A DNA stretch of 64,000 bases from an uncultured Bryobacteraceae bacterium (GTDB taxonomy: Bacteria; Acidobacteriota; Terriglobia; Bryobacterales; Bryobacteraceae): the NCBI GenBank assembly GCA_938003835.1, contig CALKXJ010000004.1, forward strand, positions 1 through 64,000, written 5' to 3'. A model generated the notes under the pieces. It had not been told where the DNA came from, made no database searches, and saw nothing but the letters and a program-made list of their open reading frames with translations. Positions 1 through 64,000 of the stretch are shown piece by piece (within the stretch, counting starts at the first letter, position 1; each line of letters starts with the position of its first letter). The position numbers were made by a program, and so were the translations under genes.

Positions 1-5
1 CAGTC

Positions 6-227
6 GTGAAGCGAACCATCCAAGTACGCATCCTCCGGGGCGAAAAGCAGTACGTGGCCCAGTGTCTGGATCTGCCGGTGGTGACCGAAGCCCCCACGCT
101 GGACGAGTTGGCGGCGAACATTCAAGAGGCGATCGCTCTGCATCTAGAGGGCGAGGATCTGGCCGAGCCGGGGCTGGTGAGCAACCCGACGATCCTGGCT
201 ACCCTGGAGCTGGACGCTGCGGCCTGA
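6..227 (+). CDS. hicB: HicB-family antitoxin
   Basis: Short HicB-type protein (73 aa), normally the antitoxin that neutralises the HicA mRNA interferase and autorepresses the pair. The partial RNase-H-like fold of the family is recognisable: a strand-rich start, then YVAQCLDLPVVTEAPTLDEL, then a helix rich in Glu/Ala (residues ~36-50). It starts with GTG at the very edge of the window, so an upstream start cannot be excluded. Its stop overlaps the next ATG as TGATG, the coupling expected for hicBA, but the downstream toxin is truncated. This antitoxin therefore has no intact local partner. It lies next to phage head genes on the opposite strand. Confidence 0.75.
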   Translation: MKRTIQVRILRGEKQYVAQCLDLPVVTEAPTLDELAANIQEAIALHLEGEDLAEPGLVSNPTILATLELDAAA

Positions 228-292
228 TGCCGAAACTGCGCATTCTTATGCCGAAGACAGAGACTGCTGGTCGCCTTACGCCGCCCGGTTGA
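227..292 (+). pseudogene. truncated hicA toxin remnant
   Basis: An ATG overlapping the hicB stop opens a frame that begins MPKLRIL, a typical HicA N-terminus. After about seven codons the similarity ends and the frame runs only to a TGA at 290-292 (21 codons). The double-stranded RNA-binding-like HicA fold is absent. The end overlaps the 3' end of the convergent phage gene, so the break lies between about 249 and 276. I infer that a recombination or deletion removed the toxin. A chance MPKLRIL start is possible, but its position directly after hicB makes that less likely. Confidence 0.55.
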
Positions 293-584
293 AATGCAGA
301 ACCAGCCGGAGGCCGCCCTCGGCATCGGCTTCGAGATCCACGACCTTGTAAACCGTGCTCCCAACCGTCACCTCATCGCCCCGTGCGGGCGGCTCGCTGA
401 AATCAGCCGCCCGCACGAAAAGCAGCGCATACGTGCCCGGCGCGGCGTCCTCCTGCCGCACCCCGGTGTCCAAAATGCCCCTCAGCACAAACGGTAAGCC
501 TGCCTGCGGCGAATAAGTGACCTCGCGGCCGAAAGCGCGCAGGCAGGCTTCGTCGGCCCGAGCGACCGAATCGGCGAACGCCAT
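276..584 (-). CDS. phage head-tail joining protein
   Basis: A 102-aa protein with the size, position and flavour of lambda FII-type head-tail joining proteins. It is mostly beta, with a run near residues 65-85 (RGDEVTVGSTVYKVVDLEAD) like the small barrel of these connector proteins. It follows the DUF2190 gene with a one-base TGATG overlap, matching the usual capsid, cement, joiner order. The gene is intact to its stop. In a complete phage, tail genes would follow to the left; instead hicB lies there on the other strand, so the late operon appears cut here. Confidence 0.65.
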   Translation of the reverse strand: MAFADSVARADEACLRAFGREVTYSPQAGLPFVLRGILDTGVRQEDAAPGTYALLFVRAADFSEPPARGDEVTVGSTVYKVVDLEADAEGGLRLVLHFNRAA

Positions 585-940
585 CAGGAGATGAAGGCGC
601 CGTTCAGACGCACCCGGCCCGTCGCGTCAGTGTCCGCAGCGGCCTTCACCGCCACGCCGATGAGCTTGTTGCCGGTCGAGGTCTTGGTCGCGCGCTTGTT
701 GGTGTTGTCCCAATAGATCAAGTCTCCGACCGACCAGGCCGTGTCGGCGCCGGTCTCGCGCGCAAGATCAAAGACGCCCTCGACCTGAAACTCGCCTTCG
801 GCGCCGCCGGCCACGTCGCTCGCAGCCACGCCGAAGATCGAGCCGACCAGCGCCCCGCCGCCCGAGCTGACGGCATACGGCGCCGCCAGCGATAGAGTCT
901 TTCCCGCTTGCACGTAGTTCTTCACGTCGTTCCTCCTCAC
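584..940 (-). CDS. DUF2190 capsid cement-like protein
   Basis: This 118-aa protein matches the DUF2190 family, which lies beside major capsid genes and includes capsid decoration proteins. Family features visible are an N-terminal YVQAGKTLSLAAPYAVSSGG, a central ASDVAGGAEGEFQVEGVFDLA, and WSVGDLIYWDNTNKRAT followed by LIGVAVKAA. The GTG start at 940 overlaps the capsid stop by 4 bp (GTGA), so translation is probably coupled. It belongs to the same minus-strand head operon as its neighbours. Confidence 0.8.
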   Translation of the reverse strand: MRRNDVKNYVQAGKTLSLAAPYAVSSGGGALVGSIFGVAASDVAGGAEGEFQVEGVFDLARETGADTAWSVGDLIYWDNTNKRATKTSTGNKLIGVAVKAAADTDATGRVRLNGAFIS

Positions 941-2820
941 GCACCCGCGTTCTTCTGAAGCCCGCGCCAGTCGATGGCTTTGGTGCCGAAATCCAGGCGG
1001 GCCTTGATCTCAACCCCGTCCACCTCGAAGCCCTGGCGGGTCTCGATGTAAACGCCGTCCTGGCCCTCCAGGTACGCATACTCGATGGTGTCGATCTGCT
1101 CGGGCGAAGCGAACAGGTACCACGCCGTGGTGCTCGCCGCGTCCAGGCGCGGTTCGGCGATCGGCACGAGCGCCCGGATGTATTCCGGCACCACGTTGGC
1201 CGACTGCGCCGGCGCCAGGTTCGCCGCCACAAGCTGAAAGGCGGTGAGCTGCAACGCCACCGGCACGGCCAGGTAGCGCGCCTGCACATTCAGCGTCGTG
1301 ACGCCATCGAGGCCCTTCTGCTTGGCCATCACGGCCATGCCCGCACCCAGGCCGGTCAAACCCAGAGCGCTCGACGAGCCGGTGTTCAGATTCGCGTGAT
1401 TGGCATGGAAGAGCGCCACGCCGTCGCCCATCGCCGGGTTCGAGGTGATGATGCCCCAGACGGTGTCGCTTTCAAGGGTCGCCGCCGCCACGCCGAAGCC
1501 CGCCGGGATGCGCGTGAAAGCGCCTAGATCGTCGTTGATGATCACCTGACGAGTGATCCCGACGATCCGCCCGTAAGTGGCGAGCTTGTAGGTCTCCTTC
1601 GATTCGGCGATCGAGCCGTAGGTGAACTCGCCCTTCTCGTTGACTTTCTGAAGCGCCGGCGATTCGCCGAGCTGAAGCGCATTGATGTTCTTGAAGTCGG
1701 CCGCCGTGCGGCGCCGCGAAAAGGGCAGGAAGGTGCGCGGATAGGCCTCGTAGGCCTGGCGCAGGGTCTTATTCGCCACATCGGCCAGGATGTAGGGGAA
1801 GTCGGAGGTCGAAAGCGCGAGCTTGGCGATCTCGTTGCGGCTCAGGCGCCGCGTGCGCGTGCCAGAGGCCTCCAGGCACTCACGCCCCAGGTCGAGCAGC
1901 GTCATACCCACCCAGTCGCGGCCCAGCTCGCCGGCGAGCGGGAACAGCTTCGGGTCATAGCGGAACAGCAGCGAGGCCGCGATCCCGGCGCGCCGCGTGT
2001 CGGCCTCGTCGCGGGTGACCACGACGGTGGCGCTGCGGATAGGCGTCTCCTCGCTGCGCCGGGCCAGCTCATCGAGCGCCAGCTTGCGGAACTCCTCGAC
2101 CGTGGTGCCGCGCTCGATGTGTTCGGCAATAAGTCGGGCATCGAGCCGCGCCGCCCGCCCGATCTTGTCCAACTCCAGGATGCGGGTCCGCTCTGCCAGC
2201 GCTGCGGCCTGCCGCTCCGCATTTAGGTTCACTTCGTTACGGGCTTCTCCGCCCGTTTCGGTGATGGTCTCTTCCATCGTCGTCTCCTGTGGGCCAGTTG
2301 CCCGTTCGAACTTGAATCCCGCGCCCGGGTCGGCGCCGATCGGCACCAGCGAGACCTCCTCGGGCTCCCAGTCGGTCACGAGGACTTGGCGCACCGTCGC
2401 GCCCTCTGGGGTGACATCCTTGAGCTCGTGAATGGCCACGCCCATCGAGGCGTTGCGCAGGATGCCGTCCTCGACATCGCGCCAGATCGGAGTCACGTCC
2501 TCGCGCTTGGAGAACCGCACGACCGCCTTGCCTGCGCCGCCTTCGATCCAGGCCTTGGCAATCACGCCGATGACGTCGGCCACGGTGTAATCGCGGTGCG
2601 CGTTCAATAGCGGCGCCGAGCCGCTCGCCAGCCGCGCCAGGCGCACCGCGCCGGGCTCCATCGAGAAACGCATCTCGTACGGACCGCGCGCGTCGTAGCG
2701 CCGCACGGCGGCCCCGGTGTACCAGGTGAGAGCAGCCGTGCGCTCCTCGCGGCCCTCCGCGGCCAAGCCCTCAAACTGCGCTTCGAGCCGCTCGCGCAAG
2801 GGGAACGTAGTTTCACTCAT
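937..2820 (-). CDS. prohead protease-major capsid fusion protein
   Basis: A 627-aa fusion of a prohead maturation protease and the major capsid protein, a known architecture in some tailed phages. The protease half (about residues 1-180) carries a candidate catalytic His75 in LNAHRD and Ser125 in RNASMGV, as in the HK97 prohead protease family. A charged linker of roughly 190-260 may act as scaffold. The capsid half spans about 270-627. The gene overlaps the upstream chimeric ORF by 4 bp. It looks full length with no internal stop, so it has not yet decayed although most of the phage is gone. Confidence 0.85.
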   Translation of the reverse strand: MSETTFPLRERLEAQFEGLAAEGREERTAALTWYTGAAVRRYDARGPYEMRFSMEPGAVRLARLASGSAPLLNAHRDYTVADVIGVIAKAWIEGGAGKAVVRFSKREDVTPIWRDVEDGILRNASMGVAIHELKDVTPEGATVRQVLVTDWEPEEVSLVPIGADPGAGFKFERATGPQETTMEETITETGGEARNEVNLNAERQAAALAERTRILELDKIGRAARLDARLIAEHIERGTTVEEFRKLALDELARRSEETPIRSATVVVTRDEADTRRAGIAASLLFRYDPKLFPLAGELGRDWVGMTLLDLGRECLEASGTRTRRLSRNEIAKLALSTSDFPYILADVANKTLRQAYEAYPRTFLPFSRRRTAADFKNINALQLGESPALQKVNEKGEFTYGSIAESKETYKLATYGRIVGITRQVIINDDLGAFTRIPAGFGVAAATLESDTVWGIITSNPAMGDGVALFHANHANLNTGSSSALGLTGLGAGMAVMAKQKGLDGVTTLNVQARYLAVPVALQLTAFQLVAANLAPAQSANVVPEYIRALVPIAEPRLDAASTTAWYLFASPEQIDTIEYAYLEGQDGVYIETRQGFEVDGVEIKARLDFGTKAIDWRGLQKNAGA

Positions 2821-3893
2821 GGTGTAAGTTCCTTCTGCTGGGTCCCGCTCTGCGTGACCCGCCGCGGGTCAGAGTCCAGCACGATTCCTTTCTCATCGAG
2901 CAGCCGGTTGATCTCGGCGATCTGCTCAAGCTGCGCATCCGGGTCGTAGCCCTGCTCTGCGATGGCCTGGCGCACGGTGAGTGTGCCCGTGCGGATGCGG
3001 TTCAGCGTCGCGAGGGAATCCTTGTAGGGATCGACGCTGCCGAAACCGGGCGGCGTCCACTCGGCCTTGAACGGACCTGGTTCGGGAATCACGCCGGCGG
3101 TAAATGCGACGGCGTCGCGGGTCTCCTCGCCCAGTTCCTCGTGGAGAATCGCGCGCCCGAACAGTTCCTGAAGATCGCTCACGAGCTTCTTGTCGCCCCG
3201 GACATAGAGCTCCAGCGCCCCGTCCTCGGGATCGTAGACGTAGATGACCTCGAAGGCCGGATTCTGGGGCCGGCGCTCGAATCGGCCGTTGTCATCGTAG
3301 CCGATGAAGGTATCTGAGTAGTCCTTGGGATAAACGAAGACATAGTGATAACGGCCCGCCCGCAAGTACGCCTCTGCGCGGCAGGGGCTGCCACGGCCCT
3401 GGGTCTCCCAGTAATAGGCAGCAATGGCATTGGCCAGCTCTTGCAGCGCCTCCGGAGACACGTCGGGCTGCTTCTTGGGAATGTCCTTCCGCTTGCGCCA
3501 ATACCGGCCGCTCAGGTGGTCGGCTCGATGCAGCCGCGCGGCAACGTCAAAGACCTGGTTGTGGTGGAAGAAAACCCAGAACGCCTTGTTCAGATGTCCG
3601 TCCAATCGGTCAAGGTCTCGCGCCAGCTCCAGTTGATGAAAGCGCCCCTCTTCGATGAGCGCACGCGTCCCCTCGGGCACACCCATCGCGTGGATCGAAC
3701 GGAAGTCGCTCTCGATCCCCTTGCGAACAAGCTCCGGCAAGTCGCGCCATTTCTCGTAGAGCGCTTCGATCTCTGTTTCCTTCAAGTTGTCCCAATCGAC
3801 CTCGCCCAGCACATGGCGATGGGCGAAGTACTCCCGCAGGAGCGCATTCTGCACCTGCCGGAGGAACTGCCTCGGTGCGTAGTCATTTGCCAT
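2817..3893 (-). CDS. chimera: element early-region protein joined to portal C-terminus
   Basis: This 358-aa ORF looks like two unrelated pieces. Residues 1 to ~265 form a soluble protein of unknown function (motifs AFWVFFHHNQVFD and YRYHYVFVYPKD-like text near 180-195) of the kind found beside repressor/ImmA pairs. From about residue 270 the sequence (PFKAEWTPPGFGSVDPYKD, then RQAIAEQGYDP and a DPRR tail) matches the end of lambda gpB-type portals. The portal end sits just before the protease-capsid gene, its normal place. I infer an in-frame deletion near 3080-3105 that removed terminase and most of the portal. A strong AAGGAGAT ribosome site precedes the ATG. Confidence 0.7.
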   Translation of the reverse strand: MANDYAPRQFLRQVQNALLREYFAHRHVLGEVDWDNLKETEIEALYEKWRDLPELVRKGIESDFRSIHAMGVPEGTRALIEEGRFHQLELARDLDRLDGHLNKAFWVFFHHNQVFDVAARLHRADHLSGRYWRKRKDIPKKQPDVSPEALQELANAIAAYYWETQGRGSPCRAEAYLRAGRYHYVFVYPKDYSDTFIGYDDNGRFERRPQNPAFEVIYVYDPEDGALELYVRGDKKLVSDLQELFGRAILHEELGEETRDAVAFTAGVIPEPGPFKAEWTPPGFGSVDPYKDSLATLNRIRTGTLTVRQAIAEQGYDPDAQLEQIAEINRLLDEKGIVLDSDPRRVTQSGTQQKELTP

Positions 3894-3933
3894 AAGCGGT
3901 CATCTCCTTAAGAGAAGCGGCCGTGTGCATTGC

Positions 3934-3946
3934 GTTGACTTTCAAC
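3934..3946. promoter_or_regulatory. operator-like palindrome, copy 1
   Basis: GTTGACTTTCAAC on the plus strand: arms GTTGA and TCAAC around three bases. It lies about 40 bp upstream of the chimeric phage ORF, in its likely promoter. It differs from the copy at 5108-5120 at two of 13 positions. A repressor operator is the simplest reading. Confidence 0.5.
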
Positions 3947-3982
3947 CCAACACAGGAGGCCCAAAAAAAACGCGGCCAGTAA

Positions 3983-4702
3983 TCAAAAACTAAACCTCCC
4001 TTGTCCCGAGGCGGCATCGGTCGACTCGTAGAGCTTGCCGTCCTTGTCCACGTAGAGCAGCCCCAGTTGCTCAAGCCGCACGCGGAGGGCTGAGATCGTA
4101 ACCTCATACTTTTCCGCCAACCGGTACAAGTTCGGCCACCGCGTCCGATCGATCTTCATCGCCTCCGCCCGGATCATCTCCGCGGGCATTGAGAGGGCCG
4201 CAGCGTAACGATTGACGGCCCTCGCCTCGTCGGGCTCGTCGGCGCGGGCATGGATCTTTCGCAGGAGCTCTTGGCCTTCGGCGTCGCTATAGAGGGCCTT
4301 GATGACGGCCACACCGCCCACCGAAGAGCTTCTGTAGGCAAAGGGGCCGTCCTCCACGGCATCAAACAGCGTGGGATGATCCAGCGAGCTCTTGTCGATG
4401 AAAAGGTCCCAATGGCCCATCTCGTGGCCCTTTGTCGAGCGCTCGAGCCCGGGCTTCTCCACGAACAGGGCCCTGCGGTTCTCGTTGAGGACAATCAGGC
4501 GCTTCTTGGCGATGAGCCCACCGAGGATCTGCTCGCCGGGCAGCTCGTCAATGGGCTCCCAGAGGAAGTCGAGGCCGAGAACTTTCTCGGCGATCAGGTC
4601 GATGGGAATGGGCGGCGCGAGCGGACGCCCGAGCAAGCGCTCGAGTTCGGCGAGCCGCGACTGCGCGATCTCTTCAATCTCCTGGTTTCGGAGGATTCTC
4701 AC
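3983..4702 (-). CDS. ImmA/IrrE family metallo-endopeptidase
   Basis: A zinc protease (239 aa) of the ImmA/IrrE family, which cleaves partner XRE repressors to release lysogeny or element transfer. The zinc motif is HEMGH at residues 93-97. The family's N-terminal segment (PIPIDLIAEKVLGL, ~32-44) and the later NRYAAALSMPAEMI helix (~163-176) are present, so the protein looks active. A C-terminal winged-helix-like part covers ~185-235. It overlaps the XRE gene by 29 bp, the usual repressor-protease pairing. Induction on host stress is expected from the family and is not shown by the sequence. Confidence 0.88.
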   Translation of the reverse strand: MRILRNQEIEEIAQSRLAELERLLGRPLAPPIPIDLIAEKVLGLDFLWEPIDELPGEQILGGLIAKKRLIVLNENRRALFVEKPGLERSTKGHEMGHWDLFIDKSSLDHPTLFDAVEDGPFAYRSSSVGGVAVIKALYSDAEGQELLRKIHARADEPDEARAVNRYAAALSMPAEMIRAEAMKIDRTRWPNLYRLAEKYEVTISALRVRLEQLGLLYVDKDGKLYESTDAASGQGRFSF

Positions 4703-5084
4703 CGGCTTTCTTCCTACGCTTCAATTCCTGCAAGAGTCTCTTCCAATCTTCTTCGGTCAATTGGCTGTCGAAGGCCGAGCGGAAAAACGCGCGGGCAGGC
4801 TCGCTCTCCTTCAGGGTCTTCTCGAGCCCGGGCGGCACTTTACCCGCGAGCGTAATCAGCTCATTGGGGTCCGCGTCAAGCACGTGGGCAATCTCAGTTA
4901 TCAGGGCAACCGACGGTGGCTCCGTCTTGTCGTTCTCGATCTTGCTCAGGTAGGTGAAGTCGAAGCTCCGGCCCTCCTTGCGAAGGCGCGCCGCCACCCG
5001 ATCAGCGAGTTCGCGCTGGGTGAGGTTCTTGGCTTTCCGTAGCTGCCGGAGCCTCTGTCCAAATGTCGCCTGCTGGCCCATCAA
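4674..5084 (-). CDS. XRE-family repressor of the element
   Basis: A 136-aa regulator with an N-terminal Cro/CI-type helix-turn-helix at about residues 8-70 (FGQRLRQLRKAKNLTQRELA, then FTYLSKIEND). The C-terminal half is short, charged and without a known domain. It probably represses its own operon and the next minus-strand gene, as the same palindrome occurs upstream of both. ImmA, encoded by the overlapping next gene, is its likely antirepressor protease. Two adjacent ATG codons occur at the start; I used the first. Confidence 0.85.
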   Translation of the reverse strand: MMGQQATFGQRLRQLRKAKNLTQRELADRVAARLRKEGRSFDFTYLSKIENDKTEPPSVALITEIAHVLDADPNELITLAGKVPPGLEKTLKESEPARAFFRSAFDSQLTEEDWKRLLQELKRRKKAGENPPKPGD

Positions 5085-5107
5085 GAGACGATGATAGCCT
5101 TGCTTGA

Positions 5108-5120
5108 GTTGAAATTCAAC
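5108..5120. promoter_or_regulatory. operator-like palindrome, copy 2
   Basis: GTTGAAATTCAAC, a perfect odd palindrome (GTTGAA-A-TTCAAC), centred 30 bp upstream of the XRE start in the divergent region between repressor and integrase. It shares 11 of 13 bases with the site at 3934-3946. Probable binding site for the XRE protein; it could also control the integrase. Confidence 0.55.
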
Positions 5121-5242
5121 ATCAAAATTGCTCTGTCCCCCGTCAACCGCCCGCCCTGGCCTTTTCCCACCGTGGGGTGAATCGCTAATCGTTTGAAAAA
5201 ACAGAGGATGACCTTGCTTCGGGGCATCTCACAGAGGTAAGG

Positions 5243-6844
5243 GTGTCAGCGTCGAATATGCCCGGCCACAGCAAATCAGGTGGGAACGGACGGCCGCTGG
5301 CCGCGACGCCGGCGGCACGCGCGGAGTCGCCGCGGGTCGCGTTCTACACGCGCATCTCAACCGACGAGGACCACCAGAAGTATTCCCTCGGCGCACAGAA
5401 GGAGCGCCTGGAGGCCTTCTCGAAAGCCCAGTGGGGCGATGCCTGGCAACTCCACAAGGTCTACCGCGACACCGAGAGCGGCACTCACATGAACCGCCCC
5501 GGTCTCGAGGAGATGCTCTACGACGCAGGGAACCAGGCCTTCAACACCCTGTTGGTCTTCCGCGTTGACCGGCTCTCGCGCAAGGTTCGCGAGCTCGCCC
5601 AAATGGTGGATGAGCTCACCAAAAACGGCGTCGCGCTCAAGAGCATCACCGAGCCCTTTGACACCTCGAACGCCGCCGGCAAGATGATGCTCCAGATGCT
5701 GGGCGTCTTCGCCGAGTTTGAGCACGCGACCATCGTCGAGCGCACCAAGGTCGGCATGGAGAAGAAGGCCAAGGGCGGAAACTTCGTGGGCGGCCACGTG
5801 CCTTACGGCTACCGGCTCGACCCGGGGAAGGGCCTTGTGGTCCACGAGGAGGAGGCGCTCATCGTCCGCAAGATGTTCACGATGTACGCCCTCGGCAGGG
5901 AAGGCGCCTCGGCGATCTCGAAGCAGCTCAACGAGGCCGGCTACCGCAACCGCAACGGCCGGAAATGGGGCCGCCGCGTTGTGCTCTACATGCTCAAGAA
6001 TCCGGTCTACGTGGGCAAGATCCGCTGGCGCGAAGTGCTCTACGAAGGGCACCACGATCCGCTCGTCTCAGACGTGCTCTTCGAGAAGGCGAACGAGGTC
6101 CTCCAGGAGCGCCACGAGGATCTGAAAGGCCGCCAGTGGCACAACGGCGATGAGCGGCTCCTCACGGGCATCATCAAGTGCAGCCGCTGTGAAAGCCACA
6201 TGTTCGGCGGCGGCGGTTACAAGAAAGGCGTTCATGTTCCGTACTACGTCTGCTCGAAGCGGTACAACGACCACGATTGCGAGCAAGACTACGTGCGGGC
6301 CGACCTTTTGGAGTCGGCGATCATCGAAGACATCAAGGCGATGTTCCGGGACGAGCAGTTCATGGCCCGCGTTTGGACGGAGGCCAACAAACGGCTGTGC
6401 GCGGAGAAGCCGAACCTGGAAAAGGAGATCGCGAAGGTCGCGGCGGAGGCCGCAAAGGCTCAGACGGCCCTGGACCGCTACTTCGAGGCGTTCGAGGCGG
6501 GGACGCTCAATGCGGAACTCTGCAACGAGAAGGTGCGAGACCTGCGGGCCCGGCTCGAAGAACTGGAGGCTGAAAAACGGGATCTAGAGACCCGGCGAGA
6601 AAGGCTGGAGCTGCCGGCCATCGACCGCGACATGCTGGCGTCCCTCGTGGACAACTTCGAGCGGATCATGGCCGATGCCCCGAACCCGCAAAAGAAGGAT
6701 CTGCTACGCCGGCTGGTGAAAAGGGTGCTGGTTCATGACCGCCGCACCATCGAGGTCTGGTACGGGTTAACGAACTGCCGGAAGGTCGAAGACTGGAACA
6801 ATTGGCTCCTCAGGCAGGACTCGAACCTGCAACCCTCCGGTTAA
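5243..6844 (+). CDS. large serine recombinase (integrase)
   Basis: A 533-aa large serine recombinase. The resolvase domain has the nucleophile Ser39 in YTRIST and the conserved FRVDRLSR (~105-112). The recombinase domain (~175-290) includes YGYRLDPGKGL. A zinc ribbon with CSRC and a later CSKRYNDHDC pair spans ~312-347, followed by a long coiled coil (~385-455). It likely integrated this element. The start is GTG at 5243 after AGAGGTAAGG; an ATG at 5258 is an alternative. The last 13 codons read antisense through the tRNA-Asn gene, so the present C-terminus depends on the integration site. Confidence 0.9.
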   Translation: MSASNMPGHSKSGGNGRPLAATPAARAESPRVAFYTRISTDEDHQKYSLGAQKERLEAFSKAQWGDAWQLHKVYRDTESGTHMNRPGLEEMLYDAGNQAFNTLLVFRVDRLSRKVRELAQMVDELTKNGVALKSITEPFDTSNAAGKMMLQMLGVFAEFEHATIVERTKVGMEKKAKGGNFVGGHVPYGYRLDPGKGLVVHEEEALIVRKMFTMYALGREGASAISKQLNEAGYRNRNGRKWGRRVVLYMLKNPVYVGKIRWREVLYEGHHDPLVSDVLFEKANEVLQERHEDLKGRQWHNGDERLLTGIIKCSRCESHMFGGGGYKKGVHVPYYVCSKRYNDHDCEQDYVRADLLESAIIEDIKAMFRDEQFMARVWTEANKRLCAEKPNLEKEIAKVAAEAAKAQTALDRYFEAFEAGTLNAELCNEKVRDLRARLEELEAEKRDLETRRERLELPAIDRDMLASLVDNFERIMADAPNPQKKDLLRRLVKRVLVHDRRTIEVWYGLTNCRKVEDWNNWLLRQDSNLQPSG

Positions 6845-6879
6845 CAGCCGGATGCTCTACCATTGAGCTACTGAGGAGC
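6804..6879 (-). tRNA. trnN: tRNA-Asn (GTT anticodon)
   Basis: On the minus strand a full cloverleaf can be folded. The acceptor arms GCTCCTC and GAGGAGC pair perfectly, the D-arm contains AGCTCAATGGTAGAGC, the anticodon loop is CTGTTAA (anticodon GTT), and the T-arm contains GGTTCGAGTCC. CCA is not encoded; the bases after the acceptor read CAA. The 3' part overlaps the recombinase reading frame on the other strand by 41 bp, as expected if this is the element's attachment site. A near-consensus promoter lies upstream. Confidence 0.95.
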
Positions 6880-6907
6880 AGCGGCTCGGAACTTTTACCC
6901 TTACGAA

Positions 6908-6937
6908 ATTAAAGCAAACGGGCCAGCGTCCTGTCAA
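6908..6937 (-). promoter_or_regulatory. sigma70 promoter for tRNA-Asn
   Basis: On the minus strand, TTGACA (6937-6932), an 18-bp spacer and TTTAAT (6913-6908). The -10 ends about 29 bp before the tRNA 5' end, and the -35 overlaps the lysS stop codon. Good match to the housekeeping consensus. Confidence 0.7.
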
Positions 6938-8460
6938 CCCTCATGCGCGGTAGCCGCTTCTGCGGCGCGGAGCCGTTCGGCCAGACCGAGCGGCGGCTCC
7001 GGACGCAGCAGCGGAAACAGGATCACATCGCGGATCGAGCGAGAATCGGTGAGAATCATCGCCAGCCGGTCGATGCCGATACCCTCACCTCCGGTCGGCG
7101 GCAGCCCGTAACACATCGCCCGCAGGTAGTCCTCATCCATGCGGTGTGCCTCTTCATCGCCGCGCTCGGCGGCGGCCAACTGCATTTCGAAGCGCCGGCG
7201 CTGCTCCTGCGGGTCGTTGAGCTCGGTGTAGGCGTTGGCGATCTCGATGCCCCCCGCATAGATCTCGAACCGCTCGACGAAGTCCGGCTCATCCGGCTTG
7301 CTCTTGGCCAGCGGGGAGGTCTCGAGCGGGTAATCGTAAATGATGGTCGGCTCGATCAAGCGTTCTTCGACGACCTGTTCGAAGACGTCGAGCAGGGCCT
7401 CGCCGGGCGAGGCCTTGGTGGACCGGCGCGCCAGCCACGCCGGATCCCGCAGCTCGTCCATGGTGGGAGGCGGCCCGTCGCGCCAGAACTCGAGGATGGC
7501 CTCGCGGAGGCTGAAACGCCGGATCCGGCCGAAATCGAGCGTCCGCCCCTGCCAGCTCACCTCGGCCGAGCCGGTCGCGTCGATGGCCACCTGCCGGAGC
7601 AGCTCGCAGGAGAAGTCCATCAAGCCGCGATAGTCGGTGTAGGCCTGGTAGAACTCGAGCATGGTGAACTCGGGGTTGTGCTGGGTCGAGATCCCCTCGT
7701 TGCGAAAGTTGCGGTTGATCTCGTATACGCGTTCCAGCCCGCCGATCACCAGCCGCTTCAGGTAGAGCTCAGGCGCGATTCGCAGGTAGAGGTCGATGTC
7801 CAGCGCGTTGTGGTGGGTGATGAATGGGCGGGCCGTGGCGCCGCCATAGATCGGCTGCATCATGGGCGTCTCCACCTCGACGAAGCCGCGCTCTTCAAGC
7901 TGGCGGCGCAAGGAGGCGACGATGCGGCTCCGCGTGAGGAAGACCCGGCGGACCTCGGGGTTGGCGATCAGGTCCAGGTACCGCTGCCGGTAGCGCGTCT
8001 CGACATCCTCGAGGCCGTGCCATTTCTCCGGCATGTTGAGCAGCGTCTTAGCCAGGAAATCGAGCCGGCCGACGTGCAGCGTCAGCTCCCCCGTCTTGGT
8101 GCGAAACAGGTAGCCTTCAGCCCCGACGATGTCCCCTAGGTCCAGCAGGCGCCTGTAGAGGTCGAACTCGGCGGCCGTGAGGCTGTCCTGGCGCAGGTAG
8201 ATTTGGAGGCGCTCACCCTCCTGCATCAGATGGGCGAAGCCGGCTTTGCCCATCCGGCGAATCGTCTGGATGCGGCCGCAGATGCGCAGCGTCGTCCGGT
8301 TGCGGTCCAGCTCCTCGGCGCCGGCCGCGCCCCAAAGCCTCAGAACCTCCGGGATGCTGTGCGTGTAGTCGAACCGGTGGCCGTAGGGGGAAAAGCCGAG
8401 CGCCCGGATCTCGCGCACACTCGCCAGGCGCTGGCGCAGAATTTCATCTTCGACAGACAA
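6934..8460 (-). CDS. lysS: lysyl-tRNA synthetase, class II
   Basis: Charges tRNA-Lys with lysine in the cytoplasm. The 508-aa length is normal. An OB-fold anticodon-binding domain (~50-150) is followed by the class II core. Motif 2 is seen in RNFRNEGISTQHNPEFTMLE, and motif 3 near the C-terminus in GGEGIGIDRLAM. The start is TTG at 8460, preceded by GAGGAG six bases away, and no ATG upstream fits better. It lies 48 bp downstream of pheA on the same strand. A TATAAT at 8499-8494 may give it its own promoter, though no convincing -35 was found. Confidence 0.97.
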   Translation of the reverse strand: MSVEDEILRQRLASVREIRALGFSPYGHRFDYTHSIPEVLRLWGAAGAEELDRNRTTLRICGRIQTIRRMGKAGFAHLMQEGERLQIYLRQDSLTAAEFDLYRRLLDLGDIVGAEGYLFRTKTGELTLHVGRLDFLAKTLLNMPEKWHGLEDVETRYRQRYLDLIANPEVRRVFLTRSRIVASLRRQLEERGFVEVETPMMQPIYGGATARPFITHHNALDIDLYLRIAPELYLKRLVIGGLERVYEINRNFRNEGISTQHNPEFTMLEFYQAYTDYRGLMDFSCELLRQVAIDATGSAEVSWQGRTLDFGRIRRFSLREAILEFWRDGPPPTMDELRDPAWLARRSTKASPGEALLDVFEQVVEERLIEPTIIYDYPLETSPLAKSKPDEPDFVERFEIYAGGIEIANAYTELNDPQEQRRRFEMQLAAAERGDEEAHRMDEDYLRAMCYGLPPTGGEGIGIDRLAMILTDSRSIRDVILFPLLRPEPPLGLAERLRAAEAATAHEG

Positions 8461-8508
8461 GCGAGGCTCCTCGTGATCGCGTCTGAGGCGACCATTATAA
8501 ACGCCGGG

Positions 8509-9357
8509 TCAGGTCCCCCGCGGGTAACAGCCCAGCACGCGCAGAAAATCGGCCAGCTCGCCCAGGTGACGCAAGGCGTTGCGGACTCGCGGCTCGTCGG
8601 TGTGGCCGAGGAAATCCAGATAGAACAGATACTCCCAAGGCTTGCCTCGCAGCGGCCGCGATTCGATCTTCGTCAGATTGATATCGCGGAGAGCGAAGGC
8701 ACTGAGGGCCCGGAATAGGCTTCCCGGCACGTTCCGCGTCGAGAACACCAGCGAGGTCTTGTACGCCCCCTTTTCTGACCGGGCCAGGGAAGCACGGCGG
8801 CCCTTCGGGCCCAGCAGGAAGAAGCGTGTGAAATTGCGCCGGTCGTCTTCGATCGAGCGGCGGAGGATCTTCGCGCCGTAGATCTCGGCGGCGACGGCGG
8901 AGGCGATTGCCGCCGCGTCGCGCAACTGCTCCTGGACCAGCATCTTGACGCTGCCGGCAGTGTCGTAATAGGGGACCCGCTCGAGCTGCGGATAGCGGCT
9001 CAGGAACCGCAAACACTGATTGAGCGCCACCGGGTGGGAGAAGACACGGCGAACATCACGAAATTTCACCCCTGGAAGCGCGATCAGGTTGTGGACGATC
9101 CGCACATGAGTTTCACCGAGGATCGGAAGCTGGTACTCGACCAGGTGGTCGTAGTTCTCATGGACCGACCCGTGAAGAGTGTTCTCGATGGGAACGACTG
9201 CCGCATCCACTTCGCCTCCCGCCAGGGCGCGGAAGACCTGCTCGAACTGCTGGCAGGGAACGCCCTCGACGTCCGGCCCTGCTAACTGGAGCACGGCCTG
9301 CTGGCTGAAGGCGCCGAGTTCGCCCTGAAAGGCCACGCGCTTCAGCCGCCGGCTCAT
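8509..9357 (-). CDS. pheA: prephenate dehydratase
   Basis: Converts prephenate to phenylpyruvate, the last committed step to phenylalanine. At 282 aa it is the monofunctional form. The catalytic domain starts AFQGELGAFSQQA (~9-21), the NFTRFF motif holding the catalytic Thr-Arg-Phe is near residue 173, and a C-terminal ACT domain (~195-275) contains ESRPLRGKPWEY, the phenylalanine-binding signature, so feedback inhibition is expected. Its start overlaps the end of ubiX by 4 bp, so the two are co-translated, with lysS behind them. Confidence 0.95.
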   Translation of the reverse strand: MSRRLKRVAFQGELGAFSQQAVLQLAGPDVEGVPCQQFEQVFRALAGGEVDAAVVPIENTLHGSVHENYDHLVEYQLPILGETHVRIVHNLIALPGVKFRDVRRVFSHPVALNQCLRFLSRYPQLERVPYYDTAGSVKMLVQEQLRDAAAIASAVAAEIYGAKILRRSIEDDRRNFTRFFLLGPKGRRASLARSEKGAYKTSLVFSTRNVPGSLFRALSAFALRDINLTKIESRPLRGKPWEYLFYLDFLGHTDEPRVRNALRHLGELADFLRVLGCYPRGT

Positions 9358-9914
9358 GGTCCCTCCCAGCGCTTGGCGTCGGGCGCCGGCACACCCAGCA
9401 GATCCAGCACCCGGTCGATGGTGTGATCGACCAGGTCCAGGATGGTCTCGGGTCGGTGATAGAAGCCCGGAATGGGGGGAGCGATGATGGCGCCCATCTC
9501 GGCCAGCTCGACCATCGTGCGCAGGTGGCCGAGGTGCAACGGGGTTTCGCGCACCAGGAGAATGAGCCTCCGGCGCTCCTTGAGTGTCACGTCGGCGGCA
9601 CGGAGCAGCAGGTTGGAAGTGATGCCCCGGGCGATCGCCGACATGCTGTGGATCGAGCAGGGGGCGATCACCATGCCGTCAACCGGATAGGAGCCGCTGG
9701 CGAGCCGGCAGCTCAGATCGTCCAGCGAGTAAGTGAAGTCGGCCAGGGCGCGGAAGTCCTCGATTTTCTTGCCGGTTTCGATCAGGGCGGTGCGGGCGCC
9801 GAGCCGGGTGAGGATTAGGTGGATCTCGACCTGGGAATTTCGACGGAGTTTTTCGAGCAGGCGGAGGCCATAGATGGAACCGCTGGCACCGGAAACTCCG
9901 ACGACGATTCTCAA
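9354..9914 (-). CDS. ubiX: UbiX-type flavin prenyltransferase
   Basis: Makes prenylated FMN, the cofactor of UbiD decarboxylases. The FMN-binding start VVGVSGASGSIYGLRLLE and the later VIAPCSIHSMSAIARGI and RETPLHLGHL segments are all typical. A frame open to 10025 exists, but a TTG at 9914 preceded by AAAGGAGG at 6 bp gives the normal UbiX N-terminus (186 aa), so I chose it. The longer version would run through the divergent promoter at 9975-10003. No ubiD partner lies in the window. Confidence 0.88.
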   Translation of the reverse strand: MRIVVGVSGASGSIYGLRLLEKLRRNSQVEIHLILTRLGARTALIETGKKIEDFRALADFTYSLDDLSCRLASGSYPVDGMVIAPCSIHSMSAIARGITSNLLLRAADVTLKERRRLILLVRETPLHLGHLRTMVELAEMGAIIAPPIPGFYHRPETILDLVDHTIDRVLDLLGVPAPDAKRWEGP

Positions 9915-9974
9915 AATTCGCCTCCTTTGTGCGGTCCTTGTTCCGAAATCAGAACAACTCAAGCCCCCGGGTAG

Positions 9975-10003
9975 TTGCCGCACGGCGCGCCGGCCGCTAT
10001 AAT
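9975..10003 (+). promoter_or_regulatory. sigma70 promoter of XRE/LexA-like regulator gene
   Basis: TTGCCG (9975-9980), 17-bp spacer, TATAAT (9998-10003), about 20 bp before the ATG at 10024. Strong housekeeping-type promoter. Confidence 0.65.
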
Positions 10004-10023
10004 CCAGTCCAAGGGCCTGTCCC

Positions 10024-10857
10024 ATGTTCCCTCGCCGTAACGAGCCGGCGCTTACCGGAGAACGTCATCTTAGCATGGAGGATGCTGGCCGCAAGCTCAA
10101 GCAGGCCCGCGAGCGGCTGAACCTCCGCTACCGGGACGTCGAGCAGGCCAGCCTTCGCATCGCCGAGCGTCATAACAACGACGAATTTGCCATCGCACTC
10201 AGCCGCCTGGCCGACATCGAGAACAAAGGGACGGTGCCGAGCATCTACCGGCTGTACACCCTCTGCGCCATCTACCGGCTCGACATCCTCGAGGTGATGC
10301 AGTGGTACGGCGTGGACGTTTCGCAGCTTCCGGCCGACGCCGCAGGGATCGAACTGGAGACGACCCACCTGATCGGCTACTCGCCGAACGAGCATGGCGT
10401 AGTGCAGGTGCCGTTGTCGCTCGATCCGGGCCTGGATCCCACCAAAACCACCTATCTCAGCCGGATGATTCAGCGCTGGGGCACCTTGCCATTGATGTTG
10501 CTCAACGGGCTGGACCTGCGCAACCACCGATATGGCTTCATCGGCACGGAAGACTGGTGGATGTACCCGCTGCTTCAGCCGGGCTCGCTGGTGATGCTCG
10601 ATGAGACCCGGCGCCGCATCGCTGCCTCCGGCTGGTCCAACGAGTTCGAGCGGCCGATCTATTTCCTGGAGCACCGGCAAGGCTACGCCTGTAGCTGGTG
10701 CAGCCTCCGCGACTCGCAGCTGATCCTGGTGCCACACCCCGCCTCGAGTTTCGAGCCGAAGGTATACGCGTATCCGGAGGAGATCGAGGTGATAGGGCAG
10801 GTGGTCGGGGTGGCTATGCGTCTGGATCCGGCCCAGCGGCGCCGCACTCGTTCTTGA
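10024..10857 (+). CDS. XRE regulator with degenerate S24/LexA-like domain
   Basis: A 277-aa regulator. The N-terminal helix-turn-helix covers about residues 19-98 (AGRKLKQARERLNLRYRDVE). The C-terminal part resembles a LexA/CI S24 fold: EDWWMYPLLQPGSLVMLDE (~176-194) lines up with the family's Ser-Met-x-Pro...Gly-Asp motif, but the Ser position appears to be Trp and the expected catalytic Lys is not evident. I infer a sensing or dimerisation domain without self-cleavage. The start at 10024 has AAGGG 8 bp upstream; ATG at 10075 is possible. It overlaps the convergent next gene by 44 bp. Confidence 0.7.
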   Translation: MFPRRNEPALTGERHLSMEDAGRKLKQARERLNLRYRDVEQASLRIAERHNNDEFAIALSRLADIENKGTVPSIYRLYTLCAIYRLDILEVMQWYGVDVSQLPADAAGIELETTHLIGYSPNEHGVVQVPLSLDPGLDPTKTTYLSRMIQRWGTLPLMLLNGLDLRNHRYGFIGTEDWWMYPLLQPGSLVMLDETRRRIAASGWSNEFERPIYFLEHRQGYACSWCSLRDSQLILVPHPASSFEPKVYAYPEEIEVIGQVVGVAMRLDPAQRRRTRS

Positions 10858-11272
10858 GCAGCTCGAGCAACACTTCCAGGTCGTGCAGATAAAGTTCCCG
10901 CTCGGCCCGGCGCGCGCTGCCGGGAATCAGGTTCCGGTACGGGGTCAGGCGGAGCCAGGCGTCGAGCACGGCGCGCTTGTTGTTGCCGAGCGCCGACAGA
11001 TAGAGCTCCAGATCGGCCTTCTGCTGCTCGAGCGTATAGCACAGCCACTCGGCGAACGTCTGCGCGTGGCTCCGCCGCAAGGTCCGATCAGCCTCTTCCT
11101 GCCCGAACATCAGCGCGAAACCGTGATGCTCGTACGTGTCGGTGTTGGGGTTGCGCAACGAGGAAAGATAGACCAGCCGACCGAAGACCGAGGGAATCTG
11201 CGACAGGGTATGACGCCAGAGGTCAGCCGCTGCCCCGCGCTCCAACGTCGCTTTGGCCACCGTCCGTCTCAT
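10814..11272 (-). CDS. conserved protein of unknown function
   Basis: A 152-aa protein, probably cytoplasmic and mostly helical, with no signal peptide or membrane segment. The middle has FGRLVYLSSLRNPNTDTYEH and the FGQEEADRTLRRSHAQTF region; the end is Leu/Glu-rich (YLHDLEVLLELLKNE). I do not recognise a family with a known role. It is convergent with the XRE regulator and overlaps it by 44 bp, and its upstream region is shared with the secreted peptide gene. A TATAAT at 11323-11318 may be its -10 box. Confidence 0.6.
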   Translation of the reverse strand: MRRTVAKATLERGAAADLWRHTLSQIPSVFGRLVYLSSLRNPNTDTYEHHGFALMFGQEEADRTLRRSHAQTFAEWLCYTLEQQKADLELYLSALGNNKRAVLDAWLRLTPYRNLIPGSARRAERELYLHDLEVLLELLKNECGAAGPDPDA

Positions 11273-11421
11273 CGCTGGATCCGTCGCGGCGCCGACCGAT
11301 ACACTGCTGCCTCGCCCATTATATTACACCACCGGCGGCAGCCGGCGGCATTGTTCTGAAATTCGAAAATCTTTCGGCGTTTCCACCGCCGGCCGGCCGA
11401 CCCCCGTTAGGCTGATATCGA

Positions 11422-11443
11422 CGTTCCGGCAGACGCCGGAACG
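11422..11443 (+). promoter_or_regulatory. perfect 9-bp hairpin in peptide leader
   Basis: CGTTCCGGC and GCCGGAACG pair perfectly around the loop AGAC, ending 25 bp before the ATG of the small peptide gene. There is no T tract, so it is not a typical terminator. It could be an RNA control element or a protein-binding palindrome. Confidence 0.5.
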
Positions 11444-11468
11444 AAGCTCGTCCGAGGAGAACAGCGCG

Positions 11469-11594
11469 ATGAAGAAGATTCTGTGGGTTCTGATCCTGGC
11501 ACTCCAGTTCGCAGGGGCCGTGAGCGTGGTGACCGCTGAGTCGCCGTTTCCTGAGTGTCTGCCTTGCCCCACCGATCGGGGACCGGCTCGTTAA
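11469..11594 (+). CDS. 41-residue secreted peptide
   Basis: A small gene with a clear ribosome site (GAGGAGA, 9 bp before ATG). The product opens with MKK, then a hydrophobic stretch (ILWVLILALQFAGAVSVV) and an Ala-x-Ala-like cut site near residues 21-23 (VTA). The predicted mature part is about 18 residues, ESPFPECLPCPTDRGPAR, with a CLPC pair that could form a disulfide. Function is unknown; an exported signal or a small periplasmic peptide are both possible. It sits between a LexA-like regulator region and a membrane protein gene, with a hairpin in its leader. Confidence 0.55.
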   Translation: MKKILWVLILALQFAGAVSVVTAESPFPECLPCPTDRGPAR

Positions 11595-11672
11595 TCGACT
11601 CAGGTTTCCGCCAAATCCCAGGTTCAGCGCTTCCGAGGCAGTGGTAGACTCTCGGATTGAGGACCGCTGCTT

Positions 11673-12464
11673 GTGTACCTCACGCTGATCCTGGGAGATG
11701 CGGAGCGGGTGCTGTGGCTGGTTGTTTATACCGCCCAGCTTCTCCTGCTGGCCCGCCTGGTCCAGCAGCGGCTCGTCCGCCGCTATCGGTTCTTTGCCCT
11801 CTATCTTGGCGTCCAGGTGCTCGAAGCCAGCCTGCTGCTGGCGCTCAAGACGGGGACGAACGCTTACGGCTGGACCTACGCGGCGTTCGTGCCCATCCTT
11901 GGACTGTGTGCCACGCTGGCGGTGCTCGAACTCCATGACTTGGTATTGCGCGACTACGCGGGTATCCGGAGCCTGGCGCGCTGGATGATTTCCGGGAGCC
12001 TGGCGGTCGCTCTGGTGGTGGCCGGCTTGACGCTGTCGCCCGATCTGAGCAATCCCGGGGAGGCGTATCCGCTGGTTCGGGCTTTCCATGTCTTTCAGAG
12101 GGTTCTCTACTCGGCGTTGTTCCTTTTCATGCTCTTTGTGACTGCGTTCCTGCTCTGGTTTCCCCTGCCATTGAACCGCAACATCGTTCTGCACACGGTC
12201 GTTTTCCTGGTCAGTTTCGCCGGCCGATCCGGCGCCCTGTTGCTCCGCAATGTCGGGGGTGCGGAAGTGCGCCTGCTGGCCAGCACCCTCAACCTAGGGA
12301 TCGCCGCAACTTGTTTGCTGGCCTGGATTTTGTTTCTGACGCGGGCCGGCGAACAGAAGTTGGTTGTCTCCGGCCACCGGTGGCGGCCTTCCGAAGCGGA
12401 TCGCCTGGCCGAGCAACTGGACTCGATTAACGCCACGCTGCTTCGCACTGCCCAGAAGCGCTAG
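11673..12464 (+). CDS. multi-pass membrane protein of unknown function
   Basis: A 263-aa inner-membrane protein with about seven hydrophobic segments (roughly 10-28, 40-58, 68-90, 107-125, 146-168, 175-190, 213-235) and a short charged C-terminal tail. No transporter or enzyme motif was seen. The start is GTG at 11673. It is 78 bp downstream of the peptide gene on the same strand and could be co-transcribed. A small GGGA/TCCC hairpin with five T's follows it, before the promoter of the next gene. I cannot assign a role. Confidence 0.65.
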   Translation: MYLTLILGDAERVLWLVVYTAQLLLLARLVQQRLVRRYRFFALYLGVQVLEASLLLALKTGTNAYGWTYAAFVPILGLCATLAVLELHDLVLRDYAGIRSLARWMISGSLAVALVVAGLTLSPDLSNPGEAYPLVRAFHVFQRVLYSALFLFMLFVTAFLLWFPLPLNRNIVLHTVVFLVSFAGRSGALLLRNVGGAEVRLLASTLNLGIAATCLLAWILFLTRAGEQKLVVSGHRWRPSEADRLAEQLDSINATLLRTAQKR

Positions 12465-12498
12465 GCGGCATAGCCCTCCTCAATTGTAGGGCAGAGGC

Positions 12499-12518
12499 GG
12501 GAAAAATTCTCCCTTTTT
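12499..12518 (+). terminator. weak intrinsic terminator
   Basis: GGGA/TCCC stem with a mismatch and a short AA/TT extension, followed by TTTTT at 12514-12518. The stem is short, so efficiency is uncertain, but it lies 35 bp after the membrane protein stop. Confidence 0.3.
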
Positions 12519-12519
12519 G

Positions 12520-12548
12520 TTGCAAAACGACTCGAACTCGGCTATGCT
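12520..12548 (+). promoter_or_regulatory. sigma70 promoter
   Basis: TTGCAA (12520-12525), 17-bp spacer, TATGCT (12543-12548), upstream of the gene at 12587. Reasonable consensus match. Confidence 0.55.
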
Positions 12549-12586
12549 CTTGCTGAGGGACACGCGAATAGGAGGTAGGCCCGCCG

Positions 12587-13126
12587 ATGGACGCTTTTGA
12601 AGCGGTTGTGATCTTGGCAGCGACTGTGGGCGCTGCGTTCGTGTGGTTGTTTTGGAGGTTGATCTCCTCCACAAGGGTTCGGGGCGTCGACCCCGAGTGG
12701 CTGAAGAACTTCTCTGTTGCAACGTACCGACCGATGGAGCGGTTACTCTCCGAAGAGGACGTCGAGTTTCTCAGGTCCCAGCCCGGCTACCTGCCGGCAA
12801 TGGAGAAGACCCTGCGTTCCGGCCGGCGCCGTATCTTTCGCGCTTACCTGAGGAGCTTAGCGACCGATTTCAACCGGCTGCATCTGGCGCTGCGCCTCGC
12901 CCTGCTGGAGTCGGCGACGGACCGCCCGGATCTGGCGACCGTCCTGGTCAAGCAAAAGGTGACGTTTTTCCTGGCGCTGGCGGCGGTCCACCTGCGTCTT
13001 ACCATGCACGCTTTGGGCTTGGGGACCGTGGACGTCCGCGGGCTGGTCTCCACCGTGGATCGCATGCGGACGGAGCTGAGGAGCCTGAGCCTAGCCCGTG
13101 TCGGTGTGGAGCGGGTGTCGGCGTAG
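12587..13126 (+). CDS. membrane-anchored protein of unknown function
   Basis: A 179-aa protein with one N-terminal membrane segment (~5-26, VVILAATVGAAFVWLFWRLI) and a helical cytoplasmic part rich in Arg and Leu. A second hydrophobic stretch at ~123-143 (VTFFLALAAVHLRLTMHALG) may be buried or membrane associated. GGAGGTAGG lies about 8 bp upstream of the ATG. It has its own promoter at 12520-12548. No known domain was recognised; the Arg-rich middle could bind nucleic acid or lipid headgroups, but that is speculation. Confidence 0.6.
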   Translation: MDAFEAVVILAATVGAAFVWLFWRLISSTRVRGVDPEWLKNFSVATYRPMERLLSEEDVEFLRSQPGYLPAMEKTLRSGRRRIFRAYLRSLATDFNRLHLALRLALLESATDRPDLATVLVKQKVTFFLALAAVHLRLTMHALGLGTVDVRGLVSTVDRMRTELRSLSLARVGVERVSA

Positions 13127-13179
13127 CGGCGGCTCAGACTCCCGGGTGCAACGGCCAGGCACGGCGGCCTTCGCACCCC

Positions 13180-13968
13180 TCACAGGTTCCGGATCTTCTC
13201 CTTGACCGCACGGAGTTCGGGAAACCTTTTCTCTTCGGTGAGAAACGACTCCGTGTGGATGCGACGCCGGGCGCCGGAGTGCTCGACCGGAAACCTCAGG
13301 TGCAGCATCTCGTGGAATACGACATAGTCCACCACGAGGCGCGGTACCTCCGGCCGGTCTAGCCAGGAACTGACGATGATGGCGTTGAACGACGGGTCGT
13401 AGTGGCCCAGACGGGTGCGTGAGGGTTTGAGGCTCCAGCCGAGTTCCGGGCGCGCCATCAGCCCTCCGAAAAACCTGCGATTCAGCTCGTCGAAAATCTC
13501 CACGAGATCAAAGCAACGGCCCTGTGGGGAAGAGTAGCGCTTGCGCCCCCGGAGTTGCCGGACCAGATGCAGCCTCCGGCGGAAGTCGCGCCGGTTGAGA
13601 AAACGGCGATACCGGTCGCGATGTTTGGCCGGCACCGGGCGCCGGAGCAGGCGCGCGACCAGAATATAGGCCAGAGCCTCGAGCACCCCCTCCGGGGCGC
13701 CCTCGAGGAGGTCTGAGATGCGGACTCTCAAGCGGCCGTCGCGCGCTTCGATGATGCTGCGGTCACTGGCGAAGCGACAGAAACGAACTTCGATTATCGG
13801 CGCCTTCTCGGTGGCCGCCAGCTCCCGCCAGGCTCGTTCATAGACTGCGCGCAGATTCCCGGCATGCGCCGGACCGGCTTGGACTCGCACTCTCTCTATG
13901 CGTACTATAGTAGCTTGCTCGCTGGTGCGATCCGGCACCGGCGGGGGAGGTAGTTTGCGAAAGGCCAA
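13180..13968 (-). CDS. SprT-like zinc metalloprotein
   Basis: A 262-aa protein whose C-terminal half is SprT-like: FDELNRRFFGGLM, then VSSWLDRPEVP and the zinc motif HEMLH (~220-224), followed by further histidines (HSGARRRIH). The family includes zinc proteases and putative metallopeptidases. The N-terminal ~100 residues contain RVQAGPAHAGNLRAVYERAW, sometimes seen with this domain. The start is uncertain: the frame open to 13968 overlaps the fabH TTG start on the other strand, and a GTG further in is possible. The product is cytoplasmic; substrate unknown. Confidence 0.75.
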   Translation of the reverse strand: MAFRKLPPPPVPDRTSEQATIVRIERVRVQAGPAHAGNLRAVYERAWRELAATEKAPIIEVRFCRFASDRSIIEARDGRLRVRISDLLEGAPEGVLEALAYILVARLLRRPVPAKHRDRYRRFLNRRDFRRRLHLVRQLRGRKRYSSPQGRCFDLVEIFDELNRRFFGGLMARPELGWSLKPSRTRLGHYDPSFNAIIVSSWLDRPEVPRLVVDYVVFHEMLHLRFPVEHSGARRRIHTESFLTEEKRFPELRAVKEKIRNL

Positions 13969-14944
13969 AATCAGCGCTCTCGGCTGCTACACGCCTCCGG
14001 GCGTATTGACGAACCAGGATCTCGAGAAGATGGTCGAGACCAGCCACGAGTGGATTCTCGAGCGGACGGGTATCACCAAACGGCACATCGCGCCGCCGGA
14101 GATGGCCACCTCCGACATGGCAGTCGAGGCGGCACGTGCGGCCCTGACCGCTCGCGGCATCTCTCCGTCCCAGGTCCAGGCGATCCTGGTATGCACGGTC
14201 ACGCCGGACATGATGTTCCCGTCGACCGCCTGCCTGGTGCAGGACCGCCTGGGCGTCAAGCGGGCCTGGGGTTTCGACCTGGTGGCCGCCTGTTCGGGGT
14301 TCGTCTACGGGCTGACCACGGCGGCGCAACTGGTCGCCACCGGCGCGCACGACCGCATCCTGGTCATCGGCGCCGACACAATGTCGCGCATCATCAATTA
14401 CAAAGATCGCGCCACCTGCGTGTTGTTCGGCGACGGCGCGGGCGCCATGTTGATCGAACCGGCCGGCGAGGGCGAGGTAGGCTTCATCGACTTCAACAAC
14501 GTCATCGACGGATCCGGCGCCCCGTTCCTGAACATGCCCGCCGGCGGCAGCCGCCTGCCTGCCAGCCGGGAGACGGTCGAGCGCGGGCTGCACTACGTGC
14601 ACCAGGACGGCCAGCAAGTCTTCAAATTCGCCGTCCGGACGATGTACGAGACTTGCGCGGAGGTGCTCGAGCGAAATAAGGTCCGTCCGGACCAACTCGG
14701 GGCATTCATTCCGCACCAGGCCAACCAGCGCATCATCACCGCTGCGGCCGAGCGTCTGGGCATTCCCGAGGACCGGGTCATTCTCAACATCGACCAGTAC
14801 GGCAACACGACGGCGGCGAGCATCCCACTGGCCACCCGCGACGCCGTCGGCCAGGGAAAGCTCAAGAAAGGCGATCTGGTCCTGTTTGCGGCGGTCGGGG
14901 CGGGATACACCGCAGGTGTGAACTTGTGGCGGTGGGAGATTTGA
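13955..14944 (+). CDS. fabH: beta-ketoacyl-ACP synthase III
   Basis: Condenses acetyl-CoA or other acyl-CoA with malonyl-ACP to start fatty acid synthesis. The catalytic Cys lies in DLVAACSGFVYGL, the His in FIPHQANQRI and the Asn in IDQYGNTTAASIP, so the Cys-His-Asn triad is complete. An ATG at 13898 adds a non-homologous glycine-rich extension. The TTG at 13955 after GGGGGAGG gives the normal N-terminus (LRKAKISALGCYTPPG), so I chose it. That yields about 329 aa, typical for the family. Confidence 0.93.
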   Translation: MRKAKISALGCYTPPGVLTNQDLEKMVETSHEWILERTGITKRHIAPPEMATSDMAVEAARAALTARGISPSQVQAILVCTVTPDMMFPSTACLVQDRLGVKRAWGFDLVAACSGFVYGLTTAAQLVATGAHDRILVIGADTMSRIINYKDRATCVLFGDGAGAMLIEPAGEGEVGFIDFNNVIDGSGAPFLNMPAGGSRLPASRETVERGLHYVHQDGQQVFKFAVRTMYETCAEVLERNKVRPDQLGAFIPHQANQRIITAAAERLGIPEDRVILNIDQYGNTTAASIPLATRDAVGQGKLKKGDLVLFAAVGAGYTAGVNLWRWEI

Positions 14945-15010
14945 TCCGCCGGCAGGGGGCGAAAAGCCCGTCGAAGTCCGACAGGACCCCCCTCTGAGAC
15001 CGAAACCTCC

Positions 15011-16117
15011 ATGAACGCATACGCCGAACTTCATCGGGTCGCGATCCCGCTCCATGAACCGTTCCGAATCTCGAGCGGATCGGTCGAAGTCAAAGAGAGC
15101 ATCATCGTCGAGCTTTCACTCGACGGCGTAGCGGGCTTCGGAGAGGCCTCGCCGATGCCCGGCCCCTTTTACTCGCCGGAGACCCCGGACTCAAGCTGGC
15201 GTGAGCTCGAGCAGCGGCTCATTCCCTACTGGCTGGCGAACCCCTCCGCTCATCCGGAAGAGCTCGCCACCCGTCTCGAGGAGGTTTCGCCGGACCCGTT
15301 CGCGCGCGCCGGGCTGGAGGGCGCCTGCTGGGACCTGCTCGCCCGCCGGTTGAACAGGCCTCTCTTTGAACTGCTAGGCTCCCGGAGGCGCCCCGTCCCT
15401 TCGGGGGTGGCCATCGGGTTGCACGACACGCGGGAGGAGCTGCTCGAGCGCGTCGGCCGTTTCCTGGCCGAGGGCTACCGCCGGGTGAAGATCAAGATCC
15501 AGCCCGGATGGGACATCGAGCCGGTCCGCGCCGTGCGCGAACGTTTCGGTCCCATCCCGCTCATGGTGGACGCCAACGCCGCCTACACCCTGGCCGACGC
15601 CGCGGTATTCGAAGAGTTGGACCGCTTTGACCTCATGATGTACGAACAGCCGCTGGCCAAAGGGGCCATCGAGGAAGCCGCCGAGCTCCAGCGGCGCCTG
15701 CGCACGCCGATTTGCGCCGACGAGTCGGCCGAATCGCCTGCCGCGCTTGAGGAGATCCTGCGGCTCGGCGCAGCGCGGATTCTCAACATCAAGGTTCAGA
15801 GGGTCGGGGGGCTGGCAGTCGCGCGGAGGATGTACCAGCAGGCCATCCGTGCGGGAATGGGCTGCTGGCTGGGCACCATGCCCGAGCTGGGCGTGGCCTC
15901 GGCGCAGGCGTTGCATCTGGCGACGCTCGACGGTTTTAACTATCCGACCGACGTCGAAGCCTCGCGGCGCTGGTTCGTCGATGATCTGATCGAGCCGCTG
16001 CTCGAGATCGACCGGGAAGGTTATCTCCACATACCGGACGGGCCGGCCAGCGGATGGGCGGTGGATCGGGAAAAACTCTCGCGCTATCGGGTGGCAGGCT
16101 TGCGCCTGCGCCCGTAA
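15011..16117 (+). CDS. menC: o-succinylbenzoate synthase / N-succinylamino acid racemase type enolase
   Basis: An enolase-superfamily enzyme (368 aa) of the MenC/NSAR group. Catalytic Lys162 lies in the KIK motif (160-162), the metal ligands Asp187 (MVDAN), Glu212 (YEQPL) and Asp237 (CADES) follow in order, and the second Lys261 is in NIKVQRVGG. In menaquinone synthesis it dehydrates SHCHC to o-succinylbenzoate; many relatives racemise N-succinylamino acids instead. No other men genes lie in the window, so the substrate is open. Its 3' end overlaps the convergent trpEG by 34 bp. Confidence 0.85.
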   Translation: MNAYAELHRVAIPLHEPFRISSGSVEVKESIIVELSLDGVAGFGEASPMPGPFYSPETPDSSWRELEQRLIPYWLANPSAHPEELATRLEEVSPDPFARAGLEGACWDLLARRLNRPLFELLGSRRRPVPSGVAIGLHDTREELLERVGRFLAEGYRRVKIKIQPGWDIEPVRAVRERFGPIPLMVDANAAYTLADAAVFEELDRFDLMMYEQPLAKGAIEEAAELQRRLRTPICADESAESPAALEEILRLGAARILNIKVQRVGGLAVARRMYQQAIRAGMGCWLGTMPELGVASAQALHLATLDGFNYPTDVEASRRWFVDDLIEPLLEIDREGYLHIPDGPASGWAVDREKLSRYRVAGLRLRP

Positions 16118-18243
16118 AGCCGCACGACGTTCTCGATCAGCCGCAGGCCGCAATCCTGCTCCAGCGTGAGGATCGATTCGGGGTGAAACTGCACCGCTTC
16201 GATGGGAAGCTCCCGGTGCCGCACGCCCATGATCACACCGTCCTCGGAGGTGGCGGTGACCTCGAGGCAGGCGGGCAGCTTCTCCGGGATGGCATAGAGG
16301 GAGTGATAGCGGCCCACCTTGAACGGAGCGGGCAAGCCTTCGAAGACGCCCGCGCCCCGATGCTCGACGCGCGACGGCTTGCCGTGCATAGGGTAAGCCA
16401 GCACGCCGAGCTCGCCGCCGAACGCCTCGACGACCCCCTGGAGTCCCAGGCAGACACCGAAGACGGGCACCTGGAGTCGGGCCGCCTCCCGCACTAGCTC
16501 GGGCACGCCGAAATCCTCCGGCCGGCCGGGCCCGGGCGAGATCAGAATCAGATCCGGCGCCAGCTCCTCGATGAGTTTGACGGGAAAGCCGGCCCGGTAC
16601 GTGGTCACCTCGGCGCCCGTCTGGCGCACGTAGTTCGCCAGGGTATGGATGAAGCAGTCTTCGTTGTCCACCAGCAGCAGTCGCACCCCGCGGCCGGGGA
16701 GCTCGCGCGGTCCCTCCGGCTGGTTCTCCGTATTGAGCGGCCCTCTCACGGCCCGGAAAAAGGCGGTGGCCTTCATCCGGGTCTCGCGCTCCTCGGCGTC
16801 CGGGATCGAGTCGTAGAGCAGCGTCGCGCCCACCGAGTACTCGGCGATGCCGTTCTCCAGGTGCACCGTGCGGATGCAGATGCCCGTATTGACGTCGCCG
16901 TTGAGCGAGATCATGCCGACGGCTCCGGCGTACCAGCCGCGCGCGTCCTTTTCGAGCTCCTCGATCGCCATCGCCGCGGCCTTCTTCGGCGCGCCGATCA
17001 TGGTCACCGACCACATGTGCGTGAGGAAAGCATCGAGGGAGTCAAAGCCCTCCGCCAGAATGCCTTCGACGTGATCCACGGTGTGGAAGACGCCCGCATA
17101 CGCTTCGATCAGCCTCCGGCCGATCACCTTCACCGAGCCGGGCACGCAGACGCGGCTCTTGTCGTTGCGGTCCACGTCGGTGCACATGGTGAGCTCGGAC
17201 TCCTCCTTGGGCGAAGCCAGCAGGTCGCGAATGTTGTCGGCGTCGCGCAGGGGGTCGCCGGTGCGCCGCGCCGTGCCCGAAATCGGGCAGGTCTCCACGC
17301 GCCGGCCCTCGACGCGGACGTACATCTCCGGAGAAGCGCCGATGAGCTGCTCGTCGCCGAATTGCAGGAAGAACTCGTAGGGGCTCGGGCTGGCCACCTG
17401 GATCCGCTGGAAAAGCACGGAGGGCTTTTCGGGGAAGGGCGTCCGGAAGGTCTGTCGCAGGACGACTTCGTAGTAGTCGCCGCGGCGCATGCCCTCACGC
17501 ACCTTTTCCACCTTGGCCATGTACTCCTCCGGGGTGTGATCGCAGGTGATCTCGCCGGGCGCGGGCGGCCGAACCTCGGGCAGCACGTCCGCCGTCCGCG
17601 CCAGCGCCAGCGTGCTCAAATCGTCCTTCTCAAAGTCGTACTGATAGCGCTCGATGACCTCCTTCTTGCGATCCATGAAGTAAATGTCGTCGCACAGGAA
17701 CAGGTGGATGTCCTTCTTGCGCAGGCGCGGTTTCTTGAGCGGGATCGGGTCGAAGCGAAACAGCAGGTCGTAGCCGAAGGCGCCGATCAGAGCGAGGTGA
17801 GGGTCCTGGCAGGGGCTGAACTCCTCGATCAGCGCGCGAAGAATGGAGAAGGCCGAAGGCTGCTTGCTGCGCTGCTCCTCAGGGAAGAGCGCCGGCAACG
17901 GCTTCAATGTGCCGCGGAGAGCGCCGCCGGCGACCTCGAAATCCTCCCAGTGGGGATGCGCTTCGAGCACCGGCGCCAGCAGCCGGTTCAGGATCTCGCC
18001 GCGCAGATTGAGGGGCCGGAACTCGATGCGGCGCTCGAAGGCGATGATCTCCAGCGGCGGCGCCACGCTGGCGATGTCCCAGCGCGAGTAGCGGCCGGGG
18101 TACTCATAGCCGGAGGAGAGGTAAATGCCGCGCCTGGAGTCGAGCTGCGCGAGTAGATGGCCGAGACCCTCCTCAAAGGGAAGCGTGCTGACGGTGCGGA
18201 GGACCGAGATGCCACTCCGCGTCTCGAAGCGATCCTGGGGCAT
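16084..18243 (-). CDS. trpEG: anthranilate synthase, fused TrpE-TrpG
   Basis: One 719-aa chain carries both subunits. Residues ~1-510 are the chorismate-binding TrpE part (PISGTARRTGDP, TMCTDVDRNDKSRVC, HMWSVTMIGAPKK). From residue 519 a class I glutamine amidotransferase follows, with Cys598 in GVCLGLQG and His687/Glu689 in HPES, so ammonia delivery should work. It makes anthranilate from chorismate and glutamine for tryptophan; the fused order resembles rhizobial TrpEG. No other trp genes are near. A GGGTACGTACCC palindrome lies 12 bp upstream; no leader peptide rich in Trp was seen. Confidence 0.93.
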   Translation of the reverse strand: MPQDRFETRSGISVLRTVSTLPFEEGLGHLLAQLDSRRGIYLSSGYEYPGRYSRWDIASVAPPLEIIAFERRIEFRPLNLRGEILNRLLAPVLEAHPHWEDFEVAGGALRGTLKPLPALFPEEQRSKQPSAFSILRALIEEFSPCQDPHLALIGAFGYDLLFRFDPIPLKKPRLRKKDIHLFLCDDIYFMDRKKEVIERYQYDFEKDDLSTLALARTADVLPEVRPPAPGEITCDHTPEEYMAKVEKVREGMRRGDYYEVVLRQTFRTPFPEKPSVLFQRIQVASPSPYEFFLQFGDEQLIGASPEMYVRVEGRRVETCPISGTARRTGDPLRDADNIRDLLASPKEESELTMCTDVDRNDKSRVCVPGSVKVIGRRLIEAYAGVFHTVDHVEGILAEGFDSLDAFLTHMWSVTMIGAPKKAAAMAIEELEKDARGWYAGAVGMISLNGDVNTGICIRTVHLENGIAEYSVGATLLYDSIPDAEERETRMKATAFFRAVRGPLNTENQPEGPRELPGRGVRLLLVDNEDCFIHTLANYVRQTGAEVTTYRAGFPVKLIEELAPDLILISPGPGRPEDFGVPELVREAARLQVPVFGVCLGLQGVVEAFGGELGVLAYPMHGKPSRVEHRGAGVFEGLPAPFKVGRYHSLYAIPEKLPACLEVTATSEDGVIMGVRHRELPIEAVQFHPESILTLEQDCGLRLIENVVRLYGRRRKPATR

Positions 18244-18254
18244 GGTGGGGAAAC

Positions 18255-18266
18255 GGGTACGTACCC
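18255..18266. promoter_or_regulatory. 12-bp palindrome upstream of trpEG
   Basis: GGGTACGTACCC, a perfect inverted repeat ending 12 bp upstream of the trpEG start in the divergent region with the lactonase gene. It may be an operator, but chance is not excluded in GC-rich DNA. Confidence 0.35.
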
Positions 18267-18346
18267 CTTCCGTTCTCGTTCATCAGCATAGCACCCGCAG
18301 GCGCCGGCGGGCGGGTGTGTCCGCTGCCGTTACAATACGAGTAGTC

Positions 18347-19213
18347 ATGCGACGATGGCTGCTCGTTGCGGCGCTCTCGGCACCCGCTTGGGGGCAGAAC
18401 TTCAGTGATTACCGCGTCTTGCGTGTCGCCGCCGGCTACACCTTCACCGAGGGCCCAGCCTGGTCGCGCGAGGGGTACCTGGTCTTCAGTGACGTCCCGA
18501 ACGACAAGATCTGGCGGTTCACGCCCGGGGAGAAGCCGGTGGTTTTCCGCGAGGCTTCGAGCGGCGCCAATGGCAACGCCTTCGACGCCAAGGGCCGCCT
18601 GTACACCTGCGAGAGTCGCACGCGGCGGGTCATCCGCACCGACGCCAAGGGGACGGTCGAGGTGCTGGCTGAACGCTGGGAGGGCAAGCGCCTCAATGCG
18701 CCCAACGACATCGTCGTGCGCAAGGACGGTCACGTCTATTTCACCGATCCGGCATTCGGCGGGCAGGCCCGGACGCGCGAGCTCGACTTCTACGGCGTCT
18801 ATCACATCGGCCTGAAAGGTGAGCTCGATCTGGTGGCGAAACCCGAGGGACGGCCGAACGGGATCGGACTTTCTCCGGACGGCCGCATCCTCTACGTGGC
18901 GAACTCCGACGAGCGCAACGTCCGGGCCTACGACCTCGACCGGCAGGGCAGAGCTTCCAACGAGCGCGTGCTGATTGCCGGCATCGACGGGCCGCCGGAC
19001 GGCATCGCGGTGGACGAGAAGGGCAACCTCTACGTGGCGGCCAACCACCTGTTCGTCTACTCGCCGCAGGGCAAGCTCCTGCACACGATCGAGCTGGCCG
19101 AAAGACCCTCGAACTGCGCCTTCGGCGATCTCGATCTGGGGACGCTGTTCATCACCGCCCGCACTTCGGTCTATGCCGTCCGGCTGGGCGTGAAAGGAGC
19201 GTTGCAGTATTAG
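18347..19213 (+). CDS. secreted SMP-30/gluconolactonase-like protein
   Basis: A 288-aa six-bladed beta-propeller of the SMP-30/gluconolactonase/LRE family. A signal peptide (MRRWLLVAALSAPAWGQ) directs export. Family motifs include YTFTEGPAW (~29-37) with a metal-binding Glu, RLNAPNDIVV with the Asn ligand, and GRPNGIGLSPDGR and PPDGIAVDEKGN. It likely hydrolyses a sugar lactone in the periplasm. An open frame reaches back to 18125, but the signal peptide at 18347 fixes the start. A TACAAT at 18331-18336 is very close to the ATG, so any leader is short. Confidence 0.85.
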   Translation: MRRWLLVAALSAPAWGQNFSDYRVLRVAAGYTFTEGPAWSREGYLVFSDVPNDKIWRFTPGEKPVVFREASSGANGNAFDAKGRLYTCESRTRRVIRTDAKGTVEVLAERWEGKRLNAPNDIVVRKDGHVYFTDPAFGGQARTRELDFYGVYHIGLKGELDLVAKPEGRPNGIGLSPDGRILYVANSDERNVRAYDLDRQGRASNERVLIAGIDGPPDGIAVDEKGNLYVAANHLFVYSPQGKLLHTIELAERPSNCAFGDLDLGTLFITARTSVYAVRLGVKGALQY

Positions 19214-19253
19214 CGGGACGTCGCGTCGGTATCCGGAGCGGCCGATCCTCGGC

Positions 19254-19661
19254 GTGGGCGCGGTCCTCATCCGCGACAATGCCGTCCTGCTGGTGGAGCG
19301 CGCGCGCGAGCCGCACAAAGGTTACTGGTCGTTGCCGGGGGGCGCCGTTGAGACGGGCGAAACGCTCGCTGAGGCCGTGCGGCGCGAAGTGCGCGAGGAG
19401 ACCGGCCTCTTGGTCGAGCCCCTGGCCGTCGTCGAGATCTTCGAGCGGATTTTGCGTGACGCCCAAGGCCGGACCGAATACCATTACGTGCTGATCGACT
19501 ACGTCTGCACCGTTGCCGGTGGCGACCTCGCTCCAGCTGACGACGTCAGCCAGGCGTGCTGGTTCCCGCGGGGCGACCTGGCCGGTATCCGCCTGACCGA
19601 AGGGAGTCTCGCCGTCATCGAGAAGGCCTTCCGGCAGCTGGCGCAATCGGTGGCGCCATGA
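19254..19661 (+). CDS. NUDIX hydrolase
   Basis: Cleaves nucleoside diphosphates linked to another moiety. The Nudix box is complete: GAVETGETLAEAVRREVREE followed by TGL. The annotated GTG at 19254 gives 135 aa, but homology-like sequence (RRYPERPILGVG) continues upstream in frame as far as the previous gene's stop. A non-standard ATT at 19209 is the only start-like codon seen there, so the N-terminus is uncertain. The stop overlaps the mutS2 ATG (ATGA), giving translational coupling with the DNA-metabolism gene that follows. Substrate unknown. Confidence 0.88.
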   Translation: MGAVLIRDNAVLLVERAREPHKGYWSLPGGAVETGETLAEAVRREVREETGLLVEPLAVVEIFERILRDAQGRTEYHYVLIDYVCTVAGGDLAPADDVSQACWFPRGDLAGIRLTEGSLAVIEKAFRQLAQSVAP

Positions 19662-22066
19662 GGATCACCAGCGGCGATCTGCTCGAATTCGAGGAGTTGC
19701 GCCGCCTGCTCGGCCGCTTCCTCGCCAGCCCGCTCGGCGCCGCCGAACTCGAACGGCTCCAGCCGGTGAACGACCGGGCCGCGCTCGAAGAGGCCGCCGC
19801 CTTGACGGCCGAGGCGATCGAGCACGAACGGGCGCTCGAGGGTCCGCAAACGGCCGGGCGCGGCGCAGCGATCCGTGTCCGCTTTGACGAGATCTCCGAT
19901 TGCCGCGAGCCGGTCGGCAAGCTGCGAATCGAAGGCCTGGTGCTCGAGGCGCGCGAGATCCTGGCCGTCGAGAGCCTGATGGCGGCTGCCGGCGAAGTCC
20001 GCTCCGCCTTGCTGTTCTCCGCCGAGCGGTTTCCGCGGCTGGCGGCGCGGGGACAGCGGTTGGGAGAGTTCCGCCCCATCCTGCGGGAGTTCGCCGGCAA
20101 GATTCTTCCCGACGGCACGCTCTCGGATGAGGCCAGCCCCCTGCTCGGCCGCCTGCGCCGCGACGTGGAACGCCAGAAGCTGCGCATTCAGGAATCGCTC
20201 GAGCGCTTCCTGCGCCAGCATCGCGGCGAGAGCATTCTCCAGGAAGAGTTCGTGACCATCCGCAACGGCCGGTTCGTGGTGCCGGTGATCGCCGGCCAGC
20301 ACCGGCGGGTGGACGGCGTCGTCCATGGCGCCAGCGGCACCGGACACACGCTGTTCGTCGAGCCGCTCGAGACCATCGGACTCAACAACGAGCTCGTGCA
20401 CCTGATGGAAGAAGAGGCGCGCGAGGAGCACCGCATCCTGCGGGAGATGACCGAGCGGCTGCGCCCGCTCCGGGAGCTGCTCGAGACGACGGCCGAGGAG
20501 CTCGGCCGGCTCGAGCTTCTGTTCGCCAAGGCGCGCTTTGCGCTGGCCTTCGGGGCCACGGTGCCACGGTTCAGTCCCCCGGGTGAGGCAAGACTCCTGC
20601 TGCGCGGGGCCCGCCACCCGTTGCTCGAGGACGTCCTGCGCCGGCAGCACAAGCCCGTTGTGCCTATTTCGCTCCGCCTCGAAGGGCCGGAGCGAACCCT
20701 GCTGATCTCGGGCCCGAACACCGGCGGAAAGACAGTGACGCTCAAGACCGTCGGGCTGCTCGCCCTGATGGCGCAGGCAGGCGTGCCCGTGCCTTGCGAG
20801 GAGGCCGAGTTCCCCATCTTCACCGAAGTGCTGGCCGATATCGGCGACAACCAGTCGATCCAGGAGAGCCTCAGCACCTTCTCCGCGCATGTGACGCGGA
20901 TCCGCGCCATGCTCGAAGAGGTGACCTCCGGCTCGCTCGTGCTGCTCGATGAGCTGGGGCGGGCGACGGATCCGGCCGAAGGCGGCGCGCTCGGCATTGC
21001 GGTTCTGGATGCGTTCCGCACCGCCGGCGCCTTCACGCTGGCCACCACACATCTGGCGGCGCTCAAGGTTTACGGGGCGACCACGCCGGGCGTGCTGAAT
21101 GCCGCGATGGGCTTTGACGAAGAGACGCTCACCCCAAATTTTCGCCTGCGGGTCGGCGCGCCGGGCAAGTCGGCGGGCCTCGAGATCGCCGCCCGTCTCG
21201 GCCTTCCGGAAGCGCTCATCGAGCGGGCGCGCTCCGCTATGACCAGCTCCGAGCGCGACCTGGCCAGCTTCCTCAACCAACTGCACCGGCGGCTGGAAGA
21301 GGTGAGCCGCCTGGAGGCGGAACTTGCGGCGCGGCTGGCCCGGCTCGAGGAGCGCGAGCGGTTCCTGGCCAGGGACTGGGAGCGGCGCGAGCGCGCGCGG
21401 CTCGCCGAACTCGAGCGGCGGGCTCAGGAGGCGATCGAGCGTTTCGAGGCGCAGGGCCGCGAGCTCGTCTCCGCCATCGAGCGGACTCTCTCGGAGAAGA
21501 AAGCCGCCGCCGAGGCCCGCCGGAAGCTGGCGCAGGCGGCCAGGGAGTTTCGCGAGGAGCTGGAAGCCTCTCTAAAGGGCAAACCGGCCGAGGCCGCCGG
21601 TGCCAGCCGGCTCGCCGAAGGCGCCATCGTGCGCCTGCGGGGCGTCCGCCAGCCCGCGCGCATCCGGCGCCTGCTCGGCGACGGGCGCCTGGAGGTGGAG
21701 GCCGGTTACTTGCGGCTTCAGGTCGCGCAAGAAGACGTGCTCGAAGTGCTGCCCGAGGAGACCCCCGCGCCCCGGCCGCCGGCCTTCCGTTACGAGCCCG
21801 GGCCGAGCTGGAACGTCATCACGCGCGAGATCAACGTCATCGGACGCCGCGCGGAAGAGGCCGTCGAGGAGGTGGACAAGTTCCTCGATACCGCCGTTCT
21901 CGCCTCCGTCGACCGGGTACGGATCATCCACGGCCACGGCATGGGCATCCTCAAGAAAGCCATCGCGGAGCTGCTCGCCCGCAATCCCCACGTCGAACGC
22001 TTCTATTCTGCTCCGCCGTCGGAGGGCGGCCCGGGGGCAACCATCGCCGAGCTCAAGGCCTCTTGA
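19658..22066 (+). CDS. mutS2: MutS2 endonuclease/ATPase
   Basis: An 802-aa MutS2 protein, which suppresses recombination and/or rescues collided ribosomes depending on species. It has no mismatch-recognition domain. The core ATPase has a Walker A GPNTGGKT (~351-359) and Walker B LVLLDELGRATDP (~427-440), then a long coiled coil (~530-640) and a C-terminal Smr nuclease domain (~720-802) with the HGHGMGILKKAI signature. The ATG at 19658 overlaps the NUDIX stop. The frame extends upstream to 19556, but the usual N-terminus begins at MRITSGDLLEFEELR. Confidence 0.95.
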   Translation: MRITSGDLLEFEELRRLLGRFLASPLGAAELERLQPVNDRAALEEAAALTAEAIEHERALEGPQTAGRGAAIRVRFDEISDCREPVGKLRIEGLVLEAREILAVESLMAAAGEVRSALLFSAERFPRLAARGQRLGEFRPILREFAGKILPDGTLSDEASPLLGRLRRDVERQKLRIQESLERFLRQHRGESILQEEFVTIRNGRFVVPVIAGQHRRVDGVVHGASGTGHTLFVEPLETIGLNNELVHLMEEEAREEHRILREMTERLRPLRELLETTAEELGRLELLFAKARFALAFGATVPRFSPPGEARLLLRGARHPLLEDVLRRQHKPVVPISLRLEGPERTLLISGPNTGGKTVTLKTVGLLALMAQAGVPVPCEEAEFPIFTEVLADIGDNQSIQESLSTFSAHVTRIRAMLEEVTSGSLVLLDELGRATDPAEGGALGIAVLDAFRTAGAFTLATTHLAALKVYGATTPGVLNAAMGFDEETLTPNFRLRVGAPGKSAGLEIAARLGLPEALIERARSAMTSSERDLASFLNQLHRRLEEVSRLEAELAARLARLEERERFLARDWERRERARLAELERRAQEAIERFEAQGRELVSAIERTLSEKKAAAEARRKLAQAAREFREELEASLKGKPAEAAGASRLAEGAIVRLRGVRQPARIRRLLGDGRLEVEAGYLRLQVAQEDVLEVLPEETPAPRPPAFRYEPGPSWNVITREINVIGRRAEEAVEEVDKFLDTAVLASVDRVRIIHGHGMGILKKAIAELLARNPHVERFYSAPPSEGGPGATIAELKAS

Positions 22067-23082
22067 TTAGGGTTCGATCCTGATGATGAGCGGCCGGACG
22101 GCCGATTCGATGAACTTTACGGCTCGCTCGAGGTCGGCCGTTTCGGCAAATCCGACGGTAAACCGGGCTGGAACAGCCGTCAGATACTTCTCGCAGCAAC
22201 GATACTGGCGCCCGAAGCCGAATACCGTCATGTTGCCTTCCATCTGCCAGAACTGGTCGGGCGCTTCGTCGGCTTCGTGTTGGACCAGAAAGAGCACGCG
22301 CGGCTGTGCCCGGTCGCCGAAGACGACCCATTGCGGCGCGGGGAGCTTGCCCGCCCAGCTTTCGGTGATCGGCTGCACCGCTCCGTCGGAGGAAGCCCAC
22401 CAGTCGCGGTCCAGGTCGAGCTGTCCGCCCGGCGTCCCTTCGTAGAGAAACCAGTACGGCCTGGGCGCAGCGAGCACGGTGAACCGCGCAAAGTGCGGGT
22501 AGATATCCCAGCGGCCGGCCCAGGCCCCGTCGCGCGTGCGCGAGTGGATGGTGACCTTGAGTGGGCCGGCCTCGGCACGGCTTTCGGAATTGAGACCGCC
22601 GGGGTGAAAATCGTTCTCCGGGTGGATGAGGTTCGGGATGCCGCGATACCGCCCGTCGGAGCCGCCCGTGGGGCGATAGCTGATCCAGTCGTTGCCGTCC
22701 GGATCGATCAGCGAGGCGAAGCCGGCCCCAGCCTTGTGGTAGTAATACGTCGCAGCTGGCGTTTCGATGCGAAAGCTTGCTTGGCCCTGATATTCGGCCA
22801 CCTCCTCGAGTTTGACCAGCGGTGCGATCGTTGCCGGGGCTTCAAAGAGAACCTGAAATCGCCTCTCGGCGCCGGCCCGGGTGGTGCCGCTCATCAGGAA
22901 TTCCAGCGTTCCGTCGGGGTTGAGCTGGCTGGGTACGCCTGCGTCGAGCAGGCGGCCGCGGGCGTCCACTTCGACCACGCGAACGGGACCGGATCGAGGG
23001 AGCTGGATCTCGACAGGCCTGTCGAAGCGGTCCCATTCACCGGCGCCGACAGTGACGAGCAGCGAAGCCAGCGCAACGGTGT

Positions 23083-23086
<4 letters not shown>
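22067..23086 (-). CDS. secreted protein of unknown function
   Basis: A 339-aa protein with a short signal-like N-terminus (MNTVALASLLVTVGAG) and an all-beta look. Features are ATYYYHKAGAGFASLIDPDGNDW (near 112-134; this type of stretch is common in beta-sandwich carbohydrate-associated proteins) and NLIHPENDFHPGG. No catalytic signature was recognised. It overlaps the upstream VCBS gene by 4 bp and is the last gene of the transketolase operon, so a link to uptake or breakdown of a sugar-containing substrate is likely. The start sits almost in the mature region, so the signal call is weak. Confidence 0.6.
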
Positions 23087-25295
<2,209 letters not shown>

Positions 25296-25299
<4 letters not shown>

Positions 25300-26321
25300 G
25301 GGAGGAAAACCACCTTGACCGCACTGCCGTTGGCGGTAACGGCAAATGCCTGTTCGAAGCGCTCGAGCGGAAACTCGTGCGAGACCAGCTCGGAGGCGCG
25401 TATCCTTTTTTCAGCCAGCAGCTTCACCGCCCGCTGCCATGAGCTCCAGACGTAGCCGTAAGAGCCCATGACGCGCAGCTCTTTCAGCGTGATCTGGTTG
25501 AAGTCGGTCTGGATGGGTCCGGGATAGATGCCGAGCGGCACCAGCGTCCCTTCCTTGCGCACGGCTTGCCAGCAGGCGGCGAGGGAAGGCGGCGAACCCG
25601 CGCACTCGTAGACGATGTCGGCGCCTTCGCCGCCGGAAAGCTCGCGCACGATCGCAACGAGGTCCTCTTGTTCGACATCGACCGCCGCATCTGCGCCGAG
25701 GCGGCGCGCGCATTCCAGCCGTGCCCGATCGCGGCCAAGCCCGGCGACCACCACCCGCGCGCCCTCCAGCTTGGCAATTTGCAAGGTGAGCAAACCGACG
25801 CAGCCGGGACCGGAGACGAGCACGAGATCGCCCGCGTGGACGCTGGTGCGCTCGATGACGGCATGCACGGCGACGGCAAGCGGCTCGCCGAGGGCGGCTT
25901 CGCGGAAGCTTACCTGATCGGGCAACTTGTGACAGCGGCGGGCGTCGATGCACAGGTACTCGGCAAAGGCGCCGTCGATGTGATAGCCGGCCGAGACGCG
26001 CTCGGCGCACATGAAATCGTTGCCGGCGCGGCAATGGCGGCAGTGGCCGCAGGTGTGGGCCGGGTTGGAGCCCACGACGCGATCGCCGAGGCTGAGGTTC
26101 CTCACGGCCGAGCCCACTTCCACCACCGTGCCGCAAAATTCGTGTCCGAGCACCACCGGCGGCCGTGAGGGCCAGGTTCCCCGAATGATGTGCAGATCCG
26201 TGCCGCAGATCCCCGCGGCCCCGATTCTCAGCTTCACCTGATGGGGCTCGGGCATGGTCTCCGGCCAGTCGAGCAGCGCCAGCGCTCCTTCGCCGGGCGC
26301 CGTCTTCACCACCGCTTTCAT
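25296..26321 (-). CDS. zinc-dependent alcohol/polyol dehydrogenase
   Basis: A 341-aa medium-chain dehydrogenase. Catalytic zinc ligands are Cys in AGICGTDLH and His-Glu in GHEFCG; the structural zinc cluster is CGHCRHCRAGNDFMC. The NAD-binding Rossmann part begins GPGCVGLLTLQIAKLEGA. The best match is the threonine/sorbitol dehydrogenase branch. The true start is the ATG at 26321 (MKAVVKTAPGEG); an open frame reaches 26480 but overlaps the transketolase gene. It overlaps transketolase C by 4 bp and feeds a sugar or polyol into that route, most likely as oxidation to a keto sugar. Confidence 0.85.
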
Positions 26322-27277
26322 GCTGTCCTCCCAAGCGCGTTCGATCTGCCTTTGAGCAGCTCGCGAGCCGCCGCCGCGATGTGAGAGGCCCGCAAGCCGT
26401 AAAGGGTCAACAGCTCCTGCGCCATGCCGGACTCGCCAAAAACATCGCGGACGCCCACGCGCCGGAGCGGCACCGGACACCGCTCGGCCAGACAGGCGGC
26501 CACGGCTTCGCCCAAGCCGCCGATGATCGAGTGTTCTTCTGCGGTCACCACGGCGCCGGTGCGCCGCGCCGAGTCCACGATGGCCTCCTCATCGAGCGGC
26601 TTGAGCGTCGGCATGTGGATCAGCTCCGCCGAGATTCCCTCCCCGCCTAGCAGTCGTGCCGCTGCCAGCCCTTCGCTCACCATGATGCCTGTGGTGATGA
26701 TCGTGATATCCCGGCCCTCGGCGAGCTGTTTCGCCTTGCCGATTTCAAATGGGCCGTGGATCTGCTCCACCACCGGGTAGGTGTCGCGGCCCAGGCGCAG
26801 ATAAACGGGGCCCGAGTAAGCCGCGGCGGCGCGCGTGGCTTGCCGCGCCTCCTCATAGTCGCCCGGCACGAGCACCGTCATGTTCGGAAACGAGCGCATG
26901 ATGGCGATGTCCTCGTTGGCCTGGTGGGAGGCGCCGTCGCCCCCCGTCGAAATCCCGCAGTGCGTGGCGGCAATCTTGACGTTCAGCTTAGGGTAGGCGA
27001 TCGAGTTGCGCACTTGATCCGCCGCCCGGCAGGAGGCAAAGACGCCGAACGTGGTGGCGAACGGAATGAAGCCCTCGAGCGCCAGGCCCGCCGCCACCGA
27101 CATCATGTTCTCCTCCTGCACCCCGCAGTTGAAGAAGCGTTCGGGGAAGACTTTCTCGAAGTCGCAGGTGCGCGTCGCCTTGGCCACGTCGGCGTCGAGA
27201 ACCACGACGAGCGGGTTCTCGCGGGCCAGTTCGATGAGCGCATCGACGTAACCCTGTCGGGTCTGCTTATACTGCAC
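26318..27277 (-). CDS. transketolase, C-terminal subunit
   Basis: A 319-aa pyrimidine-binding half of a split transketolase. The family's catalytic Glu is in FFNCGVQEENMMSVAAGLAL, and the C-terminal domain begins around residue 190 (ITIITTGIMVSEGLAAA). With the N subunit it moves two-carbon units between sugars using TPP. It overlaps the N-subunit gene by 11 bp and the dehydrogenase gene by 4 bp. Split transketolases next to polyol dehydrogenases are often in sugar or sugar-alcohol pathways rather than the core pentose pathway. Confidence 0.92.
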   Translation of the reverse strand: MQYKQTRQGYVDALIELARENPLVVVLDADVAKATRTCDFEKVFPERFFNCGVQEENMMSVAAGLALEGFIPFATTFGVFASCRAADQVRNSIAYPKLNVKIAATHCGISTGGDGASHQANEDIAIMRSFPNMTVLVPGDYEEARQATRAAAAYSGPVYLRLGRDTYPVVEQIHGPFEIGKAKQLAEGRDITIITTGIMVSEGLAAARLLGGEGISAELIHMPTLKPLDEEAIVDSARRTGAVVTAEEHSIIGGLGEAVAACLAERCPVPLRRVGVRDVFGESGMAQELLTLYGLRASHIAAAARELLKGRSNALGRTA

Positions 27278-28103
27278 GGGACAACTCCTCCATGGCGCGC
27301 TCGTACTGCTCGCTGTTTGGGGGCGTGCCGTGCCAGCCCGCTTCGTTCTCCATGAACGAAACGCCCTTGCCTTTGGTTGTCCGGGCGATGATCATCGCCG
27401 GGCGGCCGCGCTGGAGCTGGGCGTGCCGGACGGTGCCGATGATCTGCTCGAAGCTGTGGCCGTCGATTTCGTACGTGTTCCAGCCGAAGGCCTCCCACTT
27501 GGGCCGCAGCGGATCGAGCGGCATTACCTGCTCGGTCGATCCGTCCGTCTGCAGGTAGTTCCGATCGATGAAGGCGATCACGTTGTCGAGCCGGTACTTG
27601 TGGCCAAACATCGCCGCTTCCCAGACCTGGCCCTCCTGCACTTCGCCGTCGCCGCAAAGGATGTAGTAATCATGCGAATCACCGCGCAGCTTCGCCCCAA
27701 GAGCCATGCCGAGTCCGGTCGAAAGGCCGAGGCCGAGCGTCCCGGTCGAGGCCTCGACCCCCGGCGTCTTGTGCTGGGCCGGGTGGCCTTGCAGATGCGA
27801 GCCTGGGCGCCGGAACGTCTCGAGATCCTCCTTCGGGAAGTAGCCGCAATCGGCCAGGACGGCGTAGAGCACGGGAGCGCAATGGCCTTTCGAGAGAATG
27901 AAGCGGTCCCGCTGGGGCCAGCGGGGATTCTTCGGGTCGTGCCGCATCAGATGATAGTAAAGCGCGACGACAATCTCGACTGCCGAGAGGCTCCCTCCGG
28001 GGTGCCCCGAGCGCGCCCGATGAATCATCGTAAGAATGCTGCGGCGGATCTCGCGTGCCTTGGCGTGCAGAGATGTCCAGCGATCGCTCTCGATACGACT
28101 CAC
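27267..28103 (-). CDS. transketolase, N-terminal subunit
   Basis: The TPP-binding half (278 aa). The GDG...N diphosphate-binding motif is seen in GDGEVQEGQVWEA through DNVIAFIDRN, and the conserved HPGGSLSAVEIVVALYYHL lies near the N-terminus. The start is GTG at 28103. It is the first gene of a five-gene minus-strand operon in which every junction overlaps. It is divergent from the Oar-type receptor at 28242, with 138 bp between, so the receptor may import the operon's substrate. A CGAGT-n7-ACTCG repeat at 28115-28131 sits just upstream. Confidence 0.92.
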   Translation of the reverse strand: MSRIESDRWTSLHAKAREIRRSILTMIHRARSGHPGGSLSAVEIVVALYYHLMRHDPKNPRWPQRDRFILSKGHCAPVLYAVLADCGYFPKEDLETFRRPGSHLQGHPAQHKTPGVEASTGTLGLGLSTGLGMALGAKLRGDSHDYYILCGDGEVQEGQVWEAAMFGHKYRLDNVIAFIDRNYLQTDGSTEQVMPLDPLRPKWEAFGWNTYEIDGHSFEQIIGTVRHAQLQRGRPAMIIARTTKGKGVSFMENEAGWHGTPPNSEQYERAMEELSRAV

Positions 28104-28187
28104 GGAACCTTCTACGAGTGTGTCATACTCGCGGGCCCAGAGGGAAGAGTCTTCGCGTTATTAACCTGAGGCCGCAAGGTAAATTAC

Positions 28188-28216
28188 TTTCGGTGAAATG
28201 AAAAAGCGGTTACACT
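28188..28216 (+). promoter_or_regulatory. candidate promoter of the first Oar-type receptor
   Basis: A weak TTTCGG (28188-28193), 17-bp spacer, and TACACT (28211-28216), with AGGGAG at 28231-28236 as ribosome site. The -10 is good, the -35 poor. Confidence 0.35.
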
Positions 28217-28241
28217 CGGGCTGAGGGATCAGGGAGATACC

Positions 28242-31200
28242 ATGAAGAGCCTGCGGGAAGGTCGCATCATCGTCCTTTTGGCGATCTTGGTCGCCACGGT
28301 ATCCGGGCAGACGTATCGGGGCCAGCTTACGGGTGTGGTCACCGATGCGACCGGCGGAATCGTACCCGAAGCCGAAGTGGTGCTGACGAACCTGAGCACC
28401 GGCGTCAGCCAACGCGTCGCTACCAATGAGAGAGGCATCTATCTGGTGGCCAACATTGAGCCGGGCCAATACCGGATCAGCGTATCATTTACGGGCTTCA
28501 AGACCTTCCTTCAGGAGCCGATCACTATACCCGTCGGCGGCAGCGTCACTTTAAACGTCACGCTCGAGGTGGGAGAGATGGCCGAACGCGTGACGGTGGT
28601 GGGCGAGGCGCCTTTGCTGGAGGCCGAGACAGCCAGTTTTGGCCAAGTGGTAGGAGAACGCCTGATTCAAAACATGCCGCTGAACGCTCGCAATCCGATG
28701 CTGTTGGTAACGCTGACGCCAGGCGTGATTACTCATCCCGGCTGGTTCAGTCGCGACGGGATCGGCACGGGAAACATCGAGCAGGGCAGGGATCAATTCT
28801 CCGCAGCCTTCCAGATCGGCGGCGGCCGGCATCTCTCCAATGAGATTTACCTGGACGGCGCTCCGAACACCAGCGTCGATCGGGGATATATGGCCTACAT
28901 TCCGCCGGTCGACTCCATGCAGGAGTTCAAGGTGGAGGCGAATCCATTCTCGGCCGAATACGATCGCACCACGGGAGGCGTGGTGAACCTGGTCACCAAG
29001 GGCGGGGGGAACGAATTTCGCGGCACGGCGTACGAGTTCTACCGAACGAGCCGATTGGACGCCAACGATTTCTTCTTTAACCGAGCGGGGCGCACGGACA
29101 AGCCGGTTTGGCACCGCAACCAGTTCGGCTTCAACCTGGGTGGGCCGATCCGACGGGATCGCAGCTTTTTCTTCGGCAACTATGAAGGCCTGCGCCAGAT
29201 CGTTCCATTCAGCTTTTTGACGACCGTGCCGACGCGGGCGCAGCGGGGCGGTGACTTCTCGGCCACCCGGGCCGCCGATGGCCGGCTCATTGTCATCTAC
29301 GATCCGCTGTCGCTTCGGCGGGACCCGGTGACAGGCGCGCTGTCGCGGTCGGCCTTTCCCGGAAATGTGATTCCGGCGGGGCGGTTCGATCGCGTAGGCC
29401 AGGCGTTGTTGCGGTCTTACCCGGAGCCGAACCAGCCGGGTGATCCGAACACCGGCGCCCGCAACCACTTCATGAGCGACAACGGCCGAAGCACGATGGA
29501 CAATTACGGCTTTCGGATCGATCACGCTTTCGGCGACCGAAATCGCATCTTCGGCCGGTTTTCGTTCCGCCGGGACAAGCGCACGGCCGCCAACCCGTAT
29601 GGGCCGGGACATGTGGCGACATTCGAAGGTGCTCCGACCGACAAAGCTTGGAACGTCACCCTTTCCGACATCCACACCTTCTCTCCGAGAATGACTGGCG
29701 AGTTGCGCGCCTCTTTTGCGCGGCATCACACGGCCGAGAAGTCGCCCTCCTACGGCTTCGATCTGACGCAACTTGGTTTCCCGAAGCTCTATGCCGATGT
29801 CGCGCTTCCGTTTTTCCCGAAGGTGAGCGTGGCGGACCTTTCCTCGATGGGGCGCGACCGCTATTACGACCAGGTACGGGACACCGTCGCCGCCCAGGGC
29901 AACGTCACGAAGCTGACGGGGCGAAACTCCCTTAAAGCGGGCTTCGACTTCCGCGTCCCGCGCTTCCACCTCAACAGGAACCTGAATTCAACGGGAACCT
30001 TTACTTTCAATCGGGCCATGACGCAGGGACCGGATCCGTTGCGAGCGACGGCGACCGGTGGCTTCGGGGCGGCCTCGCTGCTGCTCGGCGCCGGTGCAGG
30101 CGGCAACATCACGCATACCGACGTCTTTACCTTGAATCGGCACTATTATGGCTTTTATCTCCAGAACAACTGGAAGGTGACGAGCCGCCTGACAGTCAAT
30201 TTGGGGATCCGCTACAACCTCGAGGTGGGACAGAATGAAAGCCACGATCGGATCGCGTACCTTGATCTGGACAAGCCGAGCCCGCTCGGCCAGCGCGTGG
30301 GCCTGCCCTTGCGGGGCGTGCTGGGCTTCGTGGGGCGAGAGGGTGTCTCGCGGAACCTCGTCGACACCGACAAGAACAATTTTGCGCCCCGGGTGGGCTT
30401 CGCTTGGCGATTCACGGACCGGTGGGTGGCGCGCTCCGGCTATGGCATCTTCTATGCGCCGCAGTGGATCGCCGCCTACGACGCCAACATGTACGCGAGC
30501 TTCAACTCGAACACCGACTGGGTGGCAACGCTCGACGGGCTGGTCCCGGAAAACTATATCAGCAATCCGTTTCCTCAGGGATTCAGCCTGCCAAAACGCG
30601 ATCGGGATCCGCTCACGAATGTCGGAGCGGCCATCTCGGGCTGGCTTCGCAGCGAACCGGTGGGCTACGTCCAGCAGTGGAACTTCACCCTGCAACGCCA
30701 GGTGGGAGCCACTCTGTTGATCGAAGCGGGCTACTGGGGTAACAAGGGTACCAAGCTGGAGCGTTTCGGCGGCGTGCAGGAGAACTGGCTGCCGAATCGC
30801 TACCTGGCGCTGAAAGCTGCGCTGAACGATCTCGTGGACAATCCCTTCTATGGGGTCATCGACAAGGGTGCTCTCTCGGGGCCTCGCGTGGCGCGCCGCC
30901 AGTTGCTTTTGCCCTTCCCGCAGTATACTTCGGTCTTTCGGACCGGTCCCTCGCTCGGTAACTCCATCTATCACGCCTTTACGCTCCGCGTCGAGCAACG
31001 ATTGACCCGCGACCTGAGTCTGCTCGGCTCGTACACGATCGCCAAGCAGATTGACGACTTCGAGGATCCGTTCGGCACCGGGGCGCTGGACCGCGAAAAT
31101 CTGCGCCTGGAGCGCTCCGTGTCGACCTTCGATGCGCCGCAACGGCTGGTGCTGAGCTACGTTTATGAATTGCCGTTCGGCAAGAAGAAGGCGATCGGGC

Positions 31201-31643
31201 GGGCCTGGCACCCTCTCCTCGACGGTGTCGCAGGGGGATGGAGCGTATCGGGCATTACCACGTTCCAGAGCGGCCAGCCGGTGGCTATCTCACGGCCGTC
31301 GGTAAACAACGGTCGCACGGCCAAGATCCAGAGCCCCAGCATTGACCGCTGGTTTGACACCGCCGTCTTCAGTCTCGCCGAGCCGTTCACCTTCGGGAAC
31401 GTCGGGCGGCGTCTGCCGGACGTGCGCACGCACGGGATGAATAACTTTGATCTCGCCTTGGCCAAGGAGTTCTTCCTGACCGAGCGCTTCCGATTGAAGT
31501 TTCGCGCCGAGGCCTTCAATGCGTTCAACAGACCGCAGTTTGGTGCGCCGAGTGGGAGCGTCGGATCGGCCGCCTTCGGCCGGGTCTCCTCTCAGTTGAA
31601 CCGGCCCCGCTCGGTGCAGTTTGGGATGCAATTGCACTGGTAA
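28242..31643 (+). CDS. Oar-type TonB-dependent outer-membrane receptor
   Basis: A 1133-aa outer-membrane protein. A signal peptide (~1-23, ending in VSGQ) is followed by a carboxypeptidase-regulatory-like beta-sandwich (~26-110: GQLTGVVTDATGGIVPEAEV), a plug region with IQNMPLNARNPMLLVTLTPGV, and a beta-barrel rich in Asn/Phe/Tyr. The chain ends in an aromatic (HW), as barrels do. Such receptors are thought to bind large carbohydrate or peptide substrates at the surface. It is divergent from the transketolase operon and has no SusD partner. No TonB box was identified. Confidence 0.88.
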   Translation: MKSLREGRIIVLLAILVATVSGQTYRGQLTGVVTDATGGIVPEAEVVLTNLSTGVSQRVATNERGIYLVANIEPGQYRISVSFTGFKTFLQEPITIPVGGSVTLNVTLEVGEMAERVTVVGEAPLLEAETASFGQVVGERLIQNMPLNARNPMLLVTLTPGVITHPGWFSRDGIGTGNIEQGRDQFSAAFQIGGGRHLSNEIYLDGAPNTSVDRGYMAYIPPVDSMQEFKVEANPFSAEYDRTTGGVVNLVTKGGGNEFRGTAYEFYRTSRLDANDFFFNRAGRTDKPVWHRNQFGFNLGGPIRRDRSFFFGNYEGLRQIVPFSFLTTVPTRAQRGGDFSATRAADGRLIVIYDPLSLRRDPVTGALSRSAFPGNVIPAGRFDRVGQALLRSYPEPNQPGDPNTGARNHFMSDNGRSTMDNYGFRIDHAFGDRNRIFGRFSFRRDKRTAANPYGPGHVATFEGAPTDKAWNVTLSDIHTFSPRMTGELRASFARHHTAEKSPSYGFDLTQLGFPKLYADVALPFFPKVSVADLSSMGRDRYYDQVRDTVAAQGNVTKLTGRNSLKAGFDFRVPRFHLNRNLNSTGTFTFNRAMTQGPDPLRATATGGFGAASLLLGAGAGGNITHTDVFTLNRHYYGFYLQNNWKVTSRLTVNLGIRYNLEVGQNESHDRIAYLDLDKPSPLGQRVGLPLRGVLGFVGREGVSRNLVDTDKNNFAPRVGFAWRFTDRWVARSGYGIFYAPQWIAAYDANMYASFNSNTDWVATLDGLVPENYISNPFPQGFSLPKRDRDPLTNVGAAISGWLRSEPVGYVQQWNFTLQRQVGATLLIEAGYWGNKGTKLERFGGVQENWLPNRYLALKAALNDLVDNPFYGVIDKGALSGPRVARRQLLLPFPQYTSVFRTGPSLGNSIYHAFTLRVEQRLTRDLSLLGSYTIAKQIDDFEDPFGTGALDRENLRLERSVSTFDAPQRLVLSYVYELPFGKKKAIGRAWHPLLDGVAGGWSVSGITTFQSGQPVAISRPSVNNGRTAKIQSPSIDRWFDTAVFSLAEPFTFGNVGRRLPDVRTHGMNNFDLALAKEFFLTERFRLKFRAEAFNAFNRPQFGAPSGSVGSAAFGRVSSQLNRPRSVQFGMQLHW

Positions 31644-31662
31644 GCGGCCTCCACGCGGCCGC
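31644..31662 (+). terminator. possible terminator hairpin after receptor
   Basis: GCGGCC and GGCCGC pair around a 7-base loop directly after the receptor stop codon. There is no clear T run, so it is only a candidate. A second hairpin follows at 31679. Confidence 0.3.
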
Positions 31663-31678
31663 GGCTCGGGTGTTGCTT

Positions 31679-31701
31679 TATTGTCCGGGCACGGGACAAT
31701 A
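31679..31701. other. 8-bp hairpin TATTGTCC/GGACAATA
   Basis: TATTGTCC and GGACAATA pair around GGGCACG. No T tract follows. It could be a bidirectional terminator or a repeat-element end. A near-tandem repeat (CCGACCGGTTACA at 31714, CCGACCGGATACA at 31729) lies just after it. Confidence 0.35.
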
Positions 31702-32136
31702 TCCTCCTTGACTCCGACCGGTTACATCCCGACCGGATACAGCAACGCCCGAGCCGGCGTGTCGGCCGGCGGGTGATTGAGTGCCCGAGCTTCCAAGCGA
31801 GACAAATGGGCGAAGGGCGGATTCGGAATTCTCCTGCCGGCCCTGATTGCCCCCGCTGGGACATGGCCGGCGACAGGCGGCGCACCGAAATCAACACCGC
31901 TCCGTCGCTCCAGGCGGCCTCGGCGAGCCGATGAGGCAACGACCCTCATCGCGGCCGGTTGGTCATCTGGATTCGGCCATGCCGCCATGGGCCCGAGGCC
32001 TCTGGTCCTGCCCCCGAGGCAATAGGACCTTTGCAGTAGCTGTGTCGGGCGGCTTCTTCTGCTCGTGCTCCGGGGGCACCAGAGCTCTCTCTTTTATTGA
32101 CTTTCACCCGGAGGACCGCCCGCGAGGCGTCGGCAG
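31702..32136. other. gene-free stretch
   Basis: About 430 bases with no convincing coding region on either strand: the open frames here are short, start poorly, and have no recognisable protein features. It contains the tandem CCGACCGG(T/A)TACA repeat near 31714-31741 and otherwise nothing I can name. Together with the frameshifted methyltransferase it forms a gene-poor patch between two receptor loci, possibly the remains of acquired DNA. Confidence 0.5.
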
Positions 32137-33046
32137 CTATGGCCTGGCCTTATTGATTTGCAATATCAGCGGACCAGTACGTACCGTCAGTTGTCTGAAA
32201 TGGGTGGGGTAGTTCAGGCAACGATCCCCTCGCGAGGTAAACCAGATGATAGCCTCGTAAGGATCCATTGAGTTCAGTGCGTCGGAATCCGGTTGCCACC
32301 AGGTCTGATAGTTAGGACTGAGGAGGCGATAACGGAACCTCGTTTCGCCAAGGAACTGCGCCGGAAAGCGAATCGCACGCAACGGCATTGTATAGATCAA
32401 CCGGAAGGCCACTGAGTCGCGAAGGGGTATTGAGGCTTTGAATAGTTTTCCGCGAAACCCGAATTCCGACCAGGGTCGGACCTGATACCCCTCGGCGGCC
32501 CACGGTCGGCACTGCCAGGCCGGAGAAAGGTAAAGGTAGCCGCCATGGCGTAGGAGGCGTCGCATTTCGCGGAGCGCATGTTCCGGGTACGCAACGTGCT
32601 CGAGAACATTGATCGACCAGATGGCGTCAAACGAATCATCAGGCAGAGGGACTGCGGTTGCCGAAGCCTGAATGAAAGGTTTGTGAAAATGAGGCCGCGA
32701 GGAGGGGGGAGATGTCGAGTCCGGTATAGTCCTCTACGATGTCCTGGAGCTTGCCCATACCCGCACCGATCTCGAGCACCCTCGCGTGTTGGAGATTGTA
32801 GGTTTTCACAAAGTCAACGATCCTCCGATAGTCGATGTCGCTTGGATCGACCGGCGGCGCGGGGCGATCCCATGTCCGTTCGTAGGCCGTTTCGACGGTA
32901 GCGACGGTTTGAGGTGAGATTACCTCAGGGTCCGTTGCGTATGGAAAGTGTGAAGCGGTGAGCAAAACGATAACGCCGAGCGGTACGAGCAGCGTCCAGG
33001 TTGCGGCGATTCGGCGGCGAGATCGAGGAGTGTTGGTCCGAGCCAT
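32137..33046 (-). pseudogene. frameshifted class I SAM-dependent methyltransferase
   Basis: The upstream part (from ATG at 33046) has an N-terminal membrane segment (~17-35) and the SAM motif I VLEIGAGMGKL. It then runs off frame at the run of six G's on the plus strand (32704-32709). If one base is removed there, translation continues through a PLPDDSFDAIWSINVLEHV methyltransferase core and MRRLLRHGGYLYLSP to the stop at 32137, giving about 302 aa. The break is therefore a single-base insertion in a homopolymer, either real or a sequencing error. Substrate unknown; membrane anchoring suggests a lipid or envelope role. Confidence 0.7.
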
Positions 33047-33163
33047 GGCAAACGACAGGCTCTGTCAGGATATCAGGCGAGGAGGGGCGCGCGGCAGACC
33101 CAGCCGCCTGGCTGTCGAGTTCGCCCGAGCGGGGCGGCTCGGCCGACCGGCCGGCTCTGGCAA

Positions 33164-34300
33164 CTACCTGCCGGTTCGGTGCCCGACGCACTCCACATGG
33201 ACCACCTCGTCGTCGATGTCAATCGTTTCGACGCGCATCAGCAACTGAAATTGGTCCGGGAGCGGCTCATCGGGCGTTTGCCGGAACCGCTGAAGCAGCT
33301 CCTGCACCCGATCCTCGAGCGTCAGCACATGGCCGGCTCCCTCGATGGCGCGCCCGTGGTTGGCGGCAATTAAGGTGACGGCGCGCCCGGGCGTCGGACT
33401 GGGCCGGCGAGTGATGACGGCATACTCGGTCATGCGCGGCAGTGCGCCGTCCTGGTACCGCGCTCCGCTCCAGGACCGCCCTTTGCGAATGCGCTGGCTG
33501 CGGTCCTCGATGGTGGTCTCCGTTACCACGAAGCCCGCATCGGGCTGGAGCGAGCGAAGAAACGTGTTCGTACGCGGACTGCCCAGAAGAATCAGATTCG
33601 CTCCGTGCAGGTCGCTCCAGGAGGCGATGCGCGAGTTGCGGGTCTCCACCGGCACGCCCGCCTCGTGAAACAGGCGCGACAGCGACAGCAGACAGTGAAC
33701 CTCACCCGCGGAAAGGTAGTGATAGCAGGGACGCCAGGCCGAGGGATCGGCCGAGGGCAGCCACTGGCGCAATCGATCCGCTGCGGCAGGCTGATTCACG
33801 TAAAGGTCCCGCACATAGTGCCCCCGCTCGTCACGGAAGAACAGCGGCTCGGTATAGACGATCACGTTCGGCGCCTGCCGCGAAAAGTACGGCTCCCAGA
33901 ACCGCGCGAGCGCCCCGGCGAGGCTTGCCCCCGCCGCCGGCGCACTCACCTCGGTGAATACGGCGCGGTACTGGCCCTTGGGGATCGTCAGGCGGATCCG
34001 CTCGGAGCTCCCCTCGGTGGCGAAGTAGGCCAACAGGCGGTCGCGAATGCTGGACATGCTGACGCGCACGATAGGATCGGTGCGGGGATCGAACCACTCC
34101 GGCCGGCCCATGGCTTCAATGGCGATCTCGTGTTCCTTGGGCGGCGGCGCGTCGGGATCGATGGAGCGTTCGCAGACGTATTGCAGGATGCGTTTCAGAA
34201 TGTGCGCGTGGGCGAACTGCCGGCTGGCCAAAATCCGTTCCAGCAGCGCCCGGCAAGCCGGCTCGCCCGCAGGAAGCTCTGCCCGATTCTGACCCGTCAC
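33164..34300 (-). CDS. Solibacter-type regulator with N-terminal winged-helix-like domain
   Basis: A 378-aa protein. Residues ~20-100 carry a conserved acidobacterial N-terminal domain (LASRQFAHAHILKRILQYV, WFDPRTDPIVRVSMSSIRDRLLAYFATEG, then IPKGQY) found at the front of many putative regulators. The rest is a soluble domain without a known motif. The GTG start overlaps the DoxX stop by 4 bp (GTGA), so they are co-translated. An open frame extends upstream to 34741 but only as an out-of-phase copy of DoxX sequence. A role in regulation is inferred from the domain type only. Confidence 0.65.
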   Translation of the reverse strand: MTGQNRAELPAGEPACRALLERILASRQFAHAHILKRILQYVCERSIDPDAPPPKEHEIAIEAMGRPEWFDPRTDPIVRVSMSSIRDRLLAYFATEGSSERIRLTIPKGQYRAVFTEVSAPAAGASLAGALARFWEPYFSRQAPNVIVYTEPLFFRDERGHYVRDLYVNQPAAADRLRQWLPSADPSAWRPCYHYLSAGEVHCLLSLSRLFHEAGVPVETRNSRIASWSDLHGANLILLGSPRTNTFLRSLQPDAGFVVTETTIEDRSQRIRKGRSWSGARYQDGALPRMTEYAVITRRPSPTPGRAVTLIAANHGRAIEGAGHVLTLEDRVQELLQRFRQTPDEPLPDQFQLLMRVETIDIDDEVVHVECVGHRTGR

Positions 34301-34716
34301 GTCCCGGCGCCGGCGCCTTTGCGGATCAGGCGGTCCAGGCTCCAGGGCCCGCCCCCGGCGGCGAACAGGTAGAGGAACAGGAATGAATAGAGCATCGCCA
34401 GCTCGCCGCCGTTTAAGACCGGCCAGAAGCCCTTCGGCGCATGGGCGATGAAGTAAGCCACTGCCATCTGGCCGCTCAGGATAAACGCCACCGGCGAGGT
34501 GAACAGGCCCACCAGTATGAGCAAGCCTCCGACGAGCTCCAGGATGCCCGCCACCCAAATGAGCGTGAGGAACTGCGCCGGTTGACCCGAGCCGCCTGCG
34601 CCTCCGAGCGCGCCAAAGATCTTCTGAAAGCCATGCAGGCAAAAGCCAAATCCCGCGATGATCCGCATCAGCGAAAGCAGATAAGGTCGGATCCGCGTGA
34701 GCTTGTCCTCCAGCAT
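34297..34716 (-). CDS. DoxX-family membrane protein
   Basis: A 139-aa inner-membrane protein of the DoxX family with four membrane segments (about 13-33, 48-70, 75-93, 106-126). It has the LMRIIAGFGFCLHGFQKIFG start and the central ILELVGGLLILVGLFTSPVAF. DoxX-like proteins are linked to quinone oxidoreductases or thiosulfate oxidation, but many have no proven role. It is the first gene of a two-gene operon with the regulator. A GGAGGC-like site precedes the start. Confidence 0.85.
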   Translation of the reverse strand: MLEDKLTRIRPYLLSLMRIIAGFGFCLHGFQKIFGALGGAGGSGQPAQFLTLIWVAGILELVGGLLILVGLFTSPVAFILSGQMAVAYFIAHAPKGFWPVLNGGELAMLYSFLFLYLFAAGGGPWSLDRLIRKGAGAGT

Positions 34717-34796
34717 CGTTTGTTGCCTCCTCTCGGCCCAACTAAATCACATCCGCGGGAGACTGTCAAGCGCGGCGTCAGGGCGAGAAAAAACGG

Positions 34797-34825
34797 TTGA
34801 CGGCATACGGTTTCGGTCCTAGAAT
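34797..34825 (+). promoter_or_regulatory. strong sigma70 promoter of second receptor
   Basis: TTGACG (34797-34802), exactly 17-bp spacer, TAGAAT (34820-34825). It is followed by the ribosome site GAGGAGG at 34831-34837 and ATG at 34845. This is the clearest promoter in the window. Confidence 0.75.
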
Positions 34826-34844
34826 CGGACGAGGAGGTTAGTTT

Positions 34845-37800
34845 ATGCCATTAGCGAGAATTCCGTTCCTGCTCTTGGTGTGCCTTGCCGGTGTCGGGCT
34901 TCTGATCGGCCAGACGCCGACCGGCACGTTGCAGGGGACGGTGCAAGACTCTTCGGGGGCCTTCGTCCCGGACGCGAAGGTCACCATCACCAATGTCGCC
35001 ACCAACGAGACGATAACGCTCACCACCGACGCGACGGGCCGCTACATCCGGCCCTTCCTGCCGCCCGGCACCTACACCATCGCGGTAGAGAAGGAAGGGT
35101 TCCGGACGGTGCGGCAGGAGAATGTCCGCCTGAACGTGGGACAGAACCGGACGGTCAACCTCACGCTCGAAGTGGGCGTCGTCACCGAGCAGATCCAGAT
35201 CACGGCCGCCCCGCCGCCGCTCGACGTCAACAGCGCCACCATCGGCCAGGTGATCGAGAACAAACGGATCATGGATCTGCCGCTCAACGGCCGCGCGGTG
35301 TTCAGCCTCGCCAACCTCACGCCGGGCGTCAATCCCACCGGCGGCGGCGCCACGCCGCATATGGGGGGTGCCCGAAACGCCATCAGCGAACTCCAGATCG
35401 ACGGCGTCACCGACATCGCGCCGGAAAACAACATCGGCATCAATGCCCGGGTCTATGAGCCGCAGGTGGATGCCGTCGAAGAGTTCAACGTCCAGATCAA
35501 CTCCCTGTCGGCAGAATACGGCCGATTTGCCGGCGGCGTCATCAACGTGGTGACCAAGTCCGGCACCAACCGCTTCCACGGCACCGCCTACAACTATCTC
35601 CGCAATAGCAAGATGGATGCCAACAACTTCTTTGCCAACCGCGCCGGCCGGCCCAAGGGGAGCTTCAAGCGCAATCAGTGGGGCGGCACCGCGGGCGGCC
35701 CGATCTACATTCCGGGCCTCTACGACGGCCGCGACCGGTCATTCTTCTTCGCCGGCTTTGAGGCCACCAACGCGCGGAGCCTCTCAGTCTACACCGGCAC
35801 GATGCCGCTCGAGCCCTGGCGGATCGGCGACTTTTCCGAACTCAGGACGTCGGCGGGCGTGCCGATCACCATCTACGATCCTCTGACGGGTCGTCCCGAT
35901 CCAGCGAATCCGGGCCGCTTCATCCGCGACCCGTTCCCCGGCAACCGCATTCCCACGGTCCGGCAGGACAAGGTGGCGCAAAACCTGATGAAGTACTTTC
36001 CGGCGCCAAACACCACGCCGACCAACCCCTATACCGGTGCGAACAACTTCACCAACTCGGGCACTGCACCCTCAGACAGTTACCGGGTAGACACCCGGGT
36101 GGATCAGAACTGGCGAGACTGGTGGCGGATGTTCGTGCGCGTGTCGACCTCCTGGTATGAGAGCCAGTCATTCAACGGCTTCGGTAACCTTGCCACCTCG
36201 AGCGGCGGCAGCCGCGGGGATGGTCGGGCCGTCCATCTGGCGCTCGATCATACCCTGACCTTCAATCCCACGCTGATCGGCAACCTGCGCTACGGCTTTG
36301 GACGGACTCGCTCAACGAACAGGCCGATCTCGGACGGCATCGATCATACGCAGCTGGGCTTTCCTGCCTACCTGGCGCAGGCGGCGGCGCTCGAGGGCAA
36401 GGAGTTCCCGCGCTTCGACTTTTCGGGCGCGGTGGCCAGCCTTGGCCAGTCCGGCTGGACGCGGCTGTTCATGGCGCCCATGGTGCACACGCTCACCGGC
36501 AGCATGACCAAGATCCTCCCCGCGCACACGATCAAGTTCGGAGGCGAGTATCGCAAGCTCCTGATCAACTTCCAGCAGGCCGGCTATCCCTCGTCGCAGT
36601 ACAGCTTCAGCAACGGCTGGACGCAGCAGGAGATCGCCACCTCGAGCCCCACGGCCGGCTTCCCTGTGGCCTCCTTCCTGCTCGGCCTGCCCGCCGGTGG
36701 CCAGATGACGCATGACGGCACGGCAGCCTCGGCCAGCTCTTACTTTGCCGGCTATATTCAGGACGACTGGAAGCTCACCCGGAAGCTGACGCTCAACGTG
36801 GGCCTGCGTTACGAAATTGACCGGCCGCGCACCGAGCGCTTCAACCGTTACTCGTTCTTCGATATGTATGCTCCATCGCCCATCGCCGGGAAGGTTCCGG
36901 CTTCCGCCTGTCCGGCCTGCGGCAACCTGCGCGGCGCCATGCACTTCGTCACGCCGGAGAACCGGCGCCAGACGCCGGCCGACGCCAACAACTGGGGACC
37001 CCGCTTCGGCCTTGCCTGGCAGGTGACCTCCAAAATGGCGATCCGCAGCGGTTACGCCCTGACCTACGCGCCTTCGGCGTTGCAAGCCTCCGGCACCACC
37101 GGCGCCAGCGGCATGGAGGGCTTTCGTACAACGACGCCGTTTTACAGCACCTTCGACAGCATGCGCACCATCTACACCACGCTCAGCAATCCCTTCCCGG
37201 CCGGCTTCAACTTCCCGCCGGGCCGGTCCCTCGGCGCCGCCACCAACATCGGTCTGGGCATCGGCGAGTCGAACTTCGACGCCTACAAGAACTCGCTGAT
37301 TCACCAGTGGAACTTCAACATCCAGCATGAGCTGCCCGGCAACATCGTGGCTGAGATCGGCTACCTGGGCAACCGGGGTCTGGGCCTGGTGGACGGCGAC
37401 GGTACTTACCAGTACAACCAGTTGCACCCGGACATGATGAAGCTGGGTTCGGAGCTGCTCAAGATCGTCGACAATCCCTTCTACGGCGTGATTACGAATC
37501 CGCTCTCGGCGTTGAGCCGGCCGACGGCCGAGTACCGGCAGACGCTGCGGCCCTGGCCGCACTACACCAGCGTCGGCTCGTTCCGCAAGCCGAGGGCGGA
37601 CTCCATCTACCACGGCATGACGTTGCGCATCGACAAGCGCTTTTCGCAGGGCGTGAGCTTCCTGGTCGCCTACACCGCGGGAAAGGTGATCGATAACGCC
37701 TCCTCGGCGGTGAGCTTCCTCGGCCCGATCGCCAGCTCGGTCGAGCTCGGTATCGGCGCTTCGAAGCTTGACTCTTACAACCGCCGCCTGGAGCGGTCCG

Positions 37801-38375
37801 TCTCCTCGATGGATGTGGCGCAGCGCTTCGTCGTCAGCTACATCTACGAGCTGCCCTTCGGGCAAGGGAAGCGCTTCCTGGCGGATACGCCGCCGGTGGT
37901 GAAGCAACTGGTGAGCGGCTGGCAGATCAACGGCATCACCACGCTCCAGAGCGGCGTGCCGATGATTGTGGCGGCGCTCAGCAACAACACCTTCATCTTC
38001 ACCACCTCGCAGCGGCTCAACAACAACGGCCGCAGCGCGCGCATCACCGGAGGCACCACCGACGAGCGGCTGGCCCGGTGGTTCGACACCAGCGTCTTCT
38101 CCCAGCCGGCATCCTACACCTTCGGCAACGTCAGCCGCACGCTGCCCGATGTGCGCGTACCCGGCCAGCGCAACACGGATCTGTCGATCTTCAAGAACAC
38201 CTACTTTGCTGAGAACAAGTTCAACCTGCAATACCGCGTTGAGATGTTCAACGCTTTCAACACGCCGCAGTTCGGCCGGCCCGGTCCGGGTTTCGGCTAT
38301 GGCAACTTTGGCGTCATTTCCAGCACGGCGGTGTCGCCGCGGCAGATCCAGATGGCGCTCAAGCTCATCTGGTAA
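34845..38375 (+). CDS. Oar-type TonB-dependent outer-membrane receptor
   Basis: A 1176-aa outer-membrane receptor. The signal peptide (~1-22, LLVCLAGVGLLIGQ) is followed by a carboxypeptidase-regulatory domain (~27-110, GTLQGTVQDSSGAFVPDAKV), a plug domain (VIENKRIMDLPLNGRAVFSLAN), and a large barrel ending in KLIW. It parallels the receptor at 28242, so the two may be paralogues with different substrates. It has a near-consensus promoter and an intrinsic terminator, so it is expressed on its own. Two secreted glycoside hydrolase genes follow on the same strand, pointing to polysaccharide uptake. Confidence 0.88.
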   Translation: MPLARIPFLLLVCLAGVGLLIGQTPTGTLQGTVQDSSGAFVPDAKVTITNVATNETITLTTDATGRYIRPFLPPGTYTIAVEKEGFRTVRQENVRLNVGQNRTVNLTLEVGVVTEQIQITAAPPPLDVNSATIGQVIENKRIMDLPLNGRAVFSLANLTPGVNPTGGGATPHMGGARNAISELQIDGVTDIAPENNIGINARVYEPQVDAVEEFNVQINSLSAEYGRFAGGVINVVTKSGTNRFHGTAYNYLRNSKMDANNFFANRAGRPKGSFKRNQWGGTAGGPIYIPGLYDGRDRSFFFAGFEATNARSLSVYTGTMPLEPWRIGDFSELRTSAGVPITIYDPLTGRPDPANPGRFIRDPFPGNRIPTVRQDKVAQNLMKYFPAPNTTPTNPYTGANNFTNSGTAPSDSYRVDTRVDQNWRDWWRMFVRVSTSWYESQSFNGFGNLATSSGGSRGDGRAVHLALDHTLTFNPTLIGNLRYGFGRTRSTNRPISDGIDHTQLGFPAYLAQAAALEGKEFPRFDFSGAVASLGQSGWTRLFMAPMVHTLTGSMTKILPAHTIKFGGEYRKLLINFQQAGYPSSQYSFSNGWTQQEIATSSPTAGFPVASFLLGLPAGGQMTHDGTAASASSYFAGYIQDDWKLTRKLTLNVGLRYEIDRPRTERFNRYSFFDMYAPSPIAGKVPASACPACGNLRGAMHFVTPENRRQTPADANNWGPRFGLAWQVTSKMAIRSGYALTYAPSALQASGTTGASGMEGFRTTTPFYSTFDSMRTIYTTLSNPFPAGFNFPPGRSLGAATNIGLGIGESNFDAYKNSLIHQWNFNIQHELPGNIVAEIGYLGNRGLGLVDGDGTYQYNQLHPDMMKLGSELLKIVDNPFYGVITNPLSALSRPTAEYRQTLRPWPHYTSVGSFRKPRADSIYHGMTLRIDKRFSQGVSFLVAYTAGKVIDNASSAVSFLGPIASSVELGIGASKLDSYNRRLERSVSSMDVAQRFVVSYIYELPFGQGKRFLADTPPVVKQLVSGWQINGITTLQSGVPMIVAALSNNTFIFTTSQRLNNNGRSARITGGTTDERLARWFDTSVFSQPASYTFGNVSRTLPDVRVPGQRNTDLSIFKNTYFAENKFNLQYRVEMFNAFNTPQFGRPGPGFGYGNFGVISSTAVSPRQIQMALKLIW

Positions 38376-38399
38376 GGCCGGGCCTCACCACCCCCACCG

Positions 38400-38429
38400 G
38401 CGCCTCCCGGTCGCATGGCCGGGAGGCGC
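38400..38429 (+). terminator. intrinsic terminator after second receptor
   Basis: An 11-bp perfect stem (GCGCCTCCCGG and CCGGGAGGCGC) around TCGCATGG, followed by the weak T tract TTCTT. It lies 25 bp after the receptor stop and before the ATG at 38448. Confidence 0.65.
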
Positions 38430-38447
38430 TTCTTGAACGTCCCTCCG

Positions 38448-40262
38448 ATGCGACGCTTCCCGTTCTGCTTCTTCACAGTATTCGTTTGCCTCATCGATTC
38501 CGCTGGAGCAGGCACCAGCCGCTGGGCCGCCCGCGAGCCGCTGCGCATCAGCGCCCTCGAGGTCCTGACCGAGAATCCGGCCCAGTGGCGGCGGCTCGAG
38601 TTCCGCGCCCAGATCAGCGGCACCTACGAGACGCCGTTCGACGAGAACGAGGTCGCCGTGGACGCCGAGGTGGCGACCCCTTCCGGGCGCACGCTGCGGG
38701 TGCCGGCTTTCTTCTATCAGGAATTCGAGCGGCGCGTGCGCGGGCGCGCCGACGGCACCACGCAGGAGATCATGACGGCCGTCGGGCCGCCCGAATGGCG
38801 CGTGCGCTATCTGCCGGCCGAGGCGGGGCGGCACTCCGTACGCATCCTCGCCCGGGATCGCACGGGCAAGGCCGAGTCCGCCCCCCTCACCGTCCTGGTG
38901 GCCCCCGGCCCCGGCCGAGGCTTTATCCGCGTCTCCAAACGCGATCCGCATTATTTCGAGTTCGACGACGGCACGCCCTACTTCGCCATCGGCATGAACA
39001 TCGTCGAGGGGCCCCTTTCCGAGTACTACCGCTGGATTCCCCGCCTGGCCAAGAACGGTGGAAACTTTTCGCGGTTGTGGATCGGCCACCCGCACTTCGC
39101 CCTCGAGCTGGGGCCCATGGGCGAGTACCGTCTCGACGCCGCCTGGAAGCTCGACCGGGTGATGGAGCTCTCCGAGGAGTACGGCATTCACCAGAAGATG
39201 TGCATCGACTGGATCCGCCACATCACGCCCAAGGGCGAGCCGCGCAAGCAGTTCGACCTCGAGGACTACGCCTACAGCGTCAGCAACGGCGGCCCCTGCC
39301 GGAACATGCGCGATTTCTTCGAACTTCCGGAAGCGCGGCGGCTCTTCAAGAACCGCCTCCGCTACACCGTGGCCCGCTGGGGCGCGAGTACTCATGTGAT
39401 GGCCTGGGAGCTCTGGAACGAGATCAATGCCATTGATCGCACGGTGCGCGACGACCGCTCCCTGATCCTCGACTGGAACCGCGAGATGTGCCGATATCTG
39501 AAATCGATCGACCCGGCCCGGCACCTGACCACCAACAGCCTCGGCTCGAGCGGCTTCTGGGAAGAGATGTGGCAGATGCCAGAGAACGACTTCGCCCAGA
39601 TGCACAACTACTACGGCTGGCACCGGCCTGAGGACGAGGAGCTGGCGCGCGATATGGCGGGCCTGATGATCAAGTGGCTCGAACCGGTGCGGCACTTCTT
39701 TAAGCCTTATCTGTTTGCCGAGTTCGGCGTGATTCGCGAGAAGCCCGAAATCCGGGCCCTGTGTGACGCCGACACTCAGGGAGTGCATCTGCACAACGGG
39801 CTATGGGCGCCCCTGGCCTACGGCGCCGCCGGCACCGGGCACATCTGGTGGTGGGGCGATTATGTAGACCCCAAGAACCTCTACTACCACTTCGCGCCGG
39901 TGGCCCGCTTCGTCGAGGGCATCCCGTGGACGACGGCGGGCTTCCGTCAGGCGACCATCGATTCGGCGCACGAGCAGCTCCGGGTGCTGGGCCTGCGGGG
40001 CGAGCCGCTGTCGATCCTTTGGGTGCACAACAAGCTGCACACCTGGTGGCGGGTGGTGCACAAGGAGCCGGTGCCGCCCGTGCCGCCCTCGGAGCTCGCG
40101 CTGGCCGAAATGCGGGACGGCCGCTATCGCGTCGAAATCTGGGATACCTGGAAGGGCGGCGTGCTTTCCCGCGCCGAGATCCGAGCTGCCGGCGGCAAGC
40201 TGCGCATCCGGCTGCCGGAGCTCGCGCGAGACGTGGCGCTGAAGATCTACCCGGGCCGATGA
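38448..40262 (+). CDS. secreted DUF5060 / GH5-like glycoside hydrolase
   Basis: A 604-aa exported enzyme. A signal peptide (~1-21, FFTVFVCLIDSAGAG) is followed by an Ig-like DUF5060 domain (~35-155) and a (beta/alpha)8 clan-A-like hydrolase domain. The acid/base Glu325 lies in AWELWNEIN, and the candidate nucleophile Glu425 in LFAEFGVI. Sequence around WWWGDYVDPKN (~470) matches substrate-binding tryptophans. Polysaccharide target unknown. The ATG at 38448 rather than the frame start at 38415 was chosen because it gives the signal peptide and avoids the terminator hairpin. Confidence 0.8.
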   Translation: MRRFPFCFFTVFVCLIDSAGAGTSRWAAREPLRISALEVLTENPAQWRRLEFRAQISGTYETPFDENEVAVDAEVATPSGRTLRVPAFFYQEFERRVRGRADGTTQEIMTAVGPPEWRVRYLPAEAGRHSVRILARDRTGKAESAPLTVLVAPGPGRGFIRVSKRDPHYFEFDDGTPYFAIGMNIVEGPLSEYYRWIPRLAKNGGNFSRLWIGHPHFALELGPMGEYRLDAAWKLDRVMELSEEYGIHQKMCIDWIRHITPKGEPRKQFDLEDYAYSVSNGGPCRNMRDFFELPEARRLFKNRLRYTVARWGASTHVMAWELWNEINAIDRTVRDDRSLILDWNREMCRYLKSIDPARHLTTNSLGSSGFWEEMWQMPENDFAQMHNYYGWHRPEDEELARDMAGLMIKWLEPVRHFFKPYLFAEFGVIREKPEIRALCDADTQGVHLHNGLWAPLAYGAAGTGHIWWWGDYVDPKNLYYHFAPVARFVEGIPWTTAGFRQATIDSAHEQLRVLGLRGEPLSILWVHNKLHTWWRVVHKEPVPPVPPSELALAEMRDGRYRVEIWDTWKGGVLSRAEIRAAGGKLRIRLPELARDVALKIYPGR

Positions 40263-40297
40263 GGCTGCCGAACGCGCCGGCGTGAAGGAGACCGGCC

Positions 40298-42199
40298 ATG
40301 AGAAGGTTTCTGCTTTTGCTTCTGGTTCCGATCTCAGCCGCCGCGCTCGAACAGGCGGCCTACGACAGCACCGGGCGCATCATCGCACTGCTCTCCACGG
40401 CCGAAGACCTCGAGGTGACGTCAGATCTGGTGGCGGTTCTTCCCAACGGCAAGCGCGTGCCGATCCAGGTGCGCACGCCCCGGACGCCGATCCGGCGGGA
40501 GCCTGACCGGCTGGTCTGGCACGGCGAGTTCGAGCTTCCCGATGCGAGCCGCGGCCGCTGGGAGATTCGCGCCGAGGAGAAGAGCTCCGGCCTCGACTAC
40601 GCGATCTCGATCAGGCCCGAGGCGCCGCTCGAGCTCGACCGCATCGAATTCGTGCTCGACTTACCCCGGCGCGTCTTCCTCGACGGCCGCGCGCTCGCAG
40701 ACTCGGGCGAGGCGATCCGCCTGCCGGTGGCCAAGCCGCCGGACGTGGTCTTCTTCCGCGGCGAGGTTTCTTCCCTCCGCTTCCAGGACGCCGGCGGGCA
40801 ATGGGAGATGGAGCTCGGGCTCGCCGACCGCCGCAGCGTCGCTTTGGTCGATCGTTTCGATAGCTCGGGCCGCTCCTATCAGGTGCGCATGGTTATTCAG
40901 GAAGGCGTGCGAGCCGGCCAGGAGGCCGCCGTCAGGGCCACGCTCCGGCTGAACCGCGTCCCCAGGGAATATCGGCCCGCGCACCTCAGCCTGGACGCCT
41001 CCCGAGTCCGCTACCGCTTTGACGGCTTCGGCGGCAACTACTGCTGGAACAATCTCTCGCCCGCCTCCGCCTACACGCTCGAGAATCTGAAGATCGCCTG
41101 GGGCCGCACCGAGATGAAGCTGCGCGCGTGGGACAAGGAGCGCGACAATCCGGGCGCCGCCCTGCGCGCGGACTTCGAGGTGATGCGCCGCTTCCAGACA
41201 ATGGGCGTTCTGTACGTCATCAGCATCTGGTGGCTGCCGGAGCGCTTCTACACCGACCCTTACGAGAAGCCGCGCAGCCAGCATTTTCGTCAGATCGATC
41301 CCGAGCGCTGGGAGGAGCTGCTCGATCTGGTGGGCTCCTATCTTGTGTACGCCAAGAATGCCTGGGGCGTGGAGCCGGACCTGTTCTCGTTCAACGAGCC
41401 GAACATCGGCGTCTATGTCGGCTTCGATCCGGAGGCGCATGCCAAGGCGATCAAGCGCTTCGGGGCGCACTTCGAGAAGCTGGGGCTGAAGACGCGGATG
41501 CTGCTCGGCGACGCCACCGGCCCGCGCAATACTCACACCTACGTGCTGGCGGCGGCCGCCGACGCTGAGGCGATGCGCTACGTCGGCGCGGTGGCTTTCC
41601 ATTCCTGGGGCGGGGCCACCGCGGAACAGTACGCCGCCTGGGGCGAGGTGGGCGAGTGGCTGGGCCTGCCGCTGCTCGTATCCGAACTGGGTCTCGATGC
41701 CGCGGCCTATCACACGCGCTCCTGGGACAGCTTCCACTACGGGCTTCGCGAGACCCGGCTGGCGCAGGAGGTGCTGCTCCACGCCCGCCCGCAAGGCACG
41801 CAGTACTGGCAGTTCACCAACGATTACAGCCTGGTGCGCGTCCGCGACGACGGCTCGGTGGAGCCGACCGCGCGCTTCTGGCTGATGAAGCACTTCACGG
41901 ACCTGACGCCCCGCAAGTCCGAAGCCCTCGCCACCAGCTCGGACCAGCCCTTGGTGCTGTTCACAGCCTTTCGCGCCGCCGGCTCCTACACGCTGCACAT
42001 TCTCAACCTCGGCGGCGGGCGCACGGTCGTGCTCGAAGGTTTGCCCGAGCTGGACTGGCAGGCGGTCGAGACCACCGAGACGAACCACTTTGCGCGCCGC
42101 CCTGCTGGGAGGCCCGGGCAGGGAAGGCTCGAGCTGGCTCTGCCCCCGCGATCGTTGACGACGCTCACCGGAGAAGCGCCGGGCTCGACTTCGCCGTGA
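40298..42199 (+). CDS. secreted clan-A glycoside hydrolase (GH30/GH39-like)
   Basis: A 633-aa secreted protein. A short signal (LLLLLVPISAAAL) is followed by a beta-rich N-terminal domain (~25-225) and a (beta/alpha)8-like domain that starts FDGFGGNYCWNN (~241-252), characteristic of GH30-like enzymes. The acid/base candidate is Glu367 in FSFNEPNIG, the nucleophile candidate Glu463 in LLVSELGL, followed by a C-terminal beta-sandwich (LHILNLGGGRTVVLE). GAAGGAGA lies 11 bp upstream of the ATG. It follows the GH5-like gene by 35 bp and probably acts with it on one glycan. Confidence 0.75.
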   Translation: MRRFLLLLLVPISAAALEQAAYDSTGRIIALLSTAEDLEVTSDLVAVLPNGKRVPIQVRTPRTPIRREPDRLVWHGEFELPDASRGRWEIRAEEKSSGLDYAISIRPEAPLELDRIEFVLDLPRRVFLDGRALADSGEAIRLPVAKPPDVVFFRGEVSSLRFQDAGGQWEMELGLADRRSVALVDRFDSSGRSYQVRMVIQEGVRAGQEAAVRATLRLNRVPREYRPAHLSLDASRVRYRFDGFGGNYCWNNLSPASAYTLENLKIAWGRTEMKLRAWDKERDNPGAALRADFEVMRRFQTMGVLYVISIWWLPERFYTDPYEKPRSQHFRQIDPERWEELLDLVGSYLVYAKNAWGVEPDLFSFNEPNIGVYVGFDPEAHAKAIKRFGAHFEKLGLKTRMLLGDATGPRNTHTYVLAAAADAEAMRYVGAVAFHSWGGATAEQYAAWGEVGEWLGLPLLVSELGLDAAAYHTRSWDSFHYGLRETRLAQEVLLHARPQGTQYWQFTNDYSLVRVRDDGSVEPTARFWLMKHFTDLTPRKSEALATSSDQPLVLFTAFRAAGSYTLHILNLGGGRTVVLEGLPELDWQAVETTETNHFARRPAGRPGQGRLELALPPRSLTTLTGEAPGSTSP

Positions 42200-42214
42200 G
42201 CGTCGCCGGCCCGA

Positions 42215-43871
<1,657 letters not shown>

Positions 43872-43921
43872 AAGCTTGGTTCCTTGCTCTCGATTACGGG
43901 AGTCTGCGGCTTGTGGAAGCC

Positions 43922-43947
43922 GGCCCGGAAGCGCGCGCCTTCCGGCC
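43922..43947 (-). promoter_or_regulatory. leader hairpin of rplU
   Basis: A 9-bp stem with one bulged base: GGCC-C-GGAAG pairs with CTTCC-GGCC around CGCGCGC. It lies between the putative -10 and the rplU start and could be an autoregulatory ribosomal leader, a known type for L21. Confidence 0.4.
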
Positions 43948-43996
43948 ACGCCTTCTGATTGTACAACAAGCGCGCCGGCGGCCGCCACCCGACCAC

Positions 43997-45835
43997 TCAG
44001 AGCGAGAGGACGAACTCTTCGAGGTCGCGAATTTCCTGCTCGCTGAGCTTGGAGGTGACGCCGTGGCGGTCTTCGGGATTGTGAACTGTCAGCACGTCGC
44101 GGATGGTGGCGGCGCGCCCGTCGCACAGGTACGGGCCGGTTCGCCAGACCTCGATGAGGGTGGGCGTATCGTACTTGCGCCCGGCGTCGACCCCCGCCCC
44201 GGTGCCGACGTCGTGCTGTTTTTGGTCGGTGTAGTAGGGCGGCGGATGGCAGGAGGCGCAGCCGGCCTTCTCGAAGACTCTCCTGCCCCGCTCGGCCGCC
44301 GGGCTGAGCTTCCCGTTCACGAGGAACGGACTCGGCACGGGCCGAAGAGACTTGAGCCAGGCATCGACGGCGGCCGCTTCTTCCTCGCGCCTCGGGGAGA
44401 AGAGGATTACCCGGAAGCCCGCCCGCACGGCCACCTCCGCCCGCTCCCGCACGCCGCTTAGCATCGCCGGCGGCGTCTCGTGCGACATCAGCAGGCTCTT
44501 GGTGCTCTTGGCGTTGCCGGTGCCGTCGTTCAGCAGATCCCAGTTGAGCCCGTCGACCCGCGCCTGGCTCGGGTGGCAGGTGGCGCAGCTCTGCCACTGC
44601 TGGTAGCTCCGGGAGGCGTCATGGAAGAGAAACTCCCCGCGCCGCTCGGTGGTCCACTCGCGCGAGCTTGCCAGCTCGATCGAGCTCACCTGCGGTGAGC
44701 CGCTCGCCGCCAGATCGACGACCCCCACGCTTTCAGAGAAATATTCCGCCGCGTAAGCCTTGCCGCCCGCCAGAGCCAGGCCCCGCGGCCCCAGCCCGGT
44801 GAGCTTGACTCGACGCCGGATGCCCTCGACCAGCCGGAAGTCGGGTGGAGGAAGCGACGTCTGGAAGGCGCTGCGGCGGGCGGCTTCACGATAGGGATTG
44901 GGCTTGCCGGCGATGCGGGCGTGCAGCGCTTCCCGATCGATCACGCTCAGCTCGTGCGTGCCGGCGTGCGAGACCACCAGCGAGCGCCCGTCGGCGGTGA
45001 CCGCCACGTCCCAGGGGTTGGCCGCTCCCAGCGTCTTTTCGTCGAGAACCACCGTGTAGAGGAGCGCCTGGGCGGCCGGGTCGATGATGCTCAGGGCATT
45101 CGTGTTCATCCAGCCGCGGTCGAGCTGGATGGTGACGAGCTGAAAGTGCGCCTGGATGTGCACCGCATAGGCGTAACGACCATCGGGACTGACGGTGACG
45201 CCGCGAACCCCCGTCGAGCCATTCGGCAGCGAGATATGCCGGGCCACGCGCTTGCTTTGGGTATCGATGACCGACACACGCGCCGCGACGAAGTCGCCGT
45301 CGGCCGGACCCACGGGCAGCAGGTTCGCCACCACCAGCCACCGGCCGTCGGGCGTCAGGGCGGCATCCACCGGCTCGCGCGGCACGGGAATCAGCCCTGT
45401 CTGCGCGCCGTCGGGTAGCTCGATGACCGCGACGGAATTGTCGAAGCGGTTCAACACATAAAGCGTGCCGCCGTCCGGACTCAGACGGGGCGCCACCGGA
45501 GTATGCCCGGCCGCGAGCGCGCGCACGATCCTTCCCGACGCCGCCTCGATCTCGAATACCTTGCCCTTGGGCGCGGCGCCGGTGACGTAAAGCGTGGCGC
45601 CGTCCGGCGCGAGACACAATCCTCCAGGAGGGTCCGGAAGCGCGATTCGACGCAGCACGGCGCCGGAGGCGGCGTCGAGCACCAGGACCGCATTCGCCGT
45701 TTCGGCGGCCACATAAAGGAGCCTGCCGCTCGGATCGACGGCCAACTCCGACGGCGACAGATACCGCGGTTCGCGGTCTCCGGCGAGCGCCGCCAGCAGG
45801 GCGGCGATCGTGACGGAAACAGCGAGAATTCTCAT
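43997..45835 (-). CDS. beta-propeller / di-heme cytochrome c peroxidase-like protein
   Basis: A 612-aa exported protein. A signal-like start (ILAVSVTIAALLAALAG) is followed by a YncE-like beta-propeller (~25-340, repeated SPDGRYAYAV and LSPDGGTLYVLNRF types), then a C-terminal part (~420-612) with two heme c sites, CATCH and CASCH, spaced as in MauG/cytochrome c peroxidases. Probably a periplasmic electron-transfer or oxidising protein. It overlaps the upstream TolB-like gene by 4 bp (45832-45835), so it is co-translated. Substrate unknown. Confidence 0.82.
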   Translation of the reverse strand: MRILAVSVTIAALLAALAGDREPRYLSPSELAVDPSGRLLYVAAETANAVLVLDAASGAVLRRIALPDPPGGLCLAPDGATLYVTGAAPKGKVFEIEAASGRIVRALAAGHTPVAPRLSPDGGTLYVLNRFDNSVAVIELPDGAQTGLIPVPREPVDAALTPDGRWLVVANLLPVGPADGDFVAARVSVIDTQSKRVARHISLPNGSTGVRGVTVSPDGRYAYAVHIQAHFQLVTIQLDRGWMNTNALSIIDPAAQALLYTVVLDEKTLGAANPWDVAVTADGRSLVVSHAGTHELSVIDREALHARIAGKPNPYREAARRSAFQTSLPPPDFRLVEGIRRRVKLTGLGPRGLALAGGKAYAAEYFSESVGVVDLAASGSPQVSSIELASSREWTTERRGEFLFHDASRSYQQWQSCATCHPSQARVDGLNWDLLNDGTGNAKSTKSLLMSHETPPAMLSGVRERAEVAVRAGFRVILFSPRREEEAAAVDAWLKSLRPVPSPFLVNGKLSPAAERGRRVFEKAGCASCHPPPYYTDQKQHDVGTGAGVDAGRKYDTPTLIEVWRTGPYLCDGRAATIRDVLTVHNPEDRHGVTSKLSEQEIRDLEEFVLSL

Positions 45836-47766
45836 CTTCGTGCCCGCCAGGCGGGGAGGAAGTTATCCATCACCCAGACCTCGAGCTGCGTCTTGCCGGC
45901 GGTATAGGCCAAGCGGCGCCCGTCCGGGTGCAGCGCGATGCGGGTGGTTTCGTTGGCGGGCAAACCCAGGCTGGTCACTCGGCCCGTGGCCAGGTGAAGG
46001 CGCGAGACCTCCCAGCCCTGAGTGCCGCCGCGAGCGAACAACAGGTGCGCGCCGTCGCGCGTGTAGATCGTGCCGGTGATCTCCGGCCTCTTGAGTTTCA
46101 CCAATTCGCGCGGCTCGCCCCCGGCGAGCGGTATTTCCATCAGGGCGCGGGCCGTGGGCGCGCGGCCGTCGGTGAGACCGAAGACGAGGCGGCTTCCATC
46201 GGGGGCGACCGCGAGGTTGTTGTGCCGCCAGAACGGCGGTGCGCGGTTGAGGAGACGTTCCTCGCCGGTGGAGAGATCCCGGAAGCGGAGCGTCGTGAAG
46301 TTCTCGCGCATGTCGTCGTGGACGTAAACGACGCCCTTGCCCCCCGGCATCCACGCCCCTTCGTAGCCTCGTGGCGGGGCAAACGGCCCCTGCACCACTG
46401 TTGTGAGGCGCTGGGTCTCGGCATCCACCAGGTAGAGCCCGCCGAAATTGTTGGCCGTGTCCGCCCCTCCCACCAGAAACGCGCGCCCGTCCGGGGACCA
46501 GCGGAGCCAGTTGAGGTAGCCGAGCTTGGGCACGCCGATCTGGCGCTCGGAACCGTCGTCGAGCCGGCGAATGGTGATGACACGCTGCTCGAGGCCGTGA
46601 TTCTCCGTGTCTACCCGGCTGAGGAAGGCGAGCTTTTCTCCGTCGGGTGAAAAATCGGGGGAGCTGTTTACGCCCGCCAGTAGCTCGCTCACGCGCCGCG
46701 GCCGTTCGATGATCCTGCCGCTTTCGGGCTCGACTACCGCCATGTAGGCATCCTCGTCGCCCGCGCGGACGGCGTAATAGTATGCACCCCGGTCCGTGAA
46801 GCCCAGCGGGAGAAAGCGCCCCATGTCTTTCTTCACCAGGACCGGCTCGCCAGCCGCCCGGTCGTCCTCGACCGGAAGCAGCCAGGCGTCCAGCGTGCCC
46901 CTACGGTTGCTCAGGAAGAGTACGTGCCTTCCGTCGGGCGCGAACAGGGGAAAGGTGTCGTTGGCCGGGTGTTCCACCAGCGGAACGTCGCGCGAGCCGT
47001 CGGTGGCCAGCAGATAGATGTCGTGCGGCAGATGGGGCGGGTCCTGATTGAGGCTGTAGACCACCCAGCGGCCGTCCGGCGAGAGCCCCATCATCTTCGG
47101 GTAGATCCAGAACGGCGACTTGAGCACCCGCACCGAGCCATCGGCGGCGGAAAACAGCACGATCTGGTTCAGGATGTTCCGGCCGAAGATCAGCGCCAGA
47201 ATCCAGCGGCCGTCGCTCGACCACATCGTCGGCTTGATGAACTGCACCTCTTCGTTCCGGAACAGAACACGCGGGGACGAGCCGCGCACCCCTGCCCGGT
47301 GAGGCTGGCCGATCGGGGGACGCATTGCCGCCGGATCCCAGCTTTCAGGCGTCGGAGCGCCGGCCAGCGGCAGCATGAGCGGCGGGCGCGTGTCCTCTAG
47401 CGTGAGCACCCGCAGCTCGTAGAACTTCTTCTCGTTGAACCAGGCGTAGGCGACCTGGCGGCTGTCGGGCGAGAAGATGGAGAAGTAGGCGTACTCGGCC
47501 GAATCCCTCCAGCTTCCTTTATTGGTAAGCCGGTGATTTTCTCCCGTCGCGAGATCGCGCACGGCGAGATCGCCGGTTTCCCAGTCGACGAAGGAAAGAT
47601 ACCGGCCGTCGGGAGAAGGGGCGCCGAGAGCGTTGGTCTTCGAGTCGGCCCAGATGCGGCGGAAGCTGGCGCGCAGGCCCGGCTCGACGCTGGAGGCCGG
47701 CATGCACGTCAGAATCAGAAGTGCCGCCACCCCGGCCGAGCCCCCTGCGGCCCTCGCTCGCGCCAT
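45832..47766 (-). CDS. secreted TolB-like PD40 propeller protein
   Basis: A 644-aa exported protein (signal about 1-26, VAALLILTCMPASS) composed of PD40/WD40-like beta-propeller repeats (APSPDGRYLSFVD, IFSPDSRQVAYAW, GLSPDGRWVVYSL, LFAPDGRHVLFLS, FSPDGEKLAFLS). The pattern resembles TolB and prolyl-oligopeptidase propellers, but no peptidase domain follows. It probably binds proteins or glycans in the periplasm. A TATAAT at 47824-47819 gives a candidate promoter for the pair with the cytochrome-like gene downstream. Confidence 0.8.
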   Translation of the reverse strand: MARARAAGGSAGVAALLILTCMPASSVEPGLRASFRRIWADSKTNALGAPSPDGRYLSFVDWETGDLAVRDLATGENHRLTNKGSWRDSAEYAYFSIFSPDSRQVAYAWFNEKKFYELRVLTLEDTRPPLMLPLAGAPTPESWDPAAMRPPIGQPHRAGVRGSSPRVLFRNEEVQFIKPTMWSSDGRWILALIFGRNILNQIVLFSAADGSVRVLKSPFWIYPKMMGLSPDGRWVVYSLNQDPPHLPHDIYLLATDGSRDVPLVEHPANDTFPLFAPDGRHVLFLSNRRGTLDAWLLPVEDDRAAGEPVLVKKDMGRFLPLGFTDRGAYYYAVRAGDEDAYMAVVEPESGRIIERPRRVSELLAGVNSSPDFSPDGEKLAFLSRVDTENHGLEQRVITIRRLDDGSERQIGVPKLGYLNWLRWSPDGRAFLVGGADTANNFGGLYLVDAETQRLTTVVQGPFAPPRGYEGAWMPGGKGVVYVHDDMRENFTTLRFRDLSTGEERLLNRAPPFWRHNNLAVAPDGSRLVFGLTDGRAPTARALMEIPLAGGEPRELVKLKRPEITGTIYTRDGAHLLFARGGTQGWEVSRLHLATGRVTSLGLPANETTRIALHPDGRRLAYTAGKTQLEVWVMDNFLPAWRARR

Positions 47767-47818
47767 GAGAATCTCCCCGCGGAAGGCTTCGAGACCCGCG
47801 CCTCCGCCTTACGGCCAA

Positions 47819-47847
47819 ATTATACCCCGGCCTCGTCCCCGCAGCCA
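47819..47847 (-). promoter_or_regulatory. candidate promoter of the PD40-cytochrome operon
   Basis: On the minus strand, TGGCTG (47847-47842), 17-bp spacer, TATAAT (47824-47819). The -10 is perfect, the -35 weak; the ATG is about 53 bp downstream. Confidence 0.4.
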
Positions 47848-47861
47848 CCGCTCCAGGCCTG

Positions 47862-48650
47862 TCAGCCCAGCGGGGCGACGAGATAAGAGACCGCCAGAGC
47901 AGCGATGCCGAGAAAGGTTCCGTAGGGCAGCTCATAAGTGGCGGGATCCTTCCGCGCCAGGCGGATGTAGAGGAGCCCTGCCACCGAGCCGATAAGCGAG
48001 CCGAGCAACATGACCAGCAGGGACTGGCGGAGCCCGAGAAAGGCGCCGATCATGCCGAGCATCTTCACATCGCCCAGTCCCAACCCTTCCCGGCGGCGGA
48101 TCAGGTAGTAGAGTTGGCCGACCAGCCAGATTCCCCCGGCGCAGAAAGCCGCTCCGGCCACCGCCTCAGCCACCGAGAGCAGTTTGGGATGAGACCCGGC
48201 GAGAAACAGCGAGAGCAGGCCGGGCTCTACCGGCACGAAGGCGGCCAGGCCGACACCGGCGACCAGACCGCCCAGGGTGAATTCGTCGGGCAGGATGCGC
48301 TGCTCGAGGTCGGCGAAGATGAGACCCACCAGGAGCGCGGCAAACAGGCTGAGCTTCAACGCCTCCGGCGCCGGCCCGTACAACCGGGCGGCGGCGAAAA
48401 ACAGCGCCGCCGTCAGGAGTTCGACCACGGGGTAGCGGATGGGAATCCGGTTGCGGCAGTGCCGGCACCGGCCCCGCAAGAGCGCGAAACTGATGAGCGG
48501 GATGTTGTCGTACCAGGCGATGGGAGCCTTGCAGTGCGGGCAGTAGGAGCGAGGGCGCACGACGGAGAGGTCGCGCGGGAGCCGGTAGATGCAGACGTTC
48601 AGGAAGCTGCCCACCAGCAGCCCCGCCAGCGCTGCCAGCGCCTCGATCAC
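47862..48650 (-). CDS. pilD: prepilin peptidase / leader peptidase
   Basis: A 262-aa integral-membrane aspartic protease that cleaves type IV prepilin-like leaders. The cytoplasmic zinc cluster has two CxxC pairs (CPHCKAP and CRHCRN). The two catalytic Asp regions are FADLEQRILPDEFTL and GLGLGDVKMLG. About seven or eight membrane segments are visible. The GTG at 48650 overlaps the upstream glycosyltransferase stop by 4 bp; the frame continues farther upstream but without homologous sequence. No pilin genes are in the window. Confidence 0.92.
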   Translation of the reverse strand: MIEALAALAGLLVGSFLNVCIYRLPRDLSVVRPRSYCPHCKAPIAWYDNIPLISFALLRGRCRHCRNRIPIRYPVVELLTAALFFAAARLYGPAPEALKLSLFAALLVGLIFADLEQRILPDEFTLGGLVAGVGLAAFVPVEPGLLSLFLAGSHPKLLSVAEAVAGAAFCAGGIWLVGQLYYLIRRREGLGLGDVKMLGMIGAFLGLRQSLLVMLLGSLIGSVAGLLYIRLARKDPATYELPYGTFLGIAALAVSYLVAPLG

Positions 48651-49549
48651 GCGGCGAGCCTCCGATAGACCTCGAGCGTGCCCTGGACCATCTTCTCCAC
48701 AGTAAAGCGTTCCTGGAGGCGGAGTCTGCCGTAACGCCCCATCTCGGCCGCGGCCGCCGGCTCCTCGAGCAGCCACCGCATGGCGGCGGCGACCTCCTCG
48801 GGCGAGTTTCCGACGAGCAGGCCCGTGCGGCCGTCTTCGACCGCCTCCGGCAGGCCCCCCACTGCGCTTGCCACCACCGGGACAGCCCGTGCCATCGCCA
48901 GCAGCACCGCCGAGCCCAGGCCCTCCTCCTCGCTGAGATAGACGAGGCCGCAGGCTTGCGTCAGATCCTGCTCCAGGTTCCCGGAGAAGTGAACCTCGAC
49001 GCGAGCCATCGCGGCTGCCTCGCGGACGAGCCGGGTCCCTTTTCGCGGGTCTTCGGTGGCCGGCGCAACCAGAAACGGCTCGAGCCGGGAGGGCTCGCCC
49101 AGCGGGACACCGTCGTAGACGACCGAGACCCGTTGCTGCGGAATCCCCGCCTGGAGGAGCCTCTCGGCGACATAGCGGGAGACGGCTAGAAAGTGAGCCG
49201 CCCGGCGATATTTCCAGCGCGAAGCCAGGCCGGCTCGGACGGCGAATGCCACACGGCGGGAGACCACCAGCGGGCGGCGGGCGAAGACCGCTGCCAGGGT
49301 GTGAGCTCGTCCGGTATGGGCGTGAACCAGGTCGGCCCGGCGCGCGAGCTTCCACAGCGCCGCCGCGCTCAGCTTTTCGGCCTCCAGGCCGGCCTCGGAC
49401 GCCGCTCTCAACAGGGGCGATCCCGCCGGGGCCAGCAGCGTCGAGCGCACGCCCGCCGCCGCCAGACCGCGCATCAGGTACAGCACCTGGTGCTGGCCGC
49501 CGCGCATCTGGCGCCCGGTGTCCACATGCAGGATCCACACGCTGGTCAC
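48647..49549 (-). CDS. GT4-family glycosyltransferase
   Basis: A 300-aa GT-B fold transferase. The N-terminal domain begins ILHVDTGRQMRGGQHQVLYL, and the C-terminal nucleotide-sugar site contains SEEEGLGSAVLLAMARAVPVVAS, with the E-x7-E motif typical of family 4. It is shorter than usual for GT4. It likely adds a sugar to an envelope glycan or lipopolysaccharide. It overlaps both neighbours by 4 bp in an operon of a site-2 protease, a GT2 enzyme and prepilin peptidase. Confidence 0.85.
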   Translation of the reverse strand: MTSVWILHVDTGRQMRGGQHQVLYLMRGLAAAGVRSTLLAPAGSPLLRAASEAGLEAEKLSAAALWKLARRADLVHAHTGRAHTLAAVFARRPLVVSRRVAFAVRAGLASRWKYRRAAHFLAVSRYVAERLLQAGIPQQRVSVVYDGVPLGEPSRLEPFLVAPATEDPRKGTRLVREAAAMARVEVHFSGNLEQDLTQACGLVYLSEEEGLGSAVLLAMARAVPVVASAVGGLPEAVEDGRTGLLVGNSPEEVAAAMRWLLEEPAAAAEMGRYGRLRLQERFTVEKMVQGTLEVYRRLAA

Positions 49550-50292
49550 CGCGCCGGATTCATGAAGCGCGCCTTGGCGTACTTGACAAAGTTATAAAGC
49601 GCCGCCATGTAGGCGATCGCAAGACCTTCGACGCCGTCCAGGAAACCCCGCTGGAGCACGTAGGTCCGCAAGAACGTCCAGGGCGGATCGAGCAGCAGGT
49701 GGCGCCAGCCGATACGCACGCGCTCGGCGACGAGCTGCTCGGCGGCGAGCGTCGTGTAGCGGTTCATGGTTTCCAGATGCTGCGTGAGCGAGTCGCAGGT
49801 GTAGTGCAGCAGATTCGACTGCAAGTGCCCGACCGTGCCGTCCACCGTGACGCTCTCGTGAACCCAACTGCCCGTCCAACGCCCCTTGCGGCGATCGTAC
49901 AGCCGGATCTTGCGGTCGGGATACCAGCCCGAGTGCAGGATCCACCGGCCGAGATACTGGGCCAGGCGCGGAACCGTGTAGGCGTCATAGGCGGGCCCGC
50001 TTTTGCGGAGCTGCCAGATCTCGCCCTCGAGCGCCTCGCTCAAGGATTCGTCGGCATCGATCGAGAAGATCCAGTCGTGGCGAGCCTGTTCGGCCGCGAA
50101 GTTCTTCTGCTTGGCGAAGCCTTCCCAGGGGTGCTCGATGACGCGCGCCCCGAGGCGTTCGGCAATCTCGACCGTGCGGTCCACCGAACCGCTGTCGACG
50201 ACGACCACCTCGTCGAAACACCGCAGGCTTTCGATGGCCCGGGCAATGTTCTTCTGCTCGTTGAAGGTGATGATGGTGGCCGAGATCTTCAT
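49546..50292 (-). CDS. GT2-family glycosyltransferase (WaaE/KdtX-like)
   Basis: A 248-aa GT-A transferase. It begins KISATIITFNEQKNIARAIE, with the DxD-like DADESLSEAL near residue 88 and the W-V-H-E-S segment (GSWVHESVTVDG) typical of lipopolysaccharide-core GT2 enzymes of the WaaE/KdtX group. The ATG at 50292 shares one base with the upstream protease stop (TGATG). The end overlaps the GT4 gene by 4 bp. It probably transfers glucose or heptose-linked sugars to LPS core, by family analogy. Confidence 0.85.
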   Translation of the reverse strand: MKISATIITFNEQKNIARAIESLRCFDEVVVVDSGSVDRTVEIAERLGARVIEHPWEGFAKQKNFAAEQARHDWIFSIDADESLSEALEGEIWQLRKSGPAYDAYTVPRLAQYLGRWILHSGWYPDRKIRLYDRRKGRWTGSWVHESVTVDGTVGHLQSNLLHYTCDSLTQHLETMNRYTTLAAEQLVAERVRIGWRHLLLDPPWTFLRTYVLQRGFLDGVEGLAIAYMAALYNFVKYAKARFMNPAR

Positions 50293-51269
50293 CAAAAGCC
50301 GTCGCTCATGCGCACCGGCGTCACCGTGAAACAGAGCACGAAAATCACCAGCGCCAGCGCGCCCAGCTTGCGCCGGCCGGCGCCGAGATCCGAGGTGTCG
50401 TGAATCGAGGGATGCTTCATGCCCAGGAAGAAGAGGATGGCGGCCCAGATCAGCCAGCTCGGCGAGTAGATCAGGCCCATCGGAATCAGCGCGGCTACGA
50501 ACAGCCGCGACAGCACGCGGTGACGGCGCCCGACGAAGGAGTAGAGGATATGCCCGCCGTCGAGCTGCCCGATGGGCAACAGATTCAAGGCCGTGGCCAG
50601 AATCCCTACCCAAGCGGCGCGGGCGATCGGATGGAGAGCGATGTCGCTTGGCGGGATACCTGGAAAGATGACGCCGGCGAGCAGGCGCTCTATCAGGGGT
50701 ACGCCGAAGATCAGCTCGCCGCGCTCGGCGATCCCCGGAATGATCTTCGAGTAGGCAAGCCCGATCGCAAGGGCAGGCAACAGCACGATGAAACCCGCGA
50801 GCGGCCCGGCCACTCCGATGTCGAACAACGCCTTCCGGGTATAGATCGGCGAGCGGATCCGGATGAAGGCGCCGAAGGTGCCGATCAGCGTCGGCGCGGG
50901 CAAGAAATAGGGCAGGGTGGCGCTGACCCGGTAGTACTGGCAGGCGAAGTAATGCCCCAGCTCGTGCGCCAGAAGAATCAGCAGCAGGGTGATCGAGAAG
51001 GGAAGGCCTTCGACCAGGCGGCTGGGATGCGCCAGTGAGAGGGCCAGCAGGCCGATATCACCCTCGGAGAAAGCCGGGAGATTGTTTTCGAAGTTGTGGG
51101 CCATGCGGGCGCCCACGGCGGTGGTGGTGCCGAACGTCAGCGCCAGCAGCGCCAGGTTGAGCGCGTAGCCTCGTCTCCGCCTCCCCTCGAGGGCAAATGC
51201 CGCGCTATGGCCGCTTTTCTCAATCGGCCCGGTGAGAAACGGCTCCGCCGCGAAGCCCCCACTTGCCAC
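50292..51269 (-). CDS. site-2 protease, M50 family
   Basis: A 325-aa intramembrane zinc protease. The zinc motif HELGH is at 102-106 and the second ligand Asp237 is in NLLPIGQLDGG. About six membrane segments are visible. Relatives cut membrane-bound transcription factors or signal peptides, controlling stress and envelope responses. It is the first gene of the four-gene operon with two glycosyltransferases and prepilin peptidase; HU lies just upstream on the same strand with its own promoter. Confidence 0.9.
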   Translation of the reverse strand: MASGGFAAEPFLTGPIEKSGHSAAFALEGRRRRGYALNLALLALTFGTTTAVGARMAHNFENNLPAFSEGDIGLLALSLAHPSRLVEGLPFSITLLLILLAHELGHYFACQYYRVSATLPYFLPAPTLIGTFGAFIRIRSPIYTRKALFDIGVAGPLAGFIVLLPALAIGLAYSKIIPGIAERGELIFGVPLIERLLAGVIFPGIPPSDIALHPIARAAWVGILATALNLLPIGQLDGGHILYSFVGRRHRVLSRLFVAALIPMGLIYSPSWLIWAAILFFLGMKHPSIHDTSDLGAGRRKLGALALVIFVLCFTVTPVRMSDGF

Positions 51270-51284
51270 AACGACCCGCGCCTG

Positions 51285-51551
51285 TTACAACTGCTGAAGC
51301 TCCTTGCCCGGTTTGAAGCGCACGGCTCGACCGGGCGGGATGGCGACCTCGGCGCCGGTCCGGGGATTGCGGCCGATCCCCGTCTTGCGCGGCCGCACAT
51401 TGAAGATGCCGAAGCCACGCAATTCGATCCGTTCGCCCTGACTGAGCGCCCGCTTCATGCTTTCAAAGACGGTTTCGACGGCCATCTCAGCCTTGGTCTT
51501 GGTGATCCCCGTGCGGTTGACCACCTCGTTGATGATATCGGCTTTGATCAA
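51285..51551 (-). CDS. HU/IHF-family DNA-binding protein
   Basis: An 88-aa histone-like protein. It has the family motif GRNPRTGAEVAIPPGRAVRFKPG in two halves, and a helical N-terminus (KADIINEVVNRTGITKTKAEM). A TTG at 51551 preceded by GGAGG at 5 bp is the best start; a longer frame to 51578 adds non-homologous residues. It bends DNA and compacts the chromosome. The Arg-rich beta-arm (NVRPRKTGIGRNP) is intact. HU and IHF cannot be told apart from this alone. Confidence 0.92.
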   Translation of the reverse strand: MIKADIINEVVNRTGITKTKAEMAVETVFESMKRALSQGERIELRGFGIFNVRPRKTGIGRNPRTGAEVAIPPGRAVRFKPGKELQQL

Positions 51552-51621
51552 TTCAGCCTCCTCCCCGCTCGCCGGCAACGTCCCAACGGTGCCCGGCGCT
51601 CTGGCAGAACCAGCAAACTAC

Positions 51622-51651
51622 AGGGTAAGTAAGGGGTTATCCCTTTGTCAA
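51622..51651 (-). promoter_or_regulatory. sigma70 promoter of HU gene
   Basis: On the minus strand, TTGACA (51651-51646), 18-bp spacer, TACCCT (51627-51622), about 70 bp before the TTG start of the HU gene. The -35 is perfect. Confidence 0.55.
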
Positions 51652-51721
51652 GACGGCGCTCGGAGAGGCTCGGTTTGCCTGCTTCCGAGCGGCCGTGCTA
51701 TGCTCGGCGGGCGGAGCGACT

Positions 51722-52933
51722 ATGCAGCGGCGTGAGTTCTTGCGCGCCTTCTGGCCCGCCGCACTGTTGCCGGCGCGCGCCGGGCAGGCACCCCCGCGAC
51801 CCGGCCGCATCAGGATCACCGACGTGCGCCTGGTGCGGCTCAAGACTCTCCGCGAGGCGGGCGTTCTCGAGCCGGCCTGGAATCCCGGCGGCCAGATGCG
51901 GATCACCGTCGGCGGGGGCTCGCTCACGGAGATCCACACGGATCAGGGCTTGACCGGGATCGGTCCGGGCATGGCGGAAGACCTTCTTCCGGCCGTGAGG
52001 GCGCAGCTCGCCGGCAAGGATCCATTCGATATCGAAGAGCACAGCGCCCGGTTGCGCTATTACGCGCGGGGCACTGCCTATCGCGGAAGCGCCTGCGCCG
52101 ACATCGCGCTGTGGGACCTGATCGGCAAGGCCTGCGGCCAGCCGCTCTATAAGCTCTTCGGCGGCGGCAAAGAGCGGGTTGCGGCCTACGCGAGCATGAT
52201 CGTGCTTTCGACGCCCGAAGAACGCGCACGGATGGCTGCACGCCTGCTCGAGGAGGGCTGGAAGGCGATCAAGGTGCGCCTGCACCACGACTCCATGCGG
52301 GATGACATTCGCACCCTCGAGGCGGTGCGCAAGGCCGTCGGCGAGCGGATGGTCATCATGACCGACGCCAACCAGGCGCAATCGAGCGGCAACTGGCAGC
52401 CGGGCGTGTTGTGGGATCTGCGGCGCGCCGTCGAGACGGCACGAGAACTCGAGCGGCTGGGCTGCTACTGGCTGGAGGAGCCTCTGCCGCGCCACGCCTT
52501 CGACCAGCTCGCCGAGCTGAACCGGCGCGTGGAGATTCCGATCGCGGGCGGTGAGAACAACGCCGGGCTGCATGAATTCCGGCAGATGATCGAGCTGGGT
52601 GTCTATGACATCTTGCAGCCGGAGTCGCTGGTGACCGAGGGAATCACCGGGCTGCGCAAGATCGGCACCATGGCCGAGCTGTTCGGCAAGCGCGTGGTGC
52701 CGCATCACGGCGGGCGCAGCGTCGGCGCGGTGGCGCACCTGCACCTGGTGGCCGCCTGGGCGCACGCGCCGTATCTCGAGCTTCTGCATGAGCCGCCGAT
52801 CGGGGACTACCGGCACGCCTTCGCCATCTTCAAGAATCCGCCGCTGGTGGACAAGGACGGCATGGTGGCGGTGCCCAAGGGGCCCGGCCTCGGCGTCGAG
52901 ATCGATCCCGGGTTGATCGAGCGCGCCGCTTGA
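51722..52933 (+). CDS. exported mandelate racemase/muconate lactonizing-type enzyme
   Basis: A 403-aa enolase-superfamily enzyme with a Tat-like signal ([20 protein letters not shown]). The barrel has KVRLHHD (the KxK/R catalytic site), then metal ligands in TDANQA, EEPL and GGENN, and a C-terminal His in VPHHGG. Members dehydrate or racemise sugar acids. The ATG at 51722 gives the signal; the frame starts earlier at 51695. It is divergent from HU and convergent with the beta-helix gene, and the downstream loci also encode exported sugar-related proteins. Confidence 0.85.
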
Positions 52934-52942
52934 GCGGTGCGC

Positions 52943-54598
52943 TCAGTATAACTCCCAGGGCGGCCGGGTGAAGCCCGGCGCGGCTTCCCGGCCGAATCGG
53001 AGCGGCGGCCGCCCGTTTTCGAAGGCGCCGATGTCGGGCGCCGCGCCGGCAAAGTCGTCGTTGAAGCCCGGAATGCGCGCGCCGGCGTCGAGCGCCGGGT
53101 TTTTCACCTCGACGACCGGGTCGGTAATGAAGAACTCTTTCTCGTTGCGCGCGTACGGAACGCGGCCCCACTGGATGCGCCTTGCCGTAGGGGCGAGGAA
53201 CCACTCGAGCCCCTGAGAGGGCAGGAACATCGAGCGCACGAACCCGCCGCCGAGATAGCCGCCGGTCAGGTCATTCTGGAAGTCGTTCGGGGGCGCGCCG
53301 CGGTCCGGCGGGTAGGTGCGCCCGCGGGCGTAGAAAATGTTGTTGCGCGTGACGGCGTTGTGCAGCTCGTGGCTCGAGAAGACGTCGAGCGCGCCGCCGG
53401 GCTGAAGGGCGGTGTTGTGATAGATGAACCGGTAGCCCAGGCCCGTCGAGACGCGCTCGCCGTCAATCGTGATGTAGTTCATGCCGGTCTTGATCATCAT
53501 CCCGCCGGAGGAATCCTGGTGGGAGACCCGGCTTGTACCGAAGACATTTCGAAAGATATAGAGCGGCCCCATGGAGGTGGCGGCAGTGGCGACGTGGACG
53601 AACGTGTGGTGGATGTAATTGCTCCAGATCCGCACGTTCCTGTTGGCGCCTTCGCTCTCGATGGCGTCGTCCCAGCAATTCGAAATGATGTTGCCGTAAA
53701 TGTCGGAATCCCGGTTGGGACTGCCTTTGAAGCTGTAATTGGTGGCGCCGCCGATGCCGTCGTTGTAACCGTGGTCCTCGGTGGACTGGATGGTGTTGTA
53801 GCGGATGATGTTGCCGCCGCGCGAGTCGATCAAGGTAATCGCCTGCGGGCCGTCCGGATGGCCGCTCTCCCAATCGTTGGCGCCGCCCCGCGGGTACTCG
53901 ATCAGGTTGCGCTGGATCACCAGATGGCCGGCGTCGTTTTCGGCGTAGATCGCGCTATCGGAGCCGTGAAAGACGCCCCAGATGCGGGCGCCGCCGATGC
54001 GTCCCCAGCCGGTGATGTGACAGTCCTCGATCACGACGTGCTGGACGCCCTTGCGGATGAGCACGCCGTGGACGGCCGCGTTCTTGAGCTCGAGGCCGCG
54101 CAGGATGACGTAATCCGCCTCGACCACGACGTTGTAGTCGGAGAGGTTGAAGACGTCGCTCACGTACTTGGTCCCCGGCGCCGGAGTTACCAGATGCCAG
54201 CCGGAGGCTGCGCCGCCTTCGCGGATTGAGAGTGTCCGGTCCGTGCCGCCGCCATCAAGATACGTGGTCTTGCCGATGGGAAAGCGGTCGCTCCGGGTCC
54301 GGGCCTGAAACTCCACCGTCCTGCCGCCGGACTCGAGGCGGACGTCGTAGAGCGTATCGGGCGCCAGGCCGACGAGGGAGCCGCGATACTGGCGCTCGCG
54401 CGGGTCGTAGACGAGGGGGTGAGCCTCGCGCCAGTCGCCGCCGGACGCGCGATACCATACCCGGCACGGTCCTTGCTCGGGCGAGTTGAAGTACAGGCCC
54501 AGGGATTCGAACGTGGGCACGGCCCAAGCGGCGGGATCGGCTGGCGGAGCAGCCGGCAAGGCCTGGACCAGCAGCAGAATCAGGCCGAAAGGTCTCAT
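52943..54598 (-). CDS. secreted right-handed beta-helix protein
   Basis: A 551-aa exported protein (signal ~1-16, [13 protein letters not shown]). A short N-terminal Fn3-like domain (~30-105) is followed by parallel beta-helix repeats with Asn ladders ([69 protein letters not shown]). The fold suits a polysaccharide lyase or glycosidase, but no catalytic residues could be assigned. TACACT lies only about 10 bp before the ATG, so the transcript may be leaderless. It is followed by nothing on its strand; neighbours are the MR/MLE enzyme and the symporter. Confidence 0.8.
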
Positions 54599-54640
54599 CG
54601 AGAGAGTGTACCGGAACGGCGCGCGCCCCGGGCCGCCGGT

Positions 54641-56305
54641 TCACGGCAGGTATAGCACCGCCTTGGCCAGCACGATCAGGAACACGACGACGCCGAAGGC
54701 GACGAGCAGGCCGTTGATGTCCACCCGGAATCGCCGGTAAAAAGCCCTCCAGCCATCCTTGAGGCCGGGGTTGAGCAGATGAACGACCAGCAGATCGTGC
54801 CCCGGCTCGTTGACGACGCGCTCCTGGCCGGTGGCGGAATCGAGCTCGCTGCGCGTATCGAGGCGCTCGAAGAAATCTTTCAAGGCGGTCGGGCTTTCCG
54901 GTTTGGTCAGCAGGCTCACGGCGATGAGGACCCCAAAACCCGCCGCGAGCGCGATGCCGAAGTTCGCCGCATCCCAGTTGAGCCATTTGCCGAACTGGAC
55001 CCGGCTCAGGTAGAAGAACACGACGCTCGAAACCACCAGGCTGGCAAAGGCGCCGTAGCGGTTGGCGCGCTTCCAGCAGATTCCTCCGAGCAGGCTGATG
55101 CCCATGAAGGCCGCGATCGACTCGGTGAACAGGAACGCCTCGAGTACGATCTCGACGGCGAGCGCGAACCAGACGCCGAGCAGCGTGACGATGACTCCGG
55201 AGATCCGGCCGATGAGCAGGTAGTGCCGGTCGTCGCGATCATGGACCAGATAGCGCCGGTAGAAGTTCTGCGTAAACAGCGCCCCGCCATCTACGGTGAA
55301 GGCCGAGCAGGTGGACATGTTGGCGGCCAGCACCGAGGCGATCATCAGTCCGACGGCGCCGGGAAACAGCAGGTGGCGCGTGGCGTACCCGAAGGCGTCC
55401 TCGCGGTCGGCGAGCGTTTCGCCGGTCTGAACCAGCATCACCAGGGTGATCATGCCCACCAGCGCCCAGCCGAGCGTGCAGAACCGCTTGGTGAAGTTGC
55501 CGTACGTCATGCCGATGCGGCAGCTCCGCTCGTCCTTGCCGGTGCCGACGGCGGCGAGCTGGTGCGGCTGGGCGGTGATGCCCACCAGGCCGTTGATGGT
55601 CAGCATGACGATGACGAAGACGCTGATGTCGCCCGGCGTCACCAGCGACAGCAGCTCCGGCCGCAAGGTCTCGCGCATGGCGGTGAAGCCGCCGATGCGC
55701 TCCAGGCCGATGGGGATCAGCATGAAGGAGAGCAGCAGGATGAAGAGGCTCTGGACGAAGTTGGTGTAGGCGACCGAGAACAGCCCGCCGAAAAAGCTGT
55801 AGGCGAGGAAGGCGACGGTCATCACCAGCACCACCGTGTTCGGCGTCACCCATCCGGCCGTGGCGGCGCTCACGAGCTTGCCCGCCCCCTTGAGCATGGC
55901 TCCCATGTTGAAGATGAAGTAGGCCATGGCGAAGACCGTGTAGACGGCCCCCATGAAGGTCCCGTAGCGGTCCTCGTAAACCTCGCCTGTCGTGGTCCGG
56001 CGGAACCGCCGGAATAGCGGCGCCAGGAGCCAGTAAAAGGGCGTGATGAAGAGGTTTTTCCACTGATACCAGATGGCCGAGTAGCCGGACTGGTAGACCG
56101 CTCCGGCGAGCGCCACCGGCATCTCAGCGTGCGTTCCGATCCCGAAGGACTGGCCGATCTGAAGCCAGGCGCTGAAGCGCCGGCTGCCCAGGAAGTAATC
56201 CTCGGTGACCTTCACGCGCCGGACGACGAGGAAGCCCACCAGGACGCTCAGGAAGAAATAGACGGCGATCACCGTCCAGTCGAGAGGATGTAGTGCGGTC
56301 GGCAT
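54641..56305 (-). CDS. sodium:solute symporter (SSS family)
   Basis: A 554-aa transporter with about 13 membrane segments. It starts WTVIAVYFFLSVLVGFLVVRR, then DYFLGSRRFSAWLQIGQSFG, and has the SSS core GAVGLMIASVLAANMSTCSAF and the C-terminal SGVIVTLLGVWFAL. The substrate could be a sugar, sugar acid or other polar compound. It is divergent from the Gfo/Idh gene with a palindrome between them, so both may be co-regulated. It ends with a soluble-looking tail (~485-520) and a final membrane segment. Confidence 0.9.
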   Translation of the reverse strand: MPTALHPLDWTVIAVYFFLSVLVGFLVVRRVKVTEDYFLGSRRFSAWLQIGQSFGIGTHAEMPVALAGAVYQSGYSAIWYQWKNLFITPFYWLLAPLFRRFRRTTTGEVYEDRYGTFMGAVYTVFAMAYFIFNMGAMLKGAGKLVSAATAGWVTPNTVVLVMTVAFLAYSFFGGLFSVAYTNFVQSLFILLLSFMLIPIGLERIGGFTAMRETLRPELLSLVTPGDISVFVIVMLTINGLVGITAQPHQLAAVGTGKDERSCRIGMTYGNFTKRFCTLGWALVGMITLVMLVQTGETLADREDAFGYATRHLLFPGAVGLMIASVLAANMSTCSAFTVDGGALFTQNFYRRYLVHDRDDRHYLLIGRISGVIVTLLGVWFALAVEIVLEAFLFTESIAAFMGISLLGGICWKRANRYGAFASLVVSSVVFFYLSRVQFGKWLNWDAANFGIALAAGFGVLIAVSLLTKPESPTALKDFFERLDTRSELDSATGQERVVNEPGHDLLVVHLLNPGLKDGWRAFYRRFRVDINGLLVAFGVVVFLIVLAKAVLYLP

Positions 56306-56376
56306 GGCAGTCGAGCCGAACCGCCATTATATCGGCTCCCGGATCGATGCGCTCCGCGGCTCCGAAGCGAGAACGA

Positions 56377-56394
56377 GCGCACCGTGCGGTGCGC
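56377..56394. promoter_or_regulatory. 18-bp palindrome between symporter and Gfo/Idh genes
   Basis: GCGCACCG and CGGTGCGC flank TG, a perfect inverted repeat. A TATAGT at 56410-56415 may be the -10 of the Gfo/Idh gene, which puts the palindrome over its -35. A classic operator position. Confidence 0.5.
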
Positions 56395-56438
56395 CGGCCC
56401 GCGCAGTGATATAGTCGAGTGCAAGAGAGGTGACTCCG

Positions 56439-57749
56439 ATGAACCGACGCTACTTCTTCCTGAGCACGGCCGCGGCGGCCGCCGGCGTGCGCTCGAGCGC
56501 CCTGGCCAGCCCGAACGACACCATCCGCATCGGCATCGCCGGCGTGCGCGGTCAGGGCCGCTCTCACATCCGCGAATACGCGGGCATGAAAAACGTCCAG
56601 ATCGCCGCCTTGTGCGACATCGACGAAAGTGTGCTCGACGCCCGCCTCGCTGAGATCGAAAAGATGGGCCTGCCGCGCCCGGCCCGCTACGTCAGCTTCC
56701 GCAAGATGCTCGAGGACGCCTCGATCGACGCCGTCTCGATCGCCACGCCGAATCACAGCCACACGCTACAGACCGTCTGGGCCTGCCAGGCAGGCAAGGA
56801 TGTGTACGTCGAAAAGCCGTGCTCGCACAACCTGTTTGAATCGCGCCAGATCGTTGCCGCGGCGCGCAAGTACAACCGCCTGGTGCAGCACGGCACCAAC
56901 AGCCGCTCGACGGTCGGTCTCAGGGAGGCGGTCCAGCACCTCCGCGACGGACTCATCGGAGACATTTACATGGCGCGCGGTTTGTGCTTCAAGTGGCGCG
57001 ACACGATCGGCCGGGCGCCCGAGGAGCCGGTGCCGCCGGGCGTGCACTACGACGAATGGCTCGGCCCCGCCCCCAAACGCCCCTTCACGCGAAACCGGTT
57101 CCACTACAACTGGCACTGGTTCTGGGATTACGGCAACGGCGATTTCGGCAATCAGGGCATCCACGAACTCGACATCTGCCGTTGGGGTCTGGGCGTGACC
57201 TATCCCACCAAGGTGAGCGCCATGGGCGGCCATTTCATGTTCGACGACGACCAGGAGACGCCCAACACGCTGGTGGTCACCTACGAGTTCAACGGCCGGG
57301 GCAACCGGCGCCAGTTGATGGTCTTCGAGGTGCGCCACTGGATTACAAACCACGAGGCGGGCATCGGCGAGCGGGACGGCAAGCGCGGCGGCAACACCGT
57401 GGGCAACATCTTCTATGGCTCGAAAGGCTACATGGCCATCGACGGCTACGCCACCTACAAGACCTTCCTCGGCAAGGAGCAGGAGCCGGGGCCGGCGCGC
57501 TCGGAAGGCGGCAGCAACTTCAAGAACTTCATCGACGCCCTGCGCACGCGCCGGCGCGAGGATCTGAACGCCGAGATCGAAGAAGGCGCCATCTCCTGTG
57601 ACCTGATGCATCTGGGCAACATCGCCTACCGGGTCGGCCGCACGCTGGAGTTCGATCCGGTCACGATGCGCGTGAAGAACGACGAGGAGGCCAACCGCCT
57701 GTTCAAGCGCGCCTATCGAGCGCCCTACGTCGTTCCGGACCAGGTCTGA
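56439..57749 (+). CDS. exported Gfo/Idh/MocA-family oxidoreductase
   Basis: A 436-aa oxidoreductase. A Tat-like signal (MNRRYFFLSTAAAAAG, twin Arg) leads to a Rossmann NAD(P)-binding domain starting IRIGIAGVRGQGRSHIREYA, and the EKPCSHN motif (~125-132) containing the catalytic Lys. The C-terminal domain has HYNWHWFWDYGNGDFGNQGIHELD, typical of the family. Likely oxidises a sugar or sugar derivative in the periplasm using tightly bound cofactor. The ATG at 56439 was chosen over one at 56430 because it gives the canonical signal. Divergent from the symporter. Confidence 0.9.
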   Translation: MNRRYFFLSTAAAAAGVRSSALASPNDTIRIGIAGVRGQGRSHIREYAGMKNVQIAALCDIDESVLDARLAEIEKMGLPRPARYVSFRKMLEDASIDAVSIATPNHSHTLQTVWACQAGKDVYVEKPCSHNLFESRQIVAAARKYNRLVQHGTNSRSTVGLREAVQHLRDGLIGDIYMARGLCFKWRDTIGRAPEEPVPPGVHYDEWLGPAPKRPFTRNRFHYNWHWFWDYGNGDFGNQGIHELDICRWGLGVTYPTKVSAMGGHFMFDDDQETPNTLVVTYEFNGRGNRRQLMVFEVRHWITNHEAGIGERDGKRGGNTVGNIFYGSKGYMAIDGYATYKTFLGKEQEPGPARSEGGSNFKNFIDALRTRRREDLNAEIEEGAISCDLMHLGNIAYRVGRTLEFDPVTMRVKNDEEANRLFKRAYRAPYVVPDQV

Positions 57750-57751
57750 AC

Positions 57752-59101
57752 TCAGAGGCTTGCCGTGTCCGGCTCCCCGGGCAGTCTCTCCAGCCGGACA
57801 CGCGCAATGCGTTTCCTGTCCATCTCAAGCACGGTGAGCTTCAGGTTTCCGTAGGCCACTGTGTCTCCAGCCTGCGGGATATAGCCGAGCCGGTGGAGCA
57901 GGAAACCGGCCAGGGTCTCATAGCCGGCATCGATCGGCAGCTCGATGCCGAAGCGCATTGCGAGCTCCCGGAGGGTCGTGGCGCCGTCGAGTTCGAGCGC
58001 CTCCCACGCCGACTCCTCCGCCGGGGGTTGCGTCTCGTGGGCCTCCGCCGCCTTGCCGAAGATCTGCTCCAGGACGTCTTCGAGGGTCACCAATCCGGCC
58101 ACCGTTCCGTGCTCGTCGACGACGATTGCCATCCGGGAGCGTTCCCGCCGGAGCACCTCGAGGAGCTGGTTCAGCGGCTTGGTCTCGGGCACCACCAGGG
58201 GCCGGCGCATGAGTCGGCGGAGCGAGGGCGCCGGCCACGCCCGTTTCTCGGCCCCCGGCGAGCGTCTCCGGGCTGCCAGCAGGTCCAGCGCGCAAACCAC
58301 GCCGACGATCTGTTCAGGGTCCCCTTCGTAGACCGGCAGGCGCGCCAGGCGCCGTTCGCCCATGCGTTCCAGCGCCTCCTCGAGCGATGCCTCGATGGGG
58401 ACCGAGACGATCTCGCCCCGCGGGATCATGATTTCGCGCGCGAGGTGATCCTGGAGATCGAGCATCCGCTGGAGCGCGCTCTCTTCGGAGCTCTCGAGCT
58501 GGCCGTGACGGCGGTGGAGGCTGATGATGAGCCTCAGGGTTTCGGCTGCCTCCCCGCCTCCGAGCGGCGCCCCGCGGAAGCCGAACGCGTGGGCGACAGC
58601 CTGTGCCGAACGCTCTAACAGGAGGACAAACGGCCCGGTCAGCCGGGTCAACAGCAGCAGGGGCGGGGCCAGCAGGACGGCCCACTTCTCGGCCTTGGCC
58701 ACCGCCAGGTTCTTCGGCGCCATCTCGGCGAATGCCGCATGCGCGTAACTGGTTACCAGCAGGGCGGCGGCGAAGACAGCCGCTTCGGCCAGGCCGGCGG
58801 GAAGCTCGCCTGAAACGGGGCCGCGAATCCGGGCAAGCAGGCTCCGGAAAAGCTCCTGCCCGACCCATCCGAGAGCGAGAGTCGCGACAGAGACCCCGAG
58901 CTGGATGGTCGACAGCAGCCGCTCCGGTTCTGCCAGGAGCTTGAGCGCCGCCCTGGCGCCCGCCTGACCTGCGGCAGCCAGTTCCTTGAGGCGCGGCCGG
59001 CGGACGCTGGCCAGAGCCACACCAGCGGCCGCGAAGTAGCCGTTGACTACGATCAGCGCCACGAGCCACAGCGCCAGAGCCGGCTCGCCAGAAGGGGACA
59101 T
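57752..59101 (-). CDS. CNNM/CorC-type transporter with CBS domains
   Basis: A 449-aa membrane protein of the HlyC/CorC (CNNM) type. DUF21 membrane domain (~1-190), then two CBS domains (IMIPRGEIVSVPIEASLEEAL and VVPETKPLNQLLEVLRRERSRM), and a C-terminal CorC/HlyC domain (~360-449). Often annotated as hemolysin, but likely an ion (Mg2+/Co2+) exporter. Its end is 2 bp from the Gfo/Idh stop and convergent. The start is 115 bp from the divergent SenB-like gene. Confidence 0.9.
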   Translation of the reverse strand: MSPSGEPALALWLVALIVVNGYFAAAGVALASVRRPRLKELAAAGQAGARAALKLLAEPERLLSTIQLGVSVATLALGWVGQELFRSLLARIRGPVSGELPAGLAEAAVFAAALLVTSYAHAAFAEMAPKNLAVAKAEKWAVLLAPPLLLLTRLTGPFVLLLERSAQAVAHAFGFRGAPLGGGEAAETLRLIISLHRRHGQLESSEESALQRMLDLQDHLAREIMIPRGEIVSVPIEASLEEALERMGERRLARLPVYEGDPEQIVGVVCALDLLAARRRSPGAEKRAWPAPSLRRLMRRPLVVPETKPLNQLLEVLRRERSRMAIVVDEHGTVAGLVTLEDVLEQIFGKAAEAHETQPPAEESAWEALELDGATTLRELAMRFGIELPIDAGYETLAGFLLHRLGYIPQAGDTVAYGNLKLTVLEMDRKRIARVRLERLPGEPDTASL

Positions 59102-59140
59102 CGCCTGCGCCTTTCAGGCTAGCGCAGCTCGAGGGCTGAT

Positions 59141-59170
59141 TTGGCGTCGCCCGGCGGCATGAGAGATAAT
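59141..59170 (+). promoter_or_regulatory. sigma70 promoter of SenB-like operon
   Basis: TTGGCG (59141-59146), 18-bp spacer, GATAAT (59165-59170), 46 bp before the ATG at 59217. The ATG lacks a strong ribosome site. Confidence 0.5.
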
Positions 59171-59216
59171 AAAGATTTACATCAGAAATCACCTCGACGG
59201 ATCCGGCTCTTCGGTC

Positions 59217-60212
59217 ATGCGGATTCAGATTATCTGCCCCTTACCCGCGAACTCGGTGTACGGAAGTCAGGTGACAGCCCTCCGGTGGGCCGGCATGCTT
59301 CACGAGCTCGACCACAGCGTCGAGCTTTCCCAACACTACGGCGGCACGATCTGTGATCTGCTGGTGGCGCTGCGGGCCGAAAAGAGCGCCGAGGCCGTCC
59401 TTCAGTTTCGCAAGCGCCACCCCAACAAGCACAGCTTCCTGGTGCTCAACGGCCGGGATGTCTACGGGGAGGGGTTGCACTCGCCGGTGGTGGTCGAGGC
59501 CATGCGCGCGGCGGACCGCCTGATCACTTTCCAGCCCCTGGCGGCCGAGCGGATTCCGGTAGAACTCCAGCCCAAACTGCGCACCATCTACCAGTCGGCC
59601 GAGCGCACGGCGGCGCCGCCACGGCCGGATCCTGACTCCTTTCTGGTCAGCGTGGTGGGGCATCTGCGCGCCGATAAGGACCCGTTGCGCACCGCCCTGG
59701 CGGCCCGACGGCTGCCGCAATCCTCCCGGATCCGCGTCATGCAGGCGGGCGATTGTGAAGCGGCGGACCTGCTCGAACAAGCCCGCGCCGAGGCGCTGGC
59801 CAACCCGCGCTACCGGTATCTCGGGCCGATCCCGCGCTGGAAGGTGCGCCAGCTTGTCGCCTCCAGCCGGCTGCTGGTGGTGAGTTCGCTGGTGGAGAGC
59901 GGCGCCGCCGTCATCTCGGAAGCCGTCGTCAATTACGTACCCGTGCTGGCCAGCCGAATCCCGGGCAACATCGGCCTGCTGGGCGAGGATTACCCCGGTT
60001 ACTTTCCCGCGGGCGACACCGAGGCGCTCGCCGCTCTGCTGGCGCGCGTGGAGACTGACGCCTGTCTTTATCAGGAGCTCAAGACCCGGTGCGCTCTCCT
60101 GGCCCGTCTATTTCTGCCGGAACGCGAGCAGGCCGAGTGGAAAAAATTGCTGGCCGAGCTCAACGTGGTCAAAGGGAACCACCAGCCGAAGCGGCTCCGC
60201 GCCAGCGCCTGA
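59217..60212 (+). CDS. senB: SenB-like selenosugar synthase (TIGR04348-type glycosyltransferase)
   Basis: A 331-aa GT-B transferase that matches the TIGR04348 family, which includes SenB of selenoneine synthesis. Family-like features in order: RIQIICPLPANSVYGSQVTA, DLLVALRAEKSAEAVLQFR, LVLNGRDVYGE, SVVGHLRADKDPLRTALAAR, YLGPIPRWKVRQLVASSRLL and ASRIPGNIGLLGEDYPGYFP. SenB joins selenophosphate to a nucleotide sugar. No SenA or SenC genes are in the window, so the pathway here is unproven. The stop overlaps the ATG of the VCBS protein (TGATG). Confidence 0.65.
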   Translation: MRIQIICPLPANSVYGSQVTALRWAGMLHELDHSVELSQHYGGTICDLLVALRAEKSAEAVLQFRKRHPNKHSFLVLNGRDVYGEGLHSPVVVEAMRAADRLITFQPLAAERIPVELQPKLRTIYQSAERTAAPPRPDPDSFLVSVVGHLRADKDPLRTALAARRLPQSSRIRVMQAGDCEAADLLEQARAEALANPRYRYLGPIPRWKVRQLVASSRLLVVSSLVESGAAVISEAVVNYVPVLASRIPGNIGLLGEDYPGYFPAGDTEALAALLARVETDACLYQELKTRCALLARLFLPEREQAEWKKLLAELNVVKGNHQPKRLRASA

Positions 60213-61294
60213 TGCGGCGGCTTGGAGCGCTGGCGCTGGCGGGCGCGGCGGGCCTTTTCGGGCAGACTCCAGACTTCAATTATGTGGCTTTCTTAAGCGC
60301 GCCCGAGGCGACGATGCGTGGCGCGGCGCTGGCCGGCCGGCAGTTGTACACCTGGGGCGATCGAGTCCTGATCTGGGAGTTGCCGGAAGGCCGGGCACGG
60401 CGGCTCGCCGAGTCCCGGGCGGGCTTCGGGCCGGGCGGTTGCGTGGCGGACGTGAACCAGGACGGGCAGCCGGATCTCGTCCTTCTCGAGCGTTCCACCA
60501 GCGGCAACGGCCTTGGCCGCCTGGTCTGGCTCGAAGCTCCGTCCTGGCGCAAACACCTGATCGATTCGGGCGCCGACTTCCGGGACTGCCTGCCGGCGAC
60601 GCTCGACGGCCGGCGCGGGCTGCTCCTCATCCACCGCTACGCCCAGCTCCGCTTCTATCTGGCGCCCGAAGCGCGCGACGGCCCCTGGCCTTACCGGGAG
60701 CTCTATTCCATCTACACGCCCTCGCGGCAGGGCGGGCTGCTAGTGGCCGACATCGACGGCGACGGGCGCAAGGATATCGTTGCGGGCAACTACTGGCTGC
60801 GCAGTCCGGAGCGCTTCGATCTCTCCTGGCGGCTGTTTGCTATCAACCTCTGGATGGAGACGCCCGACGCCTCGATGAGCCTGATGGCCTGGGCCCGGAT
60901 TCTCGAGCAAGCAAGCCCGGAGCTCGTGATCTGCCAGAGTGAGACAGAGGAGGCGCGCCTGGCGTGGTTCTCGCGGCCGGCGCCGCCGACCGAGCTCTGG
61001 CCGGAACACCGTCTCGAGGGCGACCTCAAGCTCCACCGCCCCGGCGCGCTGGCGGCCGGGGATCTGGATGGCGACGGGCGGGACGAGATCGTGGTCGGCG
61101 AACGTGCCGGGGCGGGTTCGCGGCTGATCGTTTTTTGGAATCGGGGCGGCGGGACATTCCGGTCCAAGACCCTGGCCCAGACCGGCGGCCTCGCCGGCCT
61201 CTGGCTCGCGGACCTCGACGGCGACGGCCACCGGGATATTGTCGGCGCCGGGCCGGCCACCGCCGGCTGGTGGCGAAATCAGCTCCGCAAGTAG
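60212..61294 (+). CDS. secreted VCBS-repeat protein
   Basis: A 360-aa exported protein with a signal (MRRLGALALAGAAGLFGQ) and FG-GAP-type calcium loops (DVNQDGQPDLVL, DIDGDGRKDIVA, DLDGDGRDEIVV, DLDGDGHRDIVG). The ATG shares one base with the SenB-like stop, so the two are coupled in translation. Its end overlaps the convergent cupin gene by 16 bp. Likely a surface or periplasmic binding protein; the reason for its coupling to a SenB-like enzyme is not known. Confidence 0.85.
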   Translation: MRRLGALALAGAAGLFGQTPDFNYVAFLSAPEATMRGAALAGRQLYTWGDRVLIWELPEGRARRLAESRAGFGPGGCVADVNQDGQPDLVLLERSTSGNGLGRLVWLEAPSWRKHLIDSGADFRDCLPATLDGRRGLLLIHRYAQLRFYLAPEARDGPWPYRELYSIYTPSRQGGLLVADIDGDGRKDIVAGNYWLRSPERFDLSWRLFAINLWMETPDASMSLMAWARILEQASPELVICQSETEEARLAWFSRPAPPTELWPEHRLEGDLKLHRPGALAAGDLDGDGRDEIVVGERAGAGSRLIVFWNRGGGTFRSKTLAQTGGLAGLWLADLDGDGHRDIVGAGPATAGWWRNQLRK

Positions 61295-61626
61295 GCGTCG
61301 TCGCCGCGAATCCAGTCCTCGCGCACCGGAGCAAAAATATCGACGGCCACGCTGTCTTCGAGCGCCTGCACTTGGTGAACGGCTTCCGGCGGGATTTCGA
61401 GTGCCTGGCCAGCCTGAAGCTCTTGTTCGCGCCCGTCGATGGTAAAAAGGAGCCGGCCTTGTTCGAGCAGCGTGATCTGCTCATGAGGATGGCTGTGCGC
61501 GGGTACGACGGCGCCTTTTTTGAGAAAGAGCCGCCCGACGGTCAACTTCTTCCCATGGATGACCTGGCGCGCGATGAGAGGGTTGAGCTGCTCTTTTTCG
61601 ATCCGGCTCCAATCGTATAGCTGCAT
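61279..61626 (-). CDS. cupin-domain protein
   Basis: A 115-aa single-cupin protein. The first cupin motif is PAHSHPHEQITLLEQG, with metal-binding His, His, Gln, and the second has PPEAVHQVQAL with a further His. Such proteins bind a metal and a small ligand; many regulate or isomerise sugars. A TACAAT only about 10 bp before the ATG (61641-61636) suggests a leaderless or short-leader transcript. Convergent with the VCBS gene and divergent from rmlA. Confidence 0.88.
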   Translation of the reverse strand: MQLYDWSRIEKEQLNPLIARQVIHGKKLTVGRLFLKKGAVVPAHSHPHEQITLLEQGRLLFTIDGREQELQAGQALEIPPEAVHQVQALEDSVAVDIFAPVREDWIRGDDAYLRS

Positions 61627-61707
61627 TGCCGCGGTATTGTATCATGAGGGTTCACGTCGCGGCTGGCATGCCGGCCGGTGCACACAGAGGAGCTCGAGGA
61701 GGGCTGC

Positions 61708-62484
61708 ATGAAGGGCGTGGTTCTGGCGGGAGGGAGCGGCAGCCGCCTGTATCCGCTGACGAAAATCACCAACAAGCACCTGCTGCCGGTCTATGACCGG
61801 CCGATGATCTACTACCCGATTCAGACCTTGGTCGAGGCCGGAATTCGCGACATCCTGATCGTCACCGGAGGCAAGAACGCCGGAGATTTCCTTCGCCTGC
61901 TGGCCAACGGGCGTGAGTTCGGACTCACGCACCTCGATTACACCTACCAGGAGGGCGAAGGCGGCATCGCTGAGGCGCTCAGTCTGGCCGAGCATTTCGC
62001 CGACGGCGAGCGCATCTGCGTCATCCTGGGTGACAACATCATCGAAGGCAGCATTCGGGGTGCGGTCGAAGATTTCCGCCGCCAGGAGCGGGGCGCCAAG
62101 ATCCTGCTCAAGGAGGTGGAAGACGCCGAGCGCTTCGGCGTCGCCGAGATCCAGGGCGACCGGATCATCGGCATCGAGGAGAAGCCGCAGCGGCCCAAGT
62201 CCAACTACGCCGTCACGGGCATTTATATGTACGACGAGACAGTCTTCGAGAAGATCAGCCGGCTGGTTCCCTCGGCGCGGGGCGAGCTCGAGATTACCGA
62301 CGTCAACAACGCCTATATCCGGGAAGGCACGATGACGTTCGCTTATCTCGAAGGGTGGTGGACCGATGCCGGCACGTTCGATTCCCTGCTGCGCGCCAAC
62401 AACCTGGTGGCGCAGAGCCGGGCTAGGCAGCGGCAGCGCGAGGCGGCGCCGGTGGCGGCAGGAGCGGAGCGCGATGGCGTCTGA
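61708..62484 (+). CDS. rmlA: glucose-1-phosphate thymidylyltransferase, short SpsI-like form
   Basis: Makes dTDP-glucose from dTTP and glucose 1-phosphate. The G-x-G-x-R-L-x-P signature is VVLAGGSGSRLYPLTKITN, and the catalytic region has GDNIIEG and EKPQRPKSNYAVTGIY. At 258 aa it lacks the C-terminal extension of the longer RmlA enzymes and resembles the SpsI type. The ATG at 61708 follows GAGGAGGG. The stop overlaps the rmlC-like start by 11 bp. Confidence 0.9.
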   Translation: MKGVVLAGGSGSRLYPLTKITNKHLLPVYDRPMIYYPIQTLVEAGIRDILIVTGGKNAGDFLRLLANGREFGLTHLDYTYQEGEGGIAEALSLAEHFADGERICVILGDNIIEGSIRGAVEDFRRQERGAKILLKEVEDAERFGVAEIQGDRIIGIEEKPQRPKSNYAVTGIYMYDETVFEKISRLVPSARGELEITDVNNAYIREGTMTFAYLEGWWTDAGTFDSLLRANNLVAQSRARQRQREAAPVAAGAERDGV

Positions 62485-63040
62485 AACCGCGGCCACGATG
62501 GCAACCGAGGCCCAGATTCGCATCCCCGCCTGCGAGAAGGGCCTAGGCAAGGTAATTCTCGCTCCGGATTCGGGCGAGCTGATTCGCGGCGTGCGCGTGG
62601 CGCCCTTCACCATCTATCCCGACGACCGCGGCTGTTTTCTCGAGGTCGCCCGGATGGGGCTCGGCCTGGTGGCCGAGTTTCCCCGCGAAACCACTCAGGT
62701 CTCGGCGGCTTTGAACTATCCGGGCACGATCAAGGCTTTCCACTATCACCTACTCCAGACCGACGTCTGGGTCCCCGTCTATGGGATGCTTCAGGTGGCG
62801 CTGGTCGACCTGCGGCCGGATTCGCCCACCTTCGGCGCGCGCAATACGCTCTACGTCGGCACGATGCGGCCCTGGCAGATCCTGGTGCCCCCCGGCGTCG
62901 CCCACGGCTACAAGGTAATCGGCACCGAATCGGCCTTCCTGGTCTACGTCACCAACCGGTTCTACAATCCGGCCGACGAGGGTCGAATTCCTTACAACGA
63001 TCCGCTGATCAACTACGACTGGGAAACGCAGCACAAATGA
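62474..63040 (+). CDS. rmlC: dTDP-sugar 3,5-epimerase-like protein (SpsL/RmlC type)
   Basis: A 188-aa cupin epimerase of the RmlC/SpsL group. Near the centre it has IKAFHYHLLQTDVWVPVYGM, with the His of the sugar-binding site, then VALVDLRPDSPTFG and PPGVAHGYKVIG. It converts dTDP-4-keto-6-deoxyglucose to the rhamnose form by family analogy. The ATG at 62474 lies inside rmlA; the frame reaches further upstream but only as out-of-frame rmlA sequence. Ends with ATGA overlap onto rmlB. Confidence 0.85.
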   Translation: MASETAATMATEAQIRIPACEKGLGKVILAPDSGELIRGVRVAPFTIYPDDRGCFLEVARMGLGLVAEFPRETTQVSAALNYPGTIKAFHYHLLQTDVWVPVYGMLQVALVDLRPDSPTFGARNTLYVGTMRPWQILVPPGVAHGYKVIGTESAFLVYVTNRFYNPADEGRIPYNDPLINYDWETQHK

Positions 63041-64000
63041 AAATCCTGGTGACCGGGGGCGCGGGTTTTATCGGCTCCGCTTTCGTGCGCCTGTCGCTGG
63101 CTGAGCGCGCCGAGGTCCGGATTGTCAATCTGGACAAGCTGACTTACGCCGGAAATCTCGAGAATCTGGTCTCGGTGGCGGGCGATCCCCGCTACCGCTT
63201 CATTCGCGGAGACGTCTGCGACGCGGAGCTGGTGGATCGCCTTTTTGTGGAAGAGCGGCCGGAGGCGGTCATCCATTTCGCCGCTGAATCGCATGTGGAC
63301 CGCAGCATTCTCTCGCCGGCGCCGGTCTTCGAAACCAACCTTCGCGGCACCTTCACCCTGCTCGAGGCGGCGCGGCGGCACGGCGTGGGCCTGTTTCTCC
63401 AGGTCTCGACCGACGAAGTCTACGGCAGCATCGAGCCTCCGGCGGAGGCCGAGGAATCCTACCCACTGCGGCCGAGCAGCCCCTATTCGGCCTCCAAGGC
63501 GGGCGCCGATCTGCTGGCGCTCTCCTACTGGACGACTTACCGCGTGCCTGTGATCGTCACGCGCGCCTCCAACAACTACGGCCCGTACCAGTTCCCCGAA
63601 AAGCTCATCCCCTTGATGATCTCCAACGCCCTGGAGGACAGGCCGCTGCCCATTTACGGCGACGGTCTCCAGGTGCGCGACTGGCTCTACGTGGACGACC
63701 ACTGCCGGGCCCTCTGGGCGGTGTTGGAGCGAGGCCGGCGGGGCGAGATCTACAACATCGGCGGCAGTTGCTCGCTACCAAACCGTGAGGTGGTTCGCCG
63801 CATCCTGCGCGCCACCGGAAAGCCCGAAAGCCTGATGCAGTCGGTGGCCGATCGACCGGGCCACGATCGGCGCTATGCGCTCTCGAGCGCCAAGGTCACC
63901 ACTGAGACGGGCTGGCGTCCCCAGGTCGGCTTCGAGTCCGGTCTCGCGGCCACCATCCGCTGGTATCAGGAAAACCGCGACTGGGTGATGCGGGTCAAGT
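63037..64000 (+). CDS. rmlB: dTDP-glucose 4,6-dehydratase (partial, runs off window)
   Basis: An SDR-fold dehydratase, 321 codons visible with no stop before the edge. It begins ILVTGGAGFIGSAFVRL (NAD site), has HFAAESHVDRSI, the YxxxK in YSASKAGADL, and NNYGPYQFPEKLIPL, all typical of RmlB. It converts dTDP-glucose to the 4-keto-6-deoxy intermediate. Third gene of the rmlACB run; rmlD would be expected beyond the edge. Confidence 0.95.
   Translation, partial: MKILVTGGAGFIGSAFVRLSLAERAEVRIVNLDKLTYAGNLENLVSVAGDPRYRFIRGDVCDAELVDRLFVEERPEAVIHFAAESHVDRSILSPAPVFETNLRGTFTLLEAARRHGVGLFLQVSTDEVYGSIEPPAEAEESYPLRPSSPYSASKAGADLLALSYWTTYRVPVIVTRASNNYGPYQFPEKLIPLMISNALEDRPLPIYGDGLQVRDWLYVDDHCRALWAVLERGRRGEIYNIGGSCSLPNREVVRRILRATGKPESLMQSVADRPGHDRRYALSSAKVTTETGWRPQVGFESGLAATIRWYQENRDWVMRVK

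Follow-up and report, generated by a model that had tools for sequence, protein, structure and literature searches.

A gene for a secreted 41-aa peptide, at 11469–11594 (+) of the window (the whole 64,000-nucleotide stretch of DNA analysed, from a soil acidobacterium), was found to be real and conserved, and is, as judged from profile matches, a member of a widespread, previously unnamed gene set. The mature parts encoded by its relatives are, by their codon differences, under strict purifying selection. The gene stands between a regulator of the XRE/S24-like type and a seven-helix membrane protein (TM), and the locus may be a peptide-signalling module with the peptide as secreted signal and TM as its probable receptor, a reading to which we give an even chance. 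Peptide sensing had been suggested in the preliminary description, and would fit the locus because of the 7TM partner, the operator upstream of the peptide gene and the evolution of peptide arrays. The features of the locus are given below; "full" loci are those with at least 2.5 kb of downstream sequence (n = 55).

9938–9957 (no strand): palindromic operator TTGTTCCGAAATCAGAACAA, lying between the ubiX and regulator genes; no other perfect match in the 5.0 Mb of the genome, and 0 for the reversed control
10075–10857 (+): XRE-type regulator with an S24/LexA-like C-terminal region; alignment A3, mean column identity 73%
10814–11272 (−): D gene, 152 aa, of no known family; found at every full locus (55 of 55), with its frame overlapping the regulator's 3' end
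11351–11370 (+): second, asymmetric and weaker operator TTGTTCTGAAATTCGAAAAT, upstream of the peptide gene
11408–11413 (+): probable −10 element TAGGCT, at a fixed distance from the operator
11422–11443 (+): 9-bp hairpin with a perfect stem, near the predicted mRNA 5' end; not a conserved part
11469–11594 (+): secreted peptide precursor, 41 aa, with a PxPxCxPC core; based on homology searches and on selection in the relatives' paralogous copies
11673–12464 (+): TM, 263 aa, seven-helix membrane protein directly following the peptide gene; probable receptor or partner of the peptide
12587–13126 (+): S, 179 aa, one N-terminal membrane helix and an all-helical domain; in 45 of 55 full loci; AF2 pLDDT 92.3

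The peptide gene, its relatives and selection on the mature part

The open reading frame (ORF) at 11469–11594 (+) translates as MKKILWVLILALQFAGAVSVVTAESPFPECLPCPTDRGPAR and is preceded by a plausible ribosome site, GAGGAG, at 11454–11459. Its product runs from a lysine start through a hydrophobic stretch and a VTA-type end to the short tail ESPFPECLPCPTDRGPAR. Signal sequences were assigned by rule from the sequence, and the precursor probably carries one of the Sec type that would lead to secretion; with the cleavage site read by eye, the mature part would be the tail, with the PxPxCxPC core. A search of 61 genomes with the peptide returned clear relatives (best match outside the window, E = 1.1e-8), several of them tandem copies 136–160 nt apart. 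An alignment of 15 sequences including the window's (A1) showed invariant P, P, C, P and C in the order P-x-P-x-C-x-P-C. The profile built from it matched 152 of 200 family genomes at E ≤ 0.1, far beyond chance even though matches near this threshold will include chance ones, and 100 of 200 at E ≤ 1e-4 (hand count, among the matches listed). The secreted mini gene proposed in the preliminary description is thereby borne out. Most named relatives were from Bryobacteraceae/Bryobacterales or simply Acidobacteria, and no Pfam or NCBIfam family was found for the members tested.

The neighbourhood of similar regulators in other acidobacteria, where a search for the peptide had been recommended, gave a positive result. 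A regulator profile yielded 80 named loci (the best 80 of 175 confirmed), and signal-bearing ORFs with the PxPxCxPC pattern were found downstream of the regulator in 51 of them (73 copies, 0.5–1.4 kb away), with none elsewhere in the loci's 820,247 bases. A recognisable secreted peptide or precursor was present at 72 of the 80 loci; no peptide was found at the other eight, three of which have less than 660 nt of downstream sequence. The 80 loci comprised 36 with single short genes, 12 with arrays, 13 with multicore precursors, 8 with variants that mostly differ in Cys spacing, 3 with longer Cys-rich proteins and 8 with none. In the 48 short-peptide loci the start codon of the peptide followed the regulator by a median of 641 nt. 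The tandem forms have 2–5 genes per locus, and the multicore precursors have one signal sequence followed by 2 to 8 or more tandem cores, 4 of the 13 running off their contig. The precursor at L146 contains eight full pattern copies of ILPIPKCYPCEEPPFAGAE and one truncated core.

The core is not constant. Cys spacing was altered at L103, L114, L123, L142 and L151, and Cys was absent from the cores at L203, L204 and L206 (poly-Pro) and at L175; because of these Cys-less cores, no single core chemistry can be assigned to the family. A metal- or redox-active peptide, with the CxPC pair as copper ligand or as periplasmic thiol couple, would agree with the invariance of CxPC in alignment A1, and is weakened by the Cys-less variants and by the changes in spacing, across which the linkage persists; it is considered very improbable. 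At L171 and L175 the same locus encodes multicore precursors whose cores are unrelated to each other (QTPTCWPGDKRCWPRK... and the Cys-less AEIPMPDPNSPKRPTLT, respectively), which shows how fast a core can be replaced.

Pairwise codon differences were counted within the arrays and precursors, and counts within one array are not independent of one another. Over 915 pairwise codons of the mature part, 16 arrays differed silently at 179 and by replacement at 38, and 13 of the 16 had many silent differences without a single amino-acid change; L211 and L216 account for 37 of the 38 replacements and L142 for the remaining one. For the signal part of the arrays, 265 silent and 182 replacement differences were counted in 1174 pairwise codons. 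The cores of the 13 multicore precursors gave 625 silent and 55 replacement differences in 2269, and those of L146 alone 161 and 0, respectively. We conclude from this pattern that the ORF is translated, with the tail as its functional part. A secreted short peptide gene that is selected as a peptide, as expected of quorum-sensing systems, therefore appears to be at hand, with secretion read from the rule-assigned signal sequences.

Gene order, regulator and operators

The preliminary description had placed the peptide in a cluster of a LexA-like regulator and membrane proteins, and this arrangement was found to be conserved in relatives. The common order in 18 stretches is, with gaps, pheA(−), ubiX(−), regulator(+), D(−), peptide(s)(+), TM(+), S(+), SprT-like(−) and fabH(+). 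The open frame of the regulator begins at 10024 and its conserved start lies at 10075. HTH_19 was matched by 12 of 12 regulator members tested against Pfam and Peptidase_S24 weakly by 2 of 12 (best E = 0.097), and no TPR family was reported among the 12. At the position that we take, from the S24 motif, to be that of the active Ser, the window regulator has W, and its relatives in A3 have W, S, T or F; the catalytic Ser of the auto-cleaving LexA/S24 regulators is accordingly missing from the window regulator. The D gene matched no Pfam family above cut-off, the fold of S, a possible downstream partner, had no PDB match of note, and no consistent match to peptide, D, TM or S came from Pfam, NCBIfam or PADLOC. 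Three negative results count against the signalling reading: a kinase or other known output domain was looked for and not found, the nearby genes include none for a processing protease, and the precursors show no cleavage motif common to all. A defence system was also considered and was dropped, as PADLOC gave no match.

The strongest rivals to signalling are those in which TM is an immunity protein or the peptide is a subunit of TM. In the former, the peptide would be a Sec-dependent bacteriocin under the LexA-like regulator. Such a system would agree with a short secreted Cys peptide that adjoins a membrane protein, with peptides that differ between genera and a TM that varies along with them, and with an S24-like regulator reminiscent of colicin control. 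Against this stand the regulator's constant chromosomal position next to ubiX and pheA throughout the family, neither patchy nor mobile, a conserved set without exporter, lysis or modification gene, the Pro-rich and not evidently membrane-active peptides, and the negative PADLOC result, so that a bacteriocin is regarded as improbable.

The locus has two operators. A palindrome of the TTGTTCYGAAWTCAGAACAA type was found upstream of the regulator, with arms matching at 10 or more of 12 positions, in 72 of the 80 loci, compared with 9 of 1600 shuffled regions. The asymmetric operator scored at least 9 of 10 in 39 of the 48 short-peptide loci and in 0 of 960 shuffles, at 74–146 nt before the start codon of the first peptide. 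When 40 promoters were aligned, a TA step was enriched at 56–57 nt from the operator start and no conserved −35 element was found; the TA step is probably the −10 box. The linked regulator would be the protein that binds the operator and, because the operator distance is fixed and the promoter has no −35 box, it is more likely to set peptide output as an activator.

The leader between this promoter and the peptide gene had drawn attention for its hairpin, CGTTCCGGC-AGAC-GCCGGAACG, and the perfect 9-bp stem with its 4-nt loop is indeed present at 11422–11443. Such a stem is nevertheless at chance level, as the window holds three perfect stems of at least 9 bp (loops of 3–8 nt) compared with a mean of 3.45 in 20 dinucleotide shuffles, and it is not conserved: 38 peptide leaders of relatives were not generally structured (mean z = −0.28), with z below −1.5 in six, the window's leader included. 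The hairpin was therefore rejected as a conserved regulatory element. Should the promoter be correctly assigned, the stem falls only a few bases from the mRNA 5' end and might do no more than stabilise the transcript.

With a relaxed operator pattern, the whole genome of the window gave only the sites at 9938 and 11351 and a site pair before a small basic protein (reversed control, 0), which looks like a second regulon target. This protein (MDVxKILxELRQEREQIEEAI..LERLARGRGKRRGRPPAWM) is encoded at L161:4792–4992 (genome G000, contig C13). The operator was also observed upstream of the same kind of small basic protein in six further genomes (L235, L237, L240, L241, L243 and L245), seven in all, and from these occurrences the operator is taken to mark a small conserved regulon.

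Some minor observations were made in the same searches. In another genome (G014), a perfect operator at L234:2349 precedes by about 200 nt an apparent gene for a LuxR-type response regulator, which may be an additional member of the regulon. The idea that the ubiX neighbour is a cysteine decarboxylase of the LanD type with the peptide as substrate was rejected: PF02441 was its sole match, and by its motif the sequence reads as ordinary UbiX. The gene is taken as context. To the left of the lysS-like, pheA and ubiX genes, a large ORF at 5243–6844 reads as a serine recombinase.

The seven-helix protein and its link to the peptide

TM presented seven hydropathy peaks, with K/R-rich inner loops and tail that point to an N-out, C-in orientation. 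An AF2 model from 66 sequences is a 7TM bundle (pLDDT 93.6, pTM 0.88) that ends in one cytoplasmic helix, and no consistent Pfam family was found among the 66 members. When the model was searched with Foldseek, GPCRs and rhodopsins came first, though weakly (best E = 0.054, none below 0.001). With VIA-align, all 50 rows listed were GPCR or GPCR-like, at Z values of 10.7–12.7, which fall within the helical-bundle range, where arrangement alone can reach about Z 13. No sequence match for TM was found in the PDB. Seven helices, the N-out/C-in orientation and GPCR-like packing would thus place TM with GPCR-type proteins in topology and fold resemblance only. The outer half-helices vary more than the inner ones (entropy 2.74 vs. 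2.33, p = 2e-5), and N170, the sole residue listed as invariant, lies on the inner side by the predicted topology.

Among the 55 full loci, peptide and TM were found together in 42, the peptide only in 8, neither in 5 and TM only in 0 (Fisher p = 3.7e-4, ignoring phylogeny); TM is thus linked in 42 of the 50 full loci with a peptide. The five loci without a findable peptide and the eight with a peptide and no linked TM count against the signalling reading. In one genome with an unlinked peptide (G002), TM was found on another contig. The association also holds outside the main loci. Six regulator loci (L197–L202) from another family of the same class (f8) carry D, TM and a different two-Cys peptide, with TM and peptide lying upstream of the regulator in L201, and in f23 two loci have a poly-Pro peptide without Cys. 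Of the TM loci away from the regulator in the window's own family, L177, L178 and L182 have secreted Pro/Cys peptides; no peptide was found within 900 nt at L166, L169, L170, L173 and L180, which also speaks against the signalling reading, and the sequences of L168 and L179 begin where their contigs do.

TM was also used alone as a query and matched 30 of 297 genomes of the phylum. A signal-bearing small ORF was found by filter upstream of TM in 15 of 20 regulator-independent loci, several of which share one genus (g91), and 14 of these ORFs were judged credible; random anchors gave 11% filter matches, with true peptides among them. Many of these upstream peptides are tandem (three copies in L251, four in L260). 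With looser criteria three more were seen: L250, whose filter match had been dropped as not credible, has a family peptide, L262 a different secreted peptide and L269 an ORF with repeated cores. None was in the right place upstream of TM in L263 and L268, and L258 has only 215 nt of upstream sequence. The ORF in L269, upstream of a TM homologue from a distant family of the phylum (f45), carries NDGMTGIPP threefold, one copy slightly changed, without a clear signal sequence.

Peptide distances were found to track TM distances when regulator distance was removed (r = 0.38, p = 0.0005, n = 22) and more weakly when S distance was removed (r = 0.18, p = 0.036, n = 22), in Mantel tests that ignore phylogeny; S tracks peptide distance almost as well (peptide–S given regulator, r = 0.34). 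The same correlation, together with the tight peptide–TM linkage even where the regulator is absent, would be expected if the peptide were a small periplasmic subunit or regulator of TM, stabilising or auto-inhibiting it in the same cell without any intercellular signal. Three to five tandem genes or eight-core precursors at one locus would be superfluous for a subunit, and the eight full loci without a linked TM, as well as the TM of G002 on its separate contig, also speak against this reading, which is held to be unlikely. Nor does the small ORF seem to be a secreted, Pro-rich, SecM-like stalling leader that tunes TM translation by secretion or EF-P status, even though the signal sequence, the Pro-rich C-end, the place upstream of TM and the poly-Pro versions in L203, L204 and L206 would suit one. 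A stall at a single point would not explain multicore precursors, or several genes that encode the same mature part and each have a ribosome site, and in the same eight full loci no TM lies downstream; a single stalling peptide controlling the next gene, as in SecM, is therefore not what these loci contain, and such a leader has little probability.

Proposed mechanism and comparison with known systems

For maturation, disulfide, binding, direction of regulation and output of the signalling module, we infer the following course. The core would be released into the periplasm or the medium, probably with a C-x-P-C disulfide, and would bind the variable outer face of TM, the putative receiver. The signal might then leave via the conserved inner face and the C-terminal helix, perhaps through S, to the cell. 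The XRE/S24-like regulator would set peptide output through an operator common to its own promoter and that of the peptide, and more peptide copies would give a higher dose.

In yeast, alpha-factor is made from a multicore precursor and has a 7TM receptor, Ste2. That system resembles the present one in its signal sequence, in cores repeated within one precursor or over several genes and in a partner of 7TM topology, and the Ste2 entry 7ad3 is among the 50 VIA rows listed for TM (Z 10.7, 209 residues, 4.2 Å). The present system differs in being bacterial, without a G protein, in having no sequence relation that was found and in lacking dibasic Kex2-type sites as a rule, and the receptor role of TM is putative. 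A broader reading, that Acidobacteriota run a bacterial analogue of hormone–GPCR signalling with prohormone-like precursors or arrays, species-specific Pro/Cys peptides, a kinase-less seven-helix receptor and a cytoplasmic route of a new kind, formed by S and a dedicated operator regulon, is put forward tentatively and is rather doubtful.

Among bacterial systems, ComC/ComD and Agr also have a secreted short peptide gene that adjoins a polytopic membrane protein. ComD is described as having six membrane segments, with extracellular loops that recognise the pheromone (PMC4873836), and is the nearest bacterial parallel in the literature consulted. Compared with ComC/ComD and Agr, the present conserved set has no histidine kinase, response regulator or ABC exporter, has multicore precursors and occurs in Acidobacteriota; the C-terminal histidine kinase domain of the HPK10 type (Agr/ComD) is absent from the 263-aa TM. 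In Rgg/SHP, ComRS and other RRNPP systems a small secreted peptide likewise lies beside an XRE-type regulator, with an operator upstream of both. RRNPP regulators bind the re-imported peptide via TPR domains, whereas the regulator described here has an S24-like C-terminal region and a dedicated 7TM protein accompanies it, and peptide and TM remain together at loci to which the regulator is not linked. LexA, phage CI and DdrO share the HTH and the S24-like segment (the HTH matches that of DdrO weakly, E = 0.39) and differ from the present regulator in the Ser position, which is W here (W, S, T or F in relatives), and in the operator, here GTTC-N8-GAAC. Several cores per precursor are also known from cyanobactin-type RiPPs; unlike those, the precursors described here have a Sec signal instead of a RiPP leader and a conserved set without modification enzymes.

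Searches of the open-access literature, PMC4873836 and PMC3174227 included, gave no description of the peptide, the locus or the pairing, and they returned no peptide-signalling system for Acidobacteriota, which are among the most abundant soil phyla. If the signalling reading is true, this phylum has a class of secreted peptide signal with an unusual receptor type, to our knowledge unlike the known bacterial peptide receptors, and with precursors of the same build as the prohormones of fungi and animals. Even without reception, a strongly selected secreted mini-peptide family would remain, present in dozens of genera and with no Pfam or NCBIfam match among the members tested. Each genome states its own ligand, candidate receptor and operator, and the proposal is thus directly testable.
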